From NCBI GenBank assembly GCA_001775395.1, contig MEWP01000010.1:1-34176 (forward strand): DNA of 34,176 bases, read 5' to 3'. Below are positions 1 to 34,176 of the stretch, piece after piece; the stretch's first letter is position 1, and each line of letters starts with the position of its first letter. Under the pieces are notes generated by a model. It was not told the DNA's origin. It was given only the letters and a program-made list of their open reading frames with translations, and made no database searches. The position numbers and the translations under genes are program-made. Origin of the DNA: a candidate division Zixibacteria bacterium RBG_16_53_22. Its GTDB lineage: Bacteria > Zixibacteria > MSB-5A5 > UBA10806.

Positions 1-380
1 ATTAATGTGGTATTATTTATTGCCCCAGGCTCTTCGCTTATCTCCCGATTCGCTCTCGATGTCATGCTTTCCGCCGGTTAACCTTCAGATCCAGTCAAAA
101 GTGTCAACCGAGGTCAGAAGTTTCGCACATCAGAATCGATATTCCCGTGAGTACACCATGGGCGTGAAATCCCCATTTCTACGTCAGAGGCAAATCAAAG
201 ACAAATGTCAGTTCAAATTCCCTATCAGTTTAAATTCATGGGAACCACTTTGCGGCAGACCGAATTCGCAGGCATGGGACAAGTAAGTGTTGCCTAATGT
301 CTATTTGCATGCGGCTGAAACCATTCTCTCGATGCCAGCCGCCTTTTGAGATAAGACAGCTAAGGGAAATTTCAAGAAGA
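1..380. other. Left-edge intergenic stretch without a convincing gene
   Basis: Short open frames exist here, but none has a ribosome binding site, a recognisable motif or a protein-like composition. The only structure seen is an inverted repeat, GCGGCTG at 311-317 and CAGCCGC at 336-342, beyond the stop codon of the neighbouring minus-strand transporter gene. It has an 18-nt loop and no strong T-run on either side (only CTTTTG on the plus strand), so a terminator role is not supported. Confidence 0.5.
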
Positions 381-1280
381 TCAGGCCAGCAACAATATTA
401 TCACACCGGCGCAGGCTATGGCCGTTCCCAGTACCGCGCCGACTGTTATTTTTTCACCGAAGGCTATTTTGGTGATCGGAATCAGGAATATGGGTGTCAG
501 GGACATAAGCGTGGTGGCGATACCGAGCTTGGCGTATTTGATCGATATCAACGACAGCCATACACCGATGAAGGGGCCAAAGAATGATCCCGCGGACAAT
601 GTCAGGAATGCCTTCTTGTCCCTATAACTGTTCAATGTACCCGGCATTTTGCCCCCGGCGATTGTGATCAGCCACAATATCAGGGCGGCGCATACGACCC
701 TGATTACATTTCCGGAGAGCGCGGAAAAACCGCCCTCAAGCCCTTTTTTGGAAAGCACCAGACCCAAAGTCTGGCCGAGCGCGCCGCCGATGCCGAAAGC
801 GATACCGACAAGCAATTTTCTCCGGTGGGTATTCTGGTTTCCTTTGCTTTTATCGGCCACCACCCATGTAATGCCGCCAACCGTTATCGCGATTGCCGAC
901 ATCTCCACGAACCTCAGCGATTCTCCGAGGAATATCCAGGCCAGAAGCGCGCTCATGATCGGAACCAGCGACATGAGAAGCATGGACAAGCGAGGTCCGA
1001 TGAGTACGAAAGCCTCGAACAGCATGCCATCGCCAATGATGAAGCCCACTATGCCGGAAAGCCCAAGCCATAGCCATCTCGCAGGGGAAGCCTCGACAGG
1101 TACCAGATTCCCGTTAACAACGAGGTGCGATAGTGAAAGCAGCATGGCGGCCACTACCAGGCGGCCGCGGTTGACATTTGCCGAGCCGATGCGCGATCCG
1201 CTTACAGTGAACATGGTTGACCCAAACGCCCAGCAGATGGCGGTTGCCAGCGCTGCTAATTCTCCATAATGGGCATTCAC
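381..1280 (-). CDS. DMT-superfamily (EamA-type) membrane transporter
   Basis: A predicted inner-membrane permease of the drug/metabolite transporter superfamily, which exports or imports small metabolites; the substrate cannot be read from sequence. The protein is about 299 residues, the usual length, and is built of two EamA repeats totalling about ten hydrophobic segments. It opens with GELAALATAICWAFGS, a typical first helix for this family, and ends in a hydrophobic helix. A charged linker (DKSKGNQNTHRRK) separates the two repeats. The GTG at 1280 is chosen because GGAGA lies about 7 nt upstream and the family normally begins right before this helix. A TTG at 1322 would add 14 polar residues. 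A good minus-strand promoter lies just upstream (1341-1369). The gene stands alone, divergent from the small membrane protein gene at 1569. Confidence 0.88.
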   Translation of the reverse strand: MNAHYGELAALATAICWAFGSTMFTVSGSRIGSANVNRGRLVVAAMLLSLSHLVVNGNLVPVEASPARWLWLGLSGIVGFIIGDGMLFEAFVLIGPRLSMLLMSLVPIMSALLAWIFLGESLRFVEMSAIAITVGGITWVVADKSKGNQNTHRRKLLVGIAFGIGGALGQTLGLVLSKKGLEGGFSALSGNVIRVVCAALILWLITIAGGKMPGTLNSYRDKKAFLTLSAGSFFGPFIGVWLSLISIKYAKLGIATTLMSLTPIFLIPITKIAFGEKITVGAVLGTAIACAGVIILLLA

Positions 1281-1340
1281 GGGCTGTCTCCGGCACGACA
1301 AGTACTTGTCGATTTTCGGCAATAGGCAAACATGGGCCTA

Positions 1341-1369
1341 ATGATAGAGCCTCGAACTGGAAATGCCAA
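1341..1369 (-). promoter_or_regulatory. Sigma-70-type promoter for the DMT transporter gene
   Basis: On the minus strand a -35 box TTGGCA (1369-1364) is followed by exactly 17 nt and a -10 box TATCAT (1346-1341). The expected start of transcription near 1334 gives a leader of about 54 nt before the GTG start at 1280. Each box is a good match to the consensus and the spacing is ideal. Confidence 0.55.
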
Positions 1370-1532
1370 GCTCATTAAATTATTTTTGCCTACAAGATCA
1401 CCCGGAGCTAAAACATATGCGAATCCGGCCCCGGCTGATATGACACGCTGATATTACGAAGGTATTGATGCGTTTGAGGAAAACGTGCTGCAGAGGATAT
1501 GATTCGCCCTAACTTATCGCGTCAGAGGCCCC

Positions 1533-1561
1533 TTGTAGAAGTATCGTATTTAAGTTATAAT
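1533..1561 (+). promoter_or_regulatory. Promoter abutting the start codon of the 1569 gene
   Basis: TTGTAG (1533-1538), a 17-nt spacer and a perfect TATAAT (1556-1561). Transcription would begin 6-8 nt after the -10 box, at or within a base or two of the ATG at 1569. No Shine-Dalgarno sequence fits between them, so the message would be leaderless. Confidence 0.6.
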
Positions 1562-1568
1562 AACGGCC

Positions 1569-1985
1569 ATGAGAGCTCCCGAAGTTAGGAGAGAAGCATT
1601 AATCCTGCTGGCCGGGACTGTCTGGTCGGCTGTGGGAGTGGCCCTTGTTATAGTGGCAATGGGATGGATTCTTACGATACGCCAGAGTCGCGTGATTCCC
1701 GTCGGCGTCGGTATCGCGGCTGGGGTGGCCATTCATCGGTTTGGATTTTCGCGGCTGGCGGCTGTCAATTTGGGCAGGATTCGCGCCCAGTCGCCGGGGA
1801 AAGAGAAGGTCTGCCTTTTCGCTTTTCAAAATTGGAGAAGCTACTTGATGATAGTCGTCATGATGACAATGGGGTACGCGCTGCGGCATTCACCGGTGCC
1901 AAAAATATATCTGAGTCCCATCTATCTGGCTATCGGCCTGGCATTGCTTTTTTCCAGCTTTCGCTATTATCAGGCAATCCATTGA
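1569..1985 (+). CDS. Small four-helix membrane protein of unknown function
   Basis: A 138-residue protein that I do not recognise. It has four hydrophobic stretches, roughly residues 10-32, 42-58, 90-106 and 114-133. A basic cytoplasmic-type loop (RIRAQSPGKEK) lies between the second and third. The outer pairs are short, as in small DUF-type integral membrane proteins. The ATG at 1569 is the first in-frame start after the upstream stop, and the next Met is already within the first helix, so this start is the only sensible one. There is no ribosome binding site, and the TATAAT box ends 7 nt before the ATG, implying a leaderless mRNA. It is transcribed alone and converges on the dockerin-protein gene. 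No function is claimed. Confidence 0.65.
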   Translation: MRAPEVRREALILLAGTVWSAVGVALVIVAMGWILTIRQSRVIPVGVGIAAGVAIHRFGFSRLAAVNLGRIRAQSPGKEKVCLFAFQNWRSYLMIVVMMTMGYALRHSPVPKIYLSPIYLAIGLALLFSSFRYYQAIH

Positions 1986-2123
1986 TCTGATGATATTGAT
2001 TATACCCGATATTTCGCAATGCCGACTCGCGGTCCGGAGAGGGTCGTCGATAAGGCTATAGAACGACAACGGCTCGCCGGGCGGATGAGGATCGTTGGAA
2101 CTCGGAATCAAGGTGCGCTATCT

Positions 2124-3386
2124 TTATTGCCAGGATCCGCCTCCTTCGTCGAGAAAAGGCGGCTGGCAGGGTATCACTGCCGGAACTGGAGACGAGCTCA
2201 TTCCCGCATGCGGGCAGTCCAAGCAATAGCGCAAAGTCGGTTGGATGCCTTTCAGGTAGCCTACGAAAAAGGTCAAATCGATTCCGTTGAAGGCGCAGTT
2301 GCCGTTGACATCACCGGCGGCATAGAAGGGAAATGCGATCGGCGGGCAATTACAGGAATCGGGTGGCGCGCTGCCGCCTTTGAGATATCTGATCCCATAA
2401 GTAACATCGATTCCGCCGGCAAAGCCGTCGCTATTGATATCACCCGAGATGTAATCGCAAGGTGGCGCCAGGGCATCGAGAGAAAACAAATATTCGGCGC
2501 CGCATTCGACACCGACGAATTGACTCGGGCCGACCCAAATCCAATATCGGCCGGCGTCCAATTGCGCCTGGATAGTCAGCGCGGAGCAGGCCAACGCCGT
2601 GGACCATTGCAGAATTTCGAAACCATCGCACGGCGACTGCTCGGATCCCTGCTCGATTATCATCAGCATAATATCGAATTCCGCCATCCCCTCCAATTCA
2701 ATGGCTTGGGACGCATCAAGCTCGAATTCCATCCAATCGGTGTCGCGGGTTTCCAGTCCCTGATAGAGGAATGTGCCCGACGTGCCGAAGAAGATGCTAT
2801 TGACCTGGATAGTATCCCATGTAATCGTGGAGCAGCCGGCATTGCTGATGTCGTTATAATTGTCGTAGCAGGTCGGTTCATCCTCGATCACGGCATTGGG
2901 CGGTGGTTGGAGATCGCATTGAGTCGGGAGAATCGATATCTCGAAGGCGTAATTCCCCTGGGCGCCACCATGGCCGTCGATAATGAAGTAATAAATATTG
3001 CCGGGATAAAGAACAACGTCGAAGATGGCCGCCTTGAGCCCGTCCGCACCGCAGGCATCGTCGCTGCAGGCGATTACATTGGGCGGCCCGTTCTGAAAGA
3101 TATACAGCTTCGTATCGAAATCGGCATCGCACAAAGCGACCGAGACCGGCGCCTCGAATTGCGGAGAATAGGAATAGACGACATCGGGCGAGCCGGGAGA
3201 CGCCAGGGGGCAATCGAAATCATAATCGTCGATATACCCGATAGTCGTGCCGGTCGAATCGAATGGCAACTGCGTAATGGCGGTTGCCGAATTGATATTG
3301 TCGCCACCCTGTATAGCGGTCCGGGGGAAAATTGCATTGAATGGGTAAATCGCACAAATCAGGAAAAAGGGGATCGCGCTTTTCAT
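2124..3386 (-). CDS. Secreted protein with PPC-like domains and C-terminal dockerin-like repeats
   Basis: A predicted exported protein of about 420 residues. It begins with a signal peptide (MKSAIPFFLICAIYPF...). A pre-peptidase-C-terminal-like beta domain follows, with the tract DDYDFDCP...SPDVVYSYSP and a DACGADG loop. A second, cysteine-rich beta domain comes next, and the protein ends in two dockerin type I-like Ca-binding repeats: GDINSDGFAGGIDVTYGIRY and, about 40 residues on, GDVNGNCAFNGIDLTFFVGY. Such duplicated Asp/Asn loops bind calcium and in cellulosomes dock to cohesins. In FCB candidate phyla they often just cap secreted proteins with no cellulosome. The start at 3386 is preferred because the signal peptide begins there and AGAGG lies upstream; an in-frame start at 3482 would put 32 polar residues before it. 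No catalytic domain is seen, so a binding or structural role is inferred. Confidence 0.82.
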   Translation of the reverse strand: MKSAIPFFLICAIYPFNAIFPRTAIQGGDNINSATAITQLPFDSTGTTIGYIDDYDFDCPLASPGSPDVVYSYSPQFEAPVSVALCDADFDTKLYIFQNGPPNVIACSDDACGADGLKAAIFDVVLYPGNIYYFIIDGHGGAQGNYAFEISILPTQCDLQPPPNAVIEDEPTCYDNYNDISNAGCSTITWDTIQVNSIFFGTSGTFLYQGLETRDTDWMEFELDASQAIELEGMAEFDIMLMIIEQGSEQSPCDGFEILQWSTALACSALTIQAQLDAGRYWIWVGPSQFVGVECGAEYLFSLDALAPPCDYISGDINSDGFAGGIDVTYGIRYLKGGSAPPDSCNCPPIAFPFYAAGDVNGNCAFNGIDLTFFVGYLKGIQPTLRYCLDCPHAGMSSSPVPAVIPCQPPFLDEGGGSWQ

Positions 3387-3585
3387 GGCTATGCCTCTGA
3401 CCCTTTCAGCCACCCGCCATAATATAGCCATGCCTGGCGAATAATCAATGACTTTATCGCGTGAGCCGCCTCGCCTGTTCAAATCATTTTCGCCCGATAA
3501 TTCCGCCTTTGATCAAGCGCCATTGACAGAGACGATATGGAAGTCATGGGAGTACCCAGGCAGAGGTGATGCTGAGGGCAATGCG

Positions 3586-3615
3586 GGATGCAGACGGCGA
3601 TTCCCATCTGCATCC
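3586..3615 (-). other. Hairpin just downstream of the RND pump gene
   Basis: Perfect 9-bp inverted repeat GGATGCAGA (3586-3594) / TCTGCATCC (3607-3615) with a 12-nt loop, about 12 nt past the stop codon of the minus-strand efflux pump. There is no T-run on either strand, so it is better read as an mRNA 3'-end stabiliser or weak terminator than as a classical intrinsic terminator. Confidence 0.4.
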
Positions 3616-3626
3616 GCGATTTCTTG

Positions 3627-6600
3627 TTATATCGCCGGTTCCTGGGCCTCGCCGACCAACTCCCGCGGGTTCGCTGCACCGGTTGCCGATCCAGCCTCTT
3701 GCTGCCGCATATCGCCGTCCTTCGAGGTTTTTGTGAAGCGCGACAGAAGAGTGTAAACGACCGGAACCATGATCAGGGTCAGAAACGTGGAAAAGAGCAT
3801 TCCACCAACCACGGCCATGCCCAGCGGACGACGCGACTCGCCGCCGGCGCCAAGACCGATTGCGATCGGCAGAACCCCGAAAATAGTCGCAAAGGACGTC
3901 ATCAGGATCGGCCTCAGGCGAATCGATGCGGCATCCACCACGGCCTCCGTGAGGTTCTGCCCGCGAGCTCGCAACTGGTTGGAGAATTCGACGATCAGGA
4001 TGGAGTTCTTGGTCACCAGGCCGATCAGCATGATCAGCCCGATCTGGGAATAGATATTCAGGCTTTGGCCGAATATGAACAATGTCAACAGGGCGCCGAA
4101 TACCGCCAGCGGCACCGAAAGCAGAATAGTCAAAGGGTGAACGAAACTTTCGAACTGGGCGGAAAGCACCAGGTAAATAAACACGACCGCCAGCAGGAAC
4201 ATGAAATAGAGAGTCGAGCTCGAGGATTTGTACTCTTTCGACTGTCCCGCATATTCATGCTTTATATTCGATGACAATCTTCCGCCGGCAATGCGGTCGA
4301 GGTCATCGAGCGCCTGCCCGAGCGATACGCCGGGAACCAGATTTGCAGTGATTGTCGCCGAACGCACGCGATTATAATGATTCAACTCCTTGGGCGCGAC
4401 AGTTTCCTCGATCTTAACGACATTGGCCAGCTGCACAAGCCCCGAGGCGCCGCGGACATAGATATCCCGGATGGCATCAGGTGTGGCCCGCGACTGGGGC
4501 CTCATCTGCACGATAACGTCATACTGTTTGGTGCCGCGCTTGAAATTGGTCACAGCTCGACCGCCCAACAGGGTCTCCAGAGTCGAACCGACATCGGTCA
4601 CAGACAGGCCCAGGCTGGCGGCGCGCTCGCGGTCGATATTAATATTCAACTGCGGCTTATTTAGTCTCAGATCGGTATCCAGGTTTATGAGGTAACCCAG
4701 TTTCGAGGCCTCGCCCATCATCACACCGACAGCCTGGCTTAATTCATCGTAACTGTCCGCCTGTAAAACATATTCCACGGGGCTTGATGAAAATGCTCCG
4801 CCAAGGCTGGGCGGGTTGATAACGAATGCCAGCACTCCGGGAATCGAAAATAGCTGCGGAAAGAGCTCCTGGACGATTTGCTGCTGAGACTTATTCCGTT
4901 CTCCGCGCGGCTTCAGGGCCAGGAACATGAAACCATTGGTTACCTGTCCCGGGCCGCCAAAACCCAACCCGGTAGCGGTAAAAAGGGCGCGTGTTTCGGG
5001 CAACGACAATAGATGTTTTTCTATCTGTCGCATATAACTGTCGGTATATTCGAGCGTGGAGCCCTCAGGGGCAATGACGATTCCGAATCCGACTCCACGG
5101 TCCTCGGTCGGCACCAGCTCGCTCGGCAACAGCCTGAATAAAACTACGCCCAATATCACGACAGAGACTGCGCCGCTGATTACCCAGCCGCGATTTCGTA
5201 ACGCCCGTTTCAGAGTACCGCGATAGAACCGGTCGAGCATTTCAAAAAAGGAGTCGAAAGACCGCGACGCCCAGCTCGTGCTTGTACCGTGAAGGGGTTT
5301 GAGTATCCTGGATGACAGCATCGGGGTCATTGTCAGGGCCACGAAACCGGAAATCAGCACCGCCACGGCGACTGAAACGCCGAACTCATTGAAGAGCCGT
5401 CCCACCGATCCTGTCAGAAATGCCAGCGGCACGAAAACCGCCACGAGGGCGACCGTGGTGGCAATTACCGCAAACCCGATTTCATTACTGCCATCGAGAG
5501 CGGCCTGCCGACGCTCCTTTCGCATCTCCATGTGCCGGTAAATATTCTCCAATACGACAATGGCATCATCCACAACCAGGCCGATAGCCAATACGAGGGC
5601 CAGAAGGGTGAGAATATTGATTGTAAATCCCGCAAAATAGGCAACCGCAAACGCCCCGATGATTGAAATCGGAATGGCCAGCGTCGGGATGGTCGTGGCG
5701 CGAAAACTTTTCAGGAAGGCCAGCACCACCAGCACCACGAGGCACAAGGCGATTATCAGGGTCTCGACCACCTGGGCGATCGAGTCGTTGATGAATGTCG
5801 ACGAGTCGTAGGCAACATCCAATTTCATCCCCTCCGGAATCAGCTCTATTAATGCCGGGAGGGCGGCCCGGATTTCCGCGGCTACATCGACCGTGCTGGC
5901 CTTGGATTGTTTCACAATACCAAGGCCGACAGCCGGCTGGCCATTATAACGGGCGATGCTTCGTTCGTCCTCGGCGCCGACGCTGACGTCGGCGATATCG
6001 CGCAGGCGCACCACGTCGTTCTCCTTTTGAGAAACGATGATTGCGCCGAATTCCTCGGGCTTGGAGAGCTCGCCCCGGGTGCGAACTGCGAACTCGCGCG
6101 TCTGACCCTCGACTCTGCCTGCGGGGATTTCGGCGTTCTCATTGCGAATGGCCGTCTCGATATCCCTTGCTGTCAGTCCATAAGCCGCCGTCCGCAGGGG
6201 GTCGAGCCAGACCCGCATGGCATAACGGCGCTCGCCGCCGATAAACGCCGAGCCGACACCCGGCAGGCGTTGGATTTTCTCTTTGAGCACGCGGTCGGCA
6301 ACATCGGTCAATTCCAGTCCGGTATAACGGTCGCTGGACAGCGCCAGCCAGACAATCGGCTGGGCGTTGGCATCGACCTTTGAAATGATCGGGTCGTTGA
6401 CCTCCTGGGGAAGATTGCCGCGTATGCGCGAAACCCGGTCGCGGATATCGTTGGCGGCCTCATCGACATTGCGGTTCAGTTCAAACTCGATAGTGATCAC
6501 CGAACCCTGTTCGCGGCTCTCCGAGGTGATCGTTTTGACACCCTCCAATGTCGCAAATTGCTCTTCGAGCACGTTGGTGACCTCGGTTTCGATAACGCTC

Positions 6601-6767
6601 GGGCTGGCGCCCCGATACAGGGTGACCACGGATATGATTGGTGGGTCGATATCGGGGTATTCGCGGACCGGCAGGCGGATAAATGCAATTACGCCAAACA
6701 GCACAATCGCCAGGCTCATGACGGTGGCAAACACCGGCCGCTGAATAGATATCTGGCTGAGTTTCAT
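3627..6767 (-). CDS. Efflux RND transporter permease (HAE1/AcrB-type)
   Basis: The inner-membrane proton antiporter of a tripartite efflux pump, expelling hydrophobic or amphiphilic compounds through the adaptor and TolC-like partners encoded upstream. It has 1046 residues, full length for HAE1 pumps. It begins with the family-typical MKLSQISIQRPVFATVMSLA. TM4 carries the paired aspartates of the proton relay (IGLVVDDAIVV, D400-D401). A matching lysine sits in the TM10-type motif GLVTKNSILIVEFSNQ. Two large periplasmic porter loops are present, and a short Gln/Glu-rich tail follows the last helix. A GGGAGAAG ribosome binding site lies just before the ATG at 6767. It is the last gene of the minus-strand efflux operon, separated from the adaptor gene by a dinB-like gene. 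Substrates cannot be predicted from sequence alone. Confidence 0.96.
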   Translation of the reverse strand: MKLSQISIQRPVFATVMSLAIVLFGVIAFIRLPVREYPDIDPPIISVVTLYRGASPSVIETEVTNVLEEQFATLEGVKTITSESREQGSVITIEFELNRNVDEAANDIRDRVSRIRGNLPQEVNDPIISKVDANAQPIVWLALSSDRYTGLELTDVADRVLKEKIQRLPGVGSAFIGGERRYAMRVWLDPLRTAAYGLTARDIETAIRNENAEIPAGRVEGQTREFAVRTRGELSKPEEFGAIIVSQKENDVVRLRDIADVSVGAEDERSIARYNGQPAVGLGIVKQSKASTVDVAAEIRAALPALIELIPEGMKLDVAYDSSTFINDSIAQVVETLIIALCLVVLVVLAFLKSFRATTIPTLAIPISIIGAFAVAYFAGFTINILTLLALVLAIGLVVDDAIVVLENIYRHMEMRKERRQAALDGSNEIGFAVIATTVALVAVFVPLAFLTGSVGRLFNEFGVSVAVAVLISGFVALTMTPMLSSRILKPLHGTSTSWASRSFDSFFEMLDRFYRGTLKRALRNRGWVISGAVSVVILGVVLFRLLPSELVPTEDRGVGFGIVIAPEGSTLEYTDSYMRQIEKHLLSLPETRALFTATGLGFGGPGQVTNGFMFLALKPRGERNKSQQQIVQELFPQLFSIPGVLAFVINPPSLGGAFSSSPVEYVLQADSYDELSQAVGVMMGEASKLGYLINLDTDLRLNKPQLNINIDRERAASLGLSVTDVGSTLETLLGGRAVTNFKRGTKQYDVIVQMRPQSRATPDAIRDIYVRGASGLVQLANVVKIEETVAPKELNHYNRVRSATITANLVPGVSLGQALDDLDRIAGGRLSSNIKHEYAGQSKEYKSSSSTLYFMFLLAVVFIYLVLSAQFESFVHPLTILLSVPLAVFGALLTLFIFGQSLNIYSQIGLIMLIGLVTKNSILIVEFSNQLRARGQNLTEAVVDAASIRLRPILMTSFATIFGVLPIAIGLGAGGESRRPLGMAVVGGMLFSTFLTLIMVPVVYTLLSRFTKTSKDGDMRQQEAGSATGAANPRELVGEAQEPAI

Positions 6768-6924
6768 ATTACTTCTCCCTTGCCATTTTCGAACGGCATT
6801 ACGAATGAGTTGTCAATCACTGTTTCGCCTAATCTCCGGCCGATGACAGCCGCAATTATCACTGATGGCTCACATCGGCAGTCCGCAAACGGCCGAGAGG
6901 GGTCTCGATATCGAACTGCAATAA

Positions 6925-7356
6925 TCAGCGCTTATCCGCGAATTTATTCCAGTCCCAGATTCCCCACTTCAGCGAATCGGGAAGCCTGAAGCCGCTCTGT
7001 TTCATCGTCAGCAATATGCTTCCCCGATGATGCGCCTCGTGCGAAATCAGATATGCAAGCGTGGGAATAACACCGCGCTTGAAATTGGCGACTTTCCCGG
7101 CATTCTCGATATAACCCTGCGATAGCCGCTGAACGGCCTCGCCCGAATGTTCAAGAGCCTTCAGCAGTTTCTTCTTGTCGGGGCTTTTCCCTTTTTCGAA
7201 CCTCTCGAGGCCTGTCGCCAGCTTTTTGCTGGTCGCCTCCAGTCTCCAGACTCTGACCATATGCATATGAGCGAATTGCCGGGCGATATCCCTGCCGCCG
7301 CGCGTGCTTAAAGTGGCATCGAGAGCATTATCGGGGATATTTTCAATCGCAAACAT
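6925..7356 (-). CDS. DinB-family protein, apparently truncated by an upstream frameshift
   Basis: DinB-superfamily proteins are four-helix bundles with a His-based metal site; many act in thiol transfer or have no known role. The C-terminal signature HEAHHRGSILLTMKQ and an upstream FAHMHMVRVW fit the family, as does the length. The listed ATG gives 143 residues, but coding similarity clearly continues upstream in the same frame: the codons before it read TELESQIIETWKAHNR, a standard DinB first helix. No ATG, GTG or TTG exists in that stretch. An ATG that overlaps the adaptor stop (TAATG, 7426-7422) is out of frame by one base and is followed by an A6 run (7420-7415). One extra A would fuse it to the helix. 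The true gene is therefore probably 6925-7424 with a frameshift, slippage site or sequencing error. It lies inside the efflux operon. Confidence 0.82.
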   Translation of the reverse strand: MFAIENIPDNALDATLSTRGGRDIARQFAHMHMVRVWRLEATSKKLATGLERFEKGKSPDKKKLLKALEHSGEAVQRLSQGYIENAGKVANFKRGVIPTLAYLISHEAHHRGSILLTMKQSGFRLPDSLKWGIWDWNKFADKR

Positions 7357-7423
7357 GATAATGCGGTTGTGGGCCTTCCAGGTCTCGATAATCTGACTCT
7401 CGAGTTCGGTCAGCTTTTTTCCA

Positions 7424-8554
7424 TTACTGATTCCCGGTACCGCCCGGATCGCTCTGAGTTGGGGCGTTTTGGGAGGCTATCACCAGGACCTTGGCGCCAT
7501 CATAAAGTTTCTGATGCCCCGCCCTCACGACTTGCGTTCCCGGCTCCAATCCGGCGACAACTTCAACCGCGTCAGCCATTCTCGTTCCCAGTTTGACCCC
7601 AACCATAACCGCGGTGCTGTCGGATTTTATGACAAAGACGAAAGTCTGGTTTCCGGTGGCGAATACCGCCTCGCTGGGAATGGTAACGGCGTTAGGGCGC
7701 TCGTTCAGGACAGTCGCAATATTTGCTGACATACCGGGGCGGAATTTTCGTCCGGGGTTGGGAAGGCGGGCCACCACTCTGGCATTCCGCGTAGCGGGAT
7801 CGACCACGGGTTCGACAGCGATGATTTTTCCATTAACCTGGTAATCGGGAAACGCCAATGTAGAGACAGTTACCGCGGCGCCACGGCTCAACTGCGATAG
7901 AAAACTCTCAGGGGCGGAAAAGCTCACCCTGATATCGTCGATATTAGCGAGATCCGCAATTGTCTGGCCGGTTCGCAGAAACGTGCCGATACTAACGCGC
8001 CGCGCGCCGATGATGCCATCGAATGGGGCTACGATATGAGTCTTGGCGAAGCGGGCCTGGGCCAGCGCCAGGTTTGCCTGGGCAACTTTCAAAGCGGCAG
8101 CGGCATCGTCCAAATCCTGGGGTGCGCCGGCGCCCTGTTCTACAATGGCCTTTACGCGATCGTATGTCGCCTGGCTCTGTGCCTGCAGGGCCTCGGCGCG
8201 GGCAACCTCAGCCGCGAATTGGGTATCATCCAGATGCGCTATGAGCTCTCCGCGTTTGACGACACTGCCCTCCTCGAAAGGCAGGCTGACTACGGCGGCG
8301 TCAATCTCGGAGACGATGCTGACCGCTTCATCGGCCTCGATAGTGCCGACCGCATCGAATCTATCCACAACCTTCTGCGATACTGCCTCGGCCGATTCTA
8401 CCGGCGTAGGCGGTCTTGAAAACTGGCTTCCGGTGCCGTGCTGCTCGGAACAGCCGAAAATCGTCATGCCCACGAGAGCCGCGGCAAAGAAGATGCTTGT
8501 TGCATTCGAGGGAGCATTTATCTTGAATGTCGTGGCATTTCCGCTTCTTATCAT
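7424..8554 (-). CDS. RND efflux periplasmic adaptor (membrane fusion lipoprotein)
   Basis: Links the inner-membrane RND pump to the outer-membrane channel. The 376-residue protein starts with a signal sequence ending in a lipobox (TIFGC, Cys35), so it should be lipid-anchored in the periplasm. The biotinyl-lipoyl-like half (GTIEADEAVSIVSEIDA...) comes first, then an Ala/Gln-rich alpha-helical hairpin at about residues 110-175. The second lipoyl half follows (THIVAPFDGIIGARRVSIG), then the beta-barrel region containing FRPGMSANI, all in the order of the HlyD/MexA family. GGAGG stands 9 nt before the ATG at 8554. It begins 17 bp after the TolC-like gene stop and its own stop overlaps an ATG (TAATG) that probably belongs to the dinB-like gene, indicating translational coupling. 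Confidence 0.95.
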   Translation of the reverse strand: MIRSGNATTFKINAPSNATSIFFAAALVGMTIFGCSEQHGTGSQFSRPPTPVESAEAVSQKVVDRFDAVGTIEADEAVSIVSEIDAAVVSLPFEEGSVVKRGELIAHLDDTQFAAEVARAEALQAQSQATYDRVKAIVEQGAGAPQDLDDAAAALKVAQANLALAQARFAKTHIVAPFDGIIGARRVSIGTFLRTGQTIADLANIDDIRVSFSAPESFLSQLSRGAAVTVSTLAFPDYQVNGKIIAVEPVVDPATRNARVVARLPNPGRKFRPGMSANIATVLNERPNAVTIPSEAVFATGNQTFVFVIKSDSTAVMVGVKLGTRMADAVEVVAGLEPGTQVVRAGHQKLYDGAKVLVIASQNAPTQSDPGGTGNQ

Positions 8555-8571
8555 AATAAAACCTCCATTAT

Positions 8572-10326
8572 TTATTCGCGGTTAAGATATGATTTGTCCG
8601 AAGTTAGTTGTTGCAACGTGGCGGCCGCTTTGGCCGTGCGCACCAAAGTTTCATAGTGGCGCCGCTGTGCCACCGCCAGGTCCTCGGCCAGGCGCACCAG
8701 TTCAAACGCGGTCGAGCGTCCGTTTTGGAATTCAATAATCCCGATGCGAACCTGCTCCTGGGCGGCGTCAACACCGGCTCTCGCGGCGGCCAGCCGGTTC
8801 TGCCCGTGAGCCAATTCGCGATATGCCGAGCGGACCTGTTCCTCGAGTGCCCGGGATCCCTCAATAAAATGTTGCTGTGAGCCCAAAACCTCGGCTTTCA
8901 ACCTGTCTTTTTCTCCCAGTCCCTTTCGAAGGCCGATTGGAATGACGATTTCCACGCCGATACTCCAGCCCGGGAATTCGCGCTCGGTGGCCTGGCTGAT
9001 GGCGTCGCTGAAATTGCCGCCTCGTGTCGTTATAAGCGTGTCGCCCCCGAAAATGACTTCCCGCGGGGTCCCGGAAAGGCCGCTTCCTTCCAGAGATCCA
9101 ACAAGGTCGACGCTGGGCAGCGATTCCCAGTTAGCGGCCTCGGCAAGGGATTGCGCCGCTTCCATGGAATGTCGGGAGGCTTTGAGGCTGCGGTTGTTCT
9201 TTATGGCGCGGTCGACAAGAATATCCACTGGTTCGATATCGAAATTATCGGGTGGATCGTCGACAGGAACGAAACGTGCCATCCTGGCTCCAGGCCGCAC
9301 TCCAATCAGAGAGGCAAGCTGGTCGGACTGGCGATCGAGTTGTTCCTCGCTGTCGATAAGCGTCAATTCCTGGTCGGCGAGAAAGGCCCGCGCGCTGGCC
9401 ACTTGATTGGGACCGATCAGGCCGGCCTGGGCCCGCAGCTCCGTTTCTCGCAGAAATGAATTGGCGCGGTCACGCGAAAGCAACTGGACAGCATAATTGC
9501 GTTCGGCCGCATAAAGATCCCAGTAGCCTCGTTCCACATCGGCCATGGTATTCAATGCCTGCTGGTCGTAGCGGGCGGTCTCGGCATCGAGTTGTCGTTT
9601 CGACCAGGCCAACTGCTTGCCGGCAGAGGCTGTAAATCCCCGCAAGAGCGGTTGACGGAAGCCGAGGCTTCCAAAGGCGTCAAATTCGGGATTGAGAAAC
9701 GCAAAATCGGAATTTGTCTCCAGGCGGACTGTATTCATGGCCAGCTCGATATCGGTACCAATTGGCAATTCCATTCGCAAGCCGGAGCGGGACATCGTCT
9801 GCTTGAAATGAAGGACCGGCGCTCCGGAAAAGAACGATGCCGTTGGCTCCTCGCGATCGAGATAGTTTAAGTCGAAAAACAGCTCGGGATCGAAGGCGCC
9901 TTTCTCTCGGCGAACCGAGCCGCGCGCGGCCAGATATGATGCCTCCGCCCTGAGCAGCGGTGCCGCGTTCTTCAGGGCGTATTGCCGAGCTTGATCCAAC
10001 GATAGGGGTGTCCCCTGGATTTGTTCGAGGATCACTCGCAAGGCGCTGTCGGGAATAGACGGCGTCTGACCATGAGTCGCATTCAATGGCATGACCGATA
10101 TGCCAATTGCAGTTGCGGCGCAAAGAAGCCAGCGTGGCGAATTATGTCGTAGCCTCGGCTTTGCCAGCCACAATGATTTTAGCGCATGCAGGAAACCGCG
10201 CATTTTAAGGCCAGTCGCCTGGGGGCGGTTAGATATTTCAGGCGGCTCCGCATGCATATTTTCGGTTTGTTGATACAATGTGGCATTCGATTCAGGCCCC
10301 GCGGCCGGGTCGAAATGTCGATACAT
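8572..10326 (-). CDS. TolC-family outer-membrane efflux protein
   Basis: The outer-membrane channel of the tripartite pump. Two outer membrane efflux protein repeats are visible, with long amphipathic helices rich in Ala, Glu, Gln and Arg. Examples are the tracts around ARAFLADQELTLIDSEEQL and the second-half AYRELAHGQNRLAAARAGV. The FELVRLAEDLAVAQ tract near the C-terminus is typical of the family. The protein is unusually long at the N-terminus: from the ATG at 10326, supported by GGGAG 8 nt upstream, about 63 polar residues precede the hydrophobic signal-like segment WLLCAATAIGISV. An internal ATG at 10203 would place the signal near the start but lacks a clear ribosome binding site. It is the first gene of the minus-strand efflux operon. 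Confidence 0.92.
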   Translation of the reverse strand: MYRHFDPAAGPESNATLYQQTENMHAEPPEISNRPQATGLKMRGFLHALKSLWLAKPRLRHNSPRWLLCAATAIGISVMPLNATHGQTPSIPDSALRVILEQIQGTPLSLDQARQYALKNAAPLLRAEASYLAARGSVRREKGAFDPELFFDLNYLDREEPTASFFSGAPVLHFKQTMSRSGLRMELPIGTDIELAMNTVRLETNSDFAFLNPEFDAFGSLGFRQPLLRGFTASAGKQLAWSKRQLDAETARYDQQALNTMADVERGYWDLYAAERNYAVQLLSRDRANSFLRETELRAQAGLIGPNQVASARAFLADQELTLIDSEEQLDRQSDQLASLIGVRPGARMARFVPVDDPPDNFDIEPVDILVDRAIKNNRSLKASRHSMEAAQSLAEAANWESLPSVDLVGSLEGSGLSGTPREVIFGGDTLITTRGGNFSDAISQATEREFPGWSIGVEIVIPIGLRKGLGEKDRLKAEVLGSQQHFIEGSRALEEQVRSAYRELAHGQNRLAAARAGVDAAQEQVRIGIIEFQNGRSTAFELVRLAEDLAVAQRRHYETLVRTAKAAATLQQLTSDKSYLNRE

Positions 10327-10741
10327 TTTGTTGACTCCCTTTTTCTCTTGCTATAACCATCACGGGACAGCATGGTTCCCGCAGTCAGCCTGATTTTTGT
10401 GCCCGGGCATCATTAATTATCAAAAGCATGATTTTCAACGACTTTGGCGCCGCCGGGCGGAAGAGAAGGTGATTATTATGCTCCCCGGCAGAAGGGATTA
10501 TAATCCGATTTTGCGATGGCTGGGGGGTTCCGAAAATGGGGCTCGTAATCTCATTCGGTCAATTGATAAGCAATTCCTCGCTCCGGAACGCCCCTCGACA
10601 ATTGGTTGGGCGGGCGCTCTGAATAATGCAACATATCCTAAACCATGAAAACGTTGCAGATTGAAACGGCATGAGCACAGCCATCTTGACAACAGATAAT
10701 AATAATAATTCTGTCGATATAAGAAGTAAAATGGAGGTTTT
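10327..10741. other. Divergent intergenic region upstream of tolC-like and 10742 genes
   Basis: No gene supported. It must contain the promoters of two divergent units, but no convincing paired -35/-10 was found. A TTGACA at 10686-10691 is followed by an AAT/TAA trinucleotide run (about 10697-10710) rather than a correctly spaced -10 box. An 8-bp palindrome, GCCCGGGC, lies near 10401. The ribosome binding context AATGGAGGTTTTAT before the 10742 start also occurs before the adaptor gene start. Confidence 0.5.
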
Positions 10742-11023
10742 ATGCTCTGGATATTGATGCTTTTGGCTGTGGGCGTATGCGGAATCTTGGGCTTTTATGA
10801 TTCTCTGTATGGTTTCGGTGAACTGATGCGCATGATAAACTCTGGCATTCTCATCCTTCTGTCATTGGGTCTGCTTCTGAGAACATGGGTGAAGAAAAAT
10901 CTCGGGAAAACGGAGAAATTGATGGAAAGAAATCTCGAGCTGGAAAAAAGGGTGGAGGAGCTTTGCCGGCTGGCCAATAATCAGAAGAGAGAAGCGACAC
11001 CATCTCATCACTCGTCTCTTTGA
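10742..11023 (+). CDS. Small membrane protein with two helices and a coiled coil
   Basis: A 93-residue protein not assigned to a family. Residues 1-18 and about 33-48 are hydrophobic, giving a hairpin in the membrane. A charged, heptad-like helix follows (EKLMERNLELEKRVEELC), then a short polar tail. This architecture resembles small phage-shock or cell-envelope proteins, but nothing specific can be claimed. A strong GGAGG lies 5 nt before the ATG. The gene ends 85 bp before the likely start of the prepilin-like gene and both point the same way, so they may be co-transcribed, which would hint at a role at the envelope. Confidence 0.72.
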   Translation: MLWILMLLAVGVCGILGFYDSLYGFGELMRMINSGILILLSLGLLLRTWVKKNLGKTEKLMERNLELEKRVEELCRLANNQKREATPSHHSSL

Positions 11024-11108
11024 CCCGGTTATGATTTTCAAGCCTCCTGGTTTGATCGTCGGAGGCGGGCAGGCATTCGATCTCTCCTCGCCGAGGAATC
11101 TGCACACC

Positions 11109-11915
11109 ATGACACACGGAAATAAAGGGATGACATTGTTGGAGCTGGCGATAGGAATATTGCTCACCGGCATAGTATTGTCCGCGGCTTTTTCATTATA
11201 CATTACCCAACAAAAGCAGTTGATAATTCAGGATGAGATTACCGATGTGCAGTCCAATATCCGGGCGGCGACTGCCGAGCTGGCCACCCAGATCCGCCTG
11301 GCCGGGTTCGAGCTTCCCGAGGGCTTACAGGCCATACAGGCCTACAATACAAATCCCGACACCATAATATTAACCTATGCCTCTCCTGATTTTAGCCAAG
11401 TCAAGACGGAGCATCAAATGCCAGACCCCTATTCCGTTTTGCAATGCGATGGGCATGACCTATCCAACCTCAGGGATAATGAATGGGTTTATATAGCTGA
11501 TCCCATTTTAGGAATGGGTGAATATTTCCTGGCCACGGCGGTTGATTACTCATCCTCCAGTATCCAACACGGCACCATGGCACTCAGTCATTCATACCCG
11601 CCAGACAGCAGGATTCTGAAGATCATGCAATTCAAATACTACGTCGACATGTCCGACTCCAGTCACCCGAATCTAATGCGCCAGGTCAATAATGAAGCGC
11701 CCCAAGTATTCGCGGAAAATATCACAGATATGCAGTTCCGATACAGTTTATCATCACTAAATGTCGTGGATGTCCCCATAATCGATAACATGATCAGAGA
11801 GGTGCTGATATCGGTCGCTGCCAGGACCGATAAGCCGGATCAGGATTTTCAGAATCAATATAGAAGGAGAACTTTGACCACAAGTGTCAAAGTCCGGAAT
11901 CTCGGCATTAATTGA
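11109..11915 (+). CDS. Prepilin-type N-methylation protein (PilW-like minor pseudopilin)
   Basis: Carries a type IV prepilin leader: seven residues ending in Gly, then the processing site NKG|MTLLELAIG with Glu at mature position 5 and a following hydrophobic helix. A prepilin peptidase would cleave after Gly7 and methylate the new N-terminus. The 268-residue size and mostly beta C-terminal part (RVLISVAARTDKPD-like tract, ending RRRTLTTSVKVRN) match PilW-type minor pilins that prime pilus or type II pseudopilus assembly. The ATG at 11109 is preferred over 11031 because it gives a normal short leader and GAGGAA lies upstream. No other pilin or assembly genes are nearby, so its machinery must be encoded elsewhere. 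Confidence 0.82.
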   Translation: MTHGNKGMTLLELAIGILLTGIVLSAAFSLYITQQKQLIIQDEITDVQSNIRAATAELATQIRLAGFELPEGLQAIQAYNTNPDTIILTYASPDFSQVKTEHQMPDPYSVLQCDGHDLSNLRDNEWVYIADPILGMGEYFLATAVDYSSSSIQHGTMALSHSYPPDSRILKIMQFKYYVDMSDSSHPNLMRQVNNEAPQVFAENITDMQFRYSLSSLNVVDVPIIDNMIREVLISVAARTDKPDQDFQNQYRRRTLTTSVKVRNLGIN

Positions 11916-12384
11916 ACAGCGGTCTTGAAGAACGCGAAAGCATAGCCCTTCCTGATAGTTAATGGGTCAATCATTAGTCCTCCAACGCTAATAATCGCTC
12001 GCAGCAAATATATCGCTGCGATATATGTCAGGCGATATCGCAATTGGTCATACCGTCAAATTTCGAATATCCGGTTGTATACACACTTTAAAAATTAAAA
12101 CCAAGTCTGGGCTTACCTGAGGAAGCCCTATCATATCTTATTTCTTGGCTTCAGGGCATAGCCATCGTCTTGGCATCACATTTTTGGCAATTCCAGGCAC
12201 ACCTGCCGACTCCGAATCGCATTTTATCGCCGCAGAGCCACCCGAGCGCCGATTCGGGCGGCACTTTTTGCTTGGCGGGTCAGCGGTTGACCCGTATTAT
12301 CAATTGGACGTCGTGAATAATATGAATGCGGGCGGTTTTTGAGCGTTTGGCCGGTAAGGAAACAAAGTGTTGAGGGAATATCAG
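11916..12384. other. Regulatory intergenic region upstream of the FAH-family gene
   Basis: No gene supported. It holds two adjacent palindromes (12008-12041, listed separately) and a short hairpin, GGGCTT (12109-12114) with AAGCCC (12123-12128), lacking a T-run. A TTG-started frame at 12145-12342 has no ribosome binding site and an unlikely composition. Confidence 0.5.
12008..12041. promoter_or_regulatory. Pair of palindromes sharing a GCGATAT core, operator-like
   Basis: ATATATCGC-T-GCGATATAT (12008-12026) is a perfect 19-bp palindrome. Five bases later GCGATATCGC (12032-12041) is a perfect 10-bp palindrome with the same GCGATAT core. Closely spaced dimer sites of this kind usually bind a repressor or activator. 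The nearest downstream gene is the FAH-family enzyme at 12385. No regulator gene is adjacent, so the binder is unknown. Confidence 0.45.
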
Positions 12385-13155
12385 ATGGACAAATTCGTGC
12401 GCATAAGAACAGATAAGGGTGTCAGTTGGGGTATTACCGATGGGGCTCGTATCGAGTTGATCGATAATGCGCCTTGGCATGCTTATAAAAATATCGGTGA
12501 GACGGTTCCGTTTGAATATTCCAGCCTGGCCTCTCCGGTGATTCCGTCCAAACTGGTATTTATCGGCCTAAACTATAAAGATCATATAAAGGATATCCAA
12601 CTCTCGAATGGCATTCCCGATGAGCCGATTATCTTTATGAAGCCGCCGACTGCCGTTATCGGGCCGAACGATGACATTCCCCATTACTCCTGGCTGGACC
12701 GGATCGATTTCGAGGGTGAACTCGCAGCGGTGATCGGCAAAAAAATATTCCGCGCCAATCCGCATCAGGCCAGGGATTCCATCCTCGGTTTCACATGCGT
12801 CAATGATATCACCGCGCGCAATGTCCAGCGGAAAGACGGGCAATGGACCCGGGCCAAGAGTTTCGATGGTTTCTGCCCGGTCGGCCCCTGGATTAGTGTC
12901 GGCATAGACCCGTTGGACTTATTGATTGAAACAAGAGTCGATGATGTGGTAAAGCAATCGTCGCGAACATCACAACAGATATGGAATATCTATGAATTAG
13001 TGGCGTTCATTTCCGGCATAATGACGCTTTTTCCGGGAGATCTCATTTCGAGCGGAACTCCCCTGGGAACGGGCCCGCTGGCGCCGGGAGACCAGGTCAG
13101 CGTGACCATCCAGGATATCGGCACGCTCAAGAACGGCGTCGTCTATACGTCGTAA
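12385..13155 (+). CDS. Fumarylacetoacetate hydrolase (FAH)-family enzyme
   Basis: FAH-family enzymes cleave or decarboxylate beta-keto and acylpyruvate-type acids with a divalent metal. The N-terminal FIGLNYKDHI, the central FEGELAAVIGK with its metal-binding acidic residues, the NDITARNVQRKDGQW tract and the C-terminal GDLISSGTPLGTGPLAPGD are hallmark segments. The 256-residue length matches single-domain members such as FAHD1-like hydrolases and HpcE-type isomerases; the exact substrate is undetermined. The ATG at 12385 follows AGGGA at 7-8 nt; a GTG at 12367 is possible but has no better site. The gene converges tail to tail with the glutamate mutase fusion gene, 7 bp apart. Whether it acts in the same pathway is unknown. 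Confidence 0.9.
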   Translation: MDKFVRIRTDKGVSWGITDGARIELIDNAPWHAYKNIGETVPFEYSSLASPVIPSKLVFIGLNYKDHIKDIQLSNGIPDEPIIFMKPPTAVIGPNDDIPHYSWLDRIDFEGELAAVIGKKIFRANPHQARDSILGFTCVNDITARNVQRKDGQWTRAKSFDGFCPVGPWISVGIDPLDLLIETRVDDVVKQSSRTSQQIWNIYELVAFISGIMTLFPGDLISSGTPLGTGPLAPGDQVSVTIQDIGTLKNGVVYTS

Positions 13156-13162
13156 AGCCCGC

Positions 13163-15103
13163 TCAATTGACATAGACGCCGTCAAGCGGCCAACGCTGGT
13201 AATCGTTCTTCCAGATTCGCGTCAGGTCCTGTTCGATGACCTGGGATGTTTTGGAAATTCGCTGTTTGAGCATTCGCTGATGCATCTTCTCGAGATGGAA
13301 ATCGATTATATCCTGATCAAAAGGCAACAACTGGGGGTTCATGAATCTTATGGCGCCGTTGCAATCTCGGCCGGCGACAAGCTTGTTCTTATTGAATGTG
13401 CTTGGCGAAAATGGAACATCCAGTATCCCTTCCTGAAAAGCCCGGATCGCGCCTTTGGCCAGCGAACCCTGACCGAGAATTTCGATCGACTGCATCACGG
13501 CGGTAACTTGTCTTTCGAGGATGCGAACTTCCTGCTGAATCATGTCGATATCAGGCTTGGTATCCCGGGCAGCCTTGACACCTCTTAAAGTAATCTGCAG
13601 AGCCTCGGCGTTGTCCTCTTTGGCAGGGATATGAATGGCCTCGACCGGGGTCTTGACCATGAATTTGGTGGCCTTGGCCAGGGTCCCCGTTATCGAGGAA
13701 TTGAAAATCATTTCGCGGGCCTTATCGACATCTTTCGGGAAGGCTGCCATGTAGTGATGGTATACGGTCGAAACGGTGCAATTGGGATATCCGTATTTGG
13801 AAAGATAGCCCCGAGTCAATTTATCGAGAACGCGGATGGCGGCGATATCCTGCGAGCGATTCCCTTGTTCGGCGACACTGACGCTGATGCACGAAACCCC
13901 CGATTTAGCGGCTAGAACGGCCTGGACAATATTGATGCAGATCGCGATTGTGGGTTCGATCAGGCTGGTGGTGAGAGGCCCGAAATATTCCCGATTGATG
14001 ATGACCCCGTAATTTTTATTGTACCACTCGGCCAACTTGTCGACATATTTCCACAGCTTCAAGCTGGTTACCGGGGAGGTCAACTTATCATAGGGATAGA
14101 GGTAGCAAATGAATCCCCCCTCGACCGAACTGGCACCGCCGGCCAGGCCGATTTCATAGGTCAGCCGGTGGTCCGGCGAACCGGCCCGAATCTGGAAAGG
14201 CGTATCGATGGCCTGAAGAATCTCCTCCATGCCCTGGACACCATGTATCGGCACGGGGTATCCGTTTAGAAACGACACCTTGCCTTTCTCGGTCCTCAAG
14301 ACGCCGGCTTCGGCCATAGCATACATGTTTTTCCGGCTGGCGGCATCGAGCTGTATGGACGAGACGTCCAGTCCATTTTCCCGCAGGTATTTCAAGATTG
14401 ATATTTCGTCGCTCACATGAGCCACGCCCGTGCGCGGCTGCAGAAGAGGTCGGTAGTCGCCCGCCTGGCTGTCAGTTATCAGTTTGTGCAGGTTTTTGGC
14501 CAGGTTGCCGTGGTTTTTCTTGATATCGGTCTCCAGGACTTTCAACCCGGTCGGCCACGATGCCAGGACCTCGTTCCTGATCGCTTGAAATTCCTGATCG
14601 GTCATTTTGTCATCGGTGACCGTATCCAAATAAGGGATTTCTATCGGCGTGTCGATATCCTGACGGTTAACCTCTCTTTTCTTGATACCCAGATTATGAA
14701 AATCCTTCATCAGATTTTCGAGAATCGTTTCCCAGGTGACCGGCTTGGGTGCGACGAAACTAAAACCCATCTGCATGAATTTCTTCACGATGGCGTGCCC
14801 ATCCTCTTTGACAGAGAGGTTGCCGCCGAGATACCAAACCCTGGGGCTGTCGCCACCCATCTGAAATGCGCTCAGCTTGCGCGGGAAATCCTCGAAATAT
14901 AATTCCGAATGCCCGTTATTGCACGATATGAATATGGCGTCGAAATTCTTGGCATGATAGAAGAAATCATCGAGGGAGTTGCCGATCCCGATATTTTTGA
15001 CAAGGAATCCGGCCTCCCTGAAAGCGATAGTCAACAGCGCCATGCCGACTGAATGAATGTCGTCGCCGACGCTGCCGATGAGCAAACGGTACGATTTATT
15101 CAT
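13163..15103 (-). CDS. Fused glutamate (methylaspartate) mutase, S and E subunits in one chain
   Basis: Adenosylcobalamin-dependent interconversion of L-glutamate and (2S,3S)-3-methylaspartate. Residues 1-135 form the B12-binding S-type domain with the base-off motif D15-x-H17-x-x-G20. A linker follows to about 185. Residues 185-646 match the E (catalytic) subunit. The residues known to bind substrate in Clostridium GlmE have counterparts at the expected spacing: R224, R257 and R306 (arginine claw), E328, Y334 and Y338. Activity is therefore likely. Most bacteria encode S and E as separate genes with a MutL/GlmL activator; no activator is in this window. ATG 15103 follows GAAGAG; a TTG two codons upstream is possible. 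It lies 47 bp behind the racemase gene and is probably co-transcribed with it. Its name in the literature would be glmES/mamA-glmE-like. Confidence 0.93.
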   Translation of the reverse strand: MNKSYRLLIGSVGDDIHSVGMALLTIAFREAGFLVKNIGIGNSLDDFFYHAKNFDAIFISCNNGHSELYFEDFPRKLSAFQMGGDSPRVWYLGGNLSVKEDGHAIVKKFMQMGFSFVAPKPVTWETILENLMKDFHNLGIKKREVNRQDIDTPIEIPYLDTVTDDKMTDQEFQAIRNEVLASWPTGLKVLETDIKKNHGNLAKNLHKLITDSQAGDYRPLLQPRTGVAHVSDEISILKYLRENGLDVSSIQLDAASRKNMYAMAEAGVLRTEKGKVSFLNGYPVPIHGVQGMEEILQAIDTPFQIRAGSPDHRLTYEIGLAGGASSVEGGFICYLYPYDKLTSPVTSLKLWKYVDKLAEWYNKNYGVIINREYFGPLTTSLIEPTIAICINIVQAVLAAKSGVSCISVSVAEQGNRSQDIAAIRVLDKLTRGYLSKYGYPNCTVSTVYHHYMAAFPKDVDKAREMIFNSSITGTLAKATKFMVKTPVEAIHIPAKEDNAEALQITLRGVKAARDTKPDIDMIQQEVRILERQVTAVMQSIEILGQGSLAKGAIRAFQEGILDVPFSPSTFNKNKLVAGRDCNGAIRFMNPQLLPFDQDIIDFHLEKMHQRMLKQRISKTSQVIEQDLTRIWKNDYQRWPLDGVYVN

Positions 15104-15150
15104 ACTCAAACTCTTCGGTAAAATGTATCAAAATTGGCAAATTAACTTCC

Positions 15151-15876
15151 CTATAAAGAGTATATCGCCGCGTCCAGGCAATTGTTAACGGCCGTCTTCA
15201 CCAGGACATCGATCGAATCGACCAGCGGGACAGGCACATCCTCCTGCCTTATCACCAGCGGCAATTCGGAACATCCGGCGATAATCGCCTCTGCGCCCTG
15301 GGCGATCAATATTTCGACCGCCGTCATGAATCTTCTTTTCGGCTCACCGGTTACGTGTCCCGTCTTGATTCCCCATTCCTCATAAATGGGCTCGGTGAAA
15401 TAGCGCTTCTGATCGGCCTCGTTCAAAATCGTGGTTTCGATCCCCACGGCTTTGAATTGGTCCTGGAACAAGCCCAGAGTGATAGCTCCAGTCGAGGCTA
15501 TCACGCCTGCTTTTTTGACATGCGGGAGTATGGTCTTAGTGTGGCAGGCTGTTTCCGAAAGCACGTTGATGATCGATGCTTTAGACTGTTCCTGAAGCCG
15601 TTCGTGGAAATAGTGCGATGTAATGCAGGCGATGATTATATAATCGACGTCGAGCTCGTTGAGCAGCCTGATCGATCTCTGAAGCTCCGGCAGGGGGCTG
15701 GGCCCGCCGTATAGAATACCGCCGGTGCGGTCCGGAATGGCCGAATTATTATGGACAAAGATTTCAATATATTCCTGATCGGTCTTGGCCGGGGTCAATT
15801 GAACCACGCGATCGAGCATATATGCGCCGGCAACGGAACCCATTCCGCCAATAATCCCCAGTTTTTTACGGCTCAT
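15151..15876 (-). CDS. Aspartate/glutamate racemase-family protein
   Basis: Cofactor-independent amino acid racemase fold, 241 residues, normal length. It begins with KLGIIGGMGSVAG, the family N-terminus. Both catalytic cysteines of the two-base mechanism are present: C84 in IIACITSHYF and C202 in AGCSELPLV. The first motif deviates from the usual CNT to CIT, so substrate preference may differ. TTGGAGA lies 7 nt before the ATG. It precedes the glutamate mutase fusion gene in the same direction. The pairing suggests it supplies or removes a stereoisomer of glutamate, aspartate or methylaspartate for the mutase. That role is inference. Alternatives within the family include hydantoin racemase and maleate isomerase, but two Cys and GCSE favour an Asp/Glu-type racemase. 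Confidence 0.9.
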   Translation of the reverse strand: MSRKKLGIIGGMGSVAGAYMLDRVVQLTPAKTDQEYIEIFVHNNSAIPDRTGGILYGGPSPLPELQRSIRLLNELDVDYIIIACITSHYFHERLQEQSKASIINVLSETACHTKTILPHVKKAGVIASTGAITLGLFQDQFKAVGIETTILNEADQKRYFTEPIYEEWGIKTGHVTGEPKRRFMTAVEILIAQGAEAIIAGCSELPLVIRQEDVPVPLVDSIDVLVKTAVNNCLDAAIYSL

Positions 15877-15974
15877 TAAAGATTCTCCAAAAGAAAGATA
15901 AGATTACCATCTATTCCAGCAATTAGCCTTTAACTGCGAGTATATTTTGGATATTAAGGTTTTTGGTCGCGTTC

Positions 15975-16569
15975 TTATTCTATCAACATAAAATGCAGGA
16001 GTCCGCAACACCTCTGCAAAATGGCCTTGACATAATAAGTTCTCGTGTCCCAATAATCAAGCTTTTTCAGAAGGCCGGTCTGGCGATTTAAGCCTGTAAC
16101 TATCCGGCCCTTACAAGGTTTCTTATCGGCAAGTTCGAACGAATCCATGAACAATGGCATCACAACGGCGGTTCCCGGTCTCGAGGATGCCCAGGGGAGA
16201 TGAAAATCGAGCATTTTCCTCGAATCCCTTTACCTGCCGGACAACCGGCTCAAGCTGTTGATGATCGATGATGGCAACCTTGCCGGTCCCGCCAGTGGCC
16301 GTGACGATTGCCGCTGAAAATCCCGTTCTTCGCATAAGAATCTCCACTATCTGACAAAAGTGCTCGACTTCAAAGTCACCCCATTCCGCCCAACCATTTA
16401 TGCGGCCATGATCACGCCAATAGCATGATATTTTATGCTTGACGATTTGGCAGGCCATCGAGTAATTTTTGGTCCTCAGGATAATCAGTTTGCCGCCCTT
16501 GAGATCGAATGGGCTTGACGGCACATTGGTTGGATTTTGACTGAATGCAGACTTTAGAGGTTTGAACAA
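15975..16569 (-). pseudogene. Unidentified ORF pair, possibly one frameshifted gene
   Basis: Two overlapping minus-strand frames look protein-like. The first (16569-16123, TTG start) gives 148 residues including KLIILRTKNYSMACQIVKH and GFSAAIVTATGGTGKVAIID. The second (16214-15975) gives 79 residues including LLKKLDYWDTRTYYVKAIL. They differ by one frame and overlap by 92 bp, which fits either one gene with a frameshift or two overlapping genes. I recognise no family. GAGG stands only 3 nt before the second ATG. The first start lies back to back with the response regulator start at 16570. The stop is 98 bp before the racemase gene, so it could belong to that transcript. Reality of the gene is uncertain. 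Confidence 0.35.
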
Positions 16570-17259
16570 TTGGCGAAAATTCGAGTGCTATTAATCGAAG
16601 ATAACCGCCTGTTGCGAGAAGGCATGGATGCCATGCTCAACGAGCAGCCGGATATCAAGGCTCTATCGGCATCCGGCAATGGCGATGCCTTTGAAAAAGC
16701 AAAGAAGCTGAAACCGCATGTTGTCCTCCTGGATCTCGGGCTGAAGAGTCAGAACAGCCTTAAGGTGGTGGAACAGATAAAGAAGAGATTTCCCGGAACG
16801 GAGGTCGTTGTGATGGATCTGATCCCGGTGCATTCCGATGTCGTCGAATTTGTGAAGGCCGGGGTTTCGGGTTTCATTCTCAAAGATGCCACTCTTGACG
16901 ATTTCTTGCACACTATCAGGTTGGTCGCCCAAGGATCAAAGGTCCTTCCTCCGCCTCTAACCGATTCCCTGTTTTCCCATATTGTCGAGCACGCTGTCCA
17001 AGCCGGGAAGGTAGATCGCTTGATAGAATCTGTCCGCATGACCAAGCGAGAGCAGGACGTAATCGATTTAATAGCCCTTGGACGAAGCAACAAGGAAATC
17101 GCCGCGGAACTAAATATTGCCATTCACACAGTTAAGAGTCATGTACACCATATCCTGGAGAAGCTGGCCCTGCACACGCGGCTTGAGTTGGCCAGTTTCG
17201 CGCATACCAAAGGCATGGTCAGCAAGACCTCCCGCCGCAAACTCGAGAATCGCCTATAG
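16570..17259 (+). CDS. NarL/FixJ-type response regulator with atypical switch residue
   Basis: A two-component transcription regulator: receiver domain at residues 1-120 and a LuxR-type helix-turn-helix at about 160-225 (TKREQDVIDLIALGRSNKEI, then HTVKSHVHHILEKL). The acidic pocket E10-D11, phospho-acceptor D55 and conserved K105 (FILKDAT) are intact. The usual Ser/Thr switch residue is an aspartate (D83 in VVVMDLIP, aligned with NarL VVFSVSN), so the phosphorylation-driven conformational change may differ. It starts with TTG at 16570, with AGAGG 9-10 nt upstream. No histidine kinase gene is nearby, making it an orphan regulator. Targets are unknown; the nearest candidate is the downstream promoter at 17305. 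Confidence 0.92.
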   Translation: MAKIRVLLIEDNRLLREGMDAMLNEQPDIKALSASGNGDAFEKAKKLKPHVVLLDLGLKSQNSLKVVEQIKKRFPGTEVVVMDLIPVHSDVVEFVKAGVSGFILKDATLDDFLHTIRLVAQGSKVLPPPLTDSLFSHIVEHAVQAGKVDRLIESVRMTKREQDVIDLIALGRSNKEIAAELNIAIHTVKSHVHHILEKLALHTRLELASFAHTKGMVSKTSRRKLENRL

Positions 17260-17304
17260 CATCTCGACCAAACGAACTAACTCCTTTATCAATCCTTTGA
17301 GCGA

Positions 17305-17333
17305 TTGACTCGCTGGCCAATTTAGAGTATAAT
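17305..17333 (+). promoter_or_regulatory. Near-consensus sigma-70 promoter
   Basis: TTGACT (17305-17310), a 17-nt spacer and a perfect TATAAT (17328-17333). This is the best housekeeping-type promoter seen in the window. It should start RNA near 17340, immediately before the hairpin at 17353-17385, and drives the sigma-like gene at 17571. Confidence 0.7.
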
Positions 17334-17352
17334 GATATATAGATTCGTAGCG

Positions 17353-17385
17353 TTCTCTGGAAGACTAAAGGGGGCTTCCAGGGAA
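17353..17385 (+). other. Strong leader hairpin
   Basis: The sequence TTCTCTGGAAG (17353-17363) pairs with CTTCCAGGGAA (17375-17385) over 11 base pairs, including one G-U, leaving an 11-nt loop, ACTAAAGGGGG. There is no T-run, so it is not an intrinsic terminator. It begins about 13 nt after the predicted transcription start, where it could shield the 5' end or bind a regulator. Confidence 0.55.
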
Positions 17386-17450
17386 TCTAAATTTTCGGGC
17401 GCGAAATCATAAGAATGACAGTCTCCGGATCAAGGGGGCTTGCCAGGTGA
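17368..17450 (+). repeat. Duplicated leader motif AAGGGGGCTT(G)CCAGG
   Basis: Copy one is at 17368-17382 and copy two at 17432-17447, 64 nt apart. Both share AAGGGGGCTT followed by CCAGG, the second with one inserted G, and similarity continues weakly on both sides (TCTAAATTTT versus CTCATTTTT). In copy one the motif forms the loop and 3' arm of the leader hairpin. Copy two lacks the matching 5' arm. Confidence 0.45.
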
Positions 17451-17570
17451 CTCATTTTTGCTTTTCAGCGATACCTGACGACTTGAGATAGTGGGATCGC
17501 AAGATCGCGGACTTTTAATCCTGGATCAGGGCTAATTCCGATTCAAGATTCGCTGCGGAAAAACAATACG

Positions 17571-18086
17571 ATGCAAGATGATATTAGAAGAAAGAACTTT
17601 GAGACCAAGGTCCTGCCGCACTTACGCGATCTTCGGCTGACCTCTTTGTGGCTTACAAAGGCGCGCCCTGATTCCGTGGACCTGGTGCGGAAAGCCCTCA
17701 ACAAGGCTTATAAATTATGGCGCCCGTCCATCTCCAATTCCAATTGCAGGATTTTATTATTCAAGGTCTTGACCTGGCTTTTTTTTGACGGCATTCAAAA
17801 GGGACCGGGTGTCTTACCCAGGAACTGCCAGCGAAGTTTCAGCCCATACGTCTCTCATGACAGGCTGACCTCGATGGATGAGGATCCGGCGAGCGCTGTC
17901 AAGAGAACGATTGTTCGTCTGCCGGTTGAAGTTGGGTATGTCAATTTTCTGTCGAAGCTGGAGGGGTTTTCACCTGAAGATATCGCCGAAATCGTCGGAG
18001 TCAAGCTGGCCGGCACCGAATCAGGGTCTGAGCATGGATCCAGGTTGCTGCAATCGGAGCCCTTCACTTACGGCGGTCAGGGTTAG
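17571..18086 (+). CDS. Degenerate ECF sigma-factor-like protein
   Basis: A 171-residue protein with the layout of an extracytoplasmic-function sigma factor. Residues about 13-60 resemble region 2 (LTSLWLTKARPDSVDLVRKA, compare the usual A..LT.....AEDLVQ). Residues about 120-150 resemble region 4 (LPVEVGYVNFLSKLEGFSPE, then DIAEIVGVKLAGT). Several normally conserved positions differ, for example DSVDL for D/EAEDL, and the recognition helix after GVKLAGT is not the standard TVKSRL. It may therefore be a diverged sigma factor, a relative that binds polymerase without promoter selectivity, or a decaying gene. No anti-sigma gene follows. A near-consensus promoter and folded leader precede it. The ribosome binding site is weak (GCGGAA). 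Confidence 0.6.
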   Translation: MQDDIRRKNFETKVLPHLRDLRLTSLWLTKARPDSVDLVRKALNKAYKLWRPSISNSNCRILLFKVLTWLFFDGIQKGPGVLPRNCQRSFSPYVSHDRLTSMDEDPASAVKRTIVRLPVEVGYVNFLSKLEGFSPEDIAEIVGVKLAGTESGSEHGSRLLQSEPFTYGGQG

Positions 18087-18189
18087 CTTAGAGGGCACGC
18101 GAGATTTGATAATCGCGGGTGTGCATATTTCTTTGATTTAGGACGCACTGGATTTTGGCAAGACAATGCAAGACATGTTGGAGAGACCA

Positions 18190-18690
18190 ATGACCAAGGG
18201 TGGAAAAATGAGGAAGATCATCACATTAATATTCATTGGTCTGTTCCTCGCCTCTACGGCAGTGGCCGGAACGAGACCAGCCGGCTATTACGGCATAGGA
18301 CCGAGAGTCGGATTTACGGTTAATCCCGACCAGATTCATTTTGGGGGTCATGTAGACTTCGGCGAGATTGCCAACAATTTGATGATGGTTCCAAATTTGG
18401 AAATTGGTATTGGCGACAATCTGACTACGATTGCTCCGTCCTTTGAGCTCGATTATCGCTTCCGCTCTGACTGGGGAGTCTGGTCGCCATATCTGGGCGG
18501 TAGTGCGGGACCGATTTTCTATTCCCCCGAGCACGGTGGCAGCGATACTCAATTTGGCTTATATATCCAGGGCGGGATCATGAAGGGACTTTCCGGCAGA
18601 AATTCGGGATATTTTTTCCTGGAAGCCAAGCTTGGGTTAGCTGACGCACCGGACGCCAAGTTTACGGCCGGTTGGACATTTGGCAGATAA
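18190..18690 (+). CDS. Small exported beta-barrel-like outer-membrane protein
   Basis: About 166 residues with a signal peptide (KIITLIFIGLFLASTAVAG) and no cysteine-based lipobox. The mature part alternates polar and apolar residues with many Gly and aromatic residues (GPRVGFTVNPDQIHFGG; SFELDYRFRSDWGVWSPYLG) and ends in KFTAGWTFGR. This is typical of eight-stranded OmpA/OmpW-size barrels of the outer membrane protein beta-barrel superfamily. The ATG at 18190 has GGAG 6 nt upstream; an ATG at 18208 just before the signal peptide is also possible. The gene starts about 100 bp after the sigma-like gene and could share its transcript. Function unknown. Confidence 0.72.
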   Translation: MTKGGKMRKIITLIFIGLFLASTAVAGTRPAGYYGIGPRVGFTVNPDQIHFGGHVDFGEIANNLMMVPNLEIGIGDNLTTIAPSFELDYRFRSDWGVWSPYLGGSAGPIFYSPEHGGSDTQFGLYIQGGIMKGLSGRNSGYFFLEAKLGLADAPDAKFTAGWTFGR

Positions 18691-18837
18691 GCCGCGCTCA
18701 CATGGAAGAAACATACGACTTGACCACGAGGATTCTTTTAGAAATCGCTGGCTAAATGGAGAGCATCACAATACTATTCCAGGCAGCAACGTGCTAATTA
18801 GGGTGAATAAAGAAATAATATGAATACCTGTCAAATA

Positions 18838-18846
18838 TGATATAAT
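18838..18846 (+). promoter_or_regulatory. Extended -10 promoter before the first radical SAM gene
   Basis: TGATATAAT is a perfect extended -10 element (TGnTATAAT). No good -35 box sits at the correct distance, as is common for extended -10 promoters. RNA would start near 18853, giving a leader of about 53 nt to the ATG at 18906. Confidence 0.5.
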
Positions 18847-18905
18847 GGCCGGGGCTACTGACTGACGAATCGACCCAGTGGAATGGAGAATTAAGGCAAA
18901 AAAGG

Positions 18906-20486
18906 ATGCGCAAGTTAAGTGTCGGAATAATCGATCTGGTCGCGAAGGCGCCGACTAAGGCATTCTGGAGCCGCGTCATGAGCCCGAATTTCGCCAGTAT
19001 CATGCCCCAGGTTATCGGCACATGGTGCGAACAAGCGGGGCATGAGGTTTCGCTTGTTTGCTACACCGGCAGGGAGAGCCTCCTCGAAGAACTGCCGGAA
19101 AAAGTCGATATCCTCTTCATCAGCGCTTTCACCCACGCGGCACATCTCGCATATGCATTGAGCAACCTGTTTCGTTCTCGTGGGGCGGTTACGGTAATCG
19201 GCGGGCCCCATGCTCGATGTTATCCGGATGACGCCAAAAGGCATTTCGATTATGTTCTCGGCTTTACCGATGAAACATTAATCCTCGATGTCCTTCGGGA
19301 TTGTACACGGCATCGGCCCGAGGGTATCTGCCTTAGCGCCGGACAGCATCCAAAGCATCTCCCCGGTGTTGAGCAGCGTTGGAGATTCGTTCAGCAAACG
19401 CTTCGAAAAGCGCCATTCTTCAAGATTGTGCCTTTGATCAGCAGTTTGGGATGTCCTTACTCATGCGGATTCTGTATCGATTCATCGGTACCGTACCAGC
19501 CGCTGGATGTCGACATGATTAAGCATGACCTGCGTTTTCTTCTGGGGAAACTCGACCGACCGCATATTGGCTGGCATGATCCCAGCTACGGCGTCCGTTT
19601 CGATGATTGCATGGACGCGATCGAGGAGGCGGTACCCCCCGGCCGAATCGATTTCATCGCCGAGACCACTTTGTCGCTCCTGTCAGAACCGCGGGTGAAA
19701 CGACTCAAGAGAAACGGATTCAAGGCTCTATTGCCGGGTATCGAATCGTGGTATGATTTGGGCAATAAGTCGAGAACGAGCAAGATAACGGGGATGGAAA
19801 AGGTAAAGCAAATTTCCGAGCACGTTAATATGATTTTAAGGCATATTCCATACGTACAAACCAATTTTATCTTTGGGCTAGATATCGACAATGGACCGGA
19901 ACCATTCAGGCTCACCAAGCGTTTTATGGATCTCACACCGGGAGCATTCCCGGCCTATTCGCTGATGTCGGCATTTGGACAGGCGGCGCCTCTTAACCTG
20001 GAATATCAACGGGCCAATCGCATTTTGCCGTTCCCCTTTCATTTCCTCGACAACAATGGCGCTATGAACGTAAGACCATTGAATTATGCCTGGCCCGAAT
20101 TCTACGATCATATTATCGACGTAACCAGGCATTCCTTTTCGCGGCGCATGATTCTGCGCCGCTTTGCCGCCACCGGCGCATGGATTCCGCGATGGCTTAA
20201 TGTCGTGCGCGCAATTTCGTCGGAGGGTTTCGGCAGAATCAGATATTTCGAACAGGTGAGGCAGCGGCTTGACTCCGATCGGCAGTTCAGACGCTTCTTC
20301 GAACAGGAGACTACCGAAATCCCGGGGTTTTTCATTCAGCGGATTCGTCGGGCCCTGGGCCCATTCTGGGAATGGCTGCCGGATGGCGCCTTACACCATA
20401 ATCCAAATGCTTATCTTGAGTCAGCGGAGAAGCAGGAAAAGTTAAGATACTCCGATCCGGCCTATTGCGCGAGATCATCAAGCTAA
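18906..20486 (+). CDS. B12-binding-domain radical SAM protein
   Basis: A 526-residue radical S-adenosylmethionine enzyme. Residues 1-165 form a Rossmann-like cobalamin-binding-type domain (VIGGPHARCYPDD; DYVLGFTDETL). The radical SAM barrel follows, with its 4Fe-4S motif C183-x3-C187-x2-C190 in LGCPYSCGFC. The C-terminal 150 residues are helical, basic and of unknown role. Members of this class methylate unactivated carbons or do ring and C-C chemistry in lipids and natural products. The substrate here is not predictable. AAGG lies about 8 nt before the ATG. It is followed by a fatty acid desaturase gene in the same direction after a 95-bp gap, so a lipid or acyl substrate is a reasonable inference. 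Confidence 0.9.
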   Translation: MRKLSVGIIDLVAKAPTKAFWSRVMSPNFASIMPQVIGTWCEQAGHEVSLVCYTGRESLLEELPEKVDILFISAFTHAAHLAYALSNLFRSRGAVTVIGGPHARCYPDDAKRHFDYVLGFTDETLILDVLRDCTRHRPEGICLSAGQHPKHLPGVEQRWRFVQQTLRKAPFFKIVPLISSLGCPYSCGFCIDSSVPYQPLDVDMIKHDLRFLLGKLDRPHIGWHDPSYGVRFDDCMDAIEEAVPPGRIDFIAETTLSLLSEPRVKRLKRNGFKALLPGIESWYDLGNKSRTSKITGMEKVKQISEHVNMILRHIPYVQTNFIFGLDIDNGPEPFRLTKRFMDLTPGAFPAYSLMSAFGQAAPLNLEYQRANRILPFPFHFLDNNGAMNVRPLNYAWPEFYDHIIDVTRHSFSRRMILRRFAATGAWIPRWLNVVRAISSEGFGRIRYFEQVRQRLDSDRQFRRFFEQETTEIPGFFIQRIRRALGPFWEWLPDGALHHNPNAYLESAEKQEKLRYSDPAYCARSSS

Positions 20487-20581
20487 TCCAATCAGGATGT
20501 ATCTCACGCTTAAAGCCGGATCCACATGATATCATTCAACGACGCAGGATCATCGATAGCCTGTTGACAAAAGGAGGGCAC

Positions 20582-21628
20582 ATGAAGAATGTCGATTTGC
20601 CAGACGAAATAGAAAAGATCAATTCTGAACTTCTAAAAAGCGATATACACATTTATCAGCGGCCGAGCAGGGTAAAAAGCATCTGGCAGCTTTGCAACAC
20701 CCTGATTCCGTATTTTGCGCTTTTGACGCTGAGCTTTCTGGCGATGCAGGTTTCATTCTGGCTGGCGCTGCCGGTAATATTCATTACGAGCGGATTCTTG
20801 ATACGCACGTTCATAATTTTTCACGATTGCGGGCATCAGTCATTCTTCCGTTCGCGGAAGGTCAACCGTTTCTGGGGGGTCATTACGGGATTTTTGACTT
20901 TCACCCCATACCATTATTGGAAATCCAACCACGACCGGCACCACAACACCTCCGGCAACCTCGACAAACGCGGCTTCGGCGACGTTTGGACAATGACAGT
21001 GGCGGAATATACCAAAGCATCCCGCATGGAACGCCTTAAGTACAGGCTGTATCGCAACCCGTTCGTGATGTTTTTTCTGGGGCCGCTGCTCATCATCATG
21101 GTTACCCACCGTATCCCCAAGAGCAACGTCGACAAGAAAGAGCGCAACAGCGTATACCTGACAAACGCCTGGATTTTCATTTTTGCGATAGCGATGAGCC
21201 TGCTGATCGGCCCGCTGAATTACCTGGTCATCCAGATTCTTACGCTGTATATAGGTCTGATCGGCGGGGTCTGGCTTTTTTACGTGCAGCATCAGTTCGA
21301 GGACGTTTATTGGGCCAGGGCCGAGGAGTGGAACTTCATCGAGGCATCGCTCAAAGGCGGCTCGTACTATAAATTGCCAAAGATAGTCAATTGGTTCACC
21401 GGCAATATCGGCTATCACCATATTCATCACCTCCTGACAGGAATCCCCAATTATAATCTACCCGGCTGCCATGAGGAGACCCCGATTAAGAAGGTCGTGA
21501 AACCGACAAAGTTCTTCGTCAGCCTGAAAGGCCTCAGTTACCGTCTCTGGGATGAGAACAACGGCAAACTGGTGGGTTACCGGGAAGCTCGAAGAGGCGG
21601 GCATAAGCGTGATTACGCCTCCTCATGA
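20582..21628 (+). CDS. Membrane fatty acid desaturase
   Basis: A di-iron, membrane-bound acyl-lipid desaturase that inserts a cis double bond with O2 and reductant. All three histidine boxes are present: HDCGH (81-85), HDRHH (117-121) and HHIHH (279-283), with about four membrane-spanning segments between and around them. The NTSGNLDKRGFGDVWTMTV tract after box two is typical of delta-12-like bacterial desaturases. The protein is 348 residues, normal for the family. The ATG at 20582 is fixed by AGGAGG a few bases upstream; an upstream start at 20465 would overlap the radical SAM gene and add nonhomologous sequence. It forms a likely two-gene unit with that gene. Use of O2 implies an organism that meets oxygen at least occasionally. 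Confidence 0.94.
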   Translation: MKNVDLPDEIEKINSELLKSDIHIYQRPSRVKSIWQLCNTLIPYFALLTLSFLAMQVSFWLALPVIFITSGFLIRTFIIFHDCGHQSFFRSRKVNRFWGVITGFLTFTPYHYWKSNHDRHHNTSGNLDKRGFGDVWTMTVAEYTKASRMERLKYRLYRNPFVMFFLGPLLIIMVTHRIPKSNVDKKERNSVYLTNAWIFIFAIAMSLLIGPLNYLVIQILTLYIGLIGGVWLFYVQHQFEDVYWARAEEWNFIEASLKGGSYYKLPKIVNWFTGNIGYHHIHHLLTGIPNYNLPGCHEETPIKKVVKPTKFFVSLKGLSYRLWDENNGKLVGYREARRGGHKRDYASS

Positions 21629-21654
21629 ATGGAGCCATTTAGTAACTCCTGCAT

Positions 21655-21690
21655 AAAAAAGGGCCAGGCGTCTTGCCTGGCCCTTATGCG
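21655..21690 (-). terminator. Intrinsic terminator, possibly bidirectional
   Basis: An 11-bp perfect stem, AAGGGCCAGGC (21659-21669) with GCCTGGCCCTT (21675-21685) and a 5-nt loop. On the minus strand it is followed by TTTTTT (complement of 21660-21655), ending the RRM gene transcript. On the plus strand only TTAT follows, so it may weakly end the desaturase transcript too. A second small hairpin (CGTCTCA/TGAGACG, 21689-21706) separates it from the RRM stop codon. Confidence 0.85.
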
Positions 21691-21719
21691 TCTCAACTGT
21701 GAGACGGCGGTTTTCGCTG

Positions 21720-21998
21720 TTAATAACGGGAGCCGTTGCCCCGGCCGCGATTTTCCGGGCGGGGGCGGGCCTCGCTGACAGTTATCGCGCGGCCGTCGAG
21801 GTCTTTGCCATTAAGATTGGCTATGGCCGTGTCGGCTTCCGATTTGTTCGGCATTTCAACAAAGCCGAAACCCTTGGACTCGCCGTTGAACTTATCTTTA
21901 ATGATGTTGGCGGTTGATACCTGGCCGTGGCTTTCGAATGCCTGGCGAAGGCTGTCTACTTGTGTCTGATGCGATAGATTTCCGATGAAGATATTCAT
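21720..21998 (-). CDS. RRM-domain RNA-binding protein
   Basis: A 92-residue single RNA recognition motif protein of the bacterial glycine-rich Rbp type. RNP2 is IFIGNL (3-8) and RNP1 is KGFGFVEM (42-49), with the aromatic residues that stack on RNA. The last dozen residues are Arg/Gly-rich (RPENRGRGNGSRY), like cyanobacterial and other bacterial Rbps, many of which are cold-induced. AAGGAG lies about 7 nt before the ATG and a strong terminator follows. It converges with the desaturase gene. Role inferred: mRNA binding and stability, perhaps in cold or stress. Confidence 0.95.
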   Translation of the reverse strand: MNIFIGNLSHQTQVDSLRQAFESHGQVSTANIIKDKFNGESKGFGFVEMPNKSEADTAIANLNGKDLDGRAITVSEARPRPENRGRGNGSRY

Positions 21999-22315
21999 CG
22001 TTTTCTCCTTTTTTCGTTCATCCCGCTACTCGCTTTAATACAAAGCAAAACTTTGGCAAAATAAACAGGTTCTTGCGCTTTAACGCGCATGTGACTCCAG
22101 GATTAATATTTTGCCAAGGATTGGTTTTAAGGCAAGGCTTGAGAAAAATTAATTGAGGAGATTGTTAACAGGCGCCAAGATAACGTTCTGATTCGCTATT
22201 GTCAATGTAATTCTATGGAAATCGATCAACGCGATATGGTTTGGATGGTTACGGGACACTATCAGCCCATCCAGAACTCCGACAGAATCGATTAAAATAC
22301 CATTAAGCGAGAAAA
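21999..22315. other. Intergenic region between RRM and KAS III genes
   Basis: No gene supported. It includes the upstream region of the minus-strand RRM gene, with a small inverted repeat, GCGC-GTTAAA-GCGC in minus-strand reading. A 26-codon plus-strand frame at 22215-22295 lacks a ribosome binding site. No clear promoter pair was found. Confidence 0.45.
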
Positions 22316-23401
22316 CTACGGCACCCTATATACAATCGAATTTATATTCATGCCTGCCCCCACCGAGGCCATGATGACGATCTCGCCACTTTGCAATTGA
22401 TGATCTTTGAGTTTGCCTTTGGCCATCATATCGAGCAGGGTGGGCAGGGTTGCCACGGAGCTGTTGCCAAGGCGCGATATGATCATCGGCATGACGTGCA
22501 AAGGCGCGTTCGCGGCACTGTATTTGCCATAAATGCGCTTTAGAATGGCTTCATCCATTTTGGCGTTCGCCTGATGGATAAGCACTTTGCCGACCTGATC
22601 GAGCGTCATTCCAATCTTGTCCAGGCTCTCCTTCACGACCAACGGAACCGTGCTGATCGCATACTGATATAATCTGTGTCCGTCCATTTTGAGGTAGAGG
22701 TCGGAATCCTGGCATTTGTGATTATAGGTCTTATCCATCCTAAGCATGAAGGCGTGTTCGAGAGTATCGGACCTGACAGCATGCGATAATATGCCGATCG
22801 GCGGGCCGCTGTTTCGGGCCTCCAATATTACGGCGCCGGCGCCGTCGGCGTAAATCATGCTGTCTCGATCATGGGGATCTGAAACACGGGAAAGGGTTTC
22901 GGCGCCGATTATCAGGGCTTTCTTAGCATCACCCGACTTAAGGAAGTAGTTCGCCTGAATCACGGCCTGCAGCCAGCCGGGACAGCCGAAAGTGATATCG
23001 TAGGCGACCGTCCTGGGGTTGGCTATTCGAAGCCTGTGCTTCACTCTCGACGCGACCGTGGGGACGATATCAGACCTTCTGTTATCCGCCCTGACATCGC
23101 CGAAATTGTGGGCGACGATTATATAGTCGAAACTTTCCTTGTCGGCGCCCGATGATTCCAGGGCGTCCTGCGCCGCGAGAAAGGCGATGTCGGAAACGAC
23201 CTGATCATCGGAGACATATCTTCTTTCGGTTATTCCCGTTATTTCCTCTAATTTCCCGATGATCTCTTCGTTTGATTTTTCGAATTTTCCTCCGTCCGAG
23301 TCAAGGAATTCGTGCCGCAGAAAATCCTCATTTGAGATCTCCCTCGGCGGTATATAGCTGCCGGTCGCGGTGATGACGGAATAAGTTGTTTCATTAATCA
23401 T
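22316..23401 (-). CDS. 3-oxoacyl-ACP synthase III (FabH-like condensing enzyme)
   Basis: A thiolase-fold condensing enzyme that joins an acyl thioester to an acyl-ACP by decarboxylative or related Claisen chemistry. From the ATG at 23401 it has 361 residues and the complete Cys-His-Asn triad: C140 in FGCPGWLQAV, H276 in IHQANAKMDE and N313 in GNSSVATLP. The end, VGAGMNINSIVYRVP, is typical. It is longer at the N-terminus than housekeeping FabH and resembles secondary-metabolism KAS III proteins. GGGA lies upstream of this ATG; a start at 23455 would add 18 residues. The nearest possible upstream ORF lacks a start codon (23439-23732). With the ACP and FkbH-type genes 7-10 kb away, it may act in acyl-tetronate-like or starter-unit chemistry, which is inference. 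Confidence 0.92.
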   Translation of the reverse strand: MINETTYSVITATGSYIPPREISNEDFLRHEFLDSDGGKFEKSNEEIIGKLEEITGITERRYVSDDQVVSDIAFLAAQDALESSGADKESFDYIIVAHNFGDVRADNRRSDIVPTVASRVKHRLRIANPRTVAYDITFGCPGWLQAVIQANYFLKSGDAKKALIIGAETLSRVSDPHDRDSMIYADGAGAVILEARNSGPPIGILSHAVRSDTLEHAFMLRMDKTYNHKCQDSDLYLKMDGHRLYQYAISTVPLVVKESLDKIGMTLDQVGKVLIHQANAKMDEAILKRIYGKYSAANAPLHVMPMIISRLGNSSVATLPTLLDMMAKGKLKDHQLQSGEIVIMASVGAGMNINSIVYRVP

Positions 23402-24058
23402 TACTATGTTTCCCGTTGAGATTAAAATGTCCGCCGCTTTACAAAAATGAGGCACTTAGATTAAATATTAGCCATCCATTCGTATTTGACAAGCACTTTT
23501 CGATTTTCGCGATTATTTCATCACAGGCCATCATTCCATTTTCAGTTATGAGAATACGGAATTCAGGCAATTTGCCTGCCAATTCGATCGAGAAAAGAGC
23601 GCTACGGGGGAATTGGAGTTCTTGGTCTCTGCAAATCAGCCACAGAATTCGCAATCTCTGAGGGGCGATAATCGGGCCATACTTTCCATTATGAATTGCA
23701 TACTTGATAATTTCAAAATAACTGACACATGATTATGGAGGCAAGACAAATCATTCACAAGTTATTGAGAAACAATGGCGGCCCGGCAATCGCACCGCGA
23801 CCAAAGATTACGTGTCGAGTCTTAAGGTTCGAGCGTCGAAATGATCTCCGCCAGACAAAACATGTCAAAGCACTTGTCATCTTCAGCGCCTTTGACGGAT
23901 AGACGATAGTACTTGCCTATTTCCTTAAATTTGTTATTTTATAGGGCAAAATATTCAATTTCGAGTGAATTCGTGTATTTAAACATTAGCCCTAAAATAA
24001 CCCGGCCCAAAGATCGAAACGCTTCGAAGCTCCAGCCTGGCATTAGAAAAGACTTCCC
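23402..24058. other. Intergenic region upstream of KAS III and the FabK-like gene
   Basis: About 650 bp without a secure gene. On the minus strand it holds a start-less open frame (23732-23439, listed separately). A TTGACA near 23486 has no matching -10 box. AT-rich DNA at about 23920-23960 probably carries the promoter of the plus-strand flavoprotein gene, but no clear hexamer pair could be assigned. Confidence 0.45.
23439..23732 (-). pseudogene. Protein-like open frame lacking a normal start
   Basis: A minus-strand frame of 97 codons from a TAA at 23735-23733 to the TAA at 23441-23439. It reads plausibly as protein throughout (KYAIHNGKYGPIIAPQRLRI; FSIELAGKLPEFRILITENG). The first ATG, GTG or TTG is a TTG at 23654, which would discard the first 26 credible codons and has no ribosome binding site. 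It ends 37 bp before the KAS III start and points the same way. It is best read as a 5'-truncated remnant. No family recognised. Confidence 0.3.
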
Positions 24059-24082
24059 CTGTCACAATCAAAAATCAAACCG

Positions 24083-25162
24083 TTGATAATCGGTGATTTA
24101 ATTGCATCCATTCCCATCGTTCAAGGGGGAATGGGCGTTGGCGTTTCTCTCTCCAGGCTGGCATCGGCCGTTGCCAATGAAGGCGCCGTAGGTGTCATAG
24201 CGGCGGCTGGAATTGGAATGAGGGAAGTCGATTTTTATTCAAATTACCTCCAAGCCAACACACGCGCTTTACGACGTGAGATCCGCAAAGCCAGATCGAT
24301 GACAAGCGGCATCCTTGGCTTAAATATCATGGTGGCTTTCACGAATTTCAGCGAACTGGCTGCTACGGCGATGGAAGAGCGGGTAGACATCATATTTTCC
24401 GGGGCAGGATTGCCACTGAACCTCCCGAAGTTTCGCCTGGCCGGATCTAAGACGAAACTCGTGCCAATCGTATCATCTGGCCGGGCAGCGAGCTTGCTCT
24501 GCAAGCACTGGCTCGCCAAATACGATTATCTGCCTGACGCTATCGTGGTGGAGGGCCCGAAAGCAGGAGGTCATCTTGGTTTCAAGAAAGAGCATATCTT
24601 CAATCCGGAATATGCGCTGGAGAATTTAGCTCGTGATGTTATCGAGGAGACCGGCGTTTTTGCGATACGCTATGGCAAGAAAATACCCGTTATTGCCGCA
24701 GGGGGGATATACACCGGAGCGGATATCAGGAAGTTTATGGATATGGGCGCCGATGGAGTCCAGATGGGCACGAGATTCGTGGCCACCGACGAATGCGATG
24801 CCGACATAGAGTTTAAGAAAATGTACATAGATTCAAAGGCGGAGGATATCGTCATCATTGATAGCCCTGTCGGGATGCCCGGGCGCGCCATCCGAAATAA
24901 GTATATTGACGATGTTTCCTCAGGGATAAAAAAACCGGTGAAGTGTCCCTATCATTGTATCATTACATGCGACCATAAGAACGCTCCTTATTGTATCGCC
25001 AATGCGCTCATAAACGCGCAAAAAGGACACTTCAAGAACGGGTTTGCGTTTGCCGGCGCCAACGCACACAAGATTAGTGAGATTGTTTCTCTAAAAGAGT
25101 TGATGAAAACCTTGATGGTCGAATATGATGAGACCTTTTCCCCTTCCAGTCCAATAATTTAG
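24083..25162 (+). CDS. FMN-dependent nitronate monooxygenase / FabK-like enoyl-ACP reductase family
   Basis: A TIM-barrel flavoprotein of the 2-nitropropane dioxygenase superfamily. Members oxidise nitronates or, as FabK, reduce enoyl-ACP in fatty acid synthesis. It has the N-terminal IPIVQGGMGVGVSLSRLA, the EGPKAGGHLGF FMN/phosphate segment, IPVIAAGGIYTGADI and GADGVQMGTRFVATDEC. A Cys-containing C-terminal segment (KCPYHCIITC, later PYCIANALINAQKG) is typical of the anaerobe-type subgroup. The start is uncertain: TTG at 24083 is the only conventional codon, but in-frame sequence upstream from a CTG at 24059 (LSQSKIKPLIIGD) restores the usual N-terminus. No good ribosome binding site is seen for either. 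Near KAS III and desaturase genes, an enoyl reductase role is attractive but unproven. Confidence 0.88.
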   Translation: MIIGDLIASIPIVQGGMGVGVSLSRLASAVANEGAVGVIAAAGIGMREVDFYSNYLQANTRALRREIRKARSMTSGILGLNIMVAFTNFSELAATAMEERVDIIFSGAGLPLNLPKFRLAGSKTKLVPIVSSGRAASLLCKHWLAKYDYLPDAIVVEGPKAGGHLGFKKEHIFNPEYALENLARDVIEETGVFAIRYGKKIPVIAAGGIYTGADIRKFMDMGADGVQMGTRFVATDECDADIEFKKMYIDSKAEDIVIIDSPVGMPGRAIRNKYIDDVSSGIKKPVKCPYHCIITCDHKNAPYCIANALINAQKGHFKNGFAFAGANAHKISEIVSLKELMKTLMVEYDETFSPSSPII

Positions 25163-25322
25163 AAACAATGCCAAAAGGCCGTGAGAGAGTGTAGATATGA
25201 CGTTTGCCGCAAGGTAAAAAGACGATCAGTCGATATGGTAGTTTGAATCCCGCATACCGAGTAGAGTCTAATTTATTAAAGGGGTTGATTTGCCCATTTC
25301 ATTTATTATGACCAGATTAAGC

Positions 25323-25351
25323 TTGTAGATTTTTGGCCGATCTTATATATT
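25323..25351 (+). promoter_or_regulatory. Candidate promoter for the DEAD-box gene
   Basis: TTGTAG (25323-25328), 17-nt spacer, TATATT (25346-25351). An alternative -10, TATAAG, lies at 25354-25359. RNA would start near 25358, directly before the terminator-like hairpin at 25369, giving a leader of about 378 nt. Confidence 0.45.
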
Positions 25352-25368
25352 AGTATAAGTTTGAATCG

Positions 25369-25403
25369 GCCCGGGCGGCGCCAAGTCGAACCGGGCATTT
25401 TTT
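25369..25403 (+). terminator. Terminator-like attenuator hairpin in the helicase leader
   Basis: GCCCGG (25369-25374) pairs with CCGGGC (25391-25396), enclosing a 16-nt loop that itself contains the palindrome GGCGCC. ATTTTTTC follows directly. It sits about 11 nt after the predicted transcription start and more than 330 nt before the helicase start codon, so it would either end upstream read-through or attenuate the helicase transcript. Confidence 0.55.
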
Positions 25404-25735
25404 CAGGATCCTCCTTTCAACGGTTTAATCAGAAGACTATTGCATGGAGTTTCGGTCGAGGCGGGAATTGCCCGCGTTAGGAAAAGTCATTAGCATTTTC
25501 AAGAAAATGACCCCAAGGGGGTTCGCATTATCGAAATCGTCGGCACTAACGTCATTCGAAACGAGTTTGCATCCTTGACCGTCATTATTGGTCTTCAAAG
25601 GGGCGCATAAGTTATAGCGGGGCTTTATCGCCGGACCCGGAGCCGATTCGGTTTCCCTGAAGGCGTTCGAAACATCTAACACAATTTTACAGAGAGGATC
25701 TTAACATCTTAAGATTATCCAAGAAATCAAACAGA

Positions 25736-27064
25736 TTGGCCGAATATAACCTCGGCACAATACAAAACGTGACCGCCGAGCCTGCCCTGAACGGCTTCCA
25801 TGGCCTGGGCATCACCAATAAACTGCTCGAGGCCGTCGGCAGTCTGAATTACAGCGAACCGACACCGGTGCAGGAGCAGGCAATCCCGGTCGGAATCGAG
25901 GGACGGGACCTGATCGCCGTCGCTCAGACCGGGACAGGCAAGACAATCGCCTTCGGCATCCCAATGATTCAGCGACTTGCTCAGAGCCCAAGCGGGCGCG
26001 GCCTCGTCGTAGTCCCTACACGCGAGCTGGCGCACCAGGTCGATGACGCGCTGCGGGCCATCTGCCGCGCTCATCAAATGCGCACGGCGGTGATTATAGG
26101 TGGCGTATCCATGGAACCACAGCGCCGCGCGCTGGCCCGAAAGCCTCACATCATCATCGCCACGCCGGGACGCCTGCTTGACCACCTCAAGCAAAGGACG
26201 ATCAGCCTTGCGAACGTCGAAATCCTCGTCCTCGATGAAGCAGATCGGATGCTGGACATGGGTTTTGCGCCGGATATCAATAGGATTATTTCGGCCCTCA
26301 CGCATCGGCACCAGACGATGTTGTTCTCGGCCACCATGCCGCAGGAGATATTGGCGATCGCCCGAAAACATATGGATGATCCGGCGCATATCGAGGTTGC
26401 CCGCTCCGGAGCCTCGCCGGAGGAGATCAGCCACGAGATGTTCTTCGTCGACAACCGCGACAAGCCGCAATTGCTCGAGATCCAGCTCCGCAAGAGAACC
26501 GGCTCGACCCTCATTTTCACCAGGACCAAGCACGGGGCCAGCAAGCTGGCTCGGCGGATCAAGGCCATGGGGCATTCGGTTGCCGAGATTCATTCCAACC
26601 GCAGCCTCCGGCAGCGGTTCGGCGCCATGGATGGCTTTAAGGACGGTGAATTTCGGGTGCTGGTGGCGACCGATATCGCGGCCCGCGGGATCGATGTTAC
26701 CAATATTGCGTTGGTCATAAATTACGATCTGCCGTCGACTTCCGAAGATTATATTCACCGCATCGGGCGGACAGGTCGCGCCGGCAAAAATGGCCATGCC
26801 ATTTCGTTCGCTACTTTCGACCAGGAAGGCGAGGTCCGAGACATCGAGGACCTGATGAACACCTCTCTGCCGGTGTCAGCGTTGCCTTTCGCGCCGTCGC
26901 AGCGTTCCGCTCCCCGCATGAACAGGGCCCCGAGCCGACCGCAGGCGCGTTCGCACGCACAAGTACCATCGCAGGTTTCTCCATCGATTGACAAGTGGGA
27001 CTCGGCGCAGACGTTCGGGCGCCACAGGGTCAATGTCAAGGGCAGGAGCAGGCGAAGACGCTGA
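25736..27064 (+). CDS. DEAD-box ATP-dependent RNA helicase
   Basis: An RNA-remodelling helicase of the RhlE/DeaD group, 442 residues. Motifs in order are Q motif (FHGLGITNKLLEAVG...TPVQEQAIP), Walker A AQTGTGKT (63-70), PTRELAHQV, TPGRLLDHL, DEAD (VLDEADRMLDMGF), SAT, RGIDV and HRIGRTGRAG. A basic, Arg/Ser-rich tail ends in NVKGRSRRRR and probably binds RNA. The start is doubtful: TTG at 25736 has no ribosome binding site, while AGAGGATC at 25691-25700 sits upstream of an in-frame ATC at 25706 with open codons between. Its long leader with an attenuator-like hairpin suggests RNA-level control. It is followed by a terminator. Likely roles are ribosome assembly, mRNA decay or cold acclimation. 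Confidence 0.96.
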   Translation: MAEYNLGTIQNVTAEPALNGFHGLGITNKLLEAVGSLNYSEPTPVQEQAIPVGIEGRDLIAVAQTGTGKTIAFGIPMIQRLAQSPSGRGLVVVPTRELAHQVDDALRAICRAHQMRTAVIIGGVSMEPQRRALARKPHIIIATPGRLLDHLKQRTISLANVEILVLDEADRMLDMGFAPDINRIISALTHRHQTMLFSATMPQEILAIARKHMDDPAHIEVARSGASPEEISHEMFFVDNRDKPQLLEIQLRKRTGSTLIFTRTKHGASKLARRIKAMGHSVAEIHSNRSLRQRFGAMDGFKDGEFRVLVATDIAARGIDVTNIALVINYDLPSTSEDYIHRIGRTGRAGKNGHAISFATFDQEGEVRDIEDLMNTSLPVSALPFAPSQRSAPRMNRAPSRPQARSHAQVPSQVSPSIDKWDSAQTFGRHRVNVKGRSRRRR

Positions 27065-27143
27065 TTCGGCGGGTCAATGAAATAGCATATTTTTTGATAT
27101 GGTTGGAAATTCCTCCACCTGAAGGCTACGCGCAAAATTCGAG

Positions 27144-27179
27144 TCCCTGAATCAATTATGATTCCGGGGCTTGTTTTTT
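27144..27179 (+). terminator. Probable intrinsic terminator of the DEAD-box gene
   Basis: GAATCA (27149-27154) pairs with TGATTC (27159-27164) around a 4-nt loop. CCC/GGG pairs extend the stem after one mismatch, and TTTTTT (27174-27179) follows a few bases later. It lies 80 bp past the helicase stop. Confidence 0.55.
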
Positions 27180-27180
27180 A

Positions 27181-27226
27181 GCAGAGTACGGATTTGAACC
27201 AGCGACCATCGGATTATGAGCCGGAT
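27181..27226 (-). other. 3'-half tRNA-Met-like fragment (possible attachment-site remnant)
   Basis: On the minus strand the sequence reads GATCCGGCTCATAATCCGAT, then GGTCGCTGGTTCAAATCCG. It holds an anticodon loop CTCATAA (anticodon CAT at 27218-27216), a variable region, and a T-loop GGTTCAAATCC, spaced exactly as in elongator tRNA-Met. The anticodon stem is mostly paired. The T-stem is partly mispaired, and no 5' half or complementary acceptor arm (GCAGAGT) is found upstream. It is therefore a partial tRNA copy, the kind left by elements that integrate into tRNA 3' ends, not a functional gene. Confidence 0.6.
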
Positions 27227-27622
27227 CAAACTTCCAGACGCGGGGCAATACCGGACAATAAGAATAACAGGAACAGAGACTTATTCTCGGAGTTCTTTTC
27301 CGGTGTTGTCCCGTTTTGGTCCGTATCATGGCGTCTTATGTTAGAAAAACGATAGTATGGAAAAATCCCCGCAAGATAAAGATCAGGGTTCAAATTAGCT
27401 GTTTAGAATGCTTGAATTCTCTTCGTGCAGGCCAATAATTTCGACGGCATCATTCTACATACCCTTAGAATCCCGTCTCCGGAATTCCTCAATTTTAGAA
27501 TCCTTAGACAGCTCGTTCGAAGAGCCCCGACCTCTGGTGGTCCCCGCAAAGTCATGATATAAAGGCGCGGGCAAGCAATGTCGAATTCAGGTATCCACTC
27601 GATGCATATTTCATACCCATCA

Positions 27623-28139
27623 TCAGCGCTGGTCGATTGATATCGCCCGGCGCATTTTTCCGAATTGCCGTCTGCACATAATCATGGCGATGATATTAAG
27701 CATCATAGGCTTGGCCACATACTGCAAAAGCCAGGTGCCGGCTAATGCATCTCCAAACTGCGGCCGCGAATCCGGGGCATCAATATTGCTGATTGTCTGT
27801 GGCGGATGAAAAATGTCTGCGGCTCCATTCATGCCGGTCAGCGCAGGATGCGGAGAAAACTCTATGTTCGATTCCCAGGATGTCCACTTTAATGCACTTG
27901 ACATTGCCAGGAGGAAAGATATAATAATCCTCCATAGGGTCGGTCAGTCGAATCCACATCCCGCTATTCAATCGGCCCTTGACGCATTTTCAAATAATCA
28001 TATTCCCGGGCGCGGTTTCAGAACCGCCAATTCGGCTCCATCGAAAATGCGCGATCATTCCTTGTCTCTTACAAGCAATTGTGCCCCGAATTATCGGCGA
28101 ACCTCCGCCGGGGCAGCGCAAAACGATATATTTATCCAT
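27623..28139 (-). pseudogene. Unidentified minus-strand gene broken by an in-frame TGA and a frameshift
   Basis: An ATG at 28139 has an excellent AGGAG ribosome binding site 5-6 nt upstream and opens a frame beginning MDKYIVLRCPGGGSPIIRG that stops at TGA (27992-27990) after 49 codons. The same frame resumes at once (KCVKGRLNSGMWIRLTDPME; IFPPGNVKCIKVDILGIEHR) to 27780. A second protein-like frame, shifted, continues to 27623 (GMNGAADIFHPPQTISNID; TWLLQYVAKPMMLNIIAMI). Other genes here end with TGA, so the codon is a genuine stop; a TGG-to-TGA mutation would explain it. No family recognised. The state of the gene and the frameshift fit a decaying locus beside the tRNA fragment. Confidence 0.35.
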
Positions 28140-28192
28140 GGCCACTCCTCGAGAGGCTCGATGAATACCAACGGTAAGCAGGGAATGCCTAA

Positions 28193-29284
28193 ATGAGTGA
28201 TTCAGCCGGCATAAGCGAATTCGATACCGCCCGCGGCGCCCGACACCCTCGGGCCCATGTAGAGCTTCTCCGAAATTATTTCATTGATCTGATTTCTGTC
28301 CATATGCGTCTGAGAATATTCAAGCCCCTCATCACGAATTTCTATGTGACCCAGAAATGCAACCTGCGCTGCACTTATTGTTATCCGCCGGGTGACGAAC
28401 CCGACAGCGATCTTGCATCCAACATCGCGCTTCTGACGAAGATTCGCCCTCGGAATCCCGTCATTAATTTTACCGGCGGTGAACCGCTTTTATATCCCGA
28501 CATAGTGGAATTGATTAGAAAGGCGCGGGAGTTGCGCTTTTATCCAATACTGTTAAGCACGAACGCGCTTCTAACGGATAAGTTGGAGCAACTGCTGCCC
28601 TTGATTGATCACTTGATAGTCAGCCTCGATTCGATTGAAGAGGAATCCAATGATGCTCTTGCCGGAGTAAGCGGAGCCACCAGGGAAATTCTCGGCAATA
28701 TTGAAAAAAGCGCATTATGGTCACGCCAATATGGTCATCGGATGACGCTGCATTCGGTGATTACCCCGCATAACCTCGATGATATCGCCGGTGTCGTCAA
28801 ACTCAGTGAACTCCTGCATATAACATTCAGCGTATCGCCCCAGCATGGCCGATATCACCCCAATCCGGAACTGCCTGGCAATCCTCGATATATGGCCCTT
28901 GTCGATCATCTAATAGACTTGAAGGGTCGGGGCATGCCGATCGTCTGTTCTTTTGACTACCTCAAGGCAATTCGGGGCTTCCCCAGGCGTCGATGCTACC
29001 CCTTCGTGTCGCCCCGCGTATTTCCCGACGGCAGCGTTTATTTTCCATGCGAAAGAATCAGGGATACTCGATTATTCCTCCATGATTATGATAGTCTGAT
29101 TTCATTGATGCGCAAGCACGCGGAATTTTCATTCAGGCCCGAATGCTCGAGCCGTTGCTACCTTGCCTGCTATGTCGAAGTGGAGCGATATTTGAGAAAT
29201 CCGCTTTCCATATTAAATGAAATCCCCATGTTGCGGATCGTCTCCGGGGCGAGAATCAAGCGCAGGCGCGGCGGCCGGAATTGA
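28193..29284 (+). CDS. Radical SAM protein with SPASM-like cysteine-rich C-terminus
   Basis: A 363-residue radical SAM enzyme. The cluster motif C56-x3-C60-x2-C63 lies in TQKCNLRCTYCYPP, followed by NFTGGEPLLYPDIVELI, the SAM-binding GGEP motif. After the barrel, clustered cysteines (RRRCYPFVSPRVFPDGSVYF, CERI, then CSSRCYLACYVE) suggest a SPASM/twitch-type domain holding an auxiliary iron-sulfur cluster. Such proteins modify peptides, dehydrogenate or form C-C and C-S bonds in cofactors and natural products. AGGGAA lies 7-8 nt before the ATG. It is the first gene of a tight plus-strand operon; the SDR gene starts 10 bp after its stop. No precursor-peptide gene is evident beside it. Confidence 0.92.
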   Translation: MSDSAGISEFDTARGARHPRAHVELLRNYFIDLISVHMRLRIFKPLITNFYVTQKCNLRCTYCYPPGDEPDSDLASNIALLTKIRPRNPVINFTGGEPLLYPDIVELIRKARELRFYPILLSTNALLTDKLEQLLPLIDHLIVSLDSIEEESNDALAGVSGATREILGNIEKSALWSRQYGHRMTLHSVITPHNLDDIAGVVKLSELLHITFSVSPQHGRYHPNPELPGNPRYMALVDHLIDLKGRGMPIVCSFDYLKAIRGFPRRRCYPFVSPRVFPDGSVYFPCERIRDTRLFLHDYDSLISLMRKHAEFSFRPECSSRCYLACYVEVERYLRNPLSILNEIPMLRIVSGARIKRRRGGRN

Positions 29285-29294
29285 GGCTGGAAAT

Positions 29295-30302
29295 ATGGCC
29301 AGGATACTTATCACCGGCGGCACTGGATTCCTGGGATCCCACTTGCTTAAAAGGCTTTCCCGAGGGCGTAACGAGATATTTTGTCTTGCCAGAAGGCCGG
29401 CGGTCTTAGCGAATCGAGGGCGAATAACGTGGATCATCGGTGATATCACGGATCCCTCGTCGTATAAGCGGTTTCTCAAGAAAACAGATTATATTTATCA
29501 CCTGGCGGGAATAGTCAATGCTCGCCGGACCGATCAATATACTCAGGCTAACGTTCTTGGAACGAAAGCCTTGCTCGAGGCCTGTAGTCAGGTCGCGGGG
29601 ACGTTAAAGAGGTTTGTGTATGTCAGCAGCATCGCGGCCATGGGCCCGATATCTCACAAGGGACTTCTTGATGAGACTCTTCCCTGCCATCCTATCACCG
29701 AATATGGGAAAAGCAAGCTCGCGGCCGAAACGGCCGCGCTCGAATACTCAATTGAGTTCCCCCTGGTAATCATCAGGCCGTCATTCATCTACGGCAGAGG
29801 CGATAAACGGGGCCTTTCGATTCTAACATCATTGCTGGCCCATCCGGCGGGAGCATTTAGATCCTCCATCAAGACCATCAGTTTGTGTCATGTGAGCGAT
29901 GTTATTCGATGTTGTCTGCTTGCCGGCTTGAAAAAAATCAGATCGGGCGAGGTCTTTATCGTCTCGGACGGCGAGGTGCATACTTGGGAGAACCTCCGGG
30001 TAATCGTCCATGACATTTGCAGCCGCCTGGGTATAATCGATGTCGAATCCCCGCTTACGATTCGCGCTGATTTCAGTACGTCCGATGATGATCCGCGTGG
30101 CCGCCATTATTGGGGATGCGATATTTCCAAGGTCAAAAGCACTTTGGGATATGAACCCACAATAAGGCTAAAAAATGGCGCTCTTGACACAATTCGCTGG
30201 TACCTTCGCAACGGCCATATAGAAGAGCACAACTCTGTCTTAGAGGGATCGGAATTATCGAATGGAGACAACTATGCCGCGGAAAGTTATCAAACTCGAT
30301 GA
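29295..30302 (+). CDS. Extended SDR NAD(P)-dependent epimerase/dehydrogenase
   Basis: A 335-residue extended short-chain dehydrogenase/reductase. The dinucleotide-binding glycine motif ITGGTGFLGSHLLKRL is at the N-terminus. The catalytic Tyr-Lys pair is Y137 and K141 in EYGKSKLAAE, preceded by the serine region VYVSSIAAMG. The pattern fits 3-beta-hydroxysteroid dehydrogenase, dihydroflavonol reductase or sugar epimerase relatives, acting on a hydroxyl or keto group. The ATG at 29295 gives the correct Rossmann start; an in-frame ATG at 29217 would overlap the radical SAM gene. Its last 29 bp overlap the ACP gene start, so translation is coupled. Within this operon it may reduce or oxidise an ACP-bound intermediate. 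Confidence 0.92.
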   Translation: MARILITGGTGFLGSHLLKRLSRGRNEIFCLARRPAVLANRGRITWIIGDITDPSSYKRFLKKTDYIYHLAGIVNARRTDQYTQANVLGTKALLEACSQVAGTLKRFVYVSSIAAMGPISHKGLLDETLPCHPITEYGKSKLAAETAALEYSIEFPLVIIRPSFIYGRGDKRGLSILTSLLAHPAGAFRSSIKTISLCHVSDVIRCCLLAGLKKIRSGEVFIVSDGEVHTWENLRVIVHDICSRLGIIDVESPLTIRADFSTSDDDPRGRHYWGCDISKVKSTLGYEPTIRLKNGALDTIRWYLRNGHIEEHNSVLEGSELSNGDNYAAESYQTR

Positions 30303-30585
30303 TGGCATTATTCGTCGAGAGATACGAGATTTCATACTGGCCAATTTTCTCCCCCGGGAAAAGGCCGCCACGCTTGGCGATACGGACCTGCTTTTTGAAA
30401 GCGGCATCATAGACTCGGCCGGCGCCATGACCTTGATAGCCCATATTGAGAAGCGATTCGGCCTTCGAATCCCCGACGAAGAGCTTTTCCCGGAAAATTT
30501 CGCCACCATCAAAAAGACCGTGGCCTATATATCGGTCAGGCTCAACGGGTCGAAAACCAAAAAGCCTCGCGAGATCAGGCCATGA
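30274..30585 (+). CDS. Acyl carrier protein
   Basis: A free-standing carrier protein of about 103 residues. The 4'-phosphopantetheine attachment site is S48 in ESGIIDSAGAMTLI, matching the GIIDSLG consensus of discrete secondary-metabolism ACPs. The flanking helices (IRREIRDFILANFL; AHIEKRFGLRIPDEEL) are typical, and a Lys/Arg-rich tail follows. The ATG at 30274 has GGAG 6 nt upstream; an ATG four codons earlier (30262) is less well placed. It overlaps the SDR gene end and its stop overlaps the next start by ATGA. The ACP probably carries the substrate handled by the FkbH-type protein and other operon enzymes. Confidence 0.94.
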   Translation: MPRKVIKLDDGIIRREIRDFILANFLPREKAATLGDTDLLFESGIIDSAGAMTLIAHIEKRFGLRIPDEELFPENFATIKKTVAYISVRLNGSKTKKPREIRP

Positions 30586-31895
30586 AATTACTGCTTATCG
30601 ATCCGGTGACAACATCCGGGGTCCTCGATGTCAGAACCCGCAGGAAGCTGCGCGAGGGAATAGGGTATCCGGGAATCGGCCTCATCACGGTTGCGGCCCT
30701 GACACCGCCCGATATTCGGGTCACGGTTATCGATGAATCTGTCGAGGATATCGATTTGAACTGTCCGGCCGATCTGGTCGGCATCTCGGTCCAGGCGCCG
30801 ATCGCCGCTCATGCCTATAAGTTATCGGCGCACTTTCGCCAAAGAGGCATTCCCACTGTGCTGGGGGGAATCCACGTTTCGCTGAATCCCGATGAGGCAA
30901 TGCCCCACGCAGATTCCATACTTCTGGGCGAAGCCGAGATCACATGGCCTGAACTTATCGAGGATTTCCTGAAGGGAGATCTCAAGAAAATATATAAACC
31001 TGATCGGTTGGCTGATTTGGACAAAACACCCTGTCCCAGGCGCGACCTGCTCGACAAGGATTGCTACCAGTTGCCATCCGTCGTGCAGGCCAGCAAGGGA
31101 TGCCAGTATGGATGTGAATTCTGCTCACTTTACAGCTACCTCGGCCACACCCGCCGGTATCGAGATCCTGTTAGAGTCGCCGACGAGATAAGGGGGCTTG
31201 ACGGCGACTTATTCCTCTTCGCTGATGACAATATCTATTCCAGCCGAAAATATTCAATAAACCTTTTCAAGACCATATTGGACTGCCGGAAGCGCTGGGT
31301 CGCGGAATCGACCTGGCATATCGCTTTCGACAATGAAGCCCTTACCTGGGCCAGCCGCAGCGGCTGCGTCGGGCTCTTCATCGGTTTCGATACTATAAAC
31401 CAGCAACCCTATATCACAAAAGTCCCCAAGTCGGATGAGGTCGAAGATATTTACATCCGAGCCATCAGGAATATTCAATCCCATGGGATTGCCGTGGTGG
31501 CGGCGTTCGTATTCGGCCTTGACAACGATGACGAATCGGTATTCGAGCGTTCGCTCCGCGTCGTCCGAGAGGGTGGGGCGAACCTGGTAAATTTCAGCGC
31601 TCTCGTTCCGTATCCCGGGACCCCCATCTTCCAACGCCTGGACGCGCAAGGGCGTATCACCGAACGGGATTGGTCGAAATACATCAGCCCCAACGTATGT
31701 TATGAACCCGGCAAGATGAGCCGCTCTGGTTTGGAGGCGGGGATTCGTTGGGCGCAATCCGAATTTTATACCATGGGCAATATTTTACACGTTTCCTGGG
31801 AAACCTTCAAGAAGCTCGGCTGGGCTATGGCACTCCTTTCGTTGCAGCTCAACATGAGCCAAAAGAGAAACTGGGGCAAAGGGAGCGCCAGATAG
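30582..31895 (+). CDS. B12-binding-domain radical SAM protein
   Basis: A 437-residue cobalamin-binding-type radical SAM enzyme. Residues 1-140 form the B12-like domain (LLLIDPVTTSGV; PTVLGGIHVSLNPDEAMPHA; LLGEAEITWPELI). The 4Fe-4S motif is C174-x3-C178-x2-C181 in SKGCQYGCEFCSLY. The barrel continues through LFLFADDNIYSS and VAAFVFGLDNDDES to LVPYPGTPIFQRL, and a short helical tail follows. Members of this class perform methylations, oxidative rearrangements and ring formation. The start overlaps the ACP stop (ATGA), so expression is coupled and the substrate may be ACP-bound. Confidence 0.92.
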   Translation: MKLLLIDPVTTSGVLDVRTRRKLREGIGYPGIGLITVAALTPPDIRVTVIDESVEDIDLNCPADLVGISVQAPIAAHAYKLSAHFRQRGIPTVLGGIHVSLNPDEAMPHADSILLGEAEITWPELIEDFLKGDLKKIYKPDRLADLDKTPCPRRDLLDKDCYQLPSVVQASKGCQYGCEFCSLYSYLGHTRRYRDPVRVADEIRGLDGDLFLFADDNIYSSRKYSINLFKTILDCRKRWVAESTWHIAFDNEALTWASRSGCVGLFIGFDTINQQPYITKVPKSDEVEDIYIRAIRNIQSHGIAVVAAFVFGLDNDDESVFERSLRVVREGGANLVNFSALVPYPGTPIFQRLDAQGRITERDWSKYISPNVCYEPGKMSRSGLEAGIRWAQSEFYTMGNILHVSWETFKKLGWAMALLSLQLNMSQKRNWGKGSAR

Positions 31896-31913
31896 CCGGT
31901 GGAGGTGCAATCT

Positions 31914-32954
31914 ATGGTTCGGCCTATAAAATGCCTTATCTGGGATCTCGATAATACGCTTTGGGACGGCACCTTGATGGAGGGCGATCCTTGCATCATA
32001 AAGCCGGGGCTGAAGAGCGTTTTGAAGAGACTGGACGGACGTGGCATTCTTCATTCTATCGCCAGCAAGAATGACCCGGCGCCGGCCCTGCGGCTTCTGA
32101 AAAAAAAGGGGGTCGACCGACTCTTCCTCCACCCCCAAATCGGCTGGATTAGCAAGCCCGCAAGCATCCAGAATATCGCAAATAAGCTCAATATTGACCT
32201 GGATTCGGTCGGTTTTATCGACGACGAACCCTATGAATTGGAGCAGGTCCGAAAACTGTTGCCCCAGGTCCGAGTATACAATTCGCGGGAATGTCTCGAT
32301 CTGCCGCGCCGCCCCGAATTAAATCCGCCGTTTATGACCGATGAATCAACCAGGCGGCGACAAATGTACCAGCAGGAGGCAAGGAAGAGTCAAATTCGCA
32401 GGAGCTCGGGAATGTCGCAGAAGGAATTCCTGAAGTTCTGTCGAATGAAGATGACGATCAGGATCGCCCGAAATGATGATATGGACAGGATCATGGAATT
32501 GATGCACCGGGCACATCAGATGAATGCGACCGGGATCATTTACAGCAGCCGACAGGTCAGTTCCTTCATATCGGACCCCCGCTACCGTCTTTATGTGGTC
32601 GAATTAAGAGACCGCTTCGTTGATTATGGCAAAGTCGGGCTGGCAATCTGCAATCTGAATGATCGGAAATGGCAGCTTAAATCATTCTTGCTGTCATGCC
32701 GTGTTTTGAGCCGGGGGATCGCATTTATATTCATTTTGTGGCTTCAAAATCAGGCGTTTAAGTCGGGCGCCGCCGAGATCGAGGGTATATACAAAAAACG
32801 TCCAAGGAATCGTCGCATGTTGATGCTTTATCGTCTCTCGGGTTTCAAGCCATCGGAAGGGAACGGCAACGGCACTCAGATTTTCAGGGCACGATGCAAA
32901 AAGAAATTCAAGGTCCCGGAATGGCTCACCTTGAAGGAAGCAGGCCATTTATGA
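31914..32954 (+). CDS. FkbH-type HAD-IIIC/GNAT protein (putative glyceryl-ACP synthase)
   Basis: FkbH-family proteins take 1,3-bisphosphoglycerate, remove its phosphate and load glycerate on an ACP to give glyceryl-S-ACP. This 346-residue protein has the compact FkbH layout. HAD motif I is WDLDNTLWDG with the D11/D13 pair, motif II/III is IASKND, and motif IV is FIDDEPYE. From about residue 155 a GNAT-like acyltransferase domain follows with the family segment KSFLLSCRVLSRGIAF. It ends with RLSGFKP and a basic tail. GGAGGTG stands 6 nt before the ATG at 31914; a GTG at 31899 is weaker. It lies two genes after the ACP and overlaps the next radical SAM gene by ATGA. Glycerate loading is inferred from family membership. 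Confidence 0.9.
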   Translation: MVRPIKCLIWDLDNTLWDGTLMEGDPCIIKPGLKSVLKRLDGRGILHSIASKNDPAPALRLLKKKGVDRLFLHPQIGWISKPASIQNIANKLNIDLDSVGFIDDEPYELEQVRKLLPQVRVYNSRECLDLPRRPELNPPFMTDESTRRRQMYQQEARKSQIRRSSGMSQKEFLKFCRMKMTIRIARNDDMDRIMELMHRAHQMNATGIIYSSRQVSSFISDPRYRLYVVELRDRFVDYGKVGLAICNLNDRKWQLKSFLLSCRVLSRGIAFIFILWLQNQAFKSGAAEIEGIYKKRPRNRRMLMLYRLSGFKPSEGNGNGTQIFRARCKKKFKVPEWLTLKEAGHL

Positions 32955-34176
32955 AGACTGTGCGAATATTGCTGATCGATGTCAATCGCGTCAGCCTTAA
33001 TACGTCAGTTGACATGCTCGAGTACCCCCTGGGCCTCATGTATGTCGGCACATCCTTGAAAGATGTTTTCGGCGATCAAGTTGACATCAGAATTGAATCG
33101 TATGAGGATAAACCCGGCTCCCTGGCCCAGGTCGGCGAACTTATCGAAGATTTCAGGCCGGATATCGTCGGCCTTCGCAGCCTGACTATGGGGCGCAAAC
33201 CGCTGCATCAAATCGCGGATATGGCCAAGAAAGACTACGGCGTACCATTGGTGTTAGCCGGAGGCCCCCACGCATCGGACAATCCCGGTGATATCATCGC
33301 CAATCCCTCATTCGATTGCGCGGTAATCGGCGAGGGCGAACAAACCGCCGTCGACATCGTCGCGGCCTACGTATCGAACATGTCCCTTGACAATATCCCC
33401 GGAGTTGCCGTTGGATCATCCAATGGGTGCCATATCGCATGCCGCAGGCAACCTATTGCCGCTCTCGATACTCTGCCGATGCCCAACTACGGCCTGGTAG
33501 ACTTTCTGGGTATCAACGGCGGCCGTGTTGACTTTTCATTTCGCTTCAATGCCCGCCATGCCAATCTATTCACATCGCGGGGCTGCCCCTACCGGTGCAT
33601 CTACTGCCACCAGATATTCGGCAAGCGCTTTCGCGCGCATTCGCCGGATAGAATAATGGCGGAAATCAGGATGCTATATGACGACTACGGCATAAGCAGC
33701 TTTCAAATAATCGATGATATATTTAATATCGACCGCCGCCGCGCCCTGGAGGTCTTCGACAGAATTGTCCGGGCCGGTTATCGCCTCGAGATTTCGTTCC
33801 CCAACGGTATTCGGGGTGACGTTGTCGATGATGAGATGGTGGACGCCATGTGGCAGGCCGGTGTGCGCTACATTGCATATGCCATCGAAAGCGGTTCGCC
33901 GCGTATCCAGAAGCTGATCCATAAGAACCTGCGTCTCGATCGCATATCGCGGGCCATTTCGCTGAGCACGGCCCGCGGCATTCTGACCCGCGGCTTCTTC
34001 ATGATCGGGTTCCCTACCGAAACGGAGGAAGAAGCCATGATGACAATCGACTATGCCAAGGACAGCGACCTCACCATGGCGATGTTCTTTACGGTTCTTT
34101 ATTTCCCCGGCACGCCGCTTTTTCGCCTGGCTCAGAGCCTTGGCAAGATATGCGATTATGATTTTGCCCTCGAAGA
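32951..34176 (+). CDS. B12-binding-domain radical SAM protein, cut by window end
   Basis: 408 codons are present and the frame is still open at 34176. Residues 1-150 form the cobalamin-binding-type domain (VRILLIDVNRVSLN; PDIVGLRSLTMG; VLAGGPHASDNP; CAVIGEGEQTA). The 4Fe-4S motif is C212-x3-C216-x2-C219 in SRGCPYRCIYCHQ. The barrel continues with FQIIDDIFNIDRRRALEVF, YIAYAIESGSPRIQKLI, and FFMIGFPTETEEEAMMTID. LYFPGTPLFRLA marks the barrel end, so only the C-terminal extension is missing. Its ATG overlaps the FkbH-type stop (ATGA). It is the third B12-radical SAM gene of the window and most resembles the class found in lipid, hopanoid and natural product pathways. Confidence 0.93.
   Translation, partial: MKTVRILLIDVNRVSLNTSVDMLEYPLGLMYVGTSLKDVFGDQVDIRIESYEDKPGSLAQVGELIEDFRPDIVGLRSLTMGRKPLHQIADMAKKDYGVPLVLAGGPHASDNPGDIIANPSFDCAVIGEGEQTAVDIVAAYVSNMSLDNIPGVAVGSSNGCHIACRRQPIAALDTLPMPNYGLVDFLGINGGRVDFSFRFNARHANLFTSRGCPYRCIYCHQIFGKRFRAHSPDRIMAEIRMLYDDYGISSFQIIDDIFNIDRRRALEVFDRIVRAGYRLEISFPNGIRGDVVDDEMVDAMWQAGVRYIAYAIESGSPRIQKLIHKNLRLDRISRAISLSTARGILTRGFFMIGFPTETEEEAMMTIDYAKDSDLTMAMFFTVLYFPGTPLFRLAQSLGKICDYDFALE

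Follow-up and report, generated by a model that had tools for sequence, protein, structure and literature searches.

The window, the whole 34,176 bp stretch of DNA that was analysed, is the entire contig C10 and appears to carry the first part, about half, of a conserved yet undescribed operon of 11 genes. The reading we favour, tentatively and at somewhat less than an even chance, is a pathway on carrier-bound glycerate that is free of PKS and NRPS and that leads, in the window's lineage, to a methylated, carbamoylated glycerate-derived phospholipid head group. We infer both this product and the order of the steps towards it.

Genes in the window

The run consists of six ORFs, all on the + strand. 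ORF calls and Pfam/NCBIfam profiles agree with the families assigned in the original prediction, and the overlaps described there are present as well: the ORF coordinates yield an ATGA overlap both at 30582 and at 32951, and the SDR and ACP genes share 29 bp (ACP start 30274, SDR end 30302).

The first gene, the accessory gene rsamA (28193..29284, + strand), encodes a radical SAM protein of 363 aa (Pfam Radical_SAM 63.7 bits) with a CNLRCTYC motif and a Cys-rich C-terminal region. Its best NCBIfam model is TIGR03961, at 98.6 bits and far under the cut-off of that model. The protein had been called SPASM-like; the C-terminal Cys clusters are indeed there, but Pfam gives no SPASM match. The second gene (29295..30302, + strand) encodes an extended SDR, a dehydrogenase/epimerase-type oxidoreductase of 335 aa (Pfam Epimerase 116.8 bits). 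Its presence had been correctly recognised but its start had been placed at 29217; an ATG at 29295, 10 bp past the first gene, is likelier. The SDR partner in G073, a complete and independent genome belonging to the class of the window genome, is 38% identical over the surviving 142 aa.

The third gene encodes a free-standing ACP (30274..30585, + strand; Pfam PP-binding 36.6 bits), with the phosphopantetheine serine in the DS motif of GIIDSAGA. Identity is 60% to the G073 protein and 38–40% to the ACPs of two operons from other lineages (L057 and L064). The lineage accessory gene rsamB (30582..31895, + strand) encodes a B12-binding-type radical SAM protein of 437 aa with a CQYGCEFC motif. Its Radical_SAM match is 35 bits, its B12-binding match of 28.3 bits lies under the cut-off of 32.1, and identity to G073 is 59–62%.

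FkbH proteins are known for supplying glyceryl units to polyketide or peptide assembly lines. The FkbH of the window (31899..32954, + strand) scores 240.7 bits against TIGR01686, for which the curated cut-off is 146.65, over residues 10–317, covering the HAD and transferase domains. Residues D16, D18, K86, D108, D109 and C267 are conserved in 91–93 of 93 alignment rows. Judged by these positions the HAD catalytic residues are intact, and C267 is probably the acyl-accepting Cys. The sixth gene, the core B12-radical-SAM gene rsamC (32951..34176, + strand), is cut by the contig end after the first 408 of ~507 aa. Pfam profiles give 54.2 bits for B12-binding (cut-off 32.1) and 75 bits for Radical_SAM, all three cysteines of the CPYRCIYC motif are invariant, and the protein is 59% identical to its G073 counterpart over G073 residues 3–410.

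Continuation of the operon

That the operon runs past the window end, as originally proposed, is borne out by contig C45 of the same genome, which opens with the 28 C-terminal residues of rsamC, 18 of them identical in G073. The C10-C45 join is based on gene order and on the protein divided between the two contigs, across a gap of ~0.2 kb in the sequence. After the end of rsamC follow genes for a methyltransferase (MT), an O-carbamoyltransferase (CTase), a PlsAR-like protein, a lipid kinase and a CDP-alcohol phosphotransferase, with tiny gaps or overlaps between neighbours. The CTase scores 333.7 bits to novobiocin carbamoyltransferase and 331.8 to GdmN, and that of G073 has both Carbam_trans domains (N 172.9 and C 235.8 bits).

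The last three genes are related to lipid metabolism and occur only in the version of the operon shared by the window genome and G073. The PlsAR-like protein (1405 aa, BcrAD/BadFG-DUF2229) is plasmalogen-synthase-like. Its layout, two BcrAD_BadFG activase domains and DUF2229 in ~1400 aa, is found in related uncharacterised proteins too and so is not specific. It pairs with the G073 protein (42%), apart from class-wide paralogs (31–35%), which have other neighbours and lack an adjoining lipid kinase or CDP transferase. The bacterial plasmalogen synthase PlsA/PlsR, of the BCR/HAD family, is likewise encoded by a single ORF of ~4.2 kb (PMC12838417). The operon protein is likened to it by layout and size, including the two activase domains. 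Compared with the class-wide version it is a paralog that has diverged. The lipid kinase is of the YegS type (170 bits, cut-off 118.65). The CDP-alcohol phosphotransferase matches solved structures of PIPS (phosphatidylinositol-phosphate synthase), and the G073 protein scores 115.7 (cut-off 180) and 104.6 bits (cut-off 170) against the PIPS/AIPS models; by these scores it is a relative of PIPS and is not called a member. A glycerolipid was among the products first suggested, and these genes further along the operon lend support to that guess; the product itself is unproven.

Conservation of the operon

In G073 the operon genes are found in the same order as on C10 and C45. A five-gene core, consisting of ACP, FkbH, rsamC, MT and CTase, is present in 11 genomes from three lineages. 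Beyond the window genome and G073 these are two Krumholzibacteriota (L057, G195) and an Ignavibacteriaceae bacterium with its class relatives (L064, G458, G527, G273, G244, G320, G224). The shared gene order exceeds chance, because the same genes stand in the same order in G073 and nine other genomes also carry the core. Trees of FkbH, rsamC and CTase have matching topology. The core rsamC proteins form one clade (support 1.0), the CTases are monophyletic (support 0.98), and the core FkbH proteins lie apart from PKS-associated FkbH. Conserved order and concordant trees agree with the original view of a single operon serving a single pathway, in which the gene order is kept in relatives.

The conserved unit is not quite the six genes first named. 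ACP, FkbH and rsamC belong to it, together with MT and CTase, both outside the window; rsamA, rsamB and the SDR do not. Both rsamA and rsamB are seen only in the window's lineage, and rsamA in the window genome only, with no relative at E 1e-6 among the operon loci compared. A search of 58 relatives recovered rsamB homologs in other contexts only, which makes it a poor operon marker. A second B12-radical-SAM gene near the Ignavibacteria-type operons was considered as an rsamB ortholog and rejected by the tree. Nearly all core operons come with an SDR; the window SDR, however, falls in a clade separate from those of the other lineages, so that the two types of operon have non-orthologous SDRs and a candidate orthology with the L057-type SDR was rejected. 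Searches of plasmids with the three radical SAM proteins gave single relatives only and no operon of this kind. In Scalindua (L106) a B12-radical-SAM gene lies beside FkbH, but its product is 26% identical to rsamC and it sits in a PKS cluster.

Absence of PKS and NRPS

The original prediction that the genes operate without PKS or NRPS is supported both locally and genome-wide. In all seven core genomes for which the search covered the whole genome, the only ketosynthases are one or two of FabF size; none is as large as in a PKS, and NRPS condensation domains are absent. No FabH-like condensing enzyme or polyketide chain gene was recognised in the operons. The description of the cluster type as not known also stands: neither the literature nor the protein families that were searched yielded a characterised match. 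Literature searches for FkbH with radical SAM or with lipids, for glyceryl-ACP with radical SAM, and for carbamoyltransferase with radical SAM and HAD-IIIC returned nothing relevant.

The closest described systems share parts of the operon. In the methoxymalonyl-ACP and hydroxymalonyl-ACP pathway glyceryl-ACP is the predicted first intermediate (PMC7489565). Its operons (FkbG-K, Mad11-15) likewise combine a compact FkbH, a free-standing ACP and dehydrogenase-type and methyltransferase genes, whereas here the FkbH belongs to a separate clade, the genome has no PKS, and B12-radical-SAM and CTase genes replace the acyl-CoA and 3-hydroxyacyl dehydrogenases. The tetronate glycerate-utilisation operon (Mad7-Mad8 type) also forms glyceryl-ACP from FkbH and a stand-alone ACP (PMC7489565), but the window operon is without its FabH-like tetronate synthase, acyltransferase/dehydratase pair and polyketide. 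The suomilide/banyaside loading module, FkbH-PCP-O-methyltransferase-sulfotransferase, carries glycerate that is predicted to be O-methylated and hydroxyl-capped (PMC13122637), as is proposed here. That module starts an NRPS and its unit is sulfated; the present operon, which has no NRPS, is predicted to add a carbamoyl cap instead and brings in a B12-radical-SAM enzyme. Glycerate in a lipid head group has a precedent in the glyceroyl-alkylamine phosphoglycolipids of Deinococcus and Thermus, a likeness at the level of the head group. These lipids are not known to involve carbamoyl or B12-radical-SAM chemistry.

Proposed pathway and alternatives

In the proposed pathway FkbH, a member of a well-studied family with its residues intact, would dephosphorylate 1,3-bisphosphoglycerate and load D-glyceryl onto the ACP. 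The MT may then methylate the ACP-bound unit, most simply by O-methylation of a glyceryl hydroxyl, after which rsamC would act on the unit while it is held by the carrier, most likely by C-methylation, in the way that CysS works on carrier-bound methoxy groups. The CTase, of the well-supported NodU/GdmN/TobZ type, is predicted to O-carbamoylate a free hydroxyl, and the extended SDR may change the oxidation state or release the unit. In the window's lineage rsamA and rsamB could modify the unit further, and the lipid kinase, PIPS-like transferase and PlsAR-like reductase would attach it to a phospholipid and remodel the lipid. An acyltransferase that could pass the acyl group on to a lipid was not recognised.

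The same chemistry could instead yield a soluble or exported small metabolite such as a signal, osmolyte or antimicrobial, the lipid genes being a local addition or serving export. This is somewhat unlikely. In its favour, the core with an SDR recurs alone between lineages, its distribution is patchy, and several Ignavibacteria-type operons run into a (weakly DevC-like) ABC permease and an ATPase. O-carbamoyl beside methoxy is also a typical pattern in antibiotics, geldanamycin and novobiocin among them. However, DevC-type exporters may carry glycolipids as well, the three lipid-related genes run in one direction and are closely spaced in the window genome and in G073 alike, and the L057 operon ends in an overlapping gene of lipid type, the unrelated PAP2_3.

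The role of rsamC is less certain than its family, owing to its likeness to AprD4, a diol dehydratase. AprD4 is its best sequence match among solved structures (73.6 bits) and ranks high in a fold search, in which the G073 model resembles TsrM, MgmA, AprD4, CysS, TokK and OxsB. AprD4 and AprD3 catalyse a deoxygenation (PMC5461906). With the SDR of nearly all core operons in the role of AprD3, glyceryl-ACP, a 1,2-diol, could be deoxygenated. Alternatively, the PlsAR-like protein, which belongs to the 2-hydroxyacyl-CoA dehydratase superfamily, could dehydrate it as a 2-hydroxyacyl thioester instead of reducing a lipid ester. Either dehydration seems improbable. The fold search is headed by TsrM and MgmA, and full-length G073 rsamC scores higher against the NCBIfam models of the B12-radical-SAM enzymes ApyD (143.8) and BchE (140.2) than against that of AprD4 (75.2 bits). 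CysS/TokK-type methyltransferases, which share the fold at ~16–18% identity, use pantetheinylated or carrier-type substrates according to their PDB titles. Nor can the PlsAR-like protein be a general step, since the other lineages have no such gene in their core.

Transfer of a glyceryl-derived group from the ACP onto an envelope-polysaccharide sugar is about as improbable as dehydration. Epimerase-type extended SDRs and NodU-type carbamoyltransferases frequently use sugars, and the FkbH-ACP pairs of two other Krumholzibacteriota loci (L191, L192) adjoin what by eye is a left-handed beta-helix acyltransferase-like protein, with glycosyltransferase-like genes nearby in L192. Those FkbH proteins fall outside the core clade, however, and the core operons have no recognisable glycosyltransferase or membrane acyltransferase. 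A cryptic operon making methoxymalonyl-ACP extender units for a PKS elsewhere would use the same FkbH, ACP, dehydrogenase and methyltransferase ingredients (PMC7489565), but it is very improbable and was dropped given the seven genomes without a PKS-sized ketosynthase or condensation domain, the position of FkbH outside the PKS-associated clade, and the lack of any recognised acyl-CoA or 3-hydroxyacyl-CoA dehydrogenase in the operon of any lineage, both of which are present in FkbH clusters such as L050.

With the glycerate-derived head group as the preferred reading, it is quite possible, if short of probable, that these operons represent a new PKS/NRPS-independent class in which glyceryl-ACP is tailored by B12-radical-SAM, MT and CTase enzymes and then becomes a lipid head group, distributed patchily over at least three little-studied lineages. 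An FkbH/ACP pair kept without PKS or NRPS, alongside a B12-radical-SAM and a CTase, would take carrier-protein chemistry into a new class of products. Should the link to lipids prove right, the operon points to candidates for the genes behind a carbamoylated, glycerate-derived membrane lipid of bacteria, which lipidomics could find by its mass.

Extent of the operon

The six genes of the original prediction lie where it placed them (28193-34176), with a 29-bp SDR/ACP overlap and ATGA overlaps at 30582 and 32951. Family scans bear out the assigned families: a radical SAM protein (rsamA), an extended SDR, an ACP, two B12-type radical SAM proteins (rsamB and rsamC) and FkbH, whose 240.7 bits exceed the cut-off of 146.65. 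For the SDR, the ATG at 29295 is the likeliest start codon, since a glycine-rich nucleotide motif comes right behind it. The first protein, described as 'SPASM-like', does carry Cys-rich C-terminal stretches but does not match Pfam SPASM. In a different region of the window (18906-20486, + strand), a further radical SAM-like ORF encodes 526 aa from its first start and matches rsamB at 26% over part of its length.

The window is one complete contig (34,176 bp) of a 169-contig assembly, so direct extension is impossible. An FkbH search of the phylum found a single close relative (51% identical), in a complete genome of the same class (G073). The gene order there is SDR (interrupted by a 100-N scaffold gap), ACP, rsamB, FkbH, rsamC, MT (methyltransferase), CTase (O-carbamoyltransferase), a 1410-aa BcrAD/BadFG-DUF2229 protein, a YegS-type lipid kinase and a CDP-alcohol phosphatidyltransferase. 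Within the window's own genome, the top match of this CTase is at the start of a second contig, C45 (53% identical; 704 bits vs 416 for the next). C45 opens with the 28 C-terminal residues of an rsamC protein, which share 18 identities with G073; MT, CTase, the large BcrAD/BadFG protein, the lipid kinase and the first part of the CDP-alcohol transferase follow in tight packing. From the split gene and the synteny with G073, rather than from overlap, we infer that the two contigs adjoin, with ~69 codons of rsamC between them. The full operon is composed of 11 genes.

A conserved five-gene core

When one genome per species was scanned with FkbH from the window, 80 relatives came up, many at loci with very large ORFs of PKS/NRPS size. 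Two loci with the order ACP-FkbH-rsamC-MT stand apart: L057 (Krumholzibacteriia bacterium), where CTase, an SDR and a PAP2_3 phosphatase/phosphotransferase follow, and L064 (Ignavibacteriaceae bacterium), where the contig edge falls within MT. Searches around these yielded seven more genomes (G195, G458, G527, G273, G244, G320 and G224), all with co-directional ACP-FkbH-rsamC-MT-CTase-SDR. The conserved co-occurrence proposed as a check on the operon is found for part of the six genes: the order is kept in G073, and the core is present in 11 genomes, including G073 and that of the window. Its distribution is patchy (2/132 in the window's phylum, 2/80 in the Krumholzibacteriota search, 7/391 in a third search). 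The MT of L064 (3345-4080) seems frame-shifted near 3530-3548, leaving two pieces in different frames, either through a sequencing error in this MAG or because the gene is broken.

FkbH phylogeny separates the core sequences from the PKS-associated clade with moderate support (88/59); the window and G073 sequences group at 99/100 and the remaining nine at 93/85. The core rsamC proteins form a single clade (1.0), as do the core CTases (0.98), separate from the phylum's other CTases. The main groups are concordant across the three trees.

Seven core genomes were searched whole for ketosynthases and condensation domains. Each has one or two FabF-sized ketosynthases (frames of about 420-455 aa), other ketosynthase matches are weak (frames ≤558 aa), and no condensation domain was found in these searches, in agreement with the predicted lack of a PKS or NRPS. 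Judged from these genome sequences, the FkbH of the core operons does not serve either. A second PKS-less FkbH-ACP arrangement occurs at L191:207-3359 (G149) and L192:7678-10822 (G157), in the order left-handed beta-helix acyltransferase-like protein, FkbH, ACP and a 431-aa protein; these FkbH proteins fall outside the core clade. In Candidatus Scalindua (L106:100-5466), a methoxymalonyl-type operon (3-hydroxyacyl dehydrogenase, ACP, acyl-CoA dehydrogenase, FkbH) has a different B12-radical-SAM gene after FkbH and a PKS downstream.

Outside the core, no relatives of rsamA were found among the compared loci, and its equivalent position in G073 lies in the scaffold gap. rsamB is common only to the window operon and G073. 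A second B12-radical-SAM gene lies near most Ignavibacteria-type operons; it was rejected as rsamB, falling in a separate clade. The window SDR and that of the other operons also form separate clades. The five core genes therefore have different SDR partners from lineage to lineage and, in most cases, another second radical SAM as well, which suggests that the same type of step may be required. Five rsamB-like genes cluster on a mobilizable plasmid of Citrobacter portucalensis (NZ_CP134684.1; L044:14072-26167) with a fatty acid desaturase, a GNAT, a PAP2 phosphatase and a GH3-family protein, in what looks like an undescribed lipid-type pathway. At L030:3242-9749 (G021), a GNAT-like protein precedes two B12-radical-SAM genes; by eye, the same GNAT type adjoins the G195 core operon (L190:163-1323).

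Predicted chemistry and product

FkbH retains the invariant Cys267 as well as its HAD residues. Given these and the established biochemistry of the family (PMC7489565), the first product is expected to be glyceryl-ACP. The nearest precedent for the subsequent steps is the loading chemistry of suomilide, in which carrier-bound glycerate is predicted to be O-methylated and then hydroxyl-capped (PMC13122637). Sequence comparison places the CTase near GdmN and novobiocin carbamoyltransferase. The rsamC model (mean pLDDT 79.7) resembles TsrM, MgmA, AprD4, CysS, TokK and OxsB. Since CysS structures were solved with pantetheinylated methoxy substrates, the leading guess is that rsamC would C-methylate the carrier-bound unit. 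A serious alternative is that it acts as a diol dehydratase like AprD4, a radical SAM enzyme working with a reductase (PMC5461906), because the glyceryl unit is a diol, the substrate type of AprD4.

Both the window's genome and G073 end the operon with the lipid kinase and the CDP-alcohol transferase. The latter is related to phosphatidylinositol-phosphate synthases, scoring below their curated cut-offs. The preceding BcrAD/BadFG protein matches single-gene plasmalogen synthases in size and domain layout (PMC12838417) and is a paralog, 42% identical between the two genomes and 31-35% to most others. No lipid kinase or CDP transferase was found beside the class-wide copies in eight regions examined. 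L057 instead has the lipid-type PAP2_3 gene, and several Ignavibacteria-type operons run into an ABC permease (weak DevC similarity) and its ATPase. The core itself may make a soluble compound. In the window's lineage a lipid head group is favoured with moderate confidence, because the operon holds the lipid kinase, the CDP-alcohol transferase and the plasmalogen-synthase-like protein. The operon is real. It extends further and is better conserved than could be seen from the window, and no characterised cluster in the sources searched matches it. Its gene families are already known; the novelty lies in their combination.
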